Translations under genes and position numbers: made by a program
Notes under the pieces: model-generated
What the model saw: the letters and a program-made list of their open reading frames with translations, nothing else
What the model was told of the DNA's origin: nothing
Databases searched by the model: none
Shown: positions 1-64,000 of the stretch, in pieces
Layout: each line of letters opens with the position of its first letter
Numbering within the stretch: the first letter of the stretch is position 1
NCBI RefSeq assembly: GCF_947494015.1
Contig: NZ_CANLTL010000004.1
Span: 240,291-304,290 of the forward strand
Reading direction: 5' to 3'
Source of the DNA: an uncultured Cellulomonas sp.
GTDB taxonomy: Bacteria; Actinomycetota; Actinomycetes; Actinomycetales; Cellulomonadaceae
DNA length: 64,000 bases

Positions 1-380
1 CAGGTGACGGTGACCCGGACCCGCTTGTAGCGCAGCCCCGTGCCGCCGGCTCCGCACCGCACCTCGGTGGCCGGGTCCGCCACCCACTGGGTGGTCCGCC
101 GCACCGTGAAGCGGTCGCCGTTGAGGGTGACCGTCCGGTCTCCGTCGAGCAGCGCGAACAGGTCGGCGCTGTCGCGGGCCAGGTCGATCTCCTCCGCGGC
201 GAGGTTGGCGGCGACCTCACGGGCCCGCGAGTCCCGGGTCATCGACAGCACCTGGAGCATCCCGTAGATCACGCTGGTCGAGATGACCGCGAGGATCATC
301 ATCGCCACGACCACCTCGACCAGCGTGAGACCGTCCTCACCCTGTCGCACGCGGTGGAGCGGGCCGGGGATGGTGCGCAC
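1..380 (-). CDS. Type IV pilus minor pilin / prepilin-type N-terminal cleavage-methylation protein (3' truncated by window edge)
   Basis: Reverse strand reads VRTIPGPLHRVRQGEDG-LTLVEVVVAMMILAVISTSVIYGML..., a class III signal followed by a hydrophobic helix; GTG start at 380. Confidence 0.8.
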   Translation of the reverse strand, partial: MRTIPGPLHRVRQGEDGLTLVEVVVAMMILAVISTSVIYGMLQVLSMTRDSRAREVAANLAAEEIDLARDSADLFALLDGDRTVTLNGDRFTVRRTTQWVADPATEVRCGAGGTGLRYKRVRVTVT

Positions 381-444
381 GGGCGACGACTCCTCTCGGG
401 ACGGTCTCGGGTGGGGCGGGGGGGAGCACGCGGGTCGCAGCGAG

Positions 445-479
445 CGTGTGGGGCGCCGCGGCACGCGACGCCCCACACG
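445..479 (-). terminator. Strong hairpin downstream of the pilin gene
   Basis: 11-bp perfect arms CGTGTGGGGCG / CGCCCCACACG with 13-nt loop, just after the pilin stop. Confidence 0.6.
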
Positions 480-491
480 ACTGCGCCTGCG

Positions 492-914
492 TCAGTTGGC
501 CGTGGGGCCGGTGACCACGCCGGTCGAGCTGGTGTAGGTGTAGGTGTCCTTGTCGGCGGGCAGCTTCGAGTGCGTCGCCTTGATCGTGAACAGCGTGGTG
601 TTCGTGGTGTCGACCGCCGGCGTCGTGGTGACGTCCGCGGTCGAGCGGAACCCGTTGGTGGTCAGCGCGGTGGAGTTGAGGCCGGTGAAGGTGCCGCCGT
701 TGTCGACGCCGAAGGACTCCGCGGCGATGGCCGCGTTGCGCAGGTCGGCCTTCGTCTGGGTGGCCCAGCCCTTCTCCCGCTGGCTGAGGAACGTCGGGAT
801 GGCGATGGCGGCGAGGATGCCGATGATGACGATGACGACGAGGAGCTCGATGAGGGTGAAGCCCTTGTCGCCCTTCGCGCGCTCCTCCATGGTCTTGCGG
901 ATGCGAGCCTGCAT
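492..914 (-). CDS. Type IV major pilin-like protein
   Basis: MQARIRKTMEERAKGDKG|FTLIELLVVIVIIGILAAIAIPTFLSQREKG prepilin motif. Confidence 0.92.
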   Translation of the reverse strand: MQARIRKTMEERAKGDKGFTLIELLVVIVIIGILAAIAIPTFLSQREKGWATQTKADLRNAAIAAESFGVDNGGTFTGLNSTALTTNGFRSTADVTTTPAVDTTNTTLFTIKATHSKLPADKDTYTYTSSTGVVTGPTAN

Positions 915-1130
915 GGTCGTGCCTCTTTCGAGTCGTGATGATGTGGGGTGGGGCCCGCTGGTCGGGCTGTGTGTGTCAGGCACCCGGCCCATCGGCCGGT
1001 GGTGGACCCGGCGTAGCAATTCCTCCGGGGGTCCGCGGGGGATTCACCCGGAGGGCGGACCAGCGAGCCGGAAAGGGCGTGACCGGGCGGGAAGAACGCG
1101 ACCAGGAATGCACGCGCGGGCGTCGACGCG

Positions 1131-2357
1131 TCAGCCGACGAGCTCGAAGATGGAGAAGATCGGCAGGTACAGGGCGACGATCATCCCGCCGACCACCACG
1201 CCGAGGACCGCGATCATGAGCGGCTCGATGAGGGAGGTCAGCTGGTCGGTGGTGGCGGCGACCTCGTCGTCGTAGAAGTCGGAGATCTTGCCGAGCATCG
1301 TCTCCATGGCGCCGGCGTCCTCGCCGGTCGCGATCATCTGCACCACCATCGGCGGGAACACCGGGTGCCTGGCCAGCGGCCCCGCGAGCGACTGCCCGGA
1401 CCGCACGCTCTCGCGCACCTCCCGCACGGCGCGCTCGACGACCCAGCTGCCGCTCGTCTGCCCCACGATGTCCAGCGCCTGCAGGATGGGCACGCCCGCG
1501 CCCAGCATGGTGCCGAGGTTGCGGGTGAACCGTGCGACCGAGACCTTCGCGAGCAGCGGTCCGAAGACCGGGAGCCGGAGCAGCGCCGGATCCACCCGGG
1601 CGCGGACCGCCTCGTCCCGGCGGTGCGCGCGCCACCACAGCGACAGGGCGACCAGGACCACCGCGAGCGCCGGCGCGATCCACCTCATGAGCCCGGACAG
1701 CACCACGAGCACCCGGGTCGGCAGCGGCAGCGTGCCGCCGAGGTCGGCGAACATGTCCTCGAACACCGGGACGATGAACAGCAGCATGCCGACCACGGCG
1801 AGGATCGCCATGACGAACACCATCACCGGGTACGTCAGCGCGGACTTGATCCGGGCGCGCAGCTTGACCTCGGCCTCGTAGTTGTCGGCCACCGACCGCA
1901 GCGAGTCCTCGAGGAACCCGCCGATCTCGCCGGCCCGGATCATGTTGACCATCAGCGGGGGGAAGACGCCGGGGTGACGGCCCAGGGAGTCCGACAGCGC
2001 CGACCCGGCCTCGACGTCGACGCAGATCTGGCCGAGCACCTTGGCCAGGCCCTTGCTCGGAGTCTGCTCGGCGAGGATCGACAGCGCCTTGAGCAGCGAC
2101 AGCCCGGCGGAGATCATCGTGGCCATCTGCCGTGACATGACGGCCAGGTCCTTCAGGACGACCCGTTCGGCCAGTGCGGGCAGCGTGATCTCCCGTTGCA
2201 GGCCGCTCGTGCGGACCTCTCCCACGGTGAGCGGTGCCATGCCCATCGTCCGCAGCCGGGTGACGACCGCGGCCTCGTTGCTGGCGTCGATGCGGCCCTT
2301 GACGACCTTGCCGTTCCTGTCGGCGACGGAGTACTCGAACGCGCGCGTGGCGACCAT
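1131..2357 (-). CDS. pilC: Type II secretion system F family / PilC platform protein
   Basis: T2SSF-like duplicated domain, three hydrophobic segments; start overlaps PilT stop. Confidence 0.9.
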   Translation of the reverse strand: MVATRAFEYSVADRNGKVVKGRIDASNEAAVVTRLRTMGMAPLTVGEVRTSGLQREITLPALAERVVLKDLAVMSRQMATMISAGLSLLKALSILAEQTPSKGLAKVLGQICVDVEAGSALSDSLGRHPGVFPPLMVNMIRAGEIGGFLEDSLRSVADNYEAEVKLRARIKSALTYPVMVFVMAILAVVGMLLFIVPVFEDMFADLGGTLPLPTRVLVVLSGLMRWIAPALAVVLVALSLWWRAHRRDEAVRARVDPALLRLPVFGPLLAKVSVARFTRNLGTMLGAGVPILQALDIVGQTSGSWVVERAVREVRESVRSGQSLAGPLARHPVFPPMVVQMIATGEDAGAMETMLGKISDFYDDEVAATTDQLTSLIEPLMIAVLGVVVGGMIVALYLPIFSIFELVG

Positions 2358-3880
2358 CAGTGCACCCCCGTCCCGGGCATCCGGTGACCGGGTGCGGCCA
2401 GCCCGCTCGTGGTCAGTGCACTCATCGCCGAGGCCCCCTGGTTCATCCGGGCCGACCGACCCGCGAGGTTGTTGTAGTCGTCGACGTGCCGGGCCTTCTC
2501 GAGCCCGGTCTCGTAGGTGATGCGCCCCTCGCGCACGAGGCGCGCCAGGCTCTGGTCGAGGGTGTGCATGCCGTGGTCGGCGCCCGACTGCATGGCCGAG
2601 GAGATCTGGTGCGTCTTGCCCTCGCGGATGAGGTTGCGGATGGCGGGGGTCGCGAGCATGACCTCGGTCGCGACGACGCGGCCCAGACCGTTGGCCGTCC
2701 GGCACAGCGACTGCGACACCACGGCCTGGGTGGCACCCGCCAGCTGGGTGCGGACCTGCGCGTGCTGCCCGGCCGGGAAGACGTCGATGATGCGGTCGAT
2801 CGTCTGGGCGGCGTCCTGGGTGTGCAGGGTCGCGAAGACCAGGTGCCCCGTCTCGGCCGCTGTCAGGGCGACCGACATGGTCTCGAGGTCACGCAGCTCG
2901 CCGACCAGGATGATGTCCGGGTCCTGCCGCAGGGCGTGCTTGAGCGCGCTCGCGAAGGACAGCGTGTCGGCGCCGACCTCGCGCTGGTTGACCAGGCAGC
3001 CCTTGTGCCGGTGCAGGAACTCGATCGGGTCCTCGACCGTCATGATGTGGTCGTTGCGGGTCCGGTTCGCCAGGTCGATGATCGACGCGAGCGTCGTGGA
3101 CTTGCCCGAGCCGGTCGGTCCGGTGACCAGGACCAACCCCCGGGGCAGGCCGGCGAGGCCACCGACGACCGAGGGCATGCCGAGCTCCTCGAGGGGCTTG
3201 ATCTCGTGCGGGATCAGCCGGAACGCGCCGCCGATCGACTCGCGCTGGCGATACAGGTTCACCCGGAACCGCGCCAGCCCCGGCACCGCGAGGGCGAGGT
3301 CGAGCTCGAGCTCGGCGTCGAACTGATCTCGCTGCCGCTGGGTCAGGCTCGCGAAGATCGACCGCTGGAGCGCCTCGCTGGTCAGGGCGGCGAATCCGTC
3401 CAGCGGCCGCAGCGCACCGTTCACCCGAACCATCGGCGTGGTCCCGCTCGTCAGGTGCAGGTCGGAGGCGCCGACCTCGACGGTGGCCCGCAGCGCCGCG
3501 TCCAGGTCGACGCCGCCCTCCGACGACTCGGCCCGCATGCCCAGCCGCGCGCCGGGCCCCGCGGCCACCGCCGGGAGCGGCCCACCGGCCGCACCGGATG
3601 CGGGGTAGCCGGCCGCGCCGGGTGCGGGGAAGCCGGCCGGACCGGTCGGACCGGTCGGCAGCGGGCTGGCGAACAGGTCCTGCGCCGGCGGCGGGGGCGC
3701 GGTGGGCACCGTGGCGCCGGTGGCGGCCGCTGCCGGCACGTCGGGCGAGGGGACGTACGTCACGGGCATCAGGGACCTGGTGGTCCCAGGTGGTCCGGCC
3801 GTGTCGACGGGCCCGGTCGACATCGTGGTCGGCGCCCGGTCGGACCAGGACGGCGTCGGGTACGGCTCGGTCACGGGCAT
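2357..3880 (-). CDS. pilT: Type IV pilus twitching motility ATPase PilT
   Basis: GPTGSGKSTTLASIIDLANR, HIMTVEDPIEFLH, AATETGHLVFATLHT motifs; proline/glycine-rich N-terminal extension. Confidence 0.92.
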   Translation of the reverse strand: MPVTEPYPTPSWSDRAPTTMSTGPVDTAGPPGTTRSLMPVTYVPSPDVPAAAATGATVPTAPPPPAQDLFASPLPTGPTGPAGFPAPGAAGYPASGAAGGPLPAVAAGPGARLGMRAESSEGGVDLDAALRATVEVGASDLHLTSGTTPMVRVNGALRPLDGFAALTSEALQRSIFASLTQRQRDQFDAELELDLALAVPGLARFRVNLYRQRESIGGAFRLIPHEIKPLEELGMPSVVGGLAGLPRGLVLVTGPTGSGKSTTLASIIDLANRTRNDHIMTVEDPIEFLHRHKGCLVNQREVGADTLSFASALKHALRQDPDIILVGELRDLETMSVALTAAETGHLVFATLHTQDAAQTIDRIIDVFPAGQHAQVRTQLAGATQAVVSQSLCRTANGLGRVVATEVMLATPAIRNLIREGKTHQISSAMQSGADHGMHTLDQSLARLVREGRITYETGLEKARHVDDYNNLAGRSARMNQGASAMSALTTSGLAAPGHRMPGTGVH

Positions 3881-4089
3881 GCGCCTCCACGTCTCGTCCG
3901 CCCACGGGTGGCGGGAGCGGTGCACCGTGGTCCGGTGCCTCTGCGGCTGTCCTATCGACCCGGTCGGTGCCGTCCATGAGGGAGACGGGGTGGCGACGTC
4001 GGGCGGTCCGCACGCGGTCGCCGGGCCGGGGTTCGCGCCGACGACCAGGGCCACCCGCCCCGGTGGACCGTGCGGGGCGCGCCACGGCG

Positions 4090-5760
4090 TCAGGCGACGA
4101 CCCGCAGCACCTCCTCGACGGAGGTCAGCCCGGCGGTGACCTTGTCCCAGCCGTCCTGGCGCAGCGGCACCATGCCCTCCGCGCGCGCCGTCCGGGCGAT
4201 CTCCGCGCTGGACGACCGGGCGACCACGTGCCGCTCGATGGCCTCCGTGACCTGCATGACCTCGTGCACCGCGAGCCGTCCGCGGTAGCCGGTCTTCGAG
4301 CACGAGACGCACCCCACCGCGCGGTGCAGGACGGGCAGGTCCTCCCCCGGCGCCCAGGGGAACCCCGCCGCCGCGAGCTCGGCGGGGGTCGGTGCGTACG
4401 GCTGCTTGCACTTCGCGCACAGCCGGCGCGCGAGGCGCTGGGCGACCACCGCATCCAGGGCGGAGCCGACGAGGAAGGGCTCGATGCCCATCTCGACCAG
4501 GCGGGTCACCGCCGACGGTGCGTCGTTGGTGTGCAGCGTGGACAGCACGAGGTGACCGGTCAGGGCGGCCTCCACGGAGATCTGCGCGGTCTCGTGGTCG
4601 CGGATCTCGCCGAGCAGCACGACGTCGGGGTCCGACCGCAGGATGGAGCGCAGCGCGCCGGCGAAGGTCAGCCCGGCCTTGGGGTTGACCTGCACCTGGT
4701 TGATGCCCGGCAGCCGGTACTCGACCGGGTCCTCCACGGTGATCACGTTGATCTCCGGACGCGAGACCGCGTTCACGGTCGCGTAGAGCGTCGTCGACTT
4801 GCCCGAACCGGTCGGCCCGGTCACCAGGATCATCCCGTAGGGCTTGGCGTACGATCGGCGGTACGCGGCCAGGTTGCCGTCCGTGAAGGACAGCTCGCGC
4901 AGGTCCAGGCTCGCGGTGGAGTTGTCGAGGATCCGCAGCACGATCTTCTCGCCCCACACGGTCGGCAGGGTGGCGACCCGCAGGTCCACCTTGCGACCGT
5001 TGTGGGTCACCGACATGCGGCCGTCCTGGGGCTTGCGGCGCTCGGCGATGTCGATGTCCGCCAGGATCTTGATCCGGGAGACGACTCCGCTCTGGATCTG
5101 CTTGGGGGCCCGCTGGGTCTCGTGCAGCACACCGTCGATGCGGTAGCGCACCCGCAGGTGGTGCTCGGTCGGTTCGATGTGGATGTCCGAGGCCCGGTCG
5201 GTGATGGCCTGCGTGACCAGCAGGTTGACGAACCGGACGATCGGGGCCTCGGAGTCCGCGACGGCACCGGCGCGGGCGAGGTCCTCCTCGACGACCTGGA
5301 GCACCTCGAACGCCGAGGACAGATCCTCCATCTCGCCGTCGGCGCGGCAGTAGCGGTCGATGGCGCGCAGCAGGTCGTCGTGGGTCGCGACCACCGGACG
5401 CACGGTCATCCCGGCCATGGCCCGGACGTCGTCGACGGCCACCACGTTGCCGGGGTTGGACGTCGCCACCACGAGAACGCCGTCCTTGACGGCGATCGGG
5501 AGCACGTCGTGACGCCGGCACAGGGCCGCCGGCACGCGGGCGACCGCGGCGCGGTCGACGGCGTAGTCCTCCAGGTCGATGAACTCCATGCCGACCTGCG
5601 TGGCGAGGGCGGCCGTCAGCTGCGCCTCGGAGACCACACCCGTGTCGACGAGCGTGCGCCCGAGCGACGTCCCGCGGGTGGACTGCTCGTCCAGGGCGGT
5701 CAGCAGCTGGGCCTGCGTGATGACGCCGCCGTCGAGCAGGATCTCGCCGAGCTGCTTCAC
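4090..5760 (-). CDS. pilB: GspE/PulE/PilB family pilus assembly ATPase
   Basis: N-terminal GspE domain (LGEILLDGGVITQAQL), GPTGSGKSTTLYATV, CAKCKQPYAPT / CVSCSKTGYRGR zinc motif. Confidence 0.93.
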   Translation of the reverse strand: MKQLGEILLDGGVITQAQLLTALDEQSTRGTSLGRTLVDTGVVSEAQLTAALATQVGMEFIDLEDYAVDRAAVARVPAALCRRHDVLPIAVKDGVLVVATSNPGNVVAVDDVRAMAGMTVRPVVATHDDLLRAIDRYCRADGEMEDLSSAFEVLQVVEEDLARAGAVADSEAPIVRFVNLLVTQAITDRASDIHIEPTEHHLRVRYRIDGVLHETQRAPKQIQSGVVSRIKILADIDIAERRKPQDGRMSVTHNGRKVDLRVATLPTVWGEKIVLRILDNSTASLDLRELSFTDGNLAAYRRSYAKPYGMILVTGPTGSGKSTTLYATVNAVSRPEINVITVEDPVEYRLPGINQVQVNPKAGLTFAGALRSILRSDPDVVLLGEIRDHETAQISVEAALTGHLVLSTLHTNDAPSAVTRLVEMGIEPFLVGSALDAVVAQRLARRLCAKCKQPYAPTPAELAAAGFPWAPGEDLPVLHRAVGCVSCSKTGYRGRLAVHEVMQVTEAIERHVVARSSSAEIARTARAEGMVPLRQDGWDKVTAGLTSVEEVLRVVA

Positions 5761-5881
5761 AGGTGGTCCTCCGGGTGCGGGGCGCGGCCTCCGGACGTCG
5801 GGCACGACGTGGAGGGTGTCGCTGCGCCTATCGACCGCGGGGTCCCCGCGCTGAGGCGTCCCGCCCCGGCGTCCGGGGCCG

Positions 5882-6754
5882 TCAGCCGGCCAGCCGCTCC
5901 CGCAGCGCGTCGTCCATCGCCGCCAGCGGCGCGACCCGCCCGGTCATCAGGCGGACCTGCTCGGCCGCCTGGTGCAGCAGCATGCGCTCACCGCCGACGA
6001 CGACGCCCCCGGCCGCCGCCCACGCCGTCGACAGCGCCGTCGGGCGGGGGTCGTAGACGACGTCGAGCAGGACGCCGTGCACCTGTCGTCCACCCAGCTC
6101 GGCGGCCAGCCCGTCAGCGGCGTGCGCGGGCACCGTGGAGACCACGACGTCCGCGCCGGCCGCGGCCGCCGCGGCGGTGTCCAGCCCGGCGTACCGGGGC
6201 TCGACGCCCATGCGGTGCGCCGCCCGGATCAGCGACCCGGCGCGGCCCAGCGAGCGCAGGTGCACCGACGGCGTCGAGCAGCCCAGCTGGCCCAGGGCCG
6301 CGAGCGTGGAGGCAGCGGTCGCCCCGGCACCGACGACGACGGCGGTCAGCGGCCCGGAACCCGCGGGTCGCTGCTGCAGTCCCTCCTCGAGCGCCGCCAC
6401 GAGCCCGTGCACGTCGGTGTTCGCGCCCACGAGCACCGGACGGCCGGGGGCGTGCTGGACGAGCACGGTGTTGACCGCGCCGACGACCTCGGCGAGCGGC
6501 TCGACGTGGTCCAGCAGCGGCACGACGGTGTGCTTGAGCGGCATGGTCAGGCTCAGACCGGCCCAGGTGCCGTCGAGCGTGGCCAGCACCTCGGGCAGCA
6601 TCTCGGACGTCACGTCGAGCCAGTCGTACCGCCAGTCGGTCAGGCCCAGGGCGGTGTACGCCGCGCGGTGCAGGACCGGTGACAGGGAGTGCTGGACCGG
6701 GTGGCCCAGCACGGCCGCCCGGCTCAGCTGTCCGTGCCGTTCGCGGCCAACCAC
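5882..6754 (-). CDS. aroE: Shikimate dehydrogenase
   Basis: AAVLGHPVQHSLSPVLHRAAY, LSLTMPLKHTVVP, GAGATAASTLAAL motifs. Confidence 0.92.
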   Translation of the reverse strand: MVGRERHGQLSRAAVLGHPVQHSLSPVLHRAAYTALGLTDWRYDWLDVTSEMLPEVLATLDGTWAGLSLTMPLKHTVVPLLDHVEPLAEVVGAVNTVLVQHAPGRPVLVGANTDVHGLVAALEEGLQQRPAGSGPLTAVVVGAGATAASTLAALGQLGCSTPSVHLRSLGRAGSLIRAAHRMGVEPRYAGLDTAAAAAAGADVVVSTVPAHAADGLAAELGGRQVHGVLLDVVYDPRPTALSTAWAAAGGVVVGGERMLLHQAAEQVRLMTGRVAPLAAMDDALRERLAG

Positions 6755-7947
6755 TCCTGGTACCGCGCCTTGCCGGCGAGGAACTCGTCGTAGGAGTCGG
6801 TGAAGATGGTCTCGCCGGTGTCCAGGTCCACGGTGATGAAGTAGACCCAGTCGCCGTCGGCGGGGTTCATCGCCCCCGCGATCGACGCCTCACCCGGGTT
6901 GGAGATCGGCGTCGGCGGCAGGCCCAGGTGCATGCGGGAGTTGTACGGGTTGTCGATGTCGAAGTCGGACCCGACGAGCTCGATCGCGGGCTTGCCGAGG
7001 CCGTACGCGTTGATGGTGTCCATGCCGAGCGGGATCTCGCGCTCGAGCCGGTTCTCGATGACGCGGGCGACCTTGGGGTACTCCTCGGCGAACGCGACCT
7101 CCTTCTCGGCCACGGAGGCGATGGTCAGGACCCGCTGGCGTTCCTCGGCGGGGACGGCCAGCCCGTCCAGGACCGACACGGTCTTCGCGACCATCTCGGC
7201 CAGGATCGTCGTGGCGGTCGAGGCGGGCTCGAAGGCGTAGGTGGCCGGGAACAGCCACCCCTCGACGTTGCCGCCGGCCTGCGGCGGCAGCCCGATGGCG
7301 GCCGGGTCGGCGGCGGCGGCCTGCAGGTCGGCGACCGGGATGGCGGTCACCGCCGAGATCCGCTCGTAGGTCTGGGCGGCGGTCAGCCCCTCGGGGACGG
7401 TGACCCGGTAGGACACCCGACGTGCCGGGTCGAGCAGCGCCGAGACGGCGTCGGACGCCTTCATCTCCAGCGCGAGCTCGTAGGTGCCCGGCGCGATCGT
7501 CGACGCGTCCGGGTTCGCGGTGTACGCGGTGGTGAACGCCCCGACGCTGGCGACCACGCCGGCCGCCTCGAGGGTCTGGCCGATCACCGCACCGCTGTCA
7601 CCCGGGTTCACCACGACCTGGGCGGCGCCGTGCCCGGGGCCGGGGTGGTCGGCGACGGACGGCGCCTCCTGGGTGCCCCGGTCGAACAGCGGACCGAGCA
7701 CCGCGACGACGGCGAACCCGCCGCCGACGAGCAGCAGCGCGGCCACGACGATCGCGATCGCGCCCCGACGACGTCGCTTGCGACGCAGCCGCTCACGGTC
7801 GCCGTCGCGCCGGCGAGCGCGCTGGGCAGGGGCGACCGGCTGGGTCGCCTCGCTGCCGAACATCTCGCCCACGGCGGTGCCGCCACCGCTGTCGACGGAC
7901 GGCCACTGCCAGTCGGCCGGCTGATCGCCGCGTTCTTCGTTGTGCAC
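6724..7947 (-). CDS. mltG: Endolytic transglycosylase MltG (YceG-like)
   Basis: Basic N-terminus + TM; C-terminal LASVAEKEV, YNSRMHLGLPPTPISNPG motifs. Confidence 0.92.
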   Translation of the reverse strand: MHNEERGDQPADWQWPSVDSGGGTAVGEMFGSEATQPVAPAQRARRRDGDRERLRRKRRRRGAIAIVVAALLLVGGGFAVVAVLGPLFDRGTQEAPSVADHPGPGHGAAQVVVNPGDSGAVIGQTLEAAGVVASVGAFTTAYTANPDASTIAPGTYELALEMKASDAVSALLDPARRVSYRVTVPEGLTAAQTYERISAVTAIPVADLQAAAADPAAIGLPPQAGGNVEGWLFPATYAFEPASTATTILAEMVAKTVSVLDGLAVPAEERQRVLTIASVAEKEVAFAEEYPKVARVIENRLEREIPLGMDTINAYGLGKPAIELVGSDFDIDNPYNSRMHLGLPPTPISNPGEASIAGAMNPADGDWVYFITVDLDTGETIFTDSYDEFLAGKARYQEWLAANGTDS

Positions 7948-7950
7948 TGT

Positions 7951-8535
7951 CTACCGTTCCGTCGTCTCGCCGTCGCCTGCCGCGCCACGTGCCGGTGAGT
8001 CGGGGTCCGACCGGACCCGCTCCCCCGCTCGCGACCCCCCGGCGCGCTCCGCCTCGAGTGCGGACTGCAGGATCACCACCGCGGCCGCCTGGTCGACGAC
8101 CTCGCGGTGGCGACGTCCGGACCGCCCGGACGCGTGCAATGCCTGGTGCGCGGACACCGTGCTCATCCGCTCGTCCACGAGCCGGACCGGGATGGGTGCG
8201 ACCGCGGACGCCAACGCTCCAGCGTAGACGCGTGCACCGGCAGATGCCGAACCTTCCTGCCCGGACAGGTGACGCGGCAGCCCGACGTAGACCACTGCGG
8301 CGAGCCGTTCGGTCGCCTCCGCGGCGATCCTCCGCACGTCGCCGGGCAGCGGTGCGACGGCCCGGCCCTTCAGGTACCGGGTCCAGCCGGCGGCGTCCCG
8401 GGGGACGGTCTCGATCGGGGTGGCGACGATCCCGTCCGGGTCGCTGGCGGCCAGCCCGACCCGGACCGAGCCGACGTCCACGCCGAGCCGCGCCCCGCGG
8501 GGCAGCGCCGCCGCGTCGCCGTCGTCGGGCTGCAC
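7951..8535 (-). CDS. ruvX: Holliday junction resolvase RuvX/YqgF
   Basis: RLGVDVGSVRVGLAASDPDGIVATPIETV, VYVGLPRHLSGQEG, VRLVDERMSTVSA. Confidence 0.9.
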   Translation of the reverse strand: MQPDDGDAAALPRGARLGVDVGSVRVGLAASDPDGIVATPIETVPRDAAGWTRYLKGRAVAPLPGDVRRIAAEATERLAAVVYVGLPRHLSGQEGSASAGARVYAGALASAVAPIPVRLVDERMSTVSAHQALHASGRSGRRHREVVDQAAAVVILQSALEAERAGGSRAGERVRSDPDSPARGAAGDGETTER

Positions 8536-8536
8536 G

Positions 8537-11227
8537 TCAGAGCGCCGAGCCGAGCTGGGCGGCGACGCCGGCCAGCGCCGCGGGCAGCGCGGCGACGTCG
8601 GTCCCGCCGCCCTGCGCCATGTCGTCCTTGCCGCCTCCGCCGCCGCCGAGCGTGGCGGACGCCGCCTTGGCCAGCGCACCGGCGCGGACCCCCTTCGCGC
8701 GCGCCTCGGCGTTGGTCACCACGACGACCAGCGGGCGGTCCTTGCTGACGCCGCCGACCGCGACGACCGACGGCGCCGACTCCCCGAGGCGACCGCGCAC
8801 GTCCAGCGCCAGGGCGCGCAGGTCGTCGGCCGACGACACCTCGCCCGCGTCGTGGGTCACGACCCGGGTCCCGTCGGTCGTGGTCACCGGGTCGGCGGCC
8901 AGTGCGCCGGCTACCGCGAGCAGGCGTCCCTGGCGCAGCGACGCCAGCTCCTTCTCGGTCTCCTTCAGGCGTCCGACCAGCGCCGAGACCCGGTCCGGCA
9001 GCTCGTCGGTGCGCACGTTGAGCAGCCCGGTGAGCTGACCGACCAGCGCGTGCTCCTTGGCGTGGAACCCGTACGCGCCGTCACCGACGAGGGCGTCGAC
9101 ACGCCGCACGCCGGAGCCGATCGACGACTCCCCGAGCAGGGTCACCAGGCCCAGCTGTCCCGACCGCCCCACGTGGGTGCCGGCGCACAGCTCGCGGGAC
9201 CAGTCCCCGCCGATGGACACCACGCGCACGCGGTCGCCGTACTTCTCGCCGAACAGCGCCATCGCGCCCGAGGCACGTGCCGCCTCGATGTCCATGACGG
9301 CCTCGGTGACCTCGAGGTCGTCGGCGAGCCGGGTGTTGACCCGCTCCTCGATCTCGCCCAGCGCACCCGCGGGCAGCCCGCTGCCGTGCCGGAAGTCGAA
9401 CCGGATGCGGTGCGGGGCGTTCTCCGACCCCGCCTGGGTCGCGGTGTCGCCGAGCGCCTCGCGGACCGCCTTGTGGACCATGTGCGTCGCGGTGTGCGCG
9501 CGGCTGATCGCGCGGCGCCGGTCGGTGTCGATGGTCGCGGTCCCCGGGTCGCCCAGCGCCACGGTGCCCTCGATCAGCCGGCCGCGGTGCACGGACAGAC
9601 CCTTGATCGGTGCCTGGACGTCGTCGACCTCGATGGTCGCGCCCGAGTCGAGCTGGATGGTCCCGTGGTCGGCGAGCTGGCCACCGGCCTCGGCGTAGAA
9701 CGGCGTCCGGTCCAGCACCACCTCGACGTCCAGCGGGCCGGACGGCGTCGCGGTCGCGACCGGCTCCGGGACGCCGTCCACCAGCAGGCCGTCGACCCGG
9801 ACCCGGGCCACGGTCTCGGTGTAGCCCAGGAACTGCACGGGCTCGCCGAGGTTCGACTGCAGGGCGCGGTACGCCTCGGCGCCGGCGGGGCCGGCCTTCT
9901 TGGCCAGCGCGTCCGCGCGGGCGCGCTGGCGCTGCTCCTGCATGAGCCGGCGGAAGGCGGGCTCGTCGACGCTGACCCCCTGCTCGGCGGCCATCTCCAG
10001 GGTCAGGTCGATCGGGAAGCCGTAGGTGTCGTGCAGCGTGAACGCCTGCTCGCCGCTGAGCGTCGAGGCGCCCGACGTGCGCGCAGCAGCCACCGCGGTG
10101 TCCAGGATCGCGGTGCCGGACGCCAGCGTGCGCCGGAACGCCTCCTCCTCCGCGATCGCGACCCGGGAGATGCGCGGGTAGTCCGCCTCGACCTCGGGGT
10201 AGGAGTCCTTCATCGCGTCCCGGGACGCGGCGAACAAGGTCGGGAAGGTGGGCTCCTCGACGCCGAGCAGCCGCATCGCGCGCACGACCCGCCGCAGCAG
10301 GCGGCGCAGCACGTACCCGCGCCCCTCGTTGGAGGGGGTGACGCCGTCGCCGATGAGCATGAGCGCCGACCGCACGTGGTCCGCGACGACCCGCATCCGG
10401 ACGTCGGACTCCTCGTCGGCGCCGTACCGCCGCCCGCACAGGGTCTGCGCCGCCTCGATCACGGGGAAGACCTCGTCGATCTCGTACATGTTGTCCACGC
10501 CCTGCAGCAGGTACGCGACGCGCTCGAGGCCCATGCCGGTGTCGATGTTCTTCTGCTGGAGCTCCCCGCGGACGTGGAACTCCTCCTTGCTCTTCACCTC
10601 GTCGATCTCGTACTGCATGAAGACGAGGTTCCAGATCTCCAGGTACCGGTCCTCGTCGGCGACGGGGCCGCCCTCGGCGCCGTACTCCGGGCCGCGGTCG
10701 ATGTAGATCTCCGAGCACGGCCCGGCCGGTCCGGGCTGACCGGTCGACCAGTAGTTGTCCTTCTTGCCGCGCCGCTGGATGCGCTCGGTGGGCATGCCGG
10801 CGATCGTCTGCCACAGCCCGTACGCCTCGTCGTCGTCCTCGTAGACGGTCACCCAGACCGTCTCGGGGTCGAACCCGTAGCCACCGGCGTCCTGCGGGGT
10901 GGTGATGAGCTCCCACGCCATCGCGATGGCGTCGGCCTTGAAGTAGTCGCCGAAGGAGAAGTTGCCGTTCATCTGGAAGAACGTGCCGTGCCGGGTGGTC
11001 TTGCCGACCTCCTCGATGTCGAGGGTCCGCACGCACTTCTGCACGCTGGTGGCGCGCGGCCACGGCGGCGTGCGCTCGCCGACCATGTACGGGATGAACG
11101 GCACCATGCCGGCGACGGTGAACAGCAGCGACGGGTCCTCGGAGACCAGCGACGCCGACGGCACCACGGCGTGGCCCCGGCTGGAGAAGTAGTCGAGCCA
11201 GCGCTGGCGGATCTCGGCGGTACGCAT
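8537..11227 (-). CDS. alaS: Alanyl-tRNA synthetase
   Basis: MRTAEIRQRWLDYFSSRGHAVVPSASLV; full-length AlaRS motifs. Confidence 0.98.
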   Translation of the reverse strand: MRTAEIRQRWLDYFSSRGHAVVPSASLVSEDPSLLFTVAGMVPFIPYMVGERTPPWPRATSVQKCVRTLDIEEVGKTTRHGTFFQMNGNFSFGDYFKADAIAMAWELITTPQDAGGYGFDPETVWVTVYEDDDEAYGLWQTIAGMPTERIQRRGKKDNYWSTGQPGPAGPCSEIYIDRGPEYGAEGGPVADEDRYLEIWNLVFMQYEIDEVKSKEEFHVRGELQQKNIDTGMGLERVAYLLQGVDNMYEIDEVFPVIEAAQTLCGRRYGADEESDVRMRVVADHVRSALMLIGDGVTPSNEGRGYVLRRLLRRVVRAMRLLGVEEPTFPTLFAASRDAMKDSYPEVEADYPRISRVAIAEEEAFRRTLASGTAILDTAVAAARTSGASTLSGEQAFTLHDTYGFPIDLTLEMAAEQGVSVDEPAFRRLMQEQRQRARADALAKKAGPAGAEAYRALQSNLGEPVQFLGYTETVARVRVDGLLVDGVPEPVATATPSGPLDVEVVLDRTPFYAEAGGQLADHGTIQLDSGATIEVDDVQAPIKGLSVHRGRLIEGTVALGDPGTATIDTDRRRAISRAHTATHMVHKAVREALGDTATQAGSENAPHRIRFDFRHGSGLPAGALGEIEERVNTRLADDLEVTEAVMDIEAARASGAMALFGEKYGDRVRVVSIGGDWSRELCAGTHVGRSGQLGLVTLLGESSIGSGVRRVDALVGDGAYGFHAKEHALVGQLTGLLNVRTDELPDRVSALVGRLKETEKELASLRQGRLLAVAGALAADPVTTTDGTRVVTHDAGEVSSADDLRALALDVRGRLGESAPSVVAVGGVSKDRPLVVVVTNAEARAKGVRAGALAKAASATLGGGGGGKDDMAQGGGTDVAALPAALAGVAAQLGSAL

Positions 11228-11343
11228 GGGTGTCCTCGCAGGTCGGTGGCCGGGTCGGCCGGTGGCCGGGTGCTCCGGGGCCGGTCGGGCCGGGCTGTGA
11301 CGGGTGGTTCGGGTGCGGGCGGACGAACCGCTCGGGTGACGCG

Positions 11344-11835
11344 TCAGAAGAAGGAGTAGCCGGCGGGCCCGTCCTCGGGGTCCTGCGCCCGGTGCGCGCC
11401 GGTGGCGCGGGCCGCCGCGGCGGAGCCGGGCCGGGGGGCCCCGCCCGGCGCCGGAGCCCCGGCCGTCGAGGTCTCGGCCGACGACGTCCCGGCCGGCGCA
11501 CCGGGCCGGACGGCGTCCGGCGTGGCGTCCGCGGCCCGGCGGCCCGCCGTGCCGTGCCCCGCACCGGACCGCTCGGCCCGCCAGGCGTCCACGGTGCTGC
11601 GCGCACGGGCGGGGTCGGCGCCGGCGAGCAGGGCGGCCCGAAGCTCGGCCTCGCGCTGCGCGGTCGCGGTGGCGAACTCCGCACGCGCGGTCTGGACCAC
11701 CGCCCCGAGCCCGGCCACCGCGCCGAGCGCGCTACGGGCACCGGCCGGCACGTGCCGCTCGGTGACCTCGCGGGCCTTGCGCAGGGTCGCGACGGTCGCT
11801 GCCGCGCCGACGCCCACCCAGAGCAGCCGCCTCAT
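11344..11835 (-). CDS. Small conserved actinobacterial protein (DUF6167-like)
   Basis: Position between alaS and DUF948/rpsD; N-terminal membrane-like segment. Confidence 0.65.
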   Translation of the reverse strand: MRRLLWVGVGAAATVATLRKAREVTERHVPAGARSALGAVAGLGAVVQTARAEFATATAQREAELRAALLAGADPARARSTVDAWRAERSGAGHGTAGRRAADATPDAVRPGAPAGTSSAETSTAGAPAPGGAPRPGSAAAARATGAHRAQDPEDGPAGYSFF

Positions 11836-12197
11836 CGTGGGTCCCGGGCCGGCAGCACCGCGCCGACCGCACGACGCACGCCGTAGGACAGCGCGGCGAG
11901 CTTGAGCATCGGCTCACCGACGGTCGCCGCGAACAGCGACGTGAGGGCGGACACGTTCTCGCCGACCTGGGCCGCGGACGTGGTGATGGAGTCGACCTTG
12001 CCGAGCTGGGTGTTCGTCGAGGCGATGGTCGCGGCGGTCTCGTCGAGGACCGGCACGGTGTGGTCGGTGATCTCCTTGACCGAGGAGCGCGCCTCGTCCA
12101 GCACCCGCCCGAGCTTGACCAGGGGCACCGCGAGCACGCCCACGAGCAGCACGAACGCGATCGCCGCGATCAGTCCTGCGATGTCTCCGAGCGACAT
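11832..12197 (-). CDS. DUF948 domain-containing protein
   Basis: MSLGDIAGLIAAIAFVLLVGVLAVPLVKLGRVLDEARSSVKEI. Confidence 0.8.
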   Translation of the reverse strand: MSLGDIAGLIAAIAFVLLVGVLAVPLVKLGRVLDEARSSVKEITDHTVPVLDETAATIASTNTQLGKVDSITTSAAQVGENVSALTSLFAATVGEPMLKLAALSYGVRRAVGAVLPARDPR

Positions 12198-12308
12198 GGT
12201 CCGCACCTCTCCACACGTCTGGCCAGATCCGTCGGGGCGTCCCCGGCGGGCCGCCAGAAACCCTACCGTCCGGACGGTCGCGCGGGTGCCCCCGCGCGGC
12301 GCAGGGGA

Positions 12309-12935
12309 TCAGCGGGCGTAGTACTCCACGACCAGCTGGACCTCGCAGGTCACCGGGACCTCGGCGCGCTTGGGGGCGCGGGTCAGCACGGCGCTGAGCT
12401 TCTCGAGCTGCACGTCGAGGTAGCCCGGGACGGCCGGCAGGACGTCGCGGTGCGCACCGGCGGCGGCGACCTGGAACGGCACGGTGGCCTGGCTCTTGGG
12501 CTTGACCTGCAGCGTCTGGCCCGGCTTCACACGGAAGGAGGGGCGGTCGACGATCTTGCCGTCGACGAGCACGTGACGGTGCACGACGGCCTGGCGGGCC
12601 TGCAGGATGGTCCGGGCGAAGCCGGACCGCAGCACGAGGGCGTCCAGCCGGGTCTCGAGGGTCTCGACGAGAACCTCACCGGTCAGACCCGGGTGCTTGC
12701 GGGCGTCCTCGAAGGCGCGGGCCATCTGCTTCTCGCGCAGCCCGTACTGGGCACGCAGCCGCTGCTTCTCGCGCAGCCGGACGGCGTAGTCGGACTCGGT
12801 GCGGCGGCGGGCACGGCCGTGCTCGCCGGGCGGGTAGGGCCGCTTCTCGAAGTGCTTGACGGCCTTCGGCGTGAGCGCGAGGCCCAGCGCACGGGAGAGG
12901 CGCACCTGGCGGCGCGCACGGGTCACAGAGGACAC
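12309..12935 (-). CDS. rpsD: 30S ribosomal protein S4
   Basis: RARRQVRLSRALGLALTPKAVKHFEKRPYPPGEHG; S4 domain. Confidence 0.97.
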   Translation of the reverse strand: MSSVTRARRQVRLSRALGLALTPKAVKHFEKRPYPPGEHGRARRRTESDYAVRLREKQRLRAQYGLREKQMARAFEDARKHPGLTGEVLVETLETRLDALVLRSGFARTILQARQAVVHRHVLVDGKIVDRPSFRVKPGQTLQVKPKSQATVPFQVAAAGAHRDVLPAVPGYLDVQLEKLSAVLTRAPKRAEVPVTCEVQLVVEYYAR

Positions 12936-13117
12936 AGTGGTGCTCTTCCTGTCGTTCGGTGGTGACGTCACACCCGCGGTCGGACACCGGGTCCGGCGGG
13001 CGTGGGGCCGACCAGGTGCGCAGGTCGCGCAGCGGCTGAGGCCCCAGGTGGCCGTCCTCGACGTGGCACCCCGGGGGGCGACCTGCGCGTGGACAACCCC
13101 GCTACCCTACCGCACGC

Positions 13118-14515
13118 TCACCGGTCGTCGAGGATGGCCCGGACGCGCTCGAGCCGCTCCGCCACGGACCGCTCGTAGCCGCGGTCCGTGGGGGTGTAGT
13201 ACCGCGTGCCGACGAGCTCGTCCGGCAGGTACTGCTGCGGTGCGACGGCGTGCGGCTCGTCGTGCGCGTACCGGTAGCCCTGGCCGTGCCCGTGCCCGGA
13301 CGCCCCCGCGTAGTGGGCGTCGCGCAGGTGGGCCGGGACCGTGCCGATCCGTCCGGCCCGCACGTCCGCGAGCGCCGCGTCGATGCCGAGGTACGCCTTG
13401 TTCGACTTCGGTGCGGTCGCGAGGTGGACGACGGCCTCGGCGAGCAGGATGCGCGCCTCGGGCATGCCGATGAGCGCGACCGCCTGCGCCGCGGCCACGG
13501 CCGTCTGCAGGGCGCTCGGGTCGGCCATGCCGACGTCCTCGGCGGCCGCGATGACGATCCGGCGCGCGATGAACCGCGGGTCCTCCCCCGCGGCGATCAT
13601 CCGGGCGAGGTAGTGCAGCGCGGCGTCCACGTCGGAGCCGCGCATGGACTTGATGAACGCGCTGATCACGTCGTAGTGCTGGTCGCCGTCCCGGTCGTAG
13701 CGCACGGCGGCGACGTCGATCGCGCGCTCGACGGTGGCCAGGTCGACGACGACGGGCGTCACCGGCGTGGCCGGTGCCGCACCCTCGGACGGTGCCGCAC
13801 CCTCGGACAGCGCCGCACCGGCCGCCGCCTCCAGGACGGTCAGCGCCTTGCGCGCGTCGCCGCCGGCGAGCCGGAGCAGGTGGTCCTCGGCGTCGGGCTC
13901 GACGACCACCGAGCCGGCCAGCCCCCGCTCGTCGGCCACCGCGCGACGTACGAGCTCGCGCACGTCGTCCGTCGCCAGCGGGCGCAGGGTGAGCAGCAGC
14001 GACCGGGACAGCAGCGGGGAGTTGACCGAGAAGCTGGGGTTCTCCGTGGTCGCGGCCACCAGGGTCACCCACCGGTTCTCCACGCTGGGCAGCAGCGCGT
14101 CCTGCTGCGCCTTGGTGAAGCGGTGCACCTCGTCGATGAACAGCACGGTCTCGCCGCCGCCGGTCGCGAGTCTGCGGCGGGCCTCGTCGATCACGGTGCG
14201 CACGTCCTTGACCCCGGCCGTGACCGCCGACAGCTCGACGAACCGCCGGCCGGACGTCGACGCGACGAGGTACGCGAGCGTCGTCTTGCCCGTGCCCGGC
14301 GGGCCCCACAGCACGACCGACGTCGGCGACGCCCGGCGCGAGGCCTCGTCGGCGGGCTCGACCAGCCGGCGCAGCGGCGAGCCGGGGACCAGCAGGTGCC
14401 CCTGGCCGGCGACCTCGTCGAGCGACTGCGGTCGCATCCGCACGGCGAGCGGCGCGTGGGCGGCGGCCGTCGGCAGACCCTGGGAGGTCGTGCCGGCGGC
14501 GTCGAACAGGTCCAT
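13118..14515 (-). CDS. rarA: Replication-associated recombination protein A (AAA+ ATPase)
   Basis: [51 protein letters not shown]. Confidence 0.95.
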
Positions 14516-14580
14516 GGCGCGAGCCTACGCAGGCTCGCGGACATGCCCGGGCGGGTGCGCGGGCCCCTGCCCGACCTGCG

Positions 14581-16827
14581 ATGCTGACGCGCGTGTTCGA
14601 GACCCTCGGCCGCGGTATCGCCCGGCGCCCCCTGATCTCCGTCGTCGTCTGGGCCGTGCTCACGCTGCTGGGGTTCGGACTGGCCGTCGTCGGTGTCCAC
14701 GGCGAGAACCTGTTCGAGCGGCTCTCCAGCGGCGAGCCCGCCGTCCCGGGCTCGGAGAGCCAGCGCGCCAACGACCTCATCGAGGAGGCGTCCATCCAGG
14801 GCGCCTCGCTCACGCTGCTGGTCGAGCACGTGGACCCGACCACGCCGGGGCTCGTCGAGGCGATGGCGCCGGCCCACGAGGACCTGGCCGCCATCGACGG
14901 CGTCGCCACGGTGATCGACCCCCTCGTGCTCCCCCAGGGCGCGGCGAACCCGGCGGCGGCGCCGCTGATCGCCGCGGACGGGGACGGGTTCCTCGTCGTC
15001 GTCGAGCTCGAGCCGGGCCTCGCCGAGGCGGCCGAGGAGCGCGCGCTCAGCGAGGTGGGCGACCGCCTGGACGCGGTGGCCGGTGAGCTGGCCGACGTCG
15101 CGCCGGACGCGACCGGCGTCGTCGGCGGGGTGAGCCTGATCGTCGAGGCGATCACCGATCAGGTCGAGGAGGACCTGACCACCGGGGAGGCGATCGCGCT
15201 GCCGATCGCGCTGCTGGTGATGGTGCTGGTGTTCGGCGGGCTGCTGGCCGCGAGCATGCCGATGGTCGGGGCGATCGCGTCGATCGCCGGCGGCCTGGGC
15301 ATGCTGCTGGCGTTCTCCTACGTGCTGGACCTCGACGCGTCGACCGTCAACGTGGTGACCCTGCTCGGCCTGGGCCTGTCGATCGACTACGGGCTGCTCA
15401 TCGTGTCGCGCTTCCGCGAGGAGCTGCACGCCGCCGTCGACGTCGGCTCCGGGGCGACCCGCCGGCGCCGCCACGGGGACCCGGCGGTGACCACCGCGGT
15501 GGCCAGGACCATGGCCACCGCGGGCCGTACCGTGGCGTTCTCGGCGGTCACCGTGGCGATCTCGATCGCGGGGCTGCTGCTGTTCCGGCCGGACATCCTG
15601 CGCGCGTTCGGCGCCGCCGGGGTCGCGGTCATCGTGATCGCCGTCGCCACCGCGCTCACCCTGGTGCCCGCGATGCTCGCGATCTTCGGCCGCCGGCTGC
15701 TGCGGCCCGGACTGGTCAGCCGGGTCCCCGGGCTGCGGGCGGTGCTGCGGCGCACCGCCGACGTGCAGTCGGAGGAGGGCGCGTTCTCGCGTCTGGCCGA
15801 GCGGGTGCAGCGCCGACCGTGGGCCGTGCTGGTGGGGGTGCTGGTCGCGCTCGTGGTGCTCGCGCTGCCGCTGGCGCACCTGCAGCTGCGCAACTCGACC
15901 ATCGAGCTGCTGCCCGAGGGGTCCGTGCAGCGCGACTACGTGCAGGCGCTCGCCGCGGACTACCCGGCGTCGACCTCACCCGCGGTGGTGGTGGTCGCCG
16001 AGACCTCGCTCGAGGAGGCCACCACGTGGGCCACCGCGCTGGCCGACGTCGACGGCGTCGCCGCGGTGGACCCGCCGACGCCGATCGGCTCGCGCGTCCT
16101 GCTCGGCGTACGGACGACCGCCGAGGACGCCGGTGGCGAGGAGGCGCAGGGCGTCGTGCAGGACATCCGCGACCTGGACCCCGGCTTCCCCACCTGGGTG
16201 ACCGGGCAGGCAGCCGGCCAGATCGACTTCGTCGCCGCGCTGGCCGACCGCGCACCGTGGGCGGCCGGGCTCGTCGTGCTCGCCACGTTCGTGCTGCTGT
16301 TCCTCATGACCGGGTCGGTCGTCATCCCGGTCAAGGCTCTGCTGACGAACATCGTGTCGCTGGCCGCGTCGCTGGGCGTGCTGGTGTGGGTGTTCCAGGA
16401 CGGCAACCTGTCCGGCCTGCTGGACTTCGCCTCCACCGGCGGGATCGAGACGTACGTCGTGGCGCTGGTGATCGCCTTCGCGTTCGGTCTGGCGATGGAC
16501 TACGAGGTCTTCCTGCTCTCGCGGATCAAGGAGCTGCACGACGCCGGGTACTCCAGCGACGAGTCGGTGCGGCTCGGGCTGCAGCGGTCCGGGCGGATCA
16601 TCACGTCGGCCGCGGCGATCATCGTGGTGGTCTTCGCGGGATTCGTGTTCGGCGAGCTGCTGGTGATCAAGGAGGTCGGGTTCTCGCTGGCCGTCGCGGT
16701 GATCATCGATGCGACGCTGGTCCGGCTGCTGCTGGTGCCGGCGACCATGACCCTGCTGGGCCGGCGCAACTGGTGGGCCCCGGCGTCCATGCAGCGGCTG
16801 TACGCCCGGCTCGCCATCACGCACTGA
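14581..16827 (+). CDS. MMPL family RND-type transporter
   Basis: 12-TM pattern; GLGLSIDYGLLIVSRFREEL and FAFGLAMDYEVFLLSRIKEL MMPL motifs. Confidence 0.93.
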   Translation: MLTRVFETLGRGIARRPLISVVVWAVLTLLGFGLAVVGVHGENLFERLSSGEPAVPGSESQRANDLIEEASIQGASLTLLVEHVDPTTPGLVEAMAPAHEDLAAIDGVATVIDPLVLPQGAANPAAAPLIAADGDGFLVVVELEPGLAEAAEERALSEVGDRLDAVAGELADVAPDATGVVGGVSLIVEAITDQVEEDLTTGEAIALPIALLVMVLVFGGLLAASMPMVGAIASIAGGLGMLLAFSYVLDLDASTVNVVTLLGLGLSIDYGLLIVSRFREELHAAVDVGSGATRRRRHGDPAVTTAVARTMATAGRTVAFSAVTVAISIAGLLLFRPDILRAFGAAGVAVIVIAVATALTLVPAMLAIFGRRLLRPGLVSRVPGLRAVLRRTADVQSEEGAFSRLAERVQRRPWAVLVGVLVALVVLALPLAHLQLRNSTIELLPEGSVQRDYVQALAADYPASTSPAVVVVAETSLEEATTWATALADVDGVAAVDPPTPIGSRVLLGVRTTAEDAGGEEAQGVVQDIRDLDPGFPTWVTGQAAGQIDFVAALADRAPWAAGLVVLATFVLLFLMTGSVVIPVKALLTNIVSLAASLGVLVWVFQDGNLSGLLDFASTGGIETYVVALVIAFAFGLAMDYEVFLLSRIKELHDAGYSSDESVRLGLQRSGRIITSAAAIIVVVFAGFVFGELLVIKEVGFSLAVAVIIDATLVRLLLVPATMTLLGRRNWWAPASMQRLYARLAITH

Positions 16828-16924
16828 GCCGCGCCTGGCCCCCCTCCACCCTCCGCCCACCCTGCCCGCCGATGGCCCACTCCCAGGAATAGCCGCCGGG
16901 GGGTCGCGGTTGGGTGCGGTGTAC

Positions 16925-16936
16925 ATGCAGATGCAT
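16925..16936 (+). promoter_or_regulatory. Candidate operator upstream of LLM/FMN reductase pair
   Basis: Inverted repeat ATGCA-GA-TGCAT 21 bp upstream of the ATG. Confidence 0.35.
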
Positions 16937-16956
16937 CGACTCCGAGGGGCGCGACC

Positions 16957-18162
16957 ATGCAGTTCGGCATCTTCACCGTCGGGGACGTCACCACGGACCC
17001 CACCACCGGCCACACCCCCGACGACACCGAGCGGGTCCGCTCCATGCTGACCATCGCCCAGCACACCGAGGACGTCGGGCTGGACGTGTTCGCGACCGGC
17101 GAGCACCACAACCCGCCGTTCGTGCCCTCGTCGCCCACGACGATGCTCGGCTACCTGGCCGCCCGCACCGCGCGCATCGTCCTGTCGACGTCGACCACGC
17201 TGATCACCACGAACGACCCGGTGAAGATCGCCGAGGACTACGCGATGCTGCAGGTCATCTCCGACGGCCGGATGGACCTGATGATGGGCCGCGGCAACAC
17301 CGGTCCGGTGTACCCGTGGTTCGGCCAGGACATCCGCCAGGGCCTGAACCTCGCGATCGAGAACTACGCGCTGCTGCGCCGCCTGTGGGACGAGGAGGTC
17401 GTGGACTGGCAGGGCCGGTTCCGCACGCCGCTGCAGGGGTTCACCTCCACCCCGCGCCCGCTCGACGGCGTCCCGCCGTTCGTGTGGCACGGGTCGATCC
17501 GCAGCCCCGAGATCGCCGAGCAGGCGGCCTACTACGGGGACGGCTTCTTCCACAACAACATCTTCTGGCCGTCCGAGCACACCGCGAAGATGGTCGGCTA
17601 CTACCGCCGCCGCTACGAGCACCACGGGCACGGCCCGGCCGACACCGCGATCGTCGGCCTGGGCGGCCAGGTGTTCATGCGCCCCAACAGCCAGGACGCC
17701 GTCCGCGAGTTCCGGCCGTTCTTCGACGTCGCGCCGGTCTACGGGCACGGCCCGACGCTGGAGGAGTTCACCGCCCAGACCCCGTTGACGGTCGGCAGCC
17801 CGCAGCAGGTCATCGACCGCTACGCCGCCATGCGCGAGCACGTGGGCGACTACCAGCGCCAGCTGTTCCTCATGGACCACGCCGGGCTCCCGCTCAAGAC
17901 CGTCCTGGAGCAGCTGGACATCCTGGGCGGCGAGGTCGTCCCCGTGCTGCGGCGCGAGATGGAGGCCAAGCGACCGGCGCACGTGCCGGCCGACCCGCCC
18001 AGCCACGCCGACCGGGTCGCCGCGGCCGGCTCCGCCGCCGGGACGCCCGGTGCCACGCACGTCGGCGGCGCGCAGGACCGGTGGACCGGCCGCACCGCCG
18101 AGGACGACGCCACCACTGGCGCCCGCACGACCGCCACCGCGGGCGCGGCGTCCGGCCGGTAG
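16957..18162 (+). CDS. LLM class flavin-dependent oxidoreductase (CE1758-like family)
   Basis: MQFGIFTVGDVTTDPTTGHTPDDTERVRSMLTIAQHTEDVGLDVFATGEHH; partner FMN reductase downstream. Confidence 0.92.
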   Translation: MQFGIFTVGDVTTDPTTGHTPDDTERVRSMLTIAQHTEDVGLDVFATGEHHNPPFVPSSPTTMLGYLAARTARIVLSTSTTLITTNDPVKIAEDYAMLQVISDGRMDLMMGRGNTGPVYPWFGQDIRQGLNLAIENYALLRRLWDEEVVDWQGRFRTPLQGFTSTPRPLDGVPPFVWHGSIRSPEIAEQAAYYGDGFFHNNIFWPSEHTAKMVGYYRRRYEHHGHGPADTAIVGLGGQVFMRPNSQDAVREFRPFFDVAPVYGHGPTLEEFTAQTPLTVGSPQQVIDRYAAMREHVGDYQRQLFLMDHAGLPLKTVLEQLDILGGEVVPVLRREMEAKRPAHVPADPPSHADRVAAAGSAAGTPGATHVGGAQDRWTGRTAEDDATTGARTTATAGAASGR

Positions 18163-18216
18163 GCCCAGCCGCACCCAGCACCGACCCACACCCTCTGCGA
18201 AGGACGAGACCGCGCC

Positions 18217-18837
18217 ATGAGCACCACCACCCGTTCCCTGGTCGTCGTCACCGCCGGCCTGGGCCGACCGTCCTCGACGCGCCTGCTGGCGGACCGGCTC
18301 GCGCAGGCGACGGTCCTCGAGCTCGCCGACCGCGGGGTCACGGCCGAGGTCACCACCGTCGAGCTGCGCGACCTCGCGCACGACGTCGTCAACGCGATGC
18401 TGACCGGCTTCCCGAGCGGGGCGCTGGCGGGCGTCATCGAGCAGCTCACCGCCGCGGACGGCGTGATCGCGGTCTCGCCGCTGTTCACCACGACCTACTC
18501 CGGGCTGTTCAAGTCGTTCGTCGACGTGCTCGACAAGGACTCGCTCACCGGGATGCCGGTGCTGCTCGGGGCCACCGGCGGCACGGCGCGGCACTCGCTC
18601 GCGCTGGAGTACGGGATGCGTCCGCTGTTCACCTACCTGCGGGCCGACGTCGCCACCACCACGGTGTTCGCGGCCACCGACGACTGGGCGGGAGCCGGTG
18701 ACGACACCGGCCCGCTGCCGGCCCGGATCGCCCGCGCGGGGCGCGAGCTGGCCGAGATGGTCGCGGCGCGCCGGAACGACGGCCCCCCGGACCCCTTCGC
18801 CGACGCCCCCTCCTTCGCCGACCTTCTCGGCAGCTGA
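18217..18837 (+). CDS. NADPH-dependent FMN reductase (CE1759-like, LLM partner)
   Basis: VVVTAGLGRPSSTRLLADRLA; FKSFVDVLDKDSLTGMPVLLGATGGTARHSLALE. Confidence 0.9.
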   Translation: MSTTTRSLVVVTAGLGRPSSTRLLADRLAQATVLELADRGVTAEVTTVELRDLAHDVVNAMLTGFPSGALAGVIEQLTAADGVIAVSPLFTTTYSGLFKSFVDVLDKDSLTGMPVLLGATGGTARHSLALEYGMRPLFTYLRADVATTTVFAATDDWAGAGDDTGPLPARIARAGRELAEMVAARRNDGPPDPFADAPSFADLLGS

Positions 18838-18865
18838 CCCTCCCCCCTCCCACCCTCCCCCCGGC

Positions 18866-18920
18866 GAGTGCGACGTTCCAGACCCCTGGAGCCCGCCGAA
18901 CGGTCCGCAACGTCGCACTC
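18866..18920. terminator. Nested hairpin between convergent genes (bidirectional terminator or intergenic repeat)
   Basis: 12-bp arms GAGTGCGACGTT / AACGTCGCACTC enclosing a second small hairpin CCAG-acccCTGG. Confidence 0.55.
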
Positions 18921-18971
18921 GGCGAGTGCGAGTGCGGGTGCGGGGTGGGGGGTGGGCCGGGGAGGGGCGGG

Positions 18972-19736
18972 TCAGGCCGGGCGGCGGCGGGACGAGAAGC
19001 TGTGCTCCAGGCGCAGGCCCAGCCGGGTGTAGAGCCGCCGGGCGACGTCGTTGCTCGCGTACAGGCCCAGGGTCACCATCGGCGGTCCGACGTCGGGCAC
19101 CACCGCCAGGCAGTCCCGCACGGCGGCGGTCATCACCGCGCCGGCCAGGCCCTGTCCCCGGGTGACGGGGTCGACGCCGAGCGAGACCAGGTGGGGCGGG
19201 AGGCCCGGCGCCAGCCGGACCGCCCCCACGACCGCCATGAGGCGGCCGTCCTGCCGGGTGCCCCACCAGCCGATCAGGCGCTGGTCGTCCGGCGCCGTGC
19301 TGGCGGTGGGGTGTGCGCGGGACAGGCACTCGGCGACCTCGTCGACCGTGGCCGGCCCGAGCGGCAGTCGCTCGGCCGCCGCGCCGTCGCCGGTCAGGGG
19401 CTGCGGCGTCCACATCCAGTCCCACTCCGAGCCCTCTGCCGCGAAGCCGAGCGCCGCGCGCACCCCGTCGTCGACCTGGTCCAGCGCACCGCGCGCGAGC
19501 GTGGCGTACCCGGCCCCGGCCAGCGCGTCGGCGTCCTCGTCGACCGCGCGGGCCAGCAGCCCGGCGAGCGTCCCCGGGTGCCCGATGCCGAACAGCCCGC
19601 ACCCGCGGCCGGGACCGTCCGCGACCGCGAGCAGTGCGTCGTCGGCCGACCGAACCGCGGTCAGATCGGCCGGGGCGTGCTCACCGAGCAGGTACGGCGA
19701 CCCGGACCACGGGGCAGGGAGGTCGACGACCCTCAC
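18972..19736 (-). CDS. GNAT family N-acetyltransferase
   Basis: [23 protein letters not shown]; ...[27 protein letters not shown]. Confidence 0.85.
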
Positions 19737-21610
19737 TGCTGCGGGACGACAGCCGCCGATCCGCCGCCGGCCGCGGCCGCGGCGGTGCCCTGCGTGGCGA
19801 CCGACCCGGCCGGCCCGGCTGACCCGTCCGACCTCGCCGACCCCGCGGAGCCGGGGGCGGCGGGCTTGGCGTCCACCCCCGCCTCCCGCCGCTGCTCGGG
19901 CGTGATCGGCGCCGGCGCGCCGGTCAGCGGGTCGTACCCGCCGCCCGACTTCGGGAACGCGATGACGTCGCGGATGGAGTCCGACCCGGTGAGCAGCGTC
20001 AGGATCCGGTCCCAGCCGAACGCGATGCCGCCGTGCGGCGGCGCACCGAACGCGAAGGCGTCGAGCAGGAAGCCGAACTTCTCCTGGGCCTCGGCCGCAC
20101 CGATGCCCATGACCTCGAACACCCGCTGCTGGACGTCGCGGCGGTGGATACGGATCGACCCGCCGCCGATCTCGTTGCCGTTGCAGACGATGTCGTAGGC
20201 GTACGCCAGGGCCTCCCCCGGGCTCTCCTCGAACCGGTCGATCCAGTCGGGGGTGGGCGAGGTGAACGCGTGGTGCACCGCGGTCCACGACCCGCCGCCG
20301 ACGGCGACGTCGTCGTCCTCGCCGGTGGGCTTGAACAGGGGCGCGTCCACGACCCAGACGAACGCCCACTGCTCGGGGTCGATCAGCCCGCAGCGGCGAC
20401 CGATCTCCAGGCGGGCTGCGCCCAGCAGCGCCCGGGCGTCGGACGCGGTTCCCGCACCGAAGAAGACGCAGTCGCCCGGCTGGGCCCCGACGGCCTCGAC
20501 CAGGCCGGCGCGCTCGGCGTCGGACAGGTTCTTGGCCACGGGCCCGCCCAGCTCGCCGTCCTCGCCGACTGTGACGTAGGCCAGCCCCTTGGCGCCACGC
20601 TGCTTGGCCCAGTCCTGCCAGGCGTCGAACGTGCGGCGCGGCTGCGAACCGCCACCGGGCATGACGACGGCTCCCACGTACGGGGCCTGGAAGACGCGGA
20701 ACGGCGTCGCGCGGAAGTAGTCGGTGAGCTCGACCAGCTCCTGGCCGAAGCGCAGGTCGGGCTTGTCGGACCCGTAGCGCGCCATCGCGTCGGCGAAGGT
20801 CATCCGCGGGATGGGCGTCGGGATGGTGTAGCCGATCAGGTCCCACAGGGATCCGAGGATCTGCTCCGCGACCGCGATGACGTCGTCCTGCTCGACGAAG
20901 CTCATCTCGACGTCGAGCTGGGTGAACTCCGGCTGCCGGTCGGCGCGGAAGTCCTCGTCGCGGTAGCAGCGCGCGATCTGGTAGTAGCGCTCCATCCCGG
21001 CGACCATGAGCAGCTGCTTGAACAGCTGCGGGGACTGCGGCAGCGCGTACCACGACCCCGGCGCCAGGCGCGCGGGGACGACGAAGTCCCGCGCCCCCTC
21101 GGGCGTCGAGCGGGTCAGCGTCGGGGTCTCGACCTCGACGAAGTCCTGCGCGTCCAGCACCCGCCGTGCGGCCGCGTTCGCCTTCGCCCGCAGGCGCAGC
21201 GCGGCGGCCGGTGCGGGCCGGCGCAGGTCGAGGTAGCGGTGGCGCAGCCGCGCCTCCTCGCCGACCGTCTCGTCCAGCGCGGACGACACCTGGAACGGCA
21301 GCGGCGCGGACTCGTTGAGCACGACGACGTCGGCCGCCACCAGCTCCACCTCGCCCGTCGGCAGGTTCGGGTTCTCGTTGCCCTCGGGCCGACGTCCCAC
21401 CTCACCGGTCACCTGGAGCACGTACTCGTTGCGCAGGCCGTGCGCGACGGCCTCGTCGCGGATGACCACCTGCGCGATGCCGGACGCGTCCCGCAGGTCG
21501 ATGAACGCCACCCCGCCGTGATCGCGGCGCCGGTCGACCCAACCCGTGAGGGTGACGGTCTGGCCGGTGTGCTCGGCTCGCAGCGAGCCGGCGGTGTGGG
21601 TGCGGAGCAC
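19733..21610 (-). CDS. aspS: Aspartyl-tRNA synthetase
   Basis: [41 protein letters not shown]; class II aaRS motifs; Ala/Gly/Ser-rich C-terminal tail. Confidence 0.97.
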
Positions 21611-21745
21611 GGAGTGGGTTCCTTCCGGGAGGGTCGGCGCGCCGCTGTCGGCGCCCGGTCGAGTCTAGTGGCGACGCGCGGGAGGTCCTGCGGAGGCGGC
21701 ACACTGGCCGCGGTCCGTCCGCCGTCGTCCCGTCAGGAGCCCGTC

Positions 21746-22213
21746 ATGGCCCGCACCATCGCCACCGCCGACCGCATCTCGCGCGCCGAGCTGCTCGAGT
21801 TCGTCCGGCCGCGCCACCACGCCGTCCTGATGACCACGCGCGCCTCGGGCCTGCCGCAGCTGTCGCCGGTGACCTGCGGCCTGGACGACGACGGCCGGCT
21901 CGTCGTGTCGACGTACCCCGAGCGCGCCAAGGCGGTGAACCTGCGCCGCGACCCGCGGGCGTCCGCGTGCGTGCTGTCCGACGACTTCGGTGGCGCGTGG
22001 GTGCAGGTCGACGGCACCGCCGAGGTCATCGACATGCCCGACGCCGTGGAGCCGCTGGTCGAGTACTACCGCAACATCGCCGGTGAGCACCCGGACTGGG
22101 ACGAGTACCGCGAGGCCATGCGCCGCCAGGACAAGTCGCTCATCCGCCTGACCATCGACTCCTGGGGGCCGGTCGCGACCGGCGGCTTCCCCGCCCGCCT
22201 CGCCGACGCCTGA
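21746..22213 (+). CDS. PPOX class F420-dependent oxidoreductase
   Basis: FVRPRHHAVLMTTRASGLPQLSPVTCGLDDDGRLVVSTYPERAKAVNLRRDPRASACVL. Confidence 0.87.
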   Translation: MARTIATADRISRAELLEFVRPRHHAVLMTTRASGLPQLSPVTCGLDDDGRLVVSTYPERAKAVNLRRDPRASACVLSDDFGGAWVQVDGTAEVIDMPDAVEPLVEYYRNIAGEHPDWDEYREAMRRQDKSLIRLTIDSWGPVATGGFPARLADA

Positions 22214-22249
22214 CGATCCCGGGCTGCCGGTCGGTCGGCGGCCCGTGCC

Positions 22250-23335
22250 TCAGAACAGCGTGGGCTGAAGACCGCCGGGCTCGAGCGCCCCCACGTGCGC
22301 CGTCGGCCCGTCCGCGCCCCAGCCGACCAGGCTCCCGGTCGGGAACGAGCCCTCCTCGGGCCGCGGGATGCCCCCGGCCTGCCGCTCGGACCGGCGGTCG
22401 AAGCCGTGGGCACGCAGCAGCGGCGCGGTGCGCTCGCGCAGCCAGTCCCTGTACCGGGTGGGCACGTAGGCGCCGGTCGCGTACAGCCGCCGGTACCGAC
22501 CCACGAGGCTCGGGTGCTCACGAGCCAGCCAGTCGAGGTACCACGGCTTGACCGAGCCGCGCAGGTGCAGCGGCAGCACCGTGACCCCGGTCGCGCCCGC
22601 GTCGGCGAGCTCGCCCAGCAGCGCGTCCAGGTGCTCCACGGTGTCGGTGAGCCATGGCAGCACCGGGGCGACCATCACCCCGCAGGGCAGGCCGGCGTCC
22701 CGGACGGCGCGGACGAGGTCGAGCCGCGCGCGCGGCAGCGGGGTCCCCGGCTCCACCGCCTGCTGCAGGGCCGGGTCGAGCACGGCCAGGGAGACGCCGA
22801 TGCCGACGGGGACCGCGGCGGCGGCGCGCTGCAGCAGCGGCAGGTCCCGGCGCAACAGCGGTCCCTTGGTGAGGATGGAGAACGGCGTGCCGCTGCCGGC
22901 GAGCGCCTCGATGATGCCCGGCATGAGCCCGTAACGGCCCTCCGGGCGCTGGTACGGGTCGGTGTTGGTGCCGAGCGCGACGTGCTCGCGCCGCCACGAC
23001 GGGCGCGCGAGCTCCGCGCGCAGCACCTCGACGACGTTCGTCTTGACGACGACCTGCGTCTCGAAGTCGCGCCCGGCGTCGAGGTCCAGGTACTCGTGCG
23101 TGGGGCGCGCGTAGCAGTAGGTGCACGCGTGCAGGCAGCCGCGCGTCGGGTTGACGGTCCACCGGAACGGCATGCTGGACGCGGGCGGCACCTTGTTCAG
23201 CGCGCTCTTGCACGCCACCTCGTGGAACGTGACGCCGGCGAAGTCCGGTGTCCGCACGCTGCGCACCAGCCCCGCCAGGGTCAGCCCCGGCAGCACGCCG
23301 TCGGTCCCCGCCACCCGCTGCCCGTCCCATCGCAC
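22250..23335 (-). CDS. Rv2578c-family radical SAM protein (DNA-damage regulon type)
   Basis: NPTRGCLHACTYCYARPTHEYLDLDAGRDFETQVVVKTN; GTG start at 23335 (VRWDGQR) preferred over ATG at 23353, which lies inside the SOS box. Confidence 0.88.
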   Translation of the reverse strand: MRWDGQRVAGTDGVLPGLTLAGLVRSVRTPDFAGVTFHEVACKSALNKVPPASSMPFRWTVNPTRGCLHACTYCYARPTHEYLDLDAGRDFETQVVVKTNVVEVLRAELARPSWRREHVALGTNTDPYQRPEGRYGLMPGIIEALAGSGTPFSILTKGPLLRRDLPLLQRAAAAVPVGIGVSLAVLDPALQQAVEPGTPLPRARLDLVRAVRDAGLPCGVMVAPVLPWLTDTVEHLDALLGELADAGATGVTVLPLHLRGSVKPWYLDWLAREHPSLVGRYRRLYATGAYVPTRYRDWLRERTAPLLRAHGFDRRSERQAGGIPRPEEGSFPTGSLVGWGADGPTAHVGALEPGGLQPTLF

Positions 23336-23343
23336 CCGCGCAG

Positions 23344-23359
23344 TCGAACACATGTTCGA
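23344..23359 (-). promoter_or_regulatory. LexA SOS box
   Basis: TCGAAC-ACAT-GTTCGA perfect match to actinobacterial SOS box, extended symmetry GCAGTCGAAC-ACAT-GTTCGACTGC. Confidence 0.9.
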
Positions 23360-23427
23360 CTGCCGCGCAAGGCTCGTCCCGGCGAGGGCCTCGGGCCGCG
23401 CGCGGCGCAGGCCGCGCGTCGACCGGG

Positions 23428-24852
23428 TCAGACGGCGGGCACCACCTGGGGCCACCGGTCTGCGGCGGGCGGCTCCCAGGTCGCCGGATCCGCCTCGACC
23501 TGTTCCCCCGACCGGATGTCCTTGACCTGGTCCGCGGTGGCCCCGACCGTCGAGCCGTCGTCGGCGGTGCCGGCCGGCAGGCCCGGGAACCAGACGAACG
23601 GGACCCCGCGCCGGTCGGCGTACCGGATCTGCTTGCCGAACTTCGCAGCGGTCGGCGCGACCTCCACCGGGATCCCCCGGGCTCGCAGCGCCGTCGCGAC
23701 CGCGTCGGACACGGCGCGGGTGTCCTCGCTGGTGACGGCGACGACGACGGCGCTGGGGACGGACCTCGACGCCCGGACCAGGCCCGCGGAGAGCAGCCGG
23801 GACACCAGCCGCGACACCCCGACCGACAGGCCGACCCCCGGGTACGTGGTCGCGCCGTCCGACGCGAGGGTGTCGTAGCGCCCGCCGGAGCAGATCGAGC
23901 CGAGGCCCTCGTGCCCGACCAGCACGGTCTCGTAGACCGAGCCCGTGTAGTAGTCGAGCCCCCGCGCGATCCGCAGGTCCGCGACGACGACGCCCGGTGC
24001 GCGCTGCGCCGCGGCCGCCACCAGCGCACGGAGCTCGCCGAGGCCGGTCTCCAGCAGGTCGGACACCACCCCGTGCCGGGCGGCGAGGTCACGCACGCGG
24101 TCCACGACGCCGGTGTCGGCACCGGAGATCGCGGCCAGGTCCAGGCACGCGGTGGCCTGCTCGGGCGTGGCTGCCGCCTCGGCGACCAGGAGCTCGGCGA
24201 CGGCGTCGGGCCCGATCTTGTCCAGCTTGTCGATGCTGCGCAGGACGGCGTCGACGTCGTCCAGGCCGAGCCCCCGGTAGAAGCCCTCGGCGACCCGGCG
24301 GTTGTTGACCATGATCCGCACCGGAGGCATCCCGATCGACGCCAGGGAGCCGAGCGCCTCGGCGATCACCAGCGGCAGCTCGACCTCGTAGTGGCCGGGC
24401 AGCTCGCCGGCACCCACCACGTCGATGTCGGCCTGGACGAACTCCCGGAACCGCCCGTCCTGGGGGCGCTCACCGCGCCACACCTTCTGCACCTGGTACC
24501 GCTTGAACGGGAAGGCGAGGTGGCCGGCGTTCTCCAGCACGTACCGGGCGAACGGCACGGTGAGGTCGAAGTGCAGGCCGAGCTGACGGTCGTCCGCGGC
24601 CCGGGCAGCGTCGACGGCCTCGGCGGCGGTCGTCCACGGGGTGTCCTCCTGGAGCCGGCGCAGGACGTAGACCTCCTTCGACGTCTCGCCCTTGCGCAGC
24701 AGCTGGTCCAGGGGCTCCACCGCCCGCGTCTCGATCCCGGCGAACCCGTGGAGCTCGAAGGTGCGCTGCAGCGCCGCCAGGACGTGCTGCTCGACGATGC
24801 GGTCAGCAGGCAGCCACTCGGGGAATCCGGACAGGGGGGTGGGACGGGCCAT
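23428..24852 (-). CDS. hisS: Histidyl-tRNA synthetase
   Basis: Class II aaRS motifs; ARGLDYYTGSVYE. Confidence 0.95.
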   Translation of the reverse strand: MARPTPLSGFPEWLPADRIVEQHVLAALQRTFELHGFAGIETRAVEPLDQLLRKGETSKEVYVLRRLQEDTPWTTAAEAVDAARAADDRQLGLHFDLTVPFARYVLENAGHLAFPFKRYQVQKVWRGERPQDGRFREFVQADIDVVGAGELPGHYEVELPLVIAEALGSLASIGMPPVRIMVNNRRVAEGFYRGLGLDDVDAVLRSIDKLDKIGPDAVAELLVAEAAATPEQATACLDLAAISGADTGVVDRVRDLAARHGVVSDLLETGLGELRALVAAAAQRAPGVVVADLRIARGLDYYTGSVYETVLVGHEGLGSICSGGRYDTLASDGATTYPGVGLSVGVSRLVSRLLSAGLVRASRSVPSAVVVAVTSEDTRAVSDAVATALRARGIPVEVAPTAAKFGKQIRYADRRGVPFVWFPGLPAGTADDGSTVGATADQVKDIRSGEQVEADPATWEPPAADRWPQVVPAV

Positions 24853-24858
24853 GGGCGG

Positions 24859-25638
24859 TCATCCTGCCAGGAAGGAGTTGGTGCGCAGCTCGTGGTCCAG
24901 CCGGGTCACCGGCCCGTGACCGGGCAGGACGAGGGTCGCCTCGGCGAGCGTCGAGACCCGGTCGCGCAGGGTCGTGGTCATGGTCGCGGGGTCCCCGCCC
25001 GGCAGGTCGGTGCGGCCGATGCTGCCCGCGAAGAGCACGTCGCCGGTGAGCGCGGTCCCGCCGGCGTTGTGCAGCAGGTCGCCCAGGGCGGGCGTGTCGG
25101 GCAGCTCGCTGCCCGGTCCCGGGACGCCGGCGAGCAGCAGGACCGTCGCGCCCTCGGTGTGCCCGGGCGCGTGGACGGCGAGCATCGGCGCCCCGCCGAA
25201 GCGCAGACCAGCGAGGTCCGGCTCGGCCGCCTGCGGCCCGATGTCCCAGGTCTGCACCCGGTCGGGGCGTCGGTACTGCGACGGAGGCATGCCCGCCGCG
25301 GCGAGGGCCTGGGCGAGCGGACCCTCGGCGTCATGCATGCCCGCGGCGATCGGGCCCAGGGTGCCGAAGGGGTCGTCCAGCCGGTACTCGTCCGCGCCGT
25401 GCAGGTGCAGGGCGACGCCGTAGCGGTCGCCGAGGTGCGCTGCGTCCCAGGTGTGGTCGACGTGCCCGTGCGTCGCCAGCAGGGCGACCGGGCGGAGCCG
25501 GTGCCGGGTCACGGCGGCCTCCACCGCGGCCGCCACGCCCCCGCCGGGGTCGACGATGACGCAGGAGACGCCGTCGTCGGCGACCAGCACGTAGCAGTTC
25601 GTCGCGAACACGGGCGCGACGGCGGTCAGGATGAGCAT
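24859..25638 (-). CDS. MBL fold metallo-hydrolase (glyoxalase II-like)
   Basis: THGHVDHTWDA, HAPGHTEGATVLLL, LPGHGPVTRL. Confidence 0.9.
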   Translation of the reverse strand: MLILTAVAPVFATNCYVLVADDGVSCVIVDPGGGVAAAVEAAVTRHRLRPVALLATHGHVDHTWDAAHLGDRYGVALHLHGADEYRLDDPFGTLGPIAAGMHDAEGPLAQALAAAGMPPSQYRRPDRVQTWDIGPQAAEPDLAGLRFGGAPMLAVHAPGHTEGATVLLLAGVPGPGSELPDTPALGDLLHNAGGTALTGDVLFAGSIGRTDLPGGDPATMTTTLRDRVSTLAEATLVLPGHGPVTRLDHELRTNSFLAG

Positions 25639-25764
25639 GGGCTCAGGCTACTGACGACGGCGGGCCCGGATCGGCGAGGCGGATCGACCCGGTGTCTTGC
25701 CTAGACTGTGCGCGCGGGCGGTGCCGACCGGTCGCGCCGCGACCACGTGCCACGAGGAGGTCTG

Positions 25765-26496
25765 GTGTCGCCCCCGAGCAAGCGCGAGCGCGAGACCGCA
25801 CGCCGGCGCCTGGAGCGCCGCGAGCAGCTCGCGGCCCAGCAGGCGGCGGCCCGCGCGCACCGGCGGCGGGTCGCGCTCGCCGCCCTCGCGGTGCTGGTCG
25901 CCCTCGTGCTCGTCGTCGTCGCCGTCGTCGTCCTCGGGGACGACGACGCACCGGGCGCCCAGCGCACGACGGCACCCGACCCGTCGGTCGCCGAGGACCG
26001 GATCTGGACCGGGACGATCAGCACCGACGTCGGGGACCTCGGCATCGAGCTCGACGGCACCGCGGCACCGCAGTCGGTCGCCTCGTTCGTGACCCTGGCC
26101 CGGGACGGCTACTTCGACGAGACGTCGTGCCACCGCCTGACGACGGGCGGCACCCTCAAGGTGCTGCAGTGCGGCGACCCCACCGGCAGCGGCAGCGGCG
26201 GGCCGGGCTACAGGTTCGGGCCGGTCGAGAACGCGCCGGCGGACGACGTCTACCCGGCGGGCACGATCGCCATGGCTCGCGTCGGCAACGACGCGCGGTC
26301 CATGGGGAGCCAGTTCTTCCTCGTGTACGAGGACTCGATGATTCCCGCCGATCAGGCGGGTGGCTACACCGTTCTCGGCCGCATCACGTCCGGCTTGGAC
26401 GTCGTGCAGGCAGTCGCGGACGCCGGCGTAGAGGGCGGTGGGTCCGACGGACGCCCCGCCACCGGTGTCACCATCCAGGGAGTTGAGACCCAGTGA
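25765..26496 (+). CDS. Cyclophilin-type peptidyl-prolyl isomerase, membrane anchored
   Basis: GAGGAGG RBS then GTG; TM; SVASFVTLARDGYFDETSCHRLTT, SMGSQFFLVYEDS. Confidence 0.9.
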   Translation: MSPPSKRERETARRRLERREQLAAQQAAARAHRRRVALAALAVLVALVLVVVAVVVLGDDDAPGAQRTTAPDPSVAEDRIWTGTISTDVGDLGIELDGTAAPQSVASFVTLARDGYFDETSCHRLTTGGTLKVLQCGDPTGSGSGGPGYRFGPVENAPADDVYPAGTIAMARVGNDARSMGSQFFLVYEDSMIPADQAGGYTVLGRITSGLDVVQAVADAGVEGGGSDGRPATGVTIQGVETQ

Positions 26497-28424
26497 CCGA
26501 GCACACCACCGACACCACCGGCGACGACACGCAGCGTGGGGGGCCGGCCGCTCCCGAGACCCCCGAACCCGTCGCCGACTCGCCGGACACGTCGCCGTCC
26601 GCGGCGACGGAGGCCACCGACGAGCCGACCGACGCCGCGCAGACCACCGAGCCGGAGGCCGACGGCGCACCAGCCGAGCCGGAGGCCGACGCCGCAGCAG
26701 CCGAGGCCGAGCCGGACGCCGCCCCCGTGGTCCCGGCGTCCGACGAGGCGCCCACTCCCGACGTGCCGTCCAGCGAGACGTCGGACGCGCGAGGCGACGG
26801 GCTGGCCGTGCCCGCGGCAGAGGCCGCCGGACTCACCGCCCCGGACCCCGACGCCGCGCCGGCGGACCAGGCGCGGGTGGCGCCGGCGGAGCCCGGGGCG
26901 ACGACGTCCGTGGACGCGGACCAGCTGGCCGAGCCCGCGACGGAGGCCGTCGAGGCCCCCGCGGAGCCGGCCGGCACCGCGGACACCGCGCCGTCGTCAG
27001 GCACCGCGCCGTCGTCAGGCACCGCGCCGTCGTCAGGCACTGCGCCGTCGCCGCGTCCGGCACCGCGCCCCATGCCGCGGCCGGTGCCCCGCCCGTCCGC
27101 GCGAGCACCGCAGGCCCCGACCGCCGCGGCCGCGCCCGCGGCGCCCGTCGCCCCGCCGCAGGACGCCGCCGAGGCCGCACATGCCGCGACCTTCGGCCGG
27201 GTCGACGACGAGGGCACCGTGTACGTCCGCGAGGGGGACGGCGAGCGTGCCGTCGGGCAGTTCCCGGGTGCGACCGCCGAGGAGGCGCTGGCGCTGTACG
27301 TCCGCCGGTACCTGGACCTGCACGCGAAGGTCGTGCTGTTCGAGGCGCGGATCGGCTCGGCCGACCTGCCGGCCAAGGAGGTCGACCAGACGCTCGCCAA
27401 GCTCACCGAGGAGCTCGCCGAGCCGGCGGCCGTCGGCGACCTCGAGGGGCTGCGCGGGCGCCTGGAGGCGCTGCGGTCCGTCGCGGCCGAGCGTCGTGCC
27501 GCGGCCGACGCCGAGCGGGCGGCCGCGAAGGAGGCCGCCGTCGCTGCGCGCACCGCCATCGTCGAGCAGGCCGAGAAGATCGCCGGCACCGACCCCGAGC
27601 GGATCCAGTGGCGGCCGGCCGGCGAGCAGCTGCGCCAGCTGCTCGACCAGTGGAAGGACGCCCAGCGCCACGGTCCGCGCATCGACCGGCCGACCGAGGA
27701 GTCGCTGTGGAAGCGGTTCAGCCACGCGCGCACCACCTTCGACCGTGAGCGGCGGCACTTCTTCGCCGAGCTCGAGAGCCGCAACGCCACGGCCCGCGCG
27801 GCCAAGGAGGCGCTCGTCGCACAGGCCGAGCGCCTGTCCGCGAGCACCGACTGGGGCGTCACCGCCGGGGCGTACCGCGACCTGATGGCGCAGTGGAAGG
27901 CCAGCGGCCGCGCGAGCCGCAAGGACGACGACGCGCTCTGGGCCCGGTTCCGCGCCGCGCAGGACGCCTTCTTCTCCGCGCGCGACGCCGCCTCCGCCGA
28001 GACCGACGCCGAGTTCCGGGCGAACCTCGAGGTCAAGGAGGCGCTGCTGGTCGAGGCCGAGCGGCTGGTGCCGATCAAGGACCTGGCCGCAGCCAAGTCG
28101 GCGCTGCGCTCGATCCAGGACCGGTGGGACGCGGCGGGCAAGGTCCCGCGCGCCGACCTCCAGCGTGTGGAGGGCCGGCTCCGGGCGGTGGAGAACGCGG
28201 TCCGCGACGCCGACCAGTCGGCGTGGACCCGCGGCAACCCCGAGACCCGGGCCCGCGCGGAGGGTGCGGCCGCGCAGCTCGAGGCCGCGATCGCGGGGCT
28301 GCGGGCGGACCTCGAGGCCGCCCAGGCGGCCGGGGACGCCCGGCGCATCGCCGAGGCCCAGGCCGCGCTCGACGCGCGCACCGCCTGGCTCGAGCAGGTC
28401 CGGCGCGCGGCCGAGACGTCCTGA
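26493..28424 (+). CDS. DUF349 domain-containing protein with long disordered N-terminus
   Basis: Repeated W..AG..R.L..QWK....R..R..D..LW.RFR.A.D.FF motif. Confidence 0.9.
   Translation: MTEHTTDTTGDDTQRGGPAAPETPEPVADSPDTSPSAATEATDEPTDAAQTTEPEADGAPAEPEADAAAAEAEPDAAPVVPASDEAPTPDVPSSETSDARGDGLAVPAAEAAGLTAPDPDAAPADQARVAPAEPGATTSVDADQLAEPATEAVEAPAEPAGTADTAPSSGTAPSSGTAPSSGTAPSPRPAPRPMPRPVPRPSARAPQAPTAAAAPAAPVAPPQDAAEAAHAATFGRVDDEGTVYVREGDGERAVGQFPGATAEEALALYVRRYLDLHAKVVLFEARIGSADLPAKEVDQTLAKLTEELAEPAAVGDLEGLRGRLEALRSVAAERRAAADAERAAAKEAAVAARTAIVEQAEKIAGTDPERIQWRPAGEQLRQLLDQWKDAQRHGPRIDRPTEESLWKRFSHARTTFDRERRHFFAELESRNATARAAKEALVAQAERLSASTDWGVTAGAYRDLMAQWKASGRASRKDDDALWARFRAAQDAFFSARDAASAETDAEFRANLEVKEALLVEAERLVPIKDLAAAKSALRSIQDRWDAAGKVPRADLQRVEGRLRAVENAVRDADQSAWTRGNPETRARAEGAAAQLEAAIAGLRADLEAAQAAGDARRIAEAQAALDARTAWLEQVRRAAETS
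26990..27043 (+). repeat. 3x18-bp in-frame tandem repeat (PSSGTA) in DUF349 gene
   Basis: GCCGTCGTCAGGCACCGC repeated three times (last copy with one substitution). Confidence 0.9.
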
Positions 28425-28431
28425 CCCGCGA

Positions 28432-28458
28432 CCGGTGACCGCCGGGCCCGGTCACCGG
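28432..28458 (+). terminator. Hairpin after DUF349 gene
   Basis: CCGGTGACC / GGTCACCGG arms flanking GCCGGGCCC. Confidence 0.55.
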
Positions 28459-28550
28459 CCGCCGTCCACGGCCCGGGGCGGTGCGCGGCCGTCGTCCACA
28501 CCGGGCGCCGGCCGCGCCACCGCGGGCCGCCCCCGCTGCATCCTTGCTCG

Positions 28551-29201
28551 GTGACCGCCCTCAGGCTGCTCCGGACGTCCTGCCGCACCGTGCCCGACTG
28601 CGTCCGGGTCGACGACGTCGGCCCGGTCACCTGGCAGACCCTGCTGCGCGACGGCGTCCTCGTGCCGGTGTGGGGTGACGTCGCGGTCCCCGCGGGCCGG
28701 CCGGCCGGCCCCGACGTCCGGGCGCTGGCCGTGCGGTGCCTGGTGCCGCCGCGCGCCGTGCTGGGCCGCGCGGCGGCGGTCTGGGTGCACGCCGGTGGAC
28801 CGCAGCCGGCGCGGTTCGCGGTGCTGGTGGCCCCCAAGGTGAGACGGCCCTCGCCGCACCCGGCGCGGGTGCCGCACGAGTGCCCCCTGCCGGCGGGCGA
28901 CGTCGTCCGGCTCGGTGACGTGGCGGTGACGACCGTCGGGCGGACCGCCGTGGACGTGGCACGCCACCTGCCCGAGGACGAGGCCGTGGTGCTCCTGCGG
29001 CGGCTGGCCGCGCACACCGGCCTGGACCTGACCGCCGTCCGGCACGCCGCCGCCGCGCTCGGTGCCCGCGACGGCGGGCCGCGGGTACGGGGCGTGCTCG
29101 CCCGGGCGCAGGGCCCCGGTCCGCCGAGCCCGCCTCAGCCCTCCTCGGCCGCTGCGGTCAGGACTGGGGCGCCGGCACCCCGGACGCCTTGGACCCGGTG
29201 A
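28551..29201 (+). CDS. AbiEi-antitoxin-like domain protein (solitary)
   Basis: ...[54 protein letters not shown] resembles the C-terminal pattern of actinobacterial AbiEi-type proteins; convergent overlap with relA. Confidence 0.6.
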
Positions 29202-31515
29202 TGCGGTACACGTCGAACACCCCGTCGATCCTGCGCACCGCGGACAGCACCGACGCGAGGTGACCGGGCTCGGCCATCTCGAACACGAACCGGGACATCG
29301 CGACCCGGTCCCGGGTGGTGGACACCGTCGCGGACAGGATGTCGACGTGGTGGTCGGACAGCACCCGGGTCACGTCGGACAGCAGGCGGCTGCGGTCCAG
29401 CGCCTCCACCTGGATCTGCACGAGGAACAGCGCCGAGCCACCCTGCGTCCAGGACACGTCCACGACCCGCTCGGGCTGCGCGAGCAGGCTCTCGACGTTG
29501 ACGCAGTCGGTCCGGTGAACGCTCACACCGGCGCCGCGCGTCACGAAGCCCATGATCTGGTCGCCGGGGACCGGCGTGCAGCACTTGGCGAGCTTGACCC
29601 AGATGTCGTCCAGTCCCTTGACCTCGACCCCGGGGTCGCCGGTGCGGACCCGGCGCGCGGTCCGCCCGGGGCGCGCCGTCTCGGCGATGTCCTCCTCCGC
29701 CCCCGGCTCGCCGCCCAGGGCGTGCACGAGGCGCTGGACCACGGTCGCGGCCGAGACCTGGCCCTCACCGATCGCCGCGTACAGCCCCGAGACGTCGGGG
29801 AACCGCATCTCGTGGGCGAGCGCGACGAGAGCCTCGTGCGAGAGCAGCCGCTGGATCGGCAGGTTCTGCTTGCGCATCGCCTTGGCGATGGCGTCCTTGC
29901 CGTGCTCGATCGCCTCCTCGCGGCGCTCCTTGGAGAACCACTGGCGGATCTTGTTGCGGGCCCGCGGGCTCTTGACGAACCCGAGCCAGTCGCGGCTCGG
30001 CCCCGCGGTCTCGGACCTGGAGGTGAAGACGTCGACGACGTCGCCGTTCTCGAGCGTGGAGTCCAGCGGGACCAGGCGGCCGTTGACGCGCGCGCCCATG
30101 GTGCGGTGCCCGACCTCGGTGTGGACCGCGTAGGCGAAGTCCACGGGGGTGGAGCCGGCCGGCAGCGCCATCACGTCGCCCTTGGGGGTGAAGACATACA
30201 CCTCCGCCCCGGCGATCTCGAACCGCAGCGACTCCAGGAACTCCGAGGGGTCGGCGGTCTCCTTCTGCCAGTCCACGAGCTGGCGCAGCCAGGCCATGTC
30301 GTTGCCGGCGGCGTCGGTGACCTGGGGGGTGTTCTTGGCCACCTCCTTGTACTTCCAGTGCGCGGCGACCCCGTACTCGGCCCGCCGGTGCATGTCGTGG
30401 GTGCGGATCTGGATCTCCACCGGCTTGCCGCCGGGCCCGATGACCGTGGTGTGCAGCGACTGGTACAGGTTGAACTTCGGCATCGCGATGTAGTCCTTGA
30501 ACCGGCCGGGGACCGGGTTCCACCGCGCGTGCAGGGCACCGAGCGCCGCATAGCAGTCGCGGACGGAGTCCACCAGGACCCGCACACCGACGAGGTCGTA
30601 GATGTCCGCGAAGTCGCGCCCGCGCACGATCATCTTCTGGTAGATCGAGTAGTAGTGCTTGGGCCGCCCGGTGACCGTGGCCTTGATCTTCGCCGAGCGC
30701 AGATCCACACCCACCTGGTCGCGCACGACGGCGAGGTACTCCTCGCGCGCGGGCGCGCGCTCCGCGACCAGCCGCACGATCTCGTCGTACACCTTGGGGT
30801 AGAGCGTCGCGAAGGACAGGTCCTCGAGCTCCCACTTGAGGGTGTTCATGCCGAGCCGGTGCGCCAGCGGGGCGTAGATCTCCAGGGTCTCGCGCGCCTT
30901 GCGCTCCGCGGACGCCGCCGGGACGAACTTCCACGTCCGCGCGTTGTGCAGCCGGTCGGCGAGCTTGATCACCAGCACCCGGATGTCGCGGGCCATCGCC
31001 ACGACCATCTTGCGGACCGTCTCGGCCTGCGCGGCGTCGCCGTACTTGACCTTGTCCAGCTTGGTCACGCCGTCGACGAGCATCGCCACCTCCGGACCGA
31101 AGCCCTTGCGGAGCTGGTCCAGGGAGTACTCGGTGTCCTCCACCGTGTCGTGCAGGAGCGCCGCGGCGAGGGTGGCGGTGGTCATGCCCAGCTCGGCGAG
31201 GATGGTGGCCACGGCGACCGGGTGCGTGATGTACGGGTCGCCGCTCTTGCGCAGCTGGCCGCGGTGCGCCCGCTCGGCGACCGCGTAGGCGCGCTCGATG
31301 ACGCCGAGGTCCGCCTTGGGGTGGTTCGTGCGGATCGCCTGCATGAGCGGCCCGAGACCCGGCGTCGCGGCGCTGTGCCGGGTGCCGAACCGCACCAGCC
31401 GCGACCGGACCCGGCTACCGCCGGCACCCTCGGCGACCGGTCCCTCGACCACCGGAGCGGGCGTGTCGGGCCCCGCGGGCGCCTCAGTGCGCGCCGTCCG
31501 CGTGTTCTCGCTCAT
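29158..31515 (-). CDS. relA: Bifunctional (p)ppGpp synthetase/hydrolase RelA/SpoT
   Basis: HD ([15 protein letters not shown]), synthetase, TGS and ACT regions. Confidence 0.96.
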
Positions 31516-31723
31516 CAGACCCCCTTCGCCACCGGAGTGCGACCGTGCCCGAGCACCGTGCAACCCGACGATCCTACGTCCGCGGGCCCGCCCTGCCGTC
31601 CGCGTCGTCCATCGACGCGGGGGCCGCGACCTCACCCCGCGCGGGCCCCGCATCGGCGGGACCGTGGCGGCCGACCGCACCGTGGCGGCCGCACCGGGTC
31701 CGCCGACGCCGGACCGGGTGCGG

Positions 31724-32272
31724 TCAGCCGACCGACAGCAGAGCAGCGACGTCCCGCCCGGCCAGCCGACCTCGGCCGCCCAGGGCGCGCAGCTCGAGCA
31801 GGAAGGCCAGCCCGACGACGACGCCGCCGGCGCGCTCGACGAGGTCGGCGGTCGCCGCGGCGGTCCCCCCGGTCGCCAGCACGTCGTCGAGCACCAGCAC
31901 GCGGGCGCCGGCCGGGATCGTGTGCGGGTGCAGCTCGATCTCGGCCGCCGCATACTCCAGCGCGTACGACGCCGCCAGCGACGGGCCCGGCAGCTTGCCG
32001 GCCTTGCGGACCGGGACGAACCCGGCGCCCAGGGCGACCGCGACGGGGGCGCCGAGGATGAACCCGCGGGCCTCCATCCCGGCCACCAGGTCGACCCCGC
32101 CCAGGCCGGTCCCGTGCCGCGCGAGGTGGTCGACCACCTCGCGCAGCACGGCGCCGTCGGCCAGCAGCGGGGTGATGTCCTTGAACGTCACCCCGGCCGT
32201 GGGCCAGTCCGGCACGTCCCGGACCAGCGCACCGACCCGCTCACCGAGGTCGGCGGCGTCGTGCGCCGTCAC
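31724..32272 (-). CDS. apt: Adenine phosphoribosyltransferase
   Basis: [35 protein letters not shown]. Confidence 0.95.
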
Positions 32273-33378
32273 CGCTTGGGGCCGCGGCGGCGACGCGGCT
32301 GGGCGGCGGTGCCCAGGTGCTGACCCGGCACGACGTGCGCCGACGGCGCCGCGGCGGCACCCGCCAGCGCGGGGGCGCCGTCCCCGGTGGTCGCGCCCTG
32401 CGGCGCGCGCGCATCCAGCACGTCGGCGGTGTGCTGGGCGATGCGTGGCTCGCGTGAGCGCAGCGTGACCTCGAGCGGGGTGGCGAGGAACACCGAGGAG
32501 AAGGTCCCGACGACCATGCCCACGAACAGGGCGAGCGCGATGTCGCGCAGCGTCCCCGCGCCGAGCAGGAACGCCCCGACGAACAGGATGGCGGCCACCG
32601 GCAGGACCGCGACGACCGAGGTGTTGATCGACCGCACCAGGGTCTGGTTGACCGCGAGGTTGGCCTGCTCGGCGTACGTCGACCGGTGCTGCTGGAAGAC
32701 GCCGGCGGTGTTCTCCCGGACCTTGTCGAACACGACGACCGTGTCGTACAGCGAGTAGCCGAGGATCGTCAGGAAGCCGATCACCGTGGCGGGGGTGACC
32801 TCCCAGCCGACCAGCGCGTAGATGCCGACCGTGATGACCAGGTCGTGACCGAGCGCGAGCAGCGCGGCGGCTGCCATCCGCCACGCGCGGAAGTACACGG
32901 TCATCACCACGGCGACCAGCGCGAGGAAGACCACCAGCCCCGTGATGGCCTTGCTCGAGACGTCCTGGCCCCACGACGGCCCGATGAAGGCGCTGGTGAC
33001 GTCGTCCTCGCTCACCCCGTAGGCGTCGGCGAGGGCGCCGCGGACCTGGACCACCTCCTCGGCGGTCAGCTCGGCGGTCTGGACGCGGATCGCGGACCCG
33101 CCGACCGTGGTGACGCGCGGCACCTCCTCGGCGGAGACCTCCGCGACGGCGTCGACGGCGGGCTGCTGATCCGTGGTCTGGACGCCCGAGACGGTGAACT
33201 GCGACCCGCCGCGGAACTCGATGCCCGGGTTGAGCCCCCGCACGCCGAGCAGCAGCGCGGACAGCGCGACGATCACCAGCGCGATCGTGTACCAGGTGCG
33301 GCGCTTGCCCACGATGTCGTACGACCTGCGCCCCGTGTAGAGGTCGTTGCCCCACTGGGCGAATCCGGCGGCGGCCAT
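32269..33378 (-). CDS. secF: Protein translocase subunit SecF
   Basis: GIEFRGGSQFTV, LGYSLYDTVVVFDKVREN. Confidence 0.96.
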   Translation of the reverse strand: MAAAGFAQWGNDLYTGRRSYDIVGKRRTWYTIALVIVALSALLLGVRGLNPGIEFRGGSQFTVSGVQTTDQQPAVDAVAEVSAEEVPRVTTVGGSAIRVQTAELTAEEVVQVRGALADAYGVSEDDVTSAFIGPSWGQDVSSKAITGLVVFLALVAVVMTVYFRAWRMAAAALLALGHDLVITVGIYALVGWEVTPATVIGFLTILGYSLYDTVVVFDKVRENTAGVFQQHRSTYAEQANLAVNQTLVRSINTSVVAVLPVAAILFVGAFLLGAGTLRDIALALFVGMVVGTFSSVFLATPLEVTLRSREPRIAQHTADVLDARAPQGATTGDGAPALAGAAAAPSAHVVPGQHLGTAAQPRRRRGPKR

Positions 33379-35471
33379 CAGGACTCGCTCCCCTCGGTGG
33401 TGGTGTCGGGTGCGGCAGGGTCGGCGGCCCGCTCGCGCTCACGCTGGGCCGCCCGCTCGGCGGCGCGGCGCTCGGCGATGGTCTGCCGTCCGTCCGACGG
33501 CGCACCGGCGACCGGGCCGGTGCGGGGGCCGAGGCCCGCGCCGTCGGCGGAGAGCCGGTGGCTGCCGGAGGCGACGGCGACCGGGTGGGCGTCCGGGCCC
33601 GACGACGTGTCACCGAGCAGCGGGTCCCCTCCCGCCGCGCGAGCGCCCCCCGCGCCGGAGGTGGTCGCCGGCGTCGCGTGGGCGACGCGGCCCCGACCGG
33701 CGTACACCGGCCCCCGCGCCGCGAGGCGCCGCGGGTCCAGGCCGGACAGCCGGTGGCCGCTGCTGAAGAAGCGCGACCGGGCGGCCAGCTGCATGACGGG
33801 GTGGGTGAACAGCATCACCACGACGAGGTCGATCACGGTCGTCAGACCGAGGGTGAACGCGAACCCGCGCACCCCGCCGACGGCGAGGAAGTACAGGACG
33901 ACCGCGGCGAGGAACGACACGGCGTCCGACGCGAGGATGGTGCGGCGGGCACGCTGCCAGCCGCGGTCCACGGCACCGACCAGGGTCCGGCCCTCGCGCA
34001 GCTCGTCGCGGATGCGCTCGAAGTAGACGATGAAGGAGTCCGCGGTGATGCCGATCGCGACGATGAGGCCGGCGACGCCCGGCAGGCTCAGCCGGTAGCC
34101 CTGCAGCCACGACAGCACCGTGATCACCCCGTAGGTGAGCAGCGCCGCGACCAGCAGCGACGCGATCGTCACCAGGCCGAGCGCGCGGTACTGGACCAGC
34201 GAGTACAGCGCGACCAGGGCCAGGCCGATGGCACCGGCGATCAGGCCGTTGCGGAGCTGCTCCGAGCCCAGCGTCGCGGAGATCTGCTCCTCGCTCTGCA
34301 CCTCGAACGTGAGCGGCAGCGCACCGAAGTTGAGCTGGTTGGCCAGCGTCGCGGCGGTCTCGCGGGTGAAGGAGCCGGAGATCTCGGCGTTGCCGTCGGA
34401 GATGATGACGCCCGGGCTGAGGCTCGGAGCGGAGATGACGAGGCCGTCGAGGACCATCGCGAACTGGTTCTGCGGGGCGGGCAGGCCCTGCAGGCGGGTC
34501 GTCACGTCGCGGAACAGCCGCGTGCCCTCGCCGTCGAAGTCCAGGTTCACGACCCACTGGCCCGTGGTGGCGCCGGTCTGCGTGGACTGCAGGCCGGAGG
34601 TCGCGCTGGCGAGCTGGTCCCCGCGCACCTCGACCGGACCCAGCAGGTACTTGGCGGTGCCGTCGACGTCGCAGGTGACCAGCGCGGCGTCCTCGGGACC
34701 GGTCGTCCCACCGGTCAGGTTCGCCGGGTCGGTGCAGTCGAGGCTCTCGAGCTGCTGCTGGACCTCGGGCGTGAGGTAGAACGCGATGTCGCTGGCCGAC
34801 TCCGGGCCGGCAGCGGCCGGGTCCTCGGGGGCCGGCTCGACGGCCGGGTCCCCGGGGGCCGGCGCCTCGGTGGCGGGCTCGTCGGTGGTCGGCTCGAACG
34901 CGGCGGAATTCTCGATCACGGCGTCGCCGGTCGGGCTCTCCTGCGGCGTGGGGTCCTCGGCCGGCGCCTCGACGGCGGGGTCCTCGGCCGGCGCCTCGAC
35001 GGCGGGGTCCTCGGCCGGCGCCTCGACGGCGGGGTCCTCGGCGGCCGGCACCTCGGCAGCGGGGTCGATCGGGGTCGGGGCGGTGATCGCCAGCACCGGA
35101 CGGAACCGCATCTGCGCGGACGTGCGGACCAGGTCGAGGGTCTCCTCCGACGGGGTGCCGGGCAGCCCGACGACGATGTTCGTCCCGCCCTGGCTGGTGA
35201 TCTCCGCCTCGGCGACGCCGGACGAGTCGACGCGCTGGCGGATGATGGCGATCGCCTGGTCGATCGTCTCGTCGGTGACCTCCTCACCGTCCTCGGTCAC
35301 CGGGGTGAGGATGAGCTGGGTGCCGCCCTCGAGGTCCAGGGCGAGCTCGGGTGCCCAGCTCGCGTCCGACCACCGGGTCCCCGCCGCGATCGCGCCGATC
35401 AGCGCGGCGACGATCACAGCGAGCGTGACCAGGGTCCGGACGGGCCGCGAGCGGCGTGATGTCGATGCCAA
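33378..35471 (-). CDS. secD: Protein translocase subunit SecD with low-complexity insertion
   Basis: LALDLEGGTQLILTP, TADSFIVYFERIRDELREG; Glu/Ala/Pro-rich insert. Confidence 0.96.
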   Translation of the reverse strand: MASTSRRSRPVRTLVTLAVIVAALIGAIAAGTRWSDASWAPELALDLEGGTQLILTPVTEDGEEVTDETIDQAIAIIRQRVDSSGVAEAEITSQGGTNIVVGLPGTPSEETLDLVRTSAQMRFRPVLAITAPTPIDPAAEVPAAEDPAVEAPAEDPAVEAPAEDPAVEAPAEDPTPQESPTGDAVIENSAAFEPTTDEPATEAPAPGDPAVEPAPEDPAAAGPESASDIAFYLTPEVQQQLESLDCTDPANLTGGTTGPEDAALVTCDVDGTAKYLLGPVEVRGDQLASATSGLQSTQTGATTGQWVVNLDFDGEGTRLFRDVTTRLQGLPAPQNQFAMVLDGLVISAPSLSPGVIISDGNAEISGSFTRETAATLANQLNFGALPLTFEVQSEEQISATLGSEQLRNGLIAGAIGLALVALYSLVQYRALGLVTIASLLVAALLTYGVITVLSWLQGYRLSLPGVAGLIVAIGITADSFIVYFERIRDELREGRTLVGAVDRGWQRARRTILASDAVSFLAAVVLYFLAVGGVRGFAFTLGLTTVIDLVVVMLFTHPVMQLAARSRFFSSGHRLSGLDPRRLAARGPVYAGRGRVAHATPATTSGAGGARAAGGDPLLGDTSSGPDAHPVAVASGSHRLSADGAGLGPRTGPVAGAPSDGRQTIAERRAAERAAQRERERAADPAAPDTTTEGSES
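34954..35034 (-). repeat. 3x27-bp tandem repeat (EDPAVEAPA) in secD
   Basis: TCCTCGGCCGGCGCCTCGACGGCGGGG repeated head to tail three times. Confidence 0.95.
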
Positions 35472-35569
35472 CGTGACGTCTCTTCTCGTGCGCGCACCGC
35501 CCGCAGGCGCAGGCGGTGCAGTGGCGTGTCAGGGCCGGCGCGCCCGTCTGCCCGGGGCGCGCCGACGGG

Positions 35570-36091
35570 TCAGCGGGGGGAGGTGCCGTCGTCGCGGCGG
35601 CCGTCGTCGAGGGTCGACAGGTCGTCCGGGACGTCGATCCGGGCGGAGTGCGACCCCGCGCCGCGGTCCGGGCGCACGTCGCCGGTCACCGGCACGTCGC
35701 GCTCGTCGTCGAGCGTCGCGGCGTCCCCGTCGTCGTACGTCCCGTCCGCGGCGAGCTCGTCCTCGTACGTCCCGTCGTCGTACGCCTCGTCGTCCGTCTC
35801 GTCGTACTCCTCCTCGTCGTCGGCGACCACGTCCTCGGCCGGCGGGACGAGCTTGGCGATGGCGGCGCGGATCCAGCGGGTCTCGTTGCCGGGGGTCGAC
35901 TCGAGCGTGATCGTGTCCCCGTCGACCTCGACGATGGTGCCGTACAGCCCCGACCCGGTCATGACGTCCTGGCCGACCTCCAGGTTGGCGCGGAAGTCGG
36001 CCGCCTCCCGCTGCTGCTTGCGCGTCCGGCTCGTCATGAGCCACATGGCGCCGAAGGCGAGGAGAAGGATGATCAGGAAGGAGGGGTCCAT
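35570..36091 (-). CDS. yajC: Preprotein translocase subunit YajC with acidic C-terminal tail
   Basis: MDPSFLIILLLAFGAMWLMTSRTRKQQREAADFRANLEVGQDVMTGSGLYGTIVEVDGD; DE/Y-rich tail. Confidence 0.93.
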   Translation of the reverse strand: MDPSFLIILLLAFGAMWLMTSRTRKQQREAADFRANLEVGQDVMTGSGLYGTIVEVDGDTITLESTPGNETRWIRAAIAKLVPPAEDVVADDEEEYDETDDEAYDDGTYEDELAADGTYDDGDAATLDDERDVPVTGDVRPDRGAGSHSARIDVPDDLSTLDDGRRDDGTSPR

Positions 36092-36202
36092 GGGGGATGA
36101 CACGTCTCTCGGGTCGTCGGATGTCCGCAGCAGTCTAGGCGCCGCCACGCCGCCCTCCCAACGACCCGGTCACGGCGGGGACGGCGGGTGCGTCGACGGG
36201 CC

Positions 36203-37246
36203 TCAGGCGAACAGCGTGTCGCTGCCGCCGAGGGGCGGCGTCAGGCCGAGGTGCGTCCACGCGCCCGGCATCGCGACCCGCCCTCGGGGGGTGCGTCCGA
36301 CCAGTCCCTCGCGGACGAGGAACGGTTCGGCGACCGTCTCGACCGTCTCCGGCTCCTCCCCCACGGCGACCGCGAGCGTGGTCAGGCCCACCGGTCCGCC
36401 CCCGAAGCGGGTGCACAGCGCCGTGAGCACGGCACGGTCGAGCCGGTCGAGGCCGAGCGCGTCGACCTCGTAGACGTCCAGCGCGGCGCGCGCGGCGCCC
36501 AGGTCCAGGGTCCCGTCGCCGCGTACCTGGGCCCAGTCGCGAACCCGGCGCAGCAGCCGGTTGGCGATGCGCGGGGTGCCGCGCGACCGGGAGGCGACCT
36601 CGGTCGCCGCGTCCGGGTGCAGGTCGACGCCGAGCAGGTGCGCCGAGCGGACGAGCACCCGCTCCAGCTCGTCCGCGGAGTAGAAGTCCAGGTGCCCGGT
36701 GAAGCCGAACCGGTCCCGCAGCGGTGCCGGCAGCAGCCCCGCGCGCGTGGTCGCCCCCACCACGGTGAACGGTGGGAGCGCGAGCGGGATCGCGCTCGCG
36801 CCCGCCCCCTTGCCGACGACGACGTCCACCCGGAAGTCCTCCATGGCCACGTACAGCAGCTCCTCGGCCGGCCGGGCGAGCCGGTGGATCTCGTCGAGGA
36901 ACAGCACCTCGCCCTCCTCGAGCGAGGACAGCACGGCCGCGAGGTCGCCGGCGTGCTGGATGGCGGGGCCGGAGGTGAGCCGCAGCGGGGCGCCGAGCTC
37001 GGCGGCGATGATCATGGCCAGCGTCGTCTTGCCCAGCCCGGGCGGGCCGGACAGCAGCACGTGGTCCGGCGCCCGGCCGCGGCCGAGCGCCGCCTGCAGC
37101 ACGAGCGAGAGCTGGTCGCGCACGACCCGCTGCCCGACGAACTCCTCCAGCCGGCGCGGCCGCAGCGCCGCCTCGGCCGCGCGCTCGACGTCGTCGGCCC
37201 CGGGCTCGACGAGGCGCTCGGTGGTGAGCCCGGCGTCCTCAGCCAC
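36203..37246 (-). CDS. ruvB: Holliday junction helicase RuvB
   Basis: [28 protein letters not shown]. Confidence 0.97.
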
Positions 37247-37856
37247 GGCCGGACCCCAGCGCGCGCAGCGCGGACCGCAGGATGCCGGCGACGTCGGCGT
37301 CGCTCACGGGCGGGGCGGCGTCGTCCACCACCCCGCCGACGGCGTCCTCGGCCGCCTTGGCGTTCCACCCCAGGCCGACGAGCGCCTCGACGACCTCGGT
37401 GCGTCGGTCGGCCGCCACGGGGACCGGCGCGGGCGTGCTGCCCGTGGTGCCCAGCGGCGCGCCGAGCTTGCCCGCGAGCTCCAGGACGATCCGCTGGGCG
37501 CCCTTGTGCCCGATGCCGGGGACCCGCTTGAGCGTGGTGAGGTCCTCGGTGGAGACGGCGCGGCGCAGCGTGTCGGGGCTGTGCACGGCGAGCATGGCCA
37601 GCGCGAGGCGGGGGCCGACGCCGGAGACGGTCTGCAGGGTCTCGAACACGGCCCGCTCGTCCGGGTCGGCGAACCCGAACAGGGTCAGGGACTCCTCACG
37701 CACCACGAGGCTGGTCGACAGGGTGGCCGCTTCCCCCACCGTCAGGCTGCCCAGGGTGGACGGGGTGGCATGCACGAGCAGCCCGACCCCGCCGACCTCG
37801 ACGACGGCCCCGTCCAGCCGGACCTGCTGCACCGTCCCGCGAACCGACGCGATCAC
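37239..37856 (-). CDS. ruvA: Holliday junction helicase subunit RuvA
   Basis: [28 protein letters not shown]; HhH motifs [29 protein letters not shown]. Confidence 0.96.
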
Positions 37857-37897
37857 CGCTCACACCCACCCTTACGCCTGCACCCGGGCAGCACCGG

Positions 37898-37913
37898 GCG
37901 AACACCTGTACGA
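37898..37913 (-). promoter_or_regulatory. Candidate degenerate SOS box upstream of ruvAB
   Basis: Reverse strand TCGtAC-AGGT-GTTCGc, 2 mismatches of 12 to TCGAAC-N4-GTTCGA, in the ruvC-ruvA gap. Confidence 0.5.
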
Positions 37914-37938
37914 ACGCGCGTCACCGTAACAACTGCGC

Positions 37939-38511
37939 TCACCCGCGGGTGGGCCGACGCGCCGCGTGCTCCGCGGCCGCCCAGGCGCGCTGCGCCGGGG
38001 TCATGGCCTGCAGCGGACGCTGCGGCGCCGACAGCGCCCCCGCCGGCCGCCACAGGTGGCAGATCGCCAGAGCCAGCGCGTCCGCGGCGTCGGCCGGCGT
38101 GGGCAGCTCGGCCAGCCCGAGGATCTGGGCGACCATCCGCTGGACCTGGACCTTCTGCGCCCGGCCGGATCCGGTGACGGCGGCCTTGATCTCGCTCGGC
38201 GTGTGCAGCGCCACCGGGATCTTGCGCCGAGCGGCCGCGAGCATGGCGATCCCGGCGACCTGCGCGGTCCCGATGACGGTGCTGACGTCGTCGGCGGCGA
38301 AGTACCGCTCGACCGCGACGACGTCCGGGGCGTGCCGGTCGATCCAGCCCTCGACCTGCTCGGAGATGGCCAGCAGCCGCTGGTCGATGTCCTCGGTCGA
38401 CGACGACCGGGCCACCCCGACCGCGACCAGCGCGGCCCGGCGCGCGGGCAGGGCGTCGACGACCCCGAGCCCGCACCGCGTCAGGCCGGGGTCCACTCCG
38501 AGAACACGCAC
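37939..38511 (-). CDS. ruvC: Crossover junction endodeoxyribonuclease RuvC
   Basis: [19 protein letters not shown]. Confidence 0.97.
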
Positions 38512-38575
38512 GGCCCCACTCTCCCAGCCGGGAGCGGTGGAGCCGTGCAGGGACGCGGGCGCGCCGGGGTGCGGC

Positions 38576-39334
38576 TCAGTCGTCCTCGAGCTCGGCCATG
38601 ACCTCGTCGGAGGCGTCGAAGTTCGCGTAGACCTCCTGGACGTCGTCCAGGTCCTCGAGCGCGTCGATCAACCGCAGGATCTTGCGGGCGCCCTCGACGT
38701 CCACCTCGATCTGGGTGGCCGGGTGGAAGACGACGTCGGCCGAGTCGTACTCGATGCCGGCGTCCTGCAGCGCGGTGCGGACCGCGACGACGTCGGTCGC
38801 CTCGGACAAGATCTCGAACGTGTCGCCGTAGTCGTTGACCTCCTCGGCGCCCGCGTCCAGGACGGCCTCCATGACGGAGTCCTCGGTGACGCCGTCGGCC
38901 TTGGGGACCACCACGATCCCCTTGCGGGAGAAGAGATAGGACACCGAGCCGGGGTCGGCCATCTGCCCGCCGTTGCGGGTGAACGCCACCCGCACGTCCG
39001 AGGCGGCGCGGTTGCGGTTGTCGGTCAGGCACTCGACGAGCACCGCGACCCCGCCCGAGCCGTATCCCTCGTACATGATCGTGGAGTACTCGGCGCCGCC
39101 GGCCTCCTGGCCGGACCCCCGCTTGAGGGCTCGGTCGATGTTGTCGTTGGGGACCGACGACTTCTTCGCCTTCTGGACCGCGTCGAACAGGGTCGGGTTC
39201 CCGGCCAGGTCCGCCCCGCCGGTCCGGGCCGCGACCTCGATGTTCTTGATGAGCTTGGCGAACAGCTTGCTCCGCTTGGCGTCGACCACGGCCTTCTTGT
39301 GCTTCGTGGTGGCCCACTTGGAGTGACCCGACAT
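38576..39334 (-). CDS. yebC: YebC/PmpR family protein
   Basis: [37 protein letters not shown]. Confidence 0.96.
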
Positions 39335-39371
39335 CCCTACTCCTCCGTCTGCGCCCGTCGCCGCACCAGCG

Positions 39372-40004
39372 TCAGCCCTCGCCGTGGTGGCCGGGCCGCG
39401 CGTCCAGGGCATCACGGACGATCTGCACGAACAGGCGGTGCACGCGCATGTCGCCGGTGACCTCCGGGTGGAAGGAGGTCGCCAGCAGTCCACCCTGGCG
39501 CACCGCGACGATCCTACCGGCGGCCGGACCCTCGTCGACCGCGGCCAGCACCTCGGTGCCGGGGCCGACGTCCTCGACCCATGGCGCCCGGATGAAGACG
39601 GCGTGGACCGGGTCGCCGTCCACCCCGGCGAACGCCAGGTCGGTCTCGAACGAGTCGACCTGCCGGCCGAAGGCGTTGCGGCGCACCGTGACGTCCAGGC
39701 CGCCGAGCGTCGCCTGCCCGGGGGCGGCGCCCTCGACCCGGTCGGCGAGCAGGATCATCCCCGCGCACGACCCGTAGGCCGGCAGCCCGGCCCGCAGGCG
39801 CTCGCGCACCGGTTCGAACAGGTCGAACGCGCGCAGCAGCTTCTCGATGGTGGTCGACTCCCCACCGGGGATGACGAGGCCGTCGACGTCGGCGAGCTCG
39901 CTCTCGCGGCGCACCGGCACCGCGGTCGCCCCGGACTCCTCCAGCGCGCGCAGGTGCTCGCGGACGTCGCCCTGCAGGGCCAGCACACCGATCCTGGGCT
40001 TCAC
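39372..40004 (-). CDS. pdxT: Pyridoxal 5'-phosphate synthase glutaminase subunit
   Basis: [35 protein letters not shown]. Confidence 0.96.
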
Positions 40005-40072
40005 GGCTGGAGACTCTACGACCGTGGACGTGGCCGCGCGTGCCCCGGGGCGCGCTGCGGCCGTGGCGGTCG

Positions 40073-40651
40073 TCACGCCGTGAGCGTCCGGGTCACGCCG
40101 TCCCAGCCGACGAGCAGCCCCCGCACGTGGTCGGCCAGGCCGACCGGGAAGACCTGCTCGTCGGTCGCCGCGAGGTCGTCCAGGTCCCACCAGCGCAGCT
40201 CGTCGATGGTGTCGACCTCGATCTGGGTCCACCCCTCACGCGTGAACGACGACGGGCCCGTGTACCGGGCGAGGTAGAACAGCTCGTCCTGCCGGCACGT
40301 CTCGCGGAAGAAGTCGAACTCCGCGGAGCGGGCGAACACCGGCCCGGCGAGGTCGTCGGCCGTGACGATCAGACCGGTCTCCTCCCGCAGCTCGCGGACC
40401 GCTGCCTGCAGAGCGGTCTCGCCCTCGTCGATGCCGCCACCGATGGTGAACCACCAGCTCCGCTCGCGCTGGTCGGCGTCGCACCCGTGCAGCAGCAGGA
40501 CCCGGTCGTCGGCGTCGAGCAGGACGACCCGGGCGGCCCGCCGGAACCGGACGCCGTCCGGCCCGAGCTGCCACTCCGGACCGAGCCGGTCGACGGCCGC
40601 GCTCGCGGCACCGCCGTCGTCGGCGCCGGGGCCCGTGGCCGCGGAGGTCAC
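40073..40651 (-). CDS. NUDIX hydrolase
   Basis: [24 protein letters not shown] Nudix box. Confidence 0.92.
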
Positions 40652-41550
40652 CAGCCGCGCTCGGCCAGCCGGTGGGGCACGGGGACGTCGTCGACGTTGA
40701 TGCCGACCATGGCCTCGCCCAGGCCGCGGGAGACCTTGGCGATGACGTCGGGGTCGTCGTAGAACGTGGTGGCCTTGACGATCGCGGCGGCACGCTCGGC
40801 CGGGTTGCCCGACTTGAAGATGCCCGAGCCGACGAACACGCCCTCGGCGCCCAGCTGCATCATCATCGCGGCGTCCGCGGGGGTCGCGATGCCACCGGCG
40901 GTGAACAGCACGACGGGCAGCTTGCCGGCGGTCGCGACCTCCTTGACCAGGTCGTACGGCGCCTGGAGCTCCTTCGCCGCGAGGTACAGCTCGTCCTCGG
41001 GCAGCGAGGTGAGCCGGCGGATCTCGTCGCGCAGCGTGCGCATGTGGGTGGTGGCGTTGGAGACGTCACCGGTGCCGGCCTCGCCCTTGGAGCGGATCAT
41101 CGCCGCACCCTCGGTGATCCGGCGCAGCGCCTCGCCCAGGTTGGTGGCGCCGCAGACGAACGGCACCGTGAACGCCCACTTGTCGATGTGGTGGGAGTAG
41201 TCCGCGGGGGTCAGCACCTCGGACTCGTCGACGTAGTCGACGCCGAGGGACTGCAGCACCTGCGCCTCGACGAAGTGCCCGATGCGGGCCTTGGCCATCA
41301 CCGGGATGGACACGGTCGAGATGATCGCGTCGATGAGGTCGGGGTCGCTCATGCGCGCGACGCCGCCCTGCGCGCGGATGTCGGCGGGGACCCGCTCGAG
41401 CGCCATGACGGCGACCGCGCCCGCGTCCTCGGCGATCTTCGCCTGCTCGGCGGTCACCACGTCCATGATGACGCCGCCCTTGAGCATCTCAGCCATGCCG
41501 CGCTTGACCTTGGCGGTGCCGACGACGTTCTGGCTGTTCTCGGTGGTCAC
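40648..41550 (-). CDS. pdxS: Pyridoxal 5'-phosphate synthase synthase subunit
   Basis: [46 protein letters not shown]. Confidence 0.98.
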
Positions 41551-41611
41551 TGCAGAGCCTCACAGAAGGAGTCGGGGAGAGCGCGCGGTCCGGCCGGCGC
41601 GCCCACCCATT

Positions 41612-42292
41612 CTAGACCTCGCGCGAGGTGCTGGACGCTCCGGGACGGCCCAGGGCCGGGGGCCAGGCGTCGTCGATGTCGAACGGCTCCGGCATGGGGG
41701 CGTGCCCGGCCAGGCGCAGCCAGCGCACCAGGGCCTTGCCGCGCACGCGACGGGTCTGGGCGACCGCCTCGTTGTGGAACCGCCGGGACAGCTGGACCCG
41801 GAACCAGGCCGCGGCGAGCGCGTCCAGCAGCGCGTCGCCGCCGGGCTCCGCGCGGATCGCGGCCACCTCGGCCGGGTCCTCCAGCGTGGCGCGCAGGGTG
41901 CCGGACAGCTCGCTCTCCACCAGTCCCCGGTCGGCGGCGGGCAGCGGCGCCCACGGCCGTGCGGCGGCCTCGGCCGGGCTGCCGAGCTCGGCGGCGACCA
42001 GCCGGGCCAGCTCGGCCGGGACCGGGGCGAGCGCACCGCCGCCGCTGGGCCCGGCGTCCAGGGAGGCGAAGGCGGCCTCACCGACGAGCACCGAGCTGAC
42101 CGGGTCCAGCACGCCGGTCGAGGCGAGCTCGACGGCCGCGGTCGCCCGGCGCACGAGCTGGGCCTCGAGCGTCGCCAGGGACTGGGCGACCTTGCGGTGC
42201 AGCCGGTCCAGGCGCGACGCCTCGACCCACACCGCCCACACCGCGACGACGAGCACGGCCGCGACGAGCAGGCCCCACTCCGCCCAGGCCAT
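41612..42292 (-). CDS. Hypothetical membrane-anchored protein in PIM/pdx operon
   Basis: Single N-terminal TM (WGLLVAAVLVVAVWAVWV); 4-bp style overlap with pimA. Confidence 0.75.
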   Translation of the reverse strand: MAWAEWGLLVAAVLVVAVWAVWVEASRLDRLHRKVAQSLATLEAQLVRRATAAVELASTGVLDPVSSVLVGEAAFASLDAGPSGGGALAPVPAELARLVAAELGSPAEAAARPWAPLPAADRGLVESELSGTLRATLEDPAEVAAIRAEPGGDALLDALAAAWFRVQLSRRFHNEAVAQTRRVRGKALVRWLRLAGHAPMPEPFDIDDAWPPALGRPGASSTSREV

Positions 42293-43509
42293 CAGCGGTC
42301 CCGCCGGTCGCTGCGGATCAGCCGCCCGAGCGTGGCGCGGCGCGAGGACGGGTCCTCCCCCACGTGGCCGGCGCCGCCGGCCGACACCATCTCGTAGACG
42401 GTCAGCACCTCCTGGGTGACGTGGGACCAGTCGTACCGCTGCACCACCTCGGCGGCGTGCGTCCGGGCCTTCTCCCGCAGCCCCTCGTCGTCGAGCACCC
42501 GCAGCAGGGTCGCGGCGAGGTCGTCGGCGTCGCCGGTGCGGAACAGGGTGCCGGCGGTGGCCTCGTCGAGCACCCGGCGGAAGGCCCCGAGGTCGCTGGC
42601 CACCACCGCGGCGCCCGCGCTCATGGCCTCGACCAGCACGATGCCGAAGCTCTCGCCACCGGTCTGCGGGGCGCAGTAGACGTCGACCGAGCGCAGCAGC
42701 CCGGCCTTCTCGTCGTCGGTGATGCCGCCGAGGAACTCCACCGCGCGGGCGTCGTCGCCGAGCAGGCGGCGCACCTCCTCCGGGCCGGTCTCCCCGCGGC
42801 CGGCCACGAGGAACCGGGCCCCGGGGTGCCGGCGCAGGACGGCGGGCACCGCGTCCAGCAGGACGGGCAGTCCCTTGCGCGGCTCGTCCAGCCGTCCGAG
42901 GAACGCGATCGTGGGTGCGTCCGGGGTGCCGGTCCACCGCGGGTCCGGCCGGGCGGTGCGGAACCGGTCGACGTACACGCCGTTGGGGATGACGACGGCG
43001 TCACCACCCATGTGCTCCACGAGCGTGCGGCGCGCGTCCTCGGAGACCGCGATGCGCGCCGAGATCTTCTCCAGGCTCTGCCGGACCAGCGGGTAGGCCA
43101 TCTGCAGCGCCCGCGACCGGACGAGGGCGGTGTGCATGGTGGCGACGATGGGGCCCTCGGCGATCCACAGGGCCAGCATCCCCAGGCTGGGGGTCACCGG
43201 CTCGTGCAGGTGCAGGACGTCGAACTCGCCGGCGGCGAGCCAGCGCCGGACGCGGGCGGCGGTCAGCGGCCCGAAGGTCATCCGGGCGACCGCGCCGTTG
43301 TAGCGGACCGGGACGGCCCGCCCGGCCGAGGTCATGTACGGCGGGATCGGCGTGTCGTCGTCGGCGGGGGCGAGCACGGACACGTGGTGGCCCTGGGCGA
43401 TCAGGGCCTCGGCGAGGTCGCGCACGTGGAACTGGACGCCCCCGGGGACGTCGAAGGAGTACGGGCAGACGATCCCCACCCGGAGGGGCCGCGGTGGGGT
43501 CGGGGTCAT
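42292..43509 (-). CDS. pimA: Phosphatidyl-myo-inositol mannosyltransferase (GT4)
   Basis: RVGIVCPYSFDVPGGVQFHVRDLAEAL; gene context patA-pgsA. Confidence 0.9.
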   Translation of the reverse strand: MTPTPPRPLRVGIVCPYSFDVPGGVQFHVRDLAEALIAQGHHVSVLAPADDDTPIPPYMTSAGRAVPVRYNGAVARMTFGPLTAARVRRWLAAGEFDVLHLHEPVTPSLGMLALWIAEGPIVATMHTALVRSRALQMAYPLVRQSLEKISARIAVSEDARRTLVEHMGGDAVVIPNGVYVDRFRTARPDPRWTGTPDAPTIAFLGRLDEPRKGLPVLLDAVPAVLRRHPGARFLVAGRGETGPEEVRRLLGDDARAVEFLGGITDDEKAGLLRSVDVYCAPQTGGESFGIVLVEAMSAGAAVVASDLGAFRRVLDEATAGTLFRTGDADDLAATLLRVLDDEGLREKARTHAAEVVQRYDWSHVTQEVLTVYEMVSAGGAGHVGEDPSSRRATLGRLIRSDRRDR

Positions 43510-44573
43510 GCCGACGCCCCGCCGGACGCGCCGTCGGCTGCCCCGCCCGCCGTCGACGGTCCGGCTGCTGTGCCCGCTCCCGTGCCGGCCGAGCTGCCGG
43601 CCGAGCTGCCGGCCGAGCTGCCGGCCCCGGAGCGGGCGAGCGTAGCCGCGTAGCGCACGGGGTCCAGGTCCTCCACGAAGACCTTCTGCAGCATGTGCCA
43701 GTCCTGCGGGTGGTCGCCGATGCCGGCGCACAGCACGTCGACCCAGGCCTGCGTCATGGTCGCGACCGCGTGGCCGCGATCCGCCGTGGCGGGCACCGGC
43801 ACGGCGTCGTGGAACGTGATGACGATCCCCCACGGCGACCCGGCCGCGCGGCGCCGGGTCCGGTCGAGCCGCTCGTAGTGGAGGGTGACGGGCCGCAGCT
43901 GGACCCCGGTGGACAGCGCCAGCGCGGCCGGGCCCGCAGCGACCCGGGCGGTCCGCCCCCACATCTGCACCTCGACGCCGTGCGCGGTCAGGTCACGGTC
44001 GGCGAGCAGCGGGACCAGCCGGCCCCCGCCGCGGACCGCGCGCACCAGCCGCCGGAACACCTCACCGCCGGACCTGTCCAGCGGCACGATCTCCAGGCCG
44101 ATGCCCTCCCGGAAGGCGAGGAACTCCCGGAACGCCGCCTCGGGCTCGAGCCGTTCGGCGACCGTCGTGACCGGGCCGATCGCCCGGGCGGCGTACGCGC
44201 CGGCCAGGTCCCAGTTGCCCAGGTGCCCCAGGGCGAGCACCACCGAGCGCCCCGCGGCGAGCTCGGCACGCAGGGGGGCGTCGCCCACGGTGCGGACCCG
44301 GGCGTCGGTCTGGGCGGCGGTGAAGGACGCCAGCGTGAAGGCCTCCGCGTAGTAGCGCAGGTAGGACCGCATGCCGTCGCGCGCGAGCCGCCGGACGTCG
44401 GCGGGTGAGGCGTCCGGCCGGACCCGCGCCAGGTTGCGCTCCAGCTGGCGCACGCCGGCGGGCCGTCGCCACCACACGACGTCGGCGCAGAGCGTCGCCG
44501 CCGCGCCCAGCACGGGGCCCGGGACGTACCGCGCCAGGCGCCACGCGGGGCCGAGCAGCACCCCGACGTTCAC
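43506..44573 (-). CDS. patA: Phosphatidylinositol mannoside acyltransferase (LpxL-like)
   Basis: LALGHLGNWDLAG acyltransferase motif; order pgsA-patA-pimA; Ser/Gly/Ala-rich C-terminal tail. Confidence 0.88.
   Translation of the reverse strand: MNVGVLLGPAWRLARYVPGPVLGAAATLCADVVWWRRPAGVRQLERNLARVRPDASPADVRRLARDGMRSYLRYYAEAFTLASFTAAQTDARVRTVGDAPLRAELAAGRSVVLALGHLGNWDLAGAYAARAIGPVTTVAERLEPEAAFREFLAFREGIGLEIVPLDRSGGEVFRRLVRAVRGGGRLVPLLADRDLTAHGVEVQMWGRTARVAAGPAALALSTGVQLRPVTLHYERLDRTRRRAAGSPWGIVITFHDAVPVPATADRGHAVATMTQAWVDVLCAGIGDHPQDWHMLQKVFVEDLDPVRYAATLARSGAGSSAGSSAGSSAGTGAGTAAGPSTAGGAADGASGGASA
43584..43628 (-). repeat. 12-bp tandem repeat (GCCGGCCGAGCT) in patA 3' end
   Basis: Three full copies plus partial; encodes GSSA repeats. 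Confidence 0.9.
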
Positions 44574-45178
44574 CGCACGACCTCGGCCTGGCGCCGGACG
44601 GTCGCCATGCGCTGGACGACGGTCACGGCGCTGGCCACCGCCAGCAGCGCCAGGACGACCGTGAGCACCTCCCGCGGCAGACCGAGCCCGACCAGCGCCG
44701 TCGCGGTGAGCACGGCCAGCAGGCGGTCGGCGCGCTCGGCGATCCCGACCGCGGCCGTCATCCCCAGCCCCTCGGCCCGGGCCCGCGCGTACGGCACGAT
44801 CGAGCCGAGGACGAGGCACGCCAGCGCGAGCACGGCGGTCGGCCGGTGCTCCCCGCCGCCGGTGAACCACAGCAGCAGGCCGCCGAAGATCGCGGCGTCA
44901 CCGAACCGGTCCAGGGTCGAGTCCAGGAACGCGCCCCAGGAGCTCGTGCGACCCGAGCGGCGGGCCATCACGCCGTCGAGCGAGTCCGTGAGCACGAACA
45001 CCGTGATGACCAGCGTGCCCGCCAGCAGGTGCCCCGTCGGGTAGAGCACGAGGGCCGCCAGCACGACCGCCGCGGTCCCCGTGATCGTGACCGCGTCCGG
45101 CGTCACGCCGCGGGCGAGGAGCAGGTCGGCGATCGGCGTCATGACCCGGGTCATGCCGCCACGGAGTCGGTTCAGCAC
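44570..45178 (-). CDS. pgsA: Phosphatidylinositol phosphate synthase (CDP-alcohol phosphatidyltransferase)
   Basis: DSLDGVMARRSGRTSSWGAFLDSTLDRFGDA CDP-alcohol motif. Confidence 0.92.
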   Translation of the reverse strand: MLNRLRGGMTRVMTPIADLLLARGVTPDAVTITGTAAVVLAALVLYPTGHLLAGTLVITVFVLTDSLDGVMARRSGRTSSWGAFLDSTLDRFGDAAIFGGLLLWFTGGGEHRPTAVLALACLVLGSIVPYARARAEGLGMTAAVGIAERADRLLAVLTATALVGLGLPREVLTVVLALLAVASAVTVVQRMATVRRQAEVVR

Positions 45179-45185
45179 GTCCCGA

Positions 45186-45752
45186 TCATCCTCTCGCCGG
45201 TGTCGGCGACGGCCAGGCCGCCACGAGCCGGGCGTGCGTGTCACCGAGCAGCTCGGGCAGCGCCTTGGTGCGGCCGACGATCGGCAGGAAGTTCGCGTCC
45301 CCGCCCCACCGCGGCACCACGTGCTGGTGCAGGTGGGCGGCGATGCCTGCTCCGGCGACGGTGCCCTGGTTCATCCCCAGGTTGAACCCGTGCGGCGCCG
45401 ACACCTTCCGCAGCACGCGCATCGCCGTCTGGGTGAGCGTGGCGACCTCGGTGGTCTCCTGCGCGGTCAGCTCGGGATAGCCGGCGACGTGGCGGTACGG
45501 CAGCACCATGAGGTGGCCGGGGTTGTAGGGGTAGAGGTTCAGCACGACGTAGGCCACCGCGCCGCGCGCGACGACCAGCGCCTCGACGTCGTCGAGCGTG
45601 GGCGCACGGCAGAACGGGCACGCGTCCCCGGCCGAGGCGTCCGCGGGCTTGTCCTGCCCGCCGATGTACACCATGCGGTGCGGCGTCCACAGCCGCTCGA
45701 ACCCGTCCGGCTCGCCGGGGTGCTCCCCGGCGACCTCGTCCCCCACCGACAT
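45186..45752 (-). CDS. HIT family protein
   Basis: CPFCRAP...LYPYNPGHLMVLPYRHVAGY...HLHQHVVPRWGGD. Confidence 0.95.
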   Translation of the reverse strand: MSVGDEVAGEHPGEPDGFERLWTPHRMVYIGGQDKPADASAGDACPFCRAPTLDDVEALVVARGAVAYVVLNLYPYNPGHLMVLPYRHVAGYPELTAQETTEVATLTQTAMRVLRKVSAPHGFNLGMNQGTVAGAGIAAHLHQHVVPRWGGDANFLPIVGRTKALPELLGDTHARLVAAWPSPTPARG

Positions 45753-47764
45753 CAGACCTGGGCCCGCTCGCGGACCGCGGACACGATCCGCTGCACGGCC
45801 TCGGCGACCGGCACGGCGTTGTCCTGGCGACCGTCGCGGTACCGGAACGACACCGCGCCGGCGTCGACGTCGTCGCCGCCGGCGATCAGCACGAACGGGA
45901 TCTTCTGGGTGCTGGCGGTGCGGATCTTCTTGCCGAACCGGTCGTCGGAGACGTCGAGCTCGGCGCGGATGCCCTGCGCGCGCAGCTGCGCGACGACGTC
46001 GGCCAGGTAGTCGTTGAACGGCTCGGCGACCGGCACCGCGACGACCTGGACCGGGGCGAGCCACGCCGGGAACGCACCGGCGTAGTGCTCGGTGAGGACG
46101 GCGAAGAACCGCTCGATCGACCCGAACAACGCCCGGTGGATCATCACCGGGCGCTGCCGGCTGCCGTCCGAGGCGGTGTACTCCAGGTCGAACAGCTCGG
46201 GCAGGTTGAAGTCGAGCTGGATCGTCGACATCTGCCACGTGCGCCCGATGGCGTCCTTGGCCTGCACGGAGATCTTCGGCCCGTAGAACGCCGCGCCGCC
46301 CGGGTCCGGCACCAGGTCCAGGCCCGACGCCGTCGCGACCTCGCGCAGCGTCTCGGTGGCCTCCTCCCACACCTCGTCCGACCCCACGGACTTGTCCGGG
46401 TTGCGGGTGGACAGCTCGAGGTAGAAGTCCTCCAGGCCGTAGTCCCGGAGCAGGTCGAGGACGAACCGGAGCAGGCTCGCGAGCTCGTCGCGCATCTGCT
46501 CACGGGTGCAGTAGATGTGCGCGTCGTCCTGCGTGAACCCGCGCGCGCGGGTCATGCCGTGCACGACGCCGGACTTCTCGTACCGGTACACCGTGCCGAA
46601 CTCGAACAGCCGCAGCGGCAGCTCCCGGTAGGACCGGCCACGCGACCGGAAGACCAGGTTGTGCATCGGGCAGTTCATCGGCTTGAGGTAGTAGTTCTGC
46701 CCGGGGCGGCGCACCGTCCCGTCCTCGTCCAGCTCGGCGTCCAGCTGCATGGGCGGGTACATGCCCTCGGAGTACCAGTCGAGGTGCCCGGAGAGCTGGA
46801 ACAGCCCCTCCTTGGTGATGTGCGGGGTGTTGACGAAGGAGTACCCGCCCTCGACGTGGCGTCGTCGGGAGTAGTCCTCCATCTCCATCCGCACGATGCC
46901 GCCCTTGGGGTGGAACACGGCCAGGCCGGAGCCGATCTCGTCCGGGAAGGAGAACAGGTCGAGCTCGTTGCCCAGCCGGCGGTGGTCGCGCCGCTCCGCC
47001 TCGGCCAGGCGCTCGAGGTGGGCGCGCAGCTCGTCCTTCGTGGGCCAGGCGGTGCCGTACACGCGCTGCAGCTGCGGGTTCTTCTCCGACCCGCGCCAGT
47101 ACGCGGCGGCCGAGCGGGTGAGCTGGAAGCCGTTGGCGATGAGCCGGGTGCTGGGCAGGTGCGGGCCGCGGCACAGGTCCTGCCAGGCGACCGTGCCGTC
47201 ACGCTTGACGTTCTGGTAGATGCTCAGGCCGCCCAGGCCCACCTCGACGGAGGACGAGTCCTCGTCGTTCGTGGTGCCCTTCAGGCCGATGAGCTCGAGC
47301 TTGTACGGCTCGCCGGCGAGCTCGGTCCGCGCCTCGTCCTCGGTGACGTCCCACCGGCGGAAGGTCTGGCCCTCCTTGACGATGCGCTGCATCGCCTTCT
47401 CCAGCGCCTTGAGGTCCTCGGGGGTGAACGGCGTGTCCACGTCGAAGTCGTAGTAGAAGCCGTCGGTGATGGGCGGGCCGATGCCGAGCTTGGCGGTCGG
47501 GTTGATCTCCTGCACGGCCTGCGCGAGCACGTGGGCGGTCGAGTGCCGCAGCACGGCCAGCCCGTCCGGGGAGTCGATGGTGACGGCCTCGACGACCTCG
47601 CCGTCGGCGACCGGCAGGTGCAGGTCGCGCAGCTCGCCGTCCACCCGGACGACGACGACGTCGCGCCGCTGGCCGTACAGGTCGGCCGCCGTGGCACCCG
47701 CCTCGACCGTGACCTCGGCGCCGTCGACGGTGAGGGTGAGGGTCTGGGCGGACGGTGCCGACAC
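45752..47764 (-). CDS. thrS: Threonyl-tRNA synthetase
   Basis: TGS domain + class II core; [24 protein letters not shown]. Confidence 0.97.
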
Positions 47765-47846
47765 GGGGTCTCCTGCTGGTCGAGGGGTGCTCGGGCTGCG
47801 CCCGGTCCGGACGCAGCGACGATGCTACCGAGGCGGGCGGGCCGGC

Positions 47847-47884
47847 CCGACGCCGGCCCGACGCCGGACCGACGCCGGACCGAC
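47847..47884. repeat. 11-bp tandem repeat upstream of thrS
   Basis: CCGACGCCGGC/CCGACGCCGGA/CCGACGCCGGA/CCGAC. Confidence 0.85.
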
Positions 47885-47929
47885 CAGGGGCCGGGCGGCG
47901 ACCGGGCCCGTCCGCATGCGCCCGCGGGA

Positions 47930-50770
47930 TCACAGCAGCACGCTGGCGCCCACCCGGTACAGCTCGAGCCGGTCCCGGCCCTCGGCGAGGCGCACCACCC
48001 GGTCCCCGAGGCGCACCGCGTGCGCGAACCACGGCACCGCGTCGTAGCGGGCGACCTCACGCACGCCGTCCGGTCCGGTGACCAGGACCCGTGCCGTGCC
48101 GTCGTCGAGGGTGGCCAGCACGGCCGCCGGATCGACGAACGGCGTGTGCGCGAGCGAGACGACGGCGGCGTCCTGGACGTCGAGCCGCTGCCCGTCGGGC
48201 GATCCACCGGTCACCGCGCCGGTCGGCACGCCGGTCACCGTGCCGGTCACCGCTGCGCCGGCCACCGCTCCGCCGCGCAGCATGACGCCGTGCCGGTCCC
48301 CCACCAGGAGCCGGCCCCGGGCGTGCGCGGCCGTGATGGCTCCGGCCGCCTGGATCTCGTCGCGGATCTCGAGGGTCGGGGACAGCACGAGCACCCGGTC
48401 GCGGGTGACGGCGACCACCCCCTCCGCCCCGACCGTGGCATCCCGGACCGGGACGTCGACCACGGTCCGGGTCAGCCGACCCGACCGGTCGACGACGGCC
48501 AAGCCGTCGTCGCCGTAGAGCAGCAGCCCGTGCGCCGACCTCAGCGCCCCGCTGAACCGGCCCGGCCAGGTCCGCTCGGCCGCTGCCGGTGAGGGCGACG
48601 TGACGGCGTACGCGACGGCCCGGTCGTCCAGCAGCGCGACGACGCCGGGCGCACCGGACACCGGGACCACGTCGATGCCGCGAGCCCGGCCGGGCAGCCG
48701 GACGACGCCCTCGTGGACCAGGTTGGTCTGCCGGACCTCCAGGCCGCCCGGGCCGGGGTCCGCCGTGACGTCGACCGTCCCGGACTGCACCGACCACCCC
48801 GGGGCGTCGAGGCGCCGGATGCCCAGCTCGCGGTCCTCGCCGCTGGGAGCCACGACCGTGGTGAGGTGCACGGGGTCACCGGTGCTGACCGCGGTGACCA
48901 CCGCGCTGCCGTCGCGGTCGACCAGCCGGGCGGCCTGCCCCGCCGGCAGGCCCGAGACGACGACGTCCCACAGGTGCTCGACCCGGGAGCCGTCCTCCGG
49001 TGGCCGCGGTGACCACCGGGGGTTGTAGCCGACGTGGGTGCCGAGCCACGGGTCGACGAGCTGCTGGCAGTCTGCGACGGCGGCGAGCAGCTCGGCGCCG
49101 AGCGCCTGGAACCGGGCAGCGTCGACCACCGGCAGCGCGGCGAACCGCAGCAGCCGCGTGCCCCCGCTGGTCCGCACCATCAGGTCGATCGGGTAGGGGG
49201 CGGCGTAGTAACCCGGGCCGGGTGCGGCGACGTCGACCGACAGGTCCAGGGGCGGCTGGCCGTCGCCGACGCTCACATCGGCCGGGGTGACGGCGCCGCC
49301 GGGACGGTCGAGCGACACGGGACCGCACAGCGACAGCGGGGCGGTCCCCCTGTTGCCGATCCAGGCCCGGGCGTGCAGCACCCGGAACCGGGAGTGGTCG
49401 TCGTAGAAGGCGGCCACGAGCGCCATCGAGGCAGGACCGCACGACACCCGCGGTGCGGCGATCGCGAACTCGGTGTGCTCGATCAGGGGCACCGCCGAGG
49501 TCAGCTCGGTCGTCGACATGCTGCCCGCGAGCGCCACCCCGTCGGGCAGGGCGAGCAGGGTCGTCACCTGGCTCCGCAGAGAGCCGGGGACGGTCGGGAC
49601 CGCGACGGCCTGGCTGACACGCAGGGTGGTCGGGGAGGTCTGCTCGACGTCCAGGCCGGCGTCGTCGAGCGCCTCGACCGCTGCCGAGCCGGCGAACCGC
49701 AGGATCAGCTCCTCGGCGGGGACGCCGAAGAGGCGGATCACCGAGAGCGCGAAGGTGCTGACGAACCCCCGCACCTCGGTGATGCGCGAGAAGTCGATGT
49801 CGACGCTCAGGGTGCCCGGTGCGGTGACCGCCGGGCGCAGCACGACGTGCGGCTCCGCCTGGACCGTGAGGTCGAGGTCGAGCTCCTGCACCTCGACCGC
49901 GTGGAAGATCAGCAGCGCGCTGACGTCGAGCACCGCCCGGCCGCCCTCGACGCGGTACGTGCAGTCCGGGTAGGCGTCGAGGGCGTCGTCGCGGGGCAGG
50001 CTGCTGCCCAGGACCGCCTTCGCCGACTCGGTGAGATAGCCCGCCTCGACGAACAGCGACCAGTCGTTGCCCTGCCGCCGGTCGACGGCGTGACCGCTGT
50101 AGAAGGTGGTCCACGGGCCGTAGGAGTACCAGCTGGACCCGCCGACCTGGATCCGGACCGCGAGGGTCTGCCCACCGGCCGCCAGGGCCAGGCCGGCGTT
50201 GAGGAACCGGATGCCCCGGCGCAGCCCCGCCAGTCCCATCGGGACCGTGCCGGACGGTGCGAGCACGCGCACCCGGTCGGTGACGAACCCCCGGATCTGC
50301 GCCAGCACCTCGGGCGGCAGGCTCGCCGGCAGCGGCGCCGGGAGCGGGGGGACGACGACGTCGACGGCGCCCAGGTCGGCGCGCAGGTAGCACTCGTCCG
50401 GGAGTGCGTAGGCGCTGAGCTCGAAGGTCACGACCACCTCCACCGCGACGAGCCGTGGTGACTCGTTCGGGTGCGCGCGGACGTCCGCCTCCGTGGTGAG
50501 CTGGAGGACGAGGTGCTGCTCGAGCAGGACGGGGAAGCCCGTCGCCGGGTGGTCGGTCGCGCGGACCTCGCCGTGGTCCTCCAGGAAGACGGCGAACTCG
50601 GTCTCCGGCCCGCGGCGCAGGTGGCTGGCCTCGACGTCGATGCGGTCGATGACGATCTGCACACCCGCCGCCGCAGGGAGCACCGGCGGGCACAGCGCCG
50701 ACGAGCGCAGGAGGTTGCGCTGGGCGACGAGGAAGCGATCCGTCGCGATCTGGAACTCGAACAGGGACAT
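47930..50770 (-). CDS. Large uncharacterised protein (946 aa), beta-rich with possible propeller-like C-terminus
   Basis: Long intact ORF with normal high-GC codon pattern; no recognisable catalytic motif, no signal peptide or TM apparent. Confidence 0.85.
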   Translation of the reverse strand: MSLFEFQIATDRFLVAQRNLLRSSALCPPVLPAAAGVQIVIDRIDVEASHLRRGPETEFAVFLEDHGEVRATDHPATGFPVLLEQHLVLQLTTEADVRAHPNESPRLVAVEVVVTFELSAYALPDECYLRADLGAVDVVVPPLPAPLPASLPPEVLAQIRGFVTDRVRVLAPSGTVPMGLAGLRRGIRFLNAGLALAAGGQTLAVRIQVGGSSWYSYGPWTTFYSGHAVDRRQGNDWSLFVEAGYLTESAKAVLGSSLPRDDALDAYPDCTYRVEGGRAVLDVSALLIFHAVEVQELDLDLTVQAEPHVVLRPAVTAPGTLSVDIDFSRITEVRGFVSTFALSVIRLFGVPAEELILRFAGSAAVEALDDAGLDVEQTSPTTLRVSQAVAVPTVPGSLRSQVTTLLALPDGVALAGSMSTTELTSAVPLIEHTEFAIAAPRVSCGPASMALVAAFYDDHSRFRVLHARAWIGNRGTAPLSLCGPVSLDRPGGAVTPADVSVGDGQPPLDLSVDVAAPGPGYYAAPYPIDLMVRTSGGTRLLRFAALPVVDAARFQALGAELLAAVADCQQLVDPWLGTHVGYNPRWSPRPPEDGSRVEHLWDVVVSGLPAGQAARLVDRDGSAVVTAVSTGDPVHLTTVVAPSGEDRELGIRRLDAPGWSVQSGTVDVTADPGPGGLEVRQTNLVHEGVVRLPGRARGIDVVPVSGAPGVVALLDDRAVAYAVTSPSPAAAERTWPGRFSGALRSAHGLLLYGDDGLAVVDRSGRLTRTVVDVPVRDATVGAEGVVAVTRDRVLVLSPTLEIRDEIQAAGAITAAHARGRLLVGDRHGVMLRGGAVAGAAVTGTVTGVPTGAVTGGSPDGQRLDVQDAAVVSLAHTPFVDPAAVLATLDDGTARVLVTGPDGVREVARYDAVPWFAHAVRLGDRVVRLAEGRDRLELYRVGASVLL

Positions 50771-50800
50771 GGGGCGTCCTGGGCAGCCGGACCGGTGGGC

Positions 50801-51082
50801 TCAGCGGACCGGCAGGTCCGGCGGCTCGGGCGGCAGGGGCTGCGGGTTGAGCTCCGCCAGGATCTCGCCGACGTCGAAGACGATCCACCCCCGGCGACGC
50901 CCGCCGACGACGATGATCGACACCTCGTCGGCGCCGTCGGCCCCGAGCGGCGGCTCCTCACGGACCTCCAGCGGGGTCCCGGCGACGACGGCCTCGAGCA
51001 CGTCGGCCTGCTCGGGCGGCATCGAGTCGAACAGCTCCTGCAGTCGCGACTGCACGGCGCGCACATCCGTGGACCGGGCCAT
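50801..51082 (-). CDS. Small protein with LNPQPLPPEPPDLP C-terminal motif
   Basis: MARSTDVRAVQSRLQELFDSMPPEQADVLEAVVAGTPLEVREEPPLGADGADEVSIIVVGGRRRGWIVFDVGEILAELNPQPLPPEPPDLPVR; 30-bp gap to downstream large ORF. Confidence 0.82.
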   Translation of the reverse strand: MARSTDVRAVQSRLQELFDSMPPEQADVLEAVVAGTPLEVREEPPLGADGADEVSIIVVGGRRRGWIVFDVGEILAELNPQPLPPEPPDLPVR

Positions 51083-51336
51083 GATCCGCCTCCATCGAAC
51101 GCCGGCGGCCAGCACAGGCGCGGCCTGTCTCGACGTACCACCATGCTGCTCGCACGGCTGCCGGCGGCACCAGGCAATTTGTCCCGGGGTCTGCGCCGCG
51201 GTGCGAGGCGGTTGCGGTGCGACGTCACGGCGAAGCCGGGCACCGCGTCCGGTGCGGCGGATGGCCGCCGGTGCGCAGCGACGCGGGGAACACGAACGGG
51301 CCAGGTCCCGAGAGGGACCTGACCCGTGGGTGAGGG

Positions 51337-51408
51337 TGGGCGATACTGGGTTCGAACCAGTGACCTCCTCGGTGTGAACGAGGCGCTCTACCACTGAGCC
51401 AATCGCCC
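51337..51408 (-). tRNA. tRNA-Val(CAC)
   Basis: GGGCGATTGGCTCAGTGGTAGAGCGCCTCGTTCACACCGAGGAGGTCACTGGTTCGAACCCAGTATCGCCCA cloverleaf. Confidence 0.96.
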
Positions 51409-51592
51409 GTCGTGCCCGCGGCCAGGTGCTCCGCGGCGACTCCGACGAGGATAGCGGATCGGTGCCGAGGAACCGAAACGGGGCCCGGGGACGTGCGCGC
51501 GGGCCTGCTGCCACTTGGGTGAAACGTGCAGGAAATCGCGCCTCGCGCTGGTGGTGTCCCGTAGCCTTCGGGCAACCGAAGAGGAGGCGACG

Positions 51593-52021
51593 ATGGCTGT
51601 CCGCCCGTTTGACGTCGTCGAAGTGGTGACGATGCAGCTGGTCCTGTCCGACGCGTCGGTGCTCGGCGTCACCGCGGAGCTCGGCTTCCGGGCCGCGGAC
51701 CCGTACACGGTACGCGCCGTCTTCACCGGCCCCCACTCGATGTCGACCTGGCTGATCGGTCGTGAGCTCCTCGCGCAGGGCGTGCACGCGACGCAGGACG
51801 CCCCGGCCGGGACCGGGGACGTCCGGGTCTGGCGTGACGACGACCCTGCCTACGTCCTCATCTCGCTCAGCGGTGTGGAGGGCGACGCGCTCCTGGCCGC
51901 CCCGTCCGAGCCCGTCGAGCGCTTCGTGACGACCACGCAGCAGCTCGTGCCTTTCGGGTCGGAGAGCACCCGGATGGACCCGGAGATCAGCCGCCTGATC
52001 GCGGCTCTGCTCACCGCCTGA
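51593..52021 (+). CDS. SsgA-like (SALP) sporulation/cell division regulator
   Basis: Pattern ...YDPYTVRAVF-type (DPYTVRAVFTGPHSMSTWLIGRELLAQGVHATQDAPAGTGDVRVWR); GAGGAG RBS. Confidence 0.82.
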   Translation: MAVRPFDVVEVVTMQLVLSDASVLGVTAELGFRAADPYTVRAVFTGPHSMSTWLIGRELLAQGVHATQDAPAGTGDVRVWRDDDPAYVLISLSGVEGDALLAAPSEPVERFVTTTQQLVPFGSESTRMDPEISRLIAALLTA

Positions 52022-52108
52022 TCGGAACCGCACGCCGACCTCGGCCCCTGACCGCCCCGCGGTCGGGGGCCGACGTGCGTCCTGCGTCCGTCGGGCCCTC
52101 CGGCGAGG

Positions 52109-52972
52109 TCAGGGGTCGAGCTCGTCCGGCAGCCGGGCCGCGAACACCCGCTGGGCCTCGAGGCTGAGTGGTCCTGCCTCGAGCGGGGTGCCGTCCAGCG
52201 CGACGACCGGCTGGACGTCGCGGGTGGAGGACGTCAGCGCGAGGTGCGCCCGGCCGGCCAGGACGTCCTCGAGCACCTGCCAGGGCAGCTCGCCGGGGCC
52301 CGACTCGCGCACCGGCATGCCGGCCTGCCCGCACCACTGGAGGAAGAGCTCGCGGGTGATGCCGGCCAGGCACCCGCTGGACAGCGGCGGCGTGAGGAGC
52401 TCGCCCCCGAGCTCGACCACGACGTTCGACCCGGTGCCCTCGCACAGCTCCCCGACGGTGTTCGCGAACAGCGCCTCGTCCGCACCCCGTTCGGCCGCGT
52501 AGCCCAGCGCCACGACGTTGTCCGCGTACGACGTCGTCTTCAAGCCCGCGACCGCGGACCGCTCGTTGCGCACCCACGGGACCCGCACGGCGCGCGACGA
52601 CCGCGCCCGGCTCGCGGGCGCGGCGACCACCACGAGCGTCGGACGCTGCTCGGCGGCGGGCAGCCGGTTGGAGCCCATCGGTCCCGGACCCCCGGTCACG
52701 GTGATCCGGACCCGCCCGGCCGCCGACCCCGCGGCCTCCAGGACGGCGGCCACCCCCGCGCGGACCTCGTCGGCATCGGGTGCGGGCAGTCCCAGCCCGC
52801 GCGCGGAGCTCTCCAGGCGCCGCAGGTGGCGGCTGAGCGCGAACGCGCGGCCGTCGTGGACGGCGCACGTCTCGAAGACGCCGTCCCCCACGGTGAGGCC
52901 GTGGTCGACGGCGGTGACGATCGGCTCGTCCGGCGCACGGAGCCGGCCCCCGGACCAGATGACGACGCTCAT
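52109..52972 (-). CDS. pabC: Aminodeoxychorismate lyase (class IV aminotransferase)
   Basis: VDHGLTVGDGVFETCAVHDGRAFALSRHLRRL; downstream of pabB. Confidence 0.88.
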   Translation of the reverse strand: MSVVIWSGGRLRAPDEPIVTAVDHGLTVGDGVFETCAVHDGRAFALSRHLRRLESSARGLGLPAPDADEVRAGVAAVLEAAGSAAGRVRITVTGGPGPMGSNRLPAAEQRPTLVVVAAPASRARSSRAVRVPWVRNERSAVAGLKTTSYADNVVALGYAAERGADEALFANTVGELCEGTGSNVVVELGGELLTPPLSSGCLAGITRELFLQWCGQAGMPVRESGPGELPWQVLEDVLAGRAHLALTSSTRDVQPVVALDGTPLEAGPLSLEAQRVFAARLPDELDP

Positions 52973-52977
52973 ACCGG

Positions 52978-54120
52978 TCAGTGTGGCGCAGAAGCCAGGC
53001 CGATCAAGCGGTGCGCCTTCAGCTCGGTCTCGGCCCACTCGGCGGACGGCTCGCTCCCCCACGTGATGCCGGCCCCGGTGCCGAACCGCAGCGTGCCGGA
53101 CACCGCCGCCGCCCGGTCGCCCGGGGCGACTTGGGCGCCCGCGCGCACCTCGGCATCGGCTGTCCACCAGAAGGTCCGGATCCCGACGGCGAGCTCTGCG
53201 CGGCCGGCGTCCGCGTCGATCCACCCGACCGCGCCGCAGTACGGGCCGCGGGGCACCGGCTCGAGCGCCGCGATGAGCCCCAGCGCCGCGAGCTTCGGCG
53301 CGCCGGACACCGACGCGGGCGGGTAGGTCGCGGCCAGCACGCGCGCCCACCGGTCCGGCGCCGAGGCCGCCGAGCGGGTCAGGCGCCCCTGCACGGTGGA
53401 CACCAGGTGCACCAGGCCGGGATGGTGCTCGACCGCGAGCAGCGACGTCACCTCGACGCTCCCCGGGTCGCACACGCGCTGGAGGTCGTTGCGGACGAGG
53501 TCGGTGATCATGACGTTCTCCGCCCGGTCCTTGTCGCCGAGCCGCGCCTGCGTCGGGGCGGTGCCCTTGATCGGCGCGGACGTCAGGACGCCGTCCCACA
53601 GGCGCAGGTAGAGCTCCGGGGACGCGCTCACCACCCACACCGGCGGCAGCCCGGAGGACGCCGGGACGTGGACCAGGCCGCCGAACGGCGCGGGATTGCC
53701 GCGGGCCAGGACGGCGGCCAGGGCCTGCGCGGACGGCTCGCCCCCGGCTCCCCCTCGCAGCGGCGCGGCAAGGACCCGGCACACGTTGGCCTGGTAGACG
53801 TCGCCGGCCCGGACCGCCCCCCGGACCGCCTCGACCGCGCGCTCGTACGTCGGGCGGTCCATCGACGTGCTCCAGCCCGTGACCGACGGCCCCTGCCAGG
53901 CGTCACCGTCGCCCGGATCGGCCGTCCCGTCGCCGCGGACGACGTCGGCGAACCGCCAGGCGCGCACGGGTCCGTCGAACTCCCCCACCACGGCCCAGAA
54001 GCCCCCGCGCGCCACCGTGGCCGCGTCCTCGGCGAGGTCGACGCACTCGACCGGGCGCCGGGCGCGGACGCCCGCGAACCGGGCCTCGCCGGCGGCGGGA
54101 CGGGCGGCGTCGGCGGGCAC
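52978..54120 (-). CDS. pabB: Aminodeoxychorismate synthase component I (chorismate-binding)
   Basis: SPELYLRLWDGVLTSAPIKGTAPT, RAENVMITDLVRNDLQRVC, ASVSGAPKLAA, PRGPYCGAVGWID. Confidence 0.9.
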   Translation of the reverse strand: MPADAARPAAGEARFAGVRARRPVECVDLAEDAATVARGGFWAVVGEFDGPVRAWRFADVVRGDGTADPGDGDAWQGPSVTGWSTSMDRPTYERAVEAVRGAVRAGDVYQANVCRVLAAPLRGGAGGEPSAQALAAVLARGNPAPFGGLVHVPASSGLPPVWVVSASPELYLRLWDGVLTSAPIKGTAPTQARLGDKDRAENVMITDLVRNDLQRVCDPGSVEVTSLLAVEHHPGLVHLVSTVQGRLTRSAASAPDRWARVLAATYPPASVSGAPKLAALGLIAALEPVPRGPYCGAVGWIDADAGRAELAVGIRTFWWTADAEVRAGAQVAPGDRAAAVSGTLRFGTGAGITWGSEPSAEWAETELKAHRLIGLASAPH

Positions 54121-54309
54121 CCCGCCACGGTACCGAGGGCGCCGGACCAGCCCCGGCGCCGTCCGGCCGTGGCGGACGGCGGCGCGACCCGTCTGCGCCG
54201 CTGCCGGGGCGACCGGCCGGGCGCCAGTTGGACTCTCGCCGACGAGGTGGTCTAAAGTCTGGGACGCGCCCGGCGCACCGGATCGGAAACGAGACGGGAC
54301 ACGGGTCGT

Positions 54310-54381
54310 GCGGACGTGGCTCAGTGGTAGAGCATCACCTTGCCAAGGTGAGGGTCGCGGGTTCGAATCCCGTCGTCCGCT
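54310..54381 (+). tRNA. tRNA-Gly(GCC)
   Basis: GCGGACGTGGCTCAGTGGTAGAGCATCACCTTGCCAAGGTGAGGGTCGCGGGTTCGAATCCCGTCGTCCGCT. Confidence 0.97.
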
Positions 54382-54435
54382 CGGTGGCCCCGACCCTGTG
54401 GTCGGCTCCCGGAGCTTGTGAGCGTCGGGTCGCAC

Positions 54436-54506
54436 GGTGGAGTGGCCGAGAGGCGAGGCAGCGGCCTGCAAAGCCGTCCACACGGGTTCGAATCCCGTCT
54501 CCACCT
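54436..54506 (+). tRNA. tRNA-Cys(GCA)
   Basis: GGTGGAGTGGCCGAGAGGCGAGGCAGCGGCCTGCAAAGCCGTCCACACGGGTTCGAATCCCGTCTCCACCT. Confidence 0.97.
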
Positions 54507-54538
54507 CTGCAGTCGTAGTACCCCAGGCAGTACCGCAC

Positions 54539-54610
54539 GGGCGATTGGCGCAGCGGTAGCGCGCTTCCCTGACACGGAAGAGGTCACTGGTTCGATCCCA
54601 GTATCGCCCA
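54539..54610 (+). tRNA. tRNA-Val(GAC), probable integration target
   Basis: GGGCGATTGGCGCAGCGGTAGCGCGCTTCCCTGACACGGAAGAGGTCACTGGTTCGATCCCAGTATCGCCCA. Confidence 0.97.
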
Positions 54611-54631
54611 CCAGCACCACCGCAGGTCAGG

Positions 54632-54659
54632 GGCCGTTTCGGAGAGATCCGGGACGGCC
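54632..54659 (+). terminator. Hairpin downstream of tRNA-Val
   Basis: GGCCGT-tt-CGGA-gaga-TCCG-gg-ACGGCC followed by TTT. Confidence 0.55.
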
Positions 54660-54681
54660 TTTGTGCTGCCCAACCGGCTTC

Positions 54682-54701
54682 GCTAGTCAAACTGCTAGTC
54701 A
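54682..54701. repeat. GCTAGTCA direct repeat at integrase 3' end (candidate arm-type site)
   Basis: GCTAGTCA-AACT-GCTAGTCA, 12-bp periodicity, second copy includes int stop codon. Confidence 0.5.
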
Positions 54702-55858
54702 TCGGTGTGCCCCCCGTCCGAGCCGAAGATGTCGTCCATCGCCCGAGCGCCGCGGGTGAGCACCGGCCGGAGCTCCTTGCGGTACACCGTCTCGGTCACC
54801 TTCGTGCTGGCATGACCGACCAGGTGGGCGATGTCCTCGATCGGCACCCCCGAGCTGGACATGACCGAGACGAAGCTGTGCCGCAGCTCCCGCGGGGTCC
54901 AGTCCTCCGCAGGCAGCCCCGCGGCCGCCACGACGGCTCTGAACCCCCGCCGGACGTTCGCCGCGTCCAGGGGCGTCCCGGTCCGGCTGGCGAACACGAG
55001 GCCATGCTCGCGCCATCGCTCCCCCGCCTCCCGTCGCCACGTCTCCTGCAGCTCGCGGTGCGTGCGGAGAGCGACGACTGCCCGAACGGGTAGCTCGATG
55101 GTTCGGCGCGACCGCCGTGTCTTCGTGTCTCCGTCACTCCGCACCGAACGCCACAGCTCCACGGTGGGCGGCACGTCGGGAGGTCGCCCCTCGAGGTCGA
55201 CGTGCTCCCATCGCAGAGCCCGCAGCTCCTCTGTCCTGGCCCCGGTCAGCAGCGACACCACGACGTACGCGTGCATCGGTGAGCGCTCCGACGCCGTGAT
55301 GACCCGCTTCGCCTGTTGCAGGGTGAGCGACTTGGAGGGCCGGCCCACCTGACCTCGAGGCACGTCGCACAGCAGTGCGACATTCCGACCGACGAGATCA
55401 CGTGCTTCCGCTCGCCGGATCGACATCCTCAAGATCGACAGAAGGCGCTTCACCGTGTCGGTGCTCAGAACCTCAGCCCGACCCGCCAGCCAGGTCTCCA
55501 CCTCTGCGGCGGTCAACGCGCTCAGACGTCTCGCACCGAGCTCGGGGAGCACGTGTGTGATGGCGAGGCTTCGGCGGTTCGCCACCGTGCTATCCCCTCG
55601 GCCGACAAGGCCGTGGTCGAGCCACGACTCGACGGCCTCGCGAACGGTGTACGCGTGTCGCTCGGCCGCGAGTCCGGCGTCCTGCACGCGCTGCGCGTCG
55701 CGGAGCTTCGCCCGGACCTCCGTCTTGGTGCGGCCGCTGATCCACTTAACGCGTCGCTTCCCGTTCGGCCAGTACCCCAGTGAGACGAGCCCGACCCAGC
55801 GTTGGCGCGACTCGTTCCAGTAGAGGCTGCCCTCGCCGTAGCTACGCCGCGCGCCCAC
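54695..55858 (-). CDS. int: Tyrosine recombinase/integrase
   Basis: LTGARTEELRALRWEHVD, ELRHSFVSVMSSSGVPIEDIAHLVGHASTKVTETVYRKEL catalytic R..HxxR..Y. Confidence 0.95.
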   Translation of the reverse strand: MGARRSYGEGSLYWNESRQRWVGLVSLGYWPNGKRRVKWISGRTKTEVRAKLRDAQRVQDAGLAAERHAYTVREAVESWLDHGLVGRGDSTVANRRSLAITHVLPELGARRLSALTAAEVETWLAGRAEVLSTDTVKRLLSILRMSIRRAEARDLVGRNVALLCDVPRGQVGRPSKSLTLQQAKRVITASERSPMHAYVVVSLLTGARTEELRALRWEHVDLEGRPPDVPPTVELWRSVRSDGDTKTRRSRRTIELPVRAVVALRTHRELQETWRREAGERWREHGLVFASRTGTPLDAANVRRGFRAVVAAAGLPAEDWTPRELRHSFVSVMSSSGVPIEDIAHLVGHASTKVTETVYRKELRPVLTRGARAMDDIFGSDGGHTDD

Positions 55859-56087
55859 CGTCGCCGCCCGCCGCTCGCATGAGCTCCGCCACGTAGTCGT
55901 CGATCGCCGCTCTGGGCACCAGCCGTCGACGACCGACGGTCACCGTCACCAGCCGACGCGACCTGATCAGCTCGTACAGCTGGGTCCGGCTCAGGTTGAG
56001 CAGCGCCATCGTCTCGGGCACGTCGTACAGCACACGCCCGGGCGTCACCCCCTGCGGCATCAGTGTTGAACCCTTACTCACTGCCAT
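55842..56087 (-). CDS. xis: Excisionase / HTH DNA-binding protein
   Basis: VPETMALLNLSRTQLYELIRSRRLVTVTVGRRRLVPRAAIDDYVAELM MerR-like HTH. Confidence 0.9.
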   Translation of the reverse strand: MAVSKGSTLMPQGVTPGRVLYDVPETMALLNLSRTQLYELIRSRRLVTVTVGRRRLVPRAAIDDYVAELMRAAGGDGGRAA

Positions 56088-57721
56088 CGCCCCCGCTCTC
56101 GTTCGGTCCGCTCCTCTGCCGAAAGACTGTCCACAGCCGCCACGGGCGGGCCGGCACGCTGACAGACAGCGGCGCCGACCATGACCTCACGCGCCCGTTC
56201 GTACTCCGCACGCCACCGCCGCGCCTCGACGACGCTGCCCATCACGACGCGGGCGTAGTCGAGCGCGGACACGGGGACGTCCTGCCAGGTGTAGCGGGGA
56301 AGCCCATCCGTGTGGAGGACCTCCGCTGCCATCCGTTCCGCCGCGGGCGCCTCGATACCGGCGGCCTGAAGCGCCGCTCGGACGACGGCGGCACGGTCCG
56401 CCCGGTGCTCGGTCAAGGTCTTCCCCGACCAGCTCCGCGAGACAAGCACCCGCCGCCCACCGACCCCGAGGTGCTCCCGGTCGTGCGCCTTCGCTGGGCA
56501 TCGCCCCGGCACGAGTCCGGGCCCGGCGTTGTACGGCTGGACTCCGAAGCGGAGCCAGTTCGCGCACTCCTTGGAGCAGGGCAGCCAGCGGACCTCGTGG
56601 TGCAAACGGTCGATATGGGCCTCATAGGCGACGTCCACCGCGTCGTCATCGGCGTACGTCTCCGCGACCGCCTTAGTGAGGTACTTCGTCAGGTACCGCA
56701 CCGCGCGATCGGCGTCCGGAGTCCCGCCGACGATGCCCTTGATGTCGACCTGCGAGCCGAGCCGCATGACGTGCGCAGGTCTCGTGCCCGGCAGTTCGTC
56801 GCCGAGGGCGTCGACGGCCTGCTGCCAGGTCGGCAGCGCCATACCGGTGTCCGGGTCGCGGTAGTCGGCGCCATCCCACACCGGGAGGCGGTGGTCGTAC
56901 ACCGGGGTCTCCATCTGCGGCCACCACAGCTGAAAGTACGTGGCTTTCGTGACAGCCCTGAGGGTGGCTCTCGGGATCGCGCCACGGATGGCGACGTGGA
57001 AGTGCGGCGCGAGGCGGCGTTGCGCCTCCACAGCACCGAAGTACTGCGCCCTGTAGCCCGCGCAGCGGCGCAGGTTCTGCACCCACCGATCCAGCAGCTT
57101 CGAGAAGTGGAGAGCATCCAACGCGGCACGACGGTAGTCGTACCGAGCTGGGTCGACCGGCGCGCCGGTGAACGGGCGGACCTTGCCGTACGACGGAAGT
57201 GTCAGCGTCACGAACATCGACGGCTGGTACATCTTGCCGTCGGGAGCCGTGAAGGTCCGGCCGACGGTCCGGTTCTCGACCGGACGAGTGGGCAGGTCCG
57301 GAGCGTCGGCGCGGCGACGGGTCGACCGCGTCTGACGCGCAACCTCGTCGCCAACGTCCTCTTGCTCGCCGGCGTCGTTCTCCTCGGCCGGGCAGCTGTC
57401 GGGGCCGCCCGCGTGCTCCACCGTGGCGGGATCCACGGCAGGCTCGACGGCGGCGTGCCAGCCCTCCGCGCACTGCGTCATCCGTAGGCGGCGCGCGTTG
57501 GACGCGCAGCTCGGGCATCGGGACTCGCGAGTCGATCCGCACCGGATCGCGACCGTGGTGACGACCCCGGTGGCACGGTCGGTGACCCGCCGGACGACAG
57601 GACGAACACAGACCGCCTGCTCGATCGCCAACTCACGCACCACGTCGTCGCCGATAGCCGGCCTGCTGGCGCGTCCCGATGCGAGCGCCGGAGCGCGCCG
57701 CTCGGCAAGGAGAGTCGTCAT
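56078..57721 (-). CDS. repSA: Rolling-circle replication initiator, RepSA-like
   Basis: MFVTLTLPSYGKV, PHFHVAIRGAIPR (HUH), RYLTKYLTKAVAETY; CxxC N-terminal region. Confidence 0.9.
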   Translation of the reverse strand: MTTLLAERRAPALASGRASRPAIGDDVVRELAIEQAVCVRPVVRRVTDRATGVVTTVAIRCGSTRESRCPSCASNARRLRMTQCAEGWHAAVEPAVDPATVEHAGGPDSCPAEENDAGEQEDVGDEVARQTRSTRRRADAPDLPTRPVENRTVGRTFTAPDGKMYQPSMFVTLTLPSYGKVRPFTGAPVDPARYDYRRAALDALHFSKLLDRWVQNLRRCAGYRAQYFGAVEAQRRLAPHFHVAIRGAIPRATLRAVTKATYFQLWWPQMETPVYDHRLPVWDGADYRDPDTGMALPTWQQAVDALGDELPGTRPAHVMRLGSQVDIKGIVGGTPDADRAVRYLTKYLTKAVAETYADDDAVDVAYEAHIDRLHHEVRWLPCSKECANWLRFGVQPYNAGPGLVPGRCPAKAHDREHLGVGGRRVLVSRSWSGKTLTEHRADRAAVVRAALQAAGIEAPAAERMAAEVLHTDGLPRYTWQDVPVSALDYARVVMGSVVEARRWRAEYERAREVMVGAAVCQRAGPPVAAVDSLSAEERTERERGRWQ

Positions 57722-59205
57722 GCCGCGCTCCGCGTCTCTGCTGCCGTCATGTCCGCCGACGTCCCGTACTCCGCGACGAGCGCGTCGATGTGTTGGTCGG
57801 TGAAGTGCGGGAACCGCACGCGCAGAGGTTCAGCGACCCCCTCGATGCCGACGTACCCGGTCCCGGGCATGGACTCAGCGATCCGGTCGCACCGAGCTCC
57901 GCGATCGCGCGCTCCCGCTCCGAGCACCAGCGCGACCTGGTCAGCCTCCGACAATCGCAGGGCGATCCTGGTCGGGAACAGGTCCCGGACAGTGACAACC
58001 TCTTTGCGGGGATCTTGAACGGCGCCGACCACGCTCACACCCACCGCGCGGCCCTGCGACAGCAGCAGCGACAGCGCCGCACCGATACGTCGCTTCGCTT
58101 CCCGATCGGTGATGTACGCGGTGAGGTTTGCCAGCTCGTCGATCAGGACCACGATCAGCGGCTCCTCCTCCGTCGGGCTGTGGAGTCGGGTGATCCCCCG
58201 CAGGCGTGCCTGGCGTCGCCGCATGATCGAGACGGCGTCCTCCAACGCCCGCGCGAACTCGATCTCGTAGTCGCCGCCGTCATCCGGATCGCCGTAGACG
58301 AATCGGTCGAACAGCGGCCTCCCCGCGGCCAGCTCCATGCCACCCTTCGGGTCGAGCGCCCACACCCGGGCCGTGCGGTCGCGGATGGCCGGCGCCAGGC
58401 CCGCGACGATGGCCCAGAGAACCGACCCCTTGCCCGATCCCGTTGCACCGACCACGAGCACATGACTTCCGAGAAGGCGAAGCCGATAGCGCCGTCCGTC
58501 CTCTTGGACAGCAACGGCCAGCGCCGCGGCGTCCGAGGTGCGGGACCGAAACGGTGAGACCTCCGCCAGGAGCATGTCTGCCACAAGAAGCCAGAGCTCG
58601 AGGTCTCGGCTCCGTCCGGGAACGGTGCGAACTCGACACTCCGGCACGCCGAAGGTCTGCGCCAGGCGTGGAGCTCGACCAGTCCAGTCCTCGAGGACCT
58701 GGCCTGCGAGCATCCGCACGCGTACTCGGTCCACACCAGCCCGACTGCGCACGCCGACCAGCGCCGGTAGCCGCCGCTCCCCGTTGATGCCGGCGTCAAG
58801 TCCCGTCGTCACCATGGCGGTTTCCCAGGCGGGGCGGTACACGCGCGCCGACCGCCACGAGCCGGCTATGCGCTCCGTCACCCAGGCGGAGAAGGTTTCC
58901 GGCGCCCGGAGTCGCCACGTCGCGAGAAGCGCGGCGCTGATCGCCGCTCCCACGGCGAGGGCGCCAACGCCGTGCTTGGTCGCCATCCACACGACGACGG
59001 CCACCACCACACTCCCCGCCCCGAATCGGCGGTGACGCGACACCCAGCGCATCGCGCCAAATATTTGGCGCAGCGCCACCCGGGCAGCGCGGAGGCTCAG
59101 TGGAACCAGCCGCACCAGTGCGGCCAACGCCGAGCCGGCCATCACGCACAGTGCGACGACGCCGATGGCCCACACGGCGCCTACGCCACCTTGGTTGAGA
59201 ACGAC
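57718..59205 (-). CDS. FtsK/SpoIIIE-like conjugative dsDNA translocase, TraSA-like (start uncertain)
   Basis: LVVGATGSGKGSVLWAI Walker A, LIVVLIDELANL Walker B; two N-terminal hydrophobic segments. Confidence 0.9.
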   Translation of the reverse strand, partial: VVLNQGGVGAVWAIGVVALCVMAGSALAALVRLVPLSLRAARVALRQIFGAMRWVSRHRRFGAGSVVVAVVVWMATKHGVGALAVGAAISAALLATWRLRAPETFSAWVTERIAGSWRSARVYRPAWETAMVTTGLDAGINGERRLPALVGVRSRAGVDRVRVRMLAGQVLEDWTGRAPRLAQTFGVPECRVRTVPGRSRDLELWLLVADMLLAEVSPFRSRTSDAAALAVAVQEDGRRYRLRLLGSHVLVVGATGSGKGSVLWAIVAGLAPAIRDRTARVWALDPKGGMELAAGRPLFDRFVYGDPDDGGDYEIEFARALEDAVSIMRRRQARLRGITRLHSPTEEEPLIVVLIDELANLTAYITDREAKRRIGAALSLLLSQGRAVGVSVVGAVQDPRKEVVTVRDLFPTRIALRLSEADQVALVLGAGARDRGARCDRIAESMPGTGYVGIEGVAEPLRVRFPHFTDQHIDALVAEYGTSADMTAAETRSAA

Positions 59206-59633
59206 GTGCTGGAAGCACTCTTCGCCGATGCCATCCCGTCGGCACGGAATGACCACGCCGACTGGGCCCGACAGCGGTGCGGCCTCCCTGGCTCCGGGGC
59301 GGCGCAACGCGACGAGTCGACCCATGGCGTCGCCGTGAGGTTCTCGAAGATCACCAGGGTGAACGGAGACGCCCCGTCGTTGGCCGGCGGCACCGGCTGG
59401 TGCTTCGCCGCGATCTTGACCGTAACGGTCTTGGACTTCTTCGGCGCGTCCGGATCGGCATCCAGCACGTCGACCGACCAGACCGGCAGACCGCTGTCCT
59501 TGTCGACGTCCTGCACCTTCGTCTCCCGAGTCGACTTCTCGAAGTCGTGCACGGGCGTTACCTCCGAGACGAGGTACGCACCCATCGGGAAGACGTCGTT
59601 GTGAGCGACCTTGAACCTGCGTGCCAGTGCCAT
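59181..59633 (-). CDS. Pra-like plasmid replication/integration/excision activator
   Basis: RFKVAHNDVFPMGAYLVSEVTPVHDFEKSTRETKVQDVDKDSGLPVWSVDVLDADPDAPKKSKTVTVKIAAKHQPVPP, typical of AICE Pra family. Confidence 0.82.
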   Translation of the reverse strand: MALARRFKVAHNDVFPMGAYLVSEVTPVHDFEKSTRETKVQDVDKDSGLPVWSVDVLDADPDAPKKSKTVTVKIAAKHQPVPPANDGASPFTLVIFENLTATPWVDSSRCAAPEPGRPHRCRAQSAWSFRADGMASAKSASSTSFSTKVA

Positions 59634-59724
59634 TGCGTTCCCCTTCCGCGGCCAGAGCCCCAGCGGCTCAGGACCATGGGACTGCTCGCCGCCAGGACGA
59701 GAACACCGCATGGAGGGACGTTTT

Positions 59725-59734
59725 AGGACGTCCT
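59725..59734. promoter_or_regulatory. Candidate operator in divergent pra / HTH-PLD promoter region
   Basis: Perfect palindrome AGGACGTCCT, preceded by GGGACGTTTT and followed by TTGACA (59739-59744) and CCGTCCC. Confidence 0.45.
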
Positions 59735-59773
59735 TCCATTGACAATCCGTCCCAACGAGCGGACCGTCGTGGC

Positions 59774-60532
59774 ATGGCCAATGAGAGGCTGCGATCCGCC
59801 ATCGCCGTATCCGGACTCACCGCGTCAACCCTGAGCGCGCGGGTTGGCGTCGATCCGAAGACCATCGAGCGGTGGGTCGCCACCCACCGAACGCCGCATC
59901 CGGCCAACCGCCAAGCGCTGTGTGCCGCCCTCAACCGCGACGAGGAATTCCTCTGGCCGAGTCTCGTGTCGACGACCCGCGCTCAGTCGGCCAGCCAAGC
60001 GGAAGTCGTCGCTGTGTACGCCAACCGCGCGTCGGTCCCCCCGGGCACGTGGCAGTCGCTGATCGAGGGCGCGAGGGAGTCCATCGACGTCCTCGCCTTC
60101 GCCGCTAGCTTCCTCCACGACACGATTCCCGACTTCCACCAGCTCCTCGTCGCCCGTGCCCACGCAGGGGTGCGTGTTCGTCTGCTCTTCGGCGATCCGA
60201 ACGGGGCTGCCGTCCGACTCCGCGGAGAGGAAGAAGGCATCGGGGGCTCACTGGCCGACAAGTGCACGCTCACGTGGAAGTACGCGCGCCGATGCCTCGC
60301 TACTCCCGGGCTCGAGGCGCGCGCTCACGACACGACGCTCTACTCGTCGATCTTCCGCTGCGACGAGGATCTCCTCGCGAACACCCACACCTACGGCTCC
60401 CCAGCGAACCAGGCACCGGTCGTGCACTTGCATCGCGTCGCCGGCGGCCGGCTGTTCGCCAACTTCATGGACTCGTTCGACCGCGTGTGGCAGACGGCCC
60501 GCACTGTCGACGGGTCGTACACGCTCGCGTAG
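59774..60532 (+). CDS. XRE-type HTH regulator with C-terminal phospholipase D-like (DUF5919-like) domain
   Basis: RSAIAVSGLTASTLSARVGVDPKTIERWV HTH; ARESIDVLAFAASFLHDTIPDFHQLLVARAHAGVRVRLLFGDPNG PLD-like fold. Confidence 0.82.
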   Translation: MANERLRSAIAVSGLTASTLSARVGVDPKTIERWVATHRTPHPANRQALCAALNRDEEFLWPSLVSTTRAQSASQAEVVAVYANRASVPPGTWQSLIEGARESIDVLAFAASFLHDTIPDFHQLLVARAHAGVRVRLLFGDPNGAAVRLRGEEEGIGGSLADKCTLTWKYARRCLATPGLEARAHDTTLYSSIFRCDEDLLANTHTYGSPANQAPVVHLHRVAGGRLFANFMDSFDRVWQTARTVDGSYTLA

Positions 60533-60542
60533 CGTCGCGGTC

Positions 60543-61013
60543 ATGGCTCGGATCGACTACGTCGACGACCCCAACGCACCCGCCGCCAACAGCGTCGTGC
60601 CGTCGGTCGTCGCCATCGTCACCGACGACCAGGGGCGGGTCCTCCTCATCCACAAGACCGACAACGACCTCTGGGCGCTGCCGGGTGGCGGACACGAGAT
60701 CGGCGAGTCGATCGCCGACACCGTCGTCCGCGAGGTCAAGGAGGAGACCGGCTACGACGTCGTGGTCGACCGTGTCACCGGCCTCTACACGAACCCTCGT
60801 CACGTCATGGCGTACGACGACGGCGAGGTGCGCCAGCAGTTCTCGATCGCTTTTCGCGCTCGTCTGCGGGGCGGGTCACCGCAGACCAGTAGCGAAAGCA
60901 AGGCCGTCGAGTGGGTCGCCCCCCACCACATCGACACGCTGCCGCTCCACCCCTCCATGCGGCTCCGCATCGTACACGCGCTAGAGGACAGACATACGCC
61001 GTACGTCGGCTAG
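60543..61013 (+). CDS. NUDIX hydrolase (pSAM2 Pif-like context)
   Basis: LPGGGHEIGESIADTVVREVKEETGYDVVVDRV Nudix box. Confidence 0.92.
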   Translation: MARIDYVDDPNAPAANSVVPSVVAIVTDDQGRVLLIHKTDNDLWALPGGGHEIGESIADTVVREVKEETGYDVVVDRVTGLYTNPRHVMAYDDGEVRQQFSIAFRARLRGGSPQTSSESKAVEWVAPHHIDTLPLHPSMRLRIVHALEDRHTPYVG

Positions 61014-61547
61014 CGCGACCCGCCTTGACGCTCTCTCCGAAGCTTGACGAAGCCCCGGCATCGCCCGCTCAACCGCACGGAACACGGCGTCGTCCCGCTC
61101 GTACCGCGCGAAGATCTCAGCGAACCGCTCATCGATCGACACGAGCTCGCCGTCGGGGCCCGATGTCATGTCGGCCCACACCAGAACGTCCAGCAGGTCC
61201 TCCGGTGGGGCAGCGAACTCAGAGAGCTCCCGAGAAAGCCCCCGCTCGTCCGCTTCGATGGCGGCTCCGGAATGATGTGCGACGAGCGACACAACCAGCT
61301 CGCTCGTGCCGCATCGACGTAGGTAGCGGGCTCCGTCGAGGGCGTGAAAGCCCGTGTCCATGATCGCGCGGCCGTAGCCGACGTCGTGCAGCCACGCCGC
61401 CGACCCAACGTCCTCGGGCAGCGCGAGCAGCTGGCACGCCGCTTCGGCTCGGCGGCCGACGGTACGGACGTGTGACCACCGCGGCTCCATCCCGCCGACG
61501 TGCCGACGCGCCACCTCCTCGGCGGCTCCCCACGCCGCAAATCCCAT
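60981..61547 (-). CDS. HD domain metal-dependent phosphohydrolase
   Basis: RWSHVRTVGRRA...AAWLHDVGYGRAI...LVAHHSGA; 33-bp convergent overlap with NUDIX gene. Confidence 0.88.
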   Translation of the reverse strand: MGFAAWGAAEEVARRHVGGMEPRWSHVRTVGRRAEAACQLLALPEDVGSAAWLHDVGYGRAIMDTGFHALDGARYLRRCGTSELVVSLVAHHSGAAIEADERGLSRELSEFAAPPEDLLDVLVWADMTSGPDGELVSIDERFAEIFARYERDDAVFRAVERAMPGLRQASERASRRVALADVRRMSVL

Positions 61548-61773
61548 GAGCTCACCGTAGCTACCGCTCCTGACACTTTGAGCTACCGCGGTCGAGGACG
61601 CCGACGCCTCGAGCCTGCGCGCACGGTCCGCGGCATGAGCGAACGCCGGCAGCGCAGCCTCGTGGTGGCATGACCGTCGTCTCCTCACCTCTGGTGCAGT
61701 CTCAACCCGATGCGAGGTGGCCAGATCTAAGCCGTCGCCATACCTGCCGTCGCGCTCGAGCTGCCCACCCACT

Positions 61774-61965
61774 TCATCGGGCCGGGCGGCTCGTTAGCCA
61801 TGCGGTACCGGCGCCTACGCCGAAACCAACCCAGAAGCACACGAACCAGACCCAGGCGGCCGAGTCGAAGACAAACTCACTCAGCGCGACCCCAATAAGT
61901 CCGGCGGGCACCGCCGCGACGAAGCCCCATTGCACTAGCCGACGTGATCGCACGTTGTTGGTCAC
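61774..61965 (-). CDS. Small two-TM hypothetical protein
   Basis: VTNNVRSRRLVQWGFVAAVPAGLIGVALSEFVFDSAAWVWFVCFWVGFGVGAGTAWLTSRPAR. Confidence 0.55.
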   Translation of the reverse strand: MTNNVRSRRLVQWGFVAAVPAGLIGVALSEFVFDSAAWVWFVCFWVGFGVGAGTAWLTSRPAR

Positions 61966-62196
61966 GGCGCCATCATGCCCGACTCGTCCCGCCGCATTTT
62001 GCAGCGGGCACACCCGGACGAGCGAACCTCGGGCCTTCGGCTAGGGCACGGTCATCGGCACGACCGACCAAGCCCGACACTGACCGTCGAGCCGCGCGCG
62101 ACGTGCGGCATGACCGCGCGCCCGACGACCCTGCTGTGGTCGACGTCAAGAGAGCGCATAGCGCCGCCTGGCGTCCGCACGGTCTAGCCTCCGGGC

Positions 62197-62475
62197 ATGT
62201 CACAGGACGAGAAGCGCCCGGAGGTGCCGGCTCACGAGGTGCTCGGTGACCTCACGGTTGCCCCGCTACCGGCCGGCGGAGTCGCGGAGGCCGCGTTCCT
62301 CATGGTCAAGTTGGACAACGGCGAGTGGTGCGCGCGGAGTGTAGGCGCGTTGTACAACCGCGTCGAATTCCTTGGCCAGCTGGTGGCGTACACGCACGCT
62401 CTCACTCGGGACGAGGCTGCCGGTTGGTTCGATGACAGTGAGACCGCCGCGGAGGACGGCGCCGCGGGCTCGTGA
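62197..62475 (+). CDS. Hypothetical protein (92 aa)
   Basis: MSQDEKRPEVPAHEVLGDLTVAPLPAGGVAEAAFLMVKLDNGEWCARSVGALYNRVEFLGQLVAY... Confidence 0.65.
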   Translation: MSQDEKRPEVPAHEVLGDLTVAPLPAGGVAEAAFLMVKLDNGEWCARSVGALYNRVEFLGQLVAYTHALTRDEAAGWFDDSETAAEDGAAGS

Positions 62476-62556
62476 GCAAACGCCGCCGGGACAGCGGCAT
62501 TACCGCGCGGACGATGCGGCGCTCGACCAAGCGGCATCCGCTGCTAGAGGCAACCG

Positions 62557-62901
62557 CTACCGATGACCGCTGCCCCTGGTTTGCGCCGTCGCGGCGCCGC
62601 TGACCCGCCAGTTGAGAGACGTATCGGCAGCCAACGGCTCCCACTCGGTCCATCCGGCGTCCTCACGGCGACGGCGGACAATGCCAGTAGGCGACTTATC
62701 GATACCGCGGACCTCAGCTGGTCCGACGACGCGAACGGGGCGAGCGTCGTTGCGGATCTGCTTCTTGTGGAGCCCTGCGGCGCGGATGCGTCGGGTCGCC
62801 TCTACCGGCTTGCTCGCGGCCACCGCCACCTCTGCTGTCCAACTGCCCGCGTCGGCGTCTTCGACTTCGAAGACGTACACCTGCTCCATGTCCAGCAGCA
62901 T
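62557..62901 (-). CDS. Hypothetical protein (~114 aa)
   Basis: MLLDMEQVYVFEVEDADAGSWTAEVAVAASKPVEATRRIRAAGLHKKQIRNDARPVRVVG... Confidence 0.6.
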   Translation of the reverse strand: MLLDMEQVYVFEVEDADAGSWTAEVAVAASKPVEATRRIRAAGLHKKQIRNDARPVRVVGPAEVRGIDKSPTGIVRRRREDAGWTEWEPLAADTSLNWRVSGAATAQTRGSGHR

Positions 62902-63036
62902 CGCAGGCAGCACAACGGTGCGCCCGTGCAGCGGCAGATCCGGGCGAGCGTAGCCGCCCTCAACGCGGCATGTGCGGACGCGCGGCCAGGTCGACTTCCG
63001 TCTTCGCGTCTCGGGTCCGGACACTACGGTTGCACG

Positions 63037-63465
63037 ATGGGTACATGGGGGACTGGACCATTCGACAACGACACCGCTGCCGACTGGGCGGGCGACTTCG
63101 AAGAGGCCGATGTAGCTGCGCGCCCTGCGATGATTCGCGATGCTCTGGCGGCGGCCGCGGACGCCGAGGACTACCTGGACGCGGACGATGCCATGGCGGC
63201 TCTCGCCGCAGCGGCGCTCGTCTCTGCGGCGCAGGCGAACGGGCCGCAGCTGGACGACAACTATGGTCCCGATGCGGCTGCCCTCGAGGGCCTGGATCTC
63301 GGCGAAGGCTTGCGCGTACTGGCAGTCCGAGCCGTGACACGAGTCTTTGGTGCGGACTCCGAGTGGCGTGAGTTGTGGGAGGACGCCGGCGAGCTGGGCG
63401 AGGCCCGCACCGCGCTGGAGCCGATCCTCAGCGCGCTTCGCGACACGGCAGGCGGCGCCTCGTAG
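63037..63465 (+). CDS. DUF4259 domain-containing protein
   Basis: MGTWGTGPFDNDTAADWAGDFEEADVAARPAMIRDALAAAADAEDYLDADDAMAALAAAALVSAAQANG. Confidence 0.88.
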   Translation: MGTWGTGPFDNDTAADWAGDFEEADVAARPAMIRDALAAAADAEDYLDADDAMAALAAAALVSAAQANGPQLDDNYGPDAAALEGLDLGEGLRVLAVRAVTRVFGADSEWRELWEDAGELGEARTALEPILSALRDTAGGAS

Positions 63466-63560
63466 CGGGCCCAAGCGTCACTCGACAGCGGCATGTGCGG
63501 ACGGCGACGGCGCGTGCGCGCGGCGGCAGTGGCGGCAGACATGCACGGCATACTCCCGGC

Positions 63561-63869
63561 GTGCGAGTAGACGGACGGCGAGCAGCCAAAGCGGTGAGTG
63601 CTAGGGCCGTCGAGGTGTCTCGCGTGTTCCCTTCACCGGGCTCGCTCACCGAAGGCGCTGACGACGAGCTGTACGACGCTCTGATCGAAGTCGACGACGC
63701 GCTGGCAGCGATCGCGGGAGGCCTCCGCCGGGATGGCTTCGCCACGGGCGCCTATAACGCTTGCATCGCCACGCTCGACGACGTCCTGTCGAGCAGTGCC
63801 CAAGTCCTGACCGCTGAACAGGTCCGGACGGTCACCCGACTCCGCGAAGCAGTAGCCGCCTTCGGATAG
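63561..63869 (+). CDS. Hypothetical protein (~102 aa, GTG start)
   Basis: VRVDGRRAAKAVSARAVEVSRVFPSPGSLTEGADDELYDALIEVDDALAAIAGGLRRDGFATGAYNACIATLDDVL. Confidence 0.55.
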   Translation: MRVDGRRAAKAVSARAVEVSRVFPSPGSLTEGADDELYDALIEVDDALAAIAGGLRRDGFATGAYNACIATLDDVLSSSAQVLTAEQVRTVTRLREAVAAFG

Positions 63870-63886
63870 CACGGTGCAGCGCTCCG

Positions 63887-63911
63887 CGGCATGAGCGTGA
63901 ACGCTATGCCG
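63887..63911 (+). other. Imperfect hairpin built on the sixth CGGCATGAGCG copy
   Basis: CGGCAT-g-AGCGT-ga-ACGCT-ATGCCG. Confidence 0.5.
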
Positions 63912-64000
63912 CCCGTGCTGCTCAGCGGCTGTTTGTTGCTCGGGTACTGGCTGGCCGGTCACGCTCGGGTAGGTGCTCGGGCCGGGTCGCTCTGTTAGCG

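What the first reader, a model, noticed from the sequence alone, without database searches (positions are those of the whole stretch)
47930..51082. Uncharacterised two-gene unit: LNPQPLPP small protein plus 946-aa orphan protein
A 93-aa protein ends in LNPQPLPPEPPDLP and sits 30 bp upstream of a 946-aa protein on the same strand, so it is very likely co-transcribed. The large protein has no motif I can assign. It appears beta-rich, lacks an evident signal peptide or TM, and its C-terminal third has repeated short hydrophobic strands suggestive of a beta-propeller. I recall the NPQPLPP string recurring in other hypothetical proteins but know no function for it. The pair sits between conserved thrS and tRNA-Val, so it could be an accessory insertion at a conserved locus.
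Basis: partly seen in the sequence, partly recalled or inferred. Interest (0 to 1): 0.72.

Follow-up and report, generated by a model that had tools for sequence, protein, structure and literature searches.

The report
Orphan gene pair in variable slot
Next to a tRNA gene in an actinobacterium sits a rare pair of genes, a big protein ending in a propeller-shaped domain and a small one carrying a recurring proline-rich tag; the big one belongs to a scattered, undescribed family, and what the pair does is only inferred.

Summary
Neither matches Pfam, NCBIfam or PADLOC. The large protein founds an undescribed, sporadic family. Seven members were found: this one, Microbacterium saccharophilum, one genome of the same family, plasmids of Paraburkholderia, Rhodococcus and Mesorhizobium, and a distant member, G193. 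They share collinear motifs (invariant Q7, R206, W237, C444, G475, G537, C568). Its C-terminus is a predicted WD40/BamB-like propeller. Its N-terminal 430 residues look TULIP-like (lipid-binding tube), but the model is poor and no match is significant. The pair occupies a variable slot: in three of four congeners thrS and tRNA-Val(CAC) adjoin with nothing between, and in the fourth two crcB genes sit there. The pair as such is not conserved. The small protein has no homologue found, and five of six relatives lack an LNPQPLPP gene; only G193 carries LNPQPLPP, inside its own C-terminal region. The motif recurs in unrelated actinobacterial proteins (13/297 genomes, against 1/297 for a scrambled version), but not in viral contigs. 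Best guess: a leaderless hydrophobic-ligand binder with a propeller dock, plus a small proline-motif partner.

The parts
47930..50770 (-). Large gene, 946 aa: N-terminal TULIP-like region (about residues 1-430, inferred), Ig-like region (about 435-660, inferred from sequence), C-terminal beta-propeller (about 680-946)
   Evidence: Open frame. Full-length 42% relative L002. Seven-member family alignment with invariant Q7, R206, W237, P392, G416, C444, G475, G537, C568. AlphaFold2/Foldseek propeller. N-terminal model poor; TULIP proteins among top but non-significant hits.
50801..51082 (-). Small gene, 93 aa, ending LNPQPLPPEPPDLPVR; 30 bp upstream of the large gene, same strand
   Evidence: Codon-position GC 0.82/0.46/0.95. 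GGAGG about 6 nt before ATG. No credible homologue found.
50814..50851 (-). Codons of the LNPQPLPP motif and following EPP in the small gene (approximate)
   Evidence: sequence. Motif recurs in 13/297 class genomes against 1/297 for a composition-matched swap.
47899..51307 (.). Lineage-specific insertion between the conserved thrS leader and the conserved tRNA-Val(CAC) end (approximate bounds from where alignments to congeners stop)
   Evidence: blastn of the window against four congeners: alignments stop at 47832-47898 on the thrS side and resume at 51308-51335 on the tRNA side; tRNA positions.
51335..51408 (-). tRNA-Val (CAC), upstream conserved flank
   Evidence: ARAGORN; same tRNA next to thrS in four congeners.
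45752..47764 (-). thrS (threonyl-tRNA synthetase), downstream conserved flank
   Evidence: 83-88% identical orthologues in four congeners.

Best explanation
The large gene encodes a leaderless, soluble, multi-domain protein of a rare, mobile, undescribed family. Most likely its N-terminal half is a TULIP-like tube that binds a lipid or other hydrophobic ligand, followed by an Ig-like module and a C-terminal beta-propeller that docks partners. The small co-directional gene most likely makes an adaptor whose C-terminal LNPQPLPP polyproline tail engages the large protein or a third partner; in the distant member G193 the same motif is carried in cis. Shown: gene structure, family, propeller, insertion site, motif recurrence. 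Inferred: co-transcription, TULIP fold, ligand, docking, and any interaction between the two proteins.
For: Seven-member family with collinear invariant residues. Confident propeller at about 680-825 and 895-940; Foldseek hits to WD40 proteins and BamB, E from 4e-6. N-terminal order is helix, long strands, helix. TULIP was proposed from sequence before the fold search (note). In the N-terminal search BPI is rank 1 and 3, BSP30b rank 10, OrfX1-OrfX3 rank 23 and P47 rank 24 of 350,542 chains, though none is significant. Bacterial TULIPs P47/OrfX2 give no significant HHsearch hit outside their own group (PMC6791001), so silence of the sequence libraries is not telling. G193 carries LNPQPLPP inside a family member; leave-one-out HMM E 9e-6 and 9e-4, against 0.11 and 0.05 for the next unrelated protein. 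Tight gene spacing; G985 also has a coupled upstream partner gene (4-bp overlap).
Against: N-terminal model pLDDT 38, pTM 0.29, and no Foldseek hit below E 0.4, so the TULIP fold is unproven. The upstream partner differs: P0002 here, an unrelated 270-aa protein in G985, none in L002. P0002 has no homologue, so the pairing cannot be tested by co-evolution. The propeller is absent or reduced in some members. No interaction data exist.
Confidence: 0.3

Rival explanations
1. The two genes are neighbours by accident. The large gene is a stand-alone accessory gene and the small gene a young orphan with a generic proline-rich tail; LNPQPLPP in G193 is coincidence or a shared linker.
For: No P0002 homologue. 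Most relatives of the large protein lack the motif gene. Motif proteins mostly stand alone with unrelated neighbours.
Against: 30-bp same-strand spacing. Both genes arrive together in a slot that is otherwise empty or differently filled. A motif found in about 4% of genomes falling by chance in another member of so rare a family is unlikely.
Confidence: 0.35
2. The large protein is exported cargo or an effector-complex component, comparable to the leaderless TULIP proteins OrfX/P47, and the small gene is its chaperone or accessory.
For: No signal peptide in members. The Paraburkholderia member lies about 600 bp downstream of an hcp (type VI tube/effector) gene. TULIP-like top hits include OrfX and P47. 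Rare and plasmid-borne.
Against: No Pfam P47 match even at E 10. No toxin gene or injection-system gene beside the window copy or L002. The hcp link is one case.
Confidence: 0.15
3. A defence or toxin-immunity pair in a variable slot.
For: Sporadic, variable locus, small gene plus large gene.
Against: No PADLOC match and no significant PHROGs match; no nuclease, protease or toxin motif; the small partner is not conserved; the fourth congener fills the same slot with fluoride-channel genes.
Confidence: 0.07
4. An environmental-response or surface-chemistry accessory protein acting with oxidative or proteolytic enzymes.
For: The M. saccharophilum member is divergent from a 1486-aa protein with an HEVGHALGFDD zinc-protease-like motif; the G193 member is a few genes from a tyrosinase.
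Against: Different neighbours each time; no such gene beside the window copy.
Confidence: 0.08

Closest known systems
WD40/BamB-type beta-propellers
   Same: C-terminal about 260 residues predicted as repeated four-stranded blades; Foldseek hits PAN2, PALB2, WDR91, DDB1, BamB
   Different: Only about 10-14% identity, no Pfam match; fused to a large non-propeller region and absent or reduced in some relatives
TULIP lipid-binding superfamily (BPI, and bacterial P47/OrfX2, YceB, DUF2140, DUF2993, DUF4403)
   Same: Predicted helix and long-strand order; BPI, BSP30b, OrfX and P47 among the top Foldseek hits of a weak model; leaderless like P47
   Different: No significant structural or sequence match; longer, with Ig-like and propeller parts
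Proline-rich short linear motifs in general (SH3, WW or EVH1 ligands)
   Same: Short proline-rich motif near a chain end or linker in unrelated proteins
   Different: No described receptor for LNPQPLPP is known to me; the held open-text library has no paper containing NPQPLPP
tRNA-adjacent genomic islands
   Same: Insertion lies directly beyond the 3' end of tRNA-Val(CAC)
   Different: Only two genes, no integrase, no direct repeat of the tRNA end found

Membership tests
WD40/BamB-like propeller (C-terminal domain) | Toroid of repeated four-stranded antiparallel blades | tested here: met
   AlphaFold2 pLDDT mostly 70-89 over 680-820 and 900-940; many propellers with Foldseek E < 1e-3. Blade number not settled.
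TULIP superfamily (N-terminal region) | Long helix wrapped by a curved antiparallel sheet with a hydrophobic cavity | tested here: inconclusive
   Model pLDDT 38; BPI, BSP30b, OrfX, P47 in the top 24 but E >= 0.4.
TULIP superfamily (N-terminal region) | Lipid or hydrophobic ligand binding | not testable with these tools
   Needs a biochemical assay.
P47/OrfX family | Sequence match to the curated family | tested here: not met
   No Pfam or NCBIfam hit at E up to 10. It is not filed as a member.
P47/OrfX family | orfX-p47 cluster with toxin genes | tested here: not met
   Window neighbours are thrS, tRNA-Val and pabC-like genes.
Anti-phage defence system | Match to a known defence protein | tested here: not met
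   PADLOC none.
tRNA-targeted island | Integrase and duplicated tRNA 3' end | tested here: not met
   No integrase between thrS and tRNA; no such repeat.
Conserved two-gene operon | Both genes co-occur adjacently in other genomes | tested here: not met
   P0002 homologue absent in 58 relatives (its one weak hit rejected) and plasmids; five of six other family loci lack the motif. G193 has the motif in cis.

The most novel reading that the evidence does not exclude
LNPQPLPP (often V-x-LNPQPLPP) is a portable bacterial short linear motif with a dedicated, undescribed receptor. The large-protein family is a propeller-plus-TULIP machine that uses it, supplied in trans by the 93-aa partner here and in cis in G193.
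Probability: 0.08. Interest if true: 0.75.

Novelty: new variant of a known kind. Interest (0 to 1): 0.38.

Why it matters
It defines a protein family absent from the curated libraries searched, spread thinly over actinobacterial chromosomes and proteobacterial and Rhodococcus plasmids, with residues that let it be recognised. If the N-terminus is a TULIP, it would be a new architecture of bacterial lipid-binding protein. Separately, a recurring eight-residue motif in unrelated actinobacterial proteins with no known binder is a concrete, testable oddity.

Tried and rejected
A P0002 hit in G056 is a spurious antisense frame inside another ORF. LNPQPLPP in IMG/VR contigs is at the level of the swapped control (15 against 19), so those hits were not used. 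A class-wide hit in G263 (E 4.8e-4, in-frame stop) was treated as chance. P0002 against six-frame translations gave only weak hits carried by proline runs or the motif. A search with the alignment in viral contigs found no relatives. A PDB sequence search gave nothing relevant. No flanking direct repeat or integrase was found. No sigma-70 promoter or terminator match was found in the interval; not informative at 74% GC. Folding the N-terminal half alone did not improve confidence. An attempt to centre the genome search on the plasmid record L008 was not accepted.

Full report
Two genes lie on the minus strand between thrS (45752-47764) and tRNA-Val(CAC) (51335-51408): a 93-aa gene at 50801-51082 and, 30 bp downstream of it, a 946-aa gene at 47930-50770. 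Both have coding-like codon-position composition (0.82/0.46/0.95 and 0.78/0.51/0.95). Neither matches Pfam or NCBIfam even at E 10, nor PADLOC; PHROGs gives nothing for the large protein and only a chance-level hit (E 0.62) for the small one.

The large protein belongs to a real but rare family. The only full-length close relative found is in Microbacterium saccharophilum (42% identity). Between the two, 909 aligned codons differ at 0.40/0.38/0.52 of first, second and third positions. Plasmid searches gave distant members in Mesorhizobium, Paraburkholderia phymatum and Rhodococcus ruber. A search of 222 genomes of the same family gave one more, G985. None was found in 58 close relatives, and no convincing member in 394 other class genomes or 296 other phylum genomes; only two or three candidates per genome were scored in the larger searches, so distant members can be missed (G193 itself was in the class sample and was missed). 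This seventh, more diverged member (G193) came in through the motif search. It scores E 9e-6 (five-row model) or 9e-4 (six-row model) in leave-one-out HMM searches, against 0.11 and 0.05 for the best unrelated protein. It shares the same ordered landmarks: the T-x-A-D-L/V-x-A-H-P-N segment, the W-containing helix motif, Cys, LCG, V-x-T-x-x-G-x-R, and C...W. In the seven-row alignment Q7, R206, W237, P392, G416, C444, G475, G537 and C568 are invariant. In Mesorhizobium the N-terminal part, and in Paraburkholderia the C-terminal part, is encoded by a separate gene.

Domains. AlphaFold2 on the two-sequence alignment is confident only in the C-terminal third, which is a beta-propeller, with moderate confidence at about 590-640. 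Foldseek matches WD40 proteins and BamB from E 4e-6. The 435-660 region reads as Ig-like by sequence (for example GNRGTAPLSLC); this is inference. The N-terminal 430 residues could not be modelled well (pLDDT 38). I had guessed TULIP from the strand and helix order before the fold search (note). In that search BPI ranks 1 and 3, BSP30b 10, OrfX1-OrfX3 23 and P47 24 of 350,542 chains, but the best E-value is only 0.4. This is suggestive, not proof. Known bacterial TULIPs P47/OrfX2 give no significant HHsearch hit outside their own group (PMC6791001).

Locus. In the four other species of the genus, thrS and tRNA-Val(CAC) are likewise neighbours. In three the junction is empty; in the fourth two crcB (fluoride channel) genes sit there. 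Alignment to the window stops at 47832-47898 and resumes at 51308-51335. The pair is therefore a lineage-specific gain, or the survivor of losses, at a variable slot beside a tRNA 3' end. There is no integrase and no flanking repeat.

The small protein and its motif. P0002 has no homologue in 58 relatives or in plasmids. The motif itself recurs: LNPQPLPP in 13 of 297 class genomes, against 1 of 297 for the composition- and degeneracy-matched swap LQPNPLPP. The read-backwards controls of the two patterns matched 1 and 4 genomes. The 13 collapse to about five protein families: P0002; a roughly 160-aa family with DDWC(G/P)TxxP...KWP; the G193 homologue; proline-rich membrane proteins; and an RDD-like membrane protein. 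A sixth family, about 740 aa, occurs in the window's own genus and family. Four of the six families share Val at position -2. A 48% identical member of the 160-aa family found by homology, not by motif, keeps LNPQPLPP. Viral contigs show no enrichment (15 against 19). So the motif is probably under selection in several proteins, but by family the numbers are small.

Is the pair a unit? Of six other family members, none has a separate NPQPLPP gene nearby and one (G193) has the motif inside its own C-terminal region. G985 does have an upstream gene overlapping by 4 bp, but it is a different protein without the motif.

Verdict. A real, undescribed, sporadic protein family with a C-terminal propeller and a possibly TULIP-like N-terminus, accompanied here by an orphan small protein carrying a recurring proline-rich motif, in a variable chromosomal slot. 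Function is inferred only. Genome-scale searches are limited by the sampled collections, and metagenomes could not be scanned.

Noticed in passing
window 54539-59700: tRNA-Val(GAC) at 54539-54613 is followed by a tyrosine-recombinase fragment, a helix-turn-helix excisionase-like gene and an FtsK-like gene, which looks like an actinomycete integrative element.
   Followed up: no
L002:886-5346: 1486-aa protein with HEVGHALGFDD (M6-like zinc protease motif), no Pfam match, divergent neighbour of the large-protein homologue in Microbacterium saccharophilum.
   Followed up: partly
L024:8479-10698 and L025:8332-10554: About 740-aa duplicated-domain protein with LNPQPLPP in the linker between its two halves, in the window's genus and family; no Pfam family.
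   Followed up: partly
L026:7010-7471, L028:7243-7740, L029:7549-8040, L030:7480-7971, L087:1501-1965: Widespread roughly 160-aa actinobacterial family with LNPQPLPP and a DDWC segment followed by a PxxWP-rich stretch; no Pfam family; stand-alone genes.
   Followed up: partly
L014-L019: Membrane proteins with PPPGGYPPP N-terminal tails that end in LNPQPLPPGPPP or similar.
   Followed up: no
L078:6431-7335: Two tandem crcB genes occupy the same thrS-tRNA-Val(CAC) slot in a congener.
   Followed up: yes
L084:10102-10914: 270-aa protein with a Cys-rich start, overlapping the G985 large-gene homologue by 4 bp; no Pfam family.
   Followed up: partly
L008:9683-10153: hcp gene about 600 bp upstream of the Paraburkholderia family member on plasmid pBPHY02.
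   Followed up: partly

Follow-up and report, generated by a model that had tools for sequence, protein, structure and literature searches.

In integrons, including the sedentary chromosomal ones and CALINs, cassettes of varied function, most with a single gene, are lined up in directional arrays. A tyrosine recombinase is encoded on the opposite strand with a site beside the start of its gene, some arrays lack a recombinase, and insertion sequences (IS) target the sites. Actinobacteria include many drug producers and carry many mobile resistance genes, and, to our knowledge, integrons are nearly absent from them. A survey with IntegronFinder 2.0 reported no complete integrons in this phylum (PMC9024848). 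Two further systems offer partial parallels: the pdif modules of Acinetobacter plasmids, which come as C modules and D modules whose sites face either way (PMC13141974), have two-armed, double-stranded boundary sites with short spacers, empty modules and IS targeting, and the IS1111-attC elements of integrons place an IS of a DEDD transposase family exactly inside a cassette-boundary site (PMC11187229).

The arrays analyzed here appear to share with integrons the features of those systems given above; however, their recombinase lacks an IntI signature and is closer to XerD, their core site, short and two-armed, gives no hint of folding as attC does, genes within the cassettes face either direction, the recombinase gene is frequently found within the array, and the host phylum is almost devoid of integrons. 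Two-armed, apparently double-stranded boundary sites with a short spacer, empty modules and IS targeting recur here as in pdif modules, but the site is GC-rich, unrelated in sequence and uniformly in direct orientation, a dedicated recombinase gene adjoins the arrays, and the locations are chromosomal and on conjugative elements. As in the IS1111-attC elements, an IS sits inside the boundary site, although it belongs to the IS110/IS116/IS902 Pfam family and is actinobacterial, and its site is not attC. We propose, with a probability of roughly 0.8, that the repeats are recombination sites parting mobile gene cassettes in an integron-like system of Actinobacteria that uses an Xer-related recombinase; judged from sequence, this putative system is widespread and previously unrecognised, and is not a classical integron.

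The source genome, that of an uncultured Cellulomonas sp., comprises 4.28 Mb in 44 contigs, and the window, that is, the whole 64-kb stretch analyzed, spans C4:240291-304290 and reaches the contig end. The initial annotation had described six + strand copies of an 11-bp motif, CGGCATGWSCG, in the tail of an element there. The features of this region, in window coordinates, are as follows.

54589..54613, +, attL at the 3' end of tRNA-Val; an identical 25-mer at C22:14898 is the presumed attR
54695..59325, −, element backbone with integrase, RepSA and FtsK-like transfer protein (Pfam)
61620..61645, +, cassette-boundary site 1 (left arm, spacer, right arm); exact motif at 61631, refined PWM score 20.9
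61774..62013, −, cassette 1 ORF, 79 aa, possible two-TM protein; no Pfam match
62045..62070, +, weak companion site 50 bp upstream of site 2; PWM 14.4
62095..62120, +, cassette-boundary site 2; exact motif at 62106, PWM 16.4
62197..62475, +, cassette 2 ORF, 92 aa; no Pfam match
62484..62509, +, cassette-boundary site 3; motif copy at 62495 reads CGGCATTACCG, one mismatch, PWM 19.7
62557..62901, −, cassette 3 ORF, 114 aa; no Pfam match
62921..62946, +, companion site, start of the 34-bp mini-unit GCGGCAGATCCGGGCGAGCGTAGCCGCCCTCAAC
62955..62980, +, cassette-boundary site 4; exact motif at 62966, PWM 22.2
63037..63465, +, cassette 4 ORF, DUF4259 (PF14078, E=3.5e-29)
63478..63503, +, cassette-boundary site 5; exact motif at 63489, PWM 23.4
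63561..63869, +, cassette 5 ORF, 102 aa; sub-threshold Pfam match only
63876..63901, +, cassette-boundary site 6, opening a 39-bp mini-unit; exact motif at 63887, PWM 22.8
63915..63928, +, left half of a seventh site, 39 bp past site 6, split by an IS whose left end follows
63929..64000, +, left end of an IS110-family element within which the contig ends; 92% identity over 76 bp to the copy at C4:170030-171570

The positions and shared strand of the six copies held, whereas their exactness did not: five are exact and the copy at 62495 is near-exact. The only other exact copy in the window lies at 27176 on the − strand, and the six exact copies compare with a chance expectation of 0.53 for the whole window, a count reached by no shuffle. 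The spacings of 475, 389, 471, 523 and 398 bp were confirmed, as was the presence of one credible ORF in each interval. The 11-mer is a genuine boundary motif but only half of the site, since a conserved left arm upstream had been overlooked. The 34-bp mini-unit also adjoins unrelated cassettes in other genomes, and the 39-bp mini-unit of site 6 stands in tandem on contig C27. No recombinase dedicated to this array is in view in the window, and the array appears to continue on another contig.

A genome-wide count of the exact motif, named beforehand as a check, gave 89 copies, and one of the reversed pattern gave 41; the surplus is located in clusters on C4 (two), C10, C23 and C27, and C17 and C22 carry more copies. 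Clustered copies were seen in at least seven stretches of the source genome, always in a single strand orientation, and several of the clusters are at contig ends. With the refined matrix, all 41 sites in the array stretches taken from this genome lie on the array strand and none on the other, and the initial matrix found no site in the first 61 kb of the window. Tandem 39-bp units with a full site in each occur at a contig end (L012, 17725-17836); their GCGGCATGAGCGTGAACGCTATGCCGC can form a hairpin, unlike most sites.

Iteration over the arrays extended the motif to a 26-bp site, CGCnCGSWC-MGCGGCAT-GWSCGKRCG, in which 9-bp inverted arms enclose an 8-bp asymmetric spacer. The left arm, the reverse complement of the right, emerged from columns -11 to -6, which never entered site selection and hold most of the arm, and it reappeared when the strict right half alone served to choose sites (139 in array orientation, 9 opposed). 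No covariation of the two arms was detected; they vary independently, and folding of the six window sites as single strands did not exceed shuffles (z-scores -1.4 to +1.5). Because the arms neither covary nor fold above chance, the site looks like a protein-bound, double-stranded core of the Xer/Cre type with an asymmetric spacer, and not like a folded integron attC, in agreement with the earlier view that these sites are not classical attC. In addition, an inverted R''-type core partner was not enriched upstream, and an Rfam search of the sites returned nothing. Almost all sites (158/162) are intergenic, and some pairs of sites enclose short units, 34 or 39 bp long and at times in tandem, that resemble empty cassettes. 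In Actinotalea, tandem 34-bp units, GCGGCAGATCCGGGCGAGCGTAGCCGCCCTCGGT, lie at a contig start (L055, about 20-115, − strand), and the same unit precedes unrelated cassettes in the source genome and others.

One of the C4 clusters (L009, C4:168001-188000) contains a tyrosine recombinase of 308 aa, P0001, encoded at C4:175155-176078 on the strand opposite to the sites. A search beyond the 64 kb for an IntI-like enzyme had been suggested, and the recombinase found is instead Xer-related. P0001 matches Phage_integrase in Pfam; its nearest curated models are Xer recombinases (XerD, 108 bits) and its nearest solved structure in a PDB comparison is XerD, whereas the integron-integrase model TIGR02249 reached 49.8 bits against a cut-off of 265, over residues 224-287 only, which indicates that P0001 is not an IntI-type enzyme with the extra domain of that family. 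Similarly, IntI4 can be aligned to it over about 65 C-terminal residues only. In an alignment of 22 relatives, R160, K186, H250, R253 and H276 are conserved and Y285 is present in nearly all; these we take to be the catalytic residues expected for the family. A structure prediction was of low confidence at the C-terminal end (mean pLDDT 67.7) and was set aside for that reason. The close P0001 family is patchily distributed: of 397 genomes drawn from across the phylum, 7 had relatives at E<=1e-60, one being the source genome and the other six carrying recombinases of a 45-53% identical kind, and a plasmid collection yielded one 43% match only.

A single scan of named Actinobacteria returned 79 P0001-family loci, with one MAG labelled Acidobacteria, from Cellulomonas, Actinotalea, Kineococcus, Micromonospora, Actinoplanes, Nocardia, Amycolatopsis, Kribbella, Propioniciclava and other hosts. 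When a matrix trained on the source genome only was applied to these loci, leaving out the recombinase gene itself, 158 sites were opposite to the recombinase and 7 on the same strand (p = 2.6e-38), with at least one site in 60 of the 79 loci and none at the threshold in the remaining 19. In the same loci, the reversed matrix gave 6/1 sites and column-shuffled matrices at most 19 hits, usually at most 10; the surroundings of other tyrosine recombinases (98 kb) yielded 1/0. Site density fell from 0.36 per kb beside the recombinase to about 0.06 at 10 kb, and in 12 loci the nearest site was 34-63 bp upstream of the recombinase start. As in integrons, the recombinase is divergent from the array, and in many loci an attI-like site lies near its start; the gene is often inside the array and not at its end, with sites on either side. 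In one congener (G001), a same-strand array encloses a recombinase gene (partial match, 70% identical) on the opposite strand, and another (G003) has several same-strand arrays, one of which contains a recombinase remnant at C10:88173, also on the opposite strand. No such sites were found in the loci of recombinases 45-53% identical to P0001, so that the recombinase-site pairing is specific and the system is confined to a close clade. These motif-free recombinases of other Actinobacteria (L155-L161) may own different sites. A 40% identical recombinase in two frames, with no site nearby (L053, G002 C93), is perhaps a decayed copy or one of other specificity.

Exactly one called gene is present in about half of the site-to-site intervals (52/99), and 65 cassette genes run against the array direction and 53 with it. 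The cargo is diverse, with 86 Pfam families in 121 cassette proteins, mostly singletons, among which GNAT acetyltransferases and hydrolases are commonest. Signs of exchange come from clear breakpoint cases found by inspection. In particular, cassettes common to different arrays break exactly at GCGGCATG; two source-genome arrays share 165 bp at 99.4% identity ending exactly after CACCGCGGCATG, a unit of 286 bp bounded by two sites is common to another pair, and a 1.6-kb recombinase module, 93% identical in two genomes, has its start at GCGGCA and is preceded by unrelated DNA. The broad cassette-end statistic is weak to modest: of the 334 ends of 167 segments common to pairs of array loci, 20 coincided with a site in each partner, and no segment had both ends on sites under strict criteria. 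A whole cassette at very high identity was not found in two species. The DUF4259 gene of the window has matches in 8 of 121 family genomes, including the source genome, and its homologues elsewhere are mostly without flanking sites; being rare in the family and mostly outside arrays, it fits the capture of scattered genes and not a fixed gene order.

The window array comes after an AICE-like backbone beside tRNA-Val, and the 25-mer at the 3' end of that tRNA has its only other exact copy at C22:14898. An IS110-family element is seated in the site core: all four right ends found (C4, C10, C17 and C22) run into ATGWSCG-like right half-sites, one reading ATGGGCG, and a left half-site precedes each of the two left ends found, on C4 and at the window end. 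This placement parallels that of the IS1111-attC elements. The transposase of the C4:170030-171570 copy matches DEDD_Tnp_IS110/Transposase_20. Contig C22 starts with an IS right end and a right half-site, followed by same-strand sites at 1393, 1454 and 4566 and, further on, by transfer-apparatus-like genes (AAA_10 ATPase and M23 peptidase). The orientation fits a single element of about 26 kb, and window 54589-64000 and C22 1-14922 (L144) appear to form it, in the order C4, IS110, C22; from this we infer the join. Such an element would combine the marks of an AICE, namely tRNA integration, an integrase, a RepSA-type initiator and an FtsK-type transfer protein, with its C22 half joined by inference. 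The cassette array and its IS110 copy thus appear to be cargo of an AICE/ICE integrated at tRNA-Val.

We propose that recombinases of the P0001 family (about 308 aa) bind the 26-bp core and exchange strands inside its asymmetric GCGGCAT spacer, so that circular cassettes, each with a single site and most with one gene, would enter, leave or change places in the array in a fixed orientation. Such exchange would leave hybrid sites, with the left arm of one cassette and the right arm of the next, and a directional array. The site immediately upstream of many recombinase genes may act as an attI-like platform, and for the window array the recombinase at C4:175155-176078 probably acts in trans. Several observations count against this model: the 19 loci with no site at the threshold, the frequent position of the recombinase within the array with sites on either side, the mixed direction of the cassette genes, the failure to find a whole cassette of very high identity in two species, the weak cassette-end statistic, the lack of a local recombinase in the window array and the mostly unflanked DUF4259 homologues.

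Several known arrangements could produce parts of this picture. A classical integron, or an integrase-less attC cluster, would combine IntI with folded single-stranded attC sites, and the single-gene units, same-strand sites, opposite-strand tyrosine recombinase, attI-like site near its start and site-targeting IS would all be expected of it. However, P0001 scores far better against XerD than against the integron-integrase model and aligns with IntI4 at its C-terminal end only, the sites show neither excess folding, arm covariation nor an enriched R'' partner, the RYYYAAC/GTTRRRY cores had not been found in the first reading of the sequence, and complete integrons are missing from the IntegronFinder survey of the phylum; this explanation is very unlikely. 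The use of dif-like sites by host XerC/XerD, as in the Acinetobacter pdif modules, agrees with the inverted arms and short spacer of the double-stranded-type core and with the Xer relationship of P0001. We nevertheless consider it improbable, as the present sites are strand-locked, track a dedicated and patchily distributed recombinase and are missing around the other tyrosine recombinases used as controls.

A dispersed repeat family or a regulatory operator, such as a REP-like element or a regulator box, could gather between genes and would likewise be short, intergenic, conserved and partly palindromic. Full strand lock over kilobases, coupling to a recombinase gene, homology breakpoints within the motif, independent variation of the two arms and recurrence in distant genera make such an origin highly doubtful. 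That the AICE integrase or the IS110 transposase is the sole user of the sites is suggested by the integrase in the window and by the seating of IS110 copies; yet the AICE uses the tRNA-Val att site, IS110 is an occasional occupant of sites that exist without it, and arrays elsewhere were mostly found via P0001 and not via an AICE, so that this reading is extremely unlikely. The recombination-cassette array of the initial annotation, possibly an uncharacterised integron analogue, is supported by single-ORF units, same-orientation sites, a phylum-wide recombinase link, breakpoints inside the site and a non-IntI recombinase.

In the open-access literature, to which our search was largely confined, no description of such a system was found. 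We consider it fairly likely that the cassette system proposed here is an actinobacterial gene-capture platform independent of integrons in origin, with an Xer-derived recombinase, double-stranded sites, directional arrays, carriage on conjugative elements, "empty" units of 34-39 bp and mobile recombinase modules. If so, a functional integron analogue in Actinobacteria would mean that cassette capture evolved more than once, and it would account for clusters of unrelated small genes in actinobacterial genomes. Furthermore, the recombinase together with the 26-bp site would provide a searchable signature, and single-stranded (attC) and double-stranded routes to one architecture could be compared directly.
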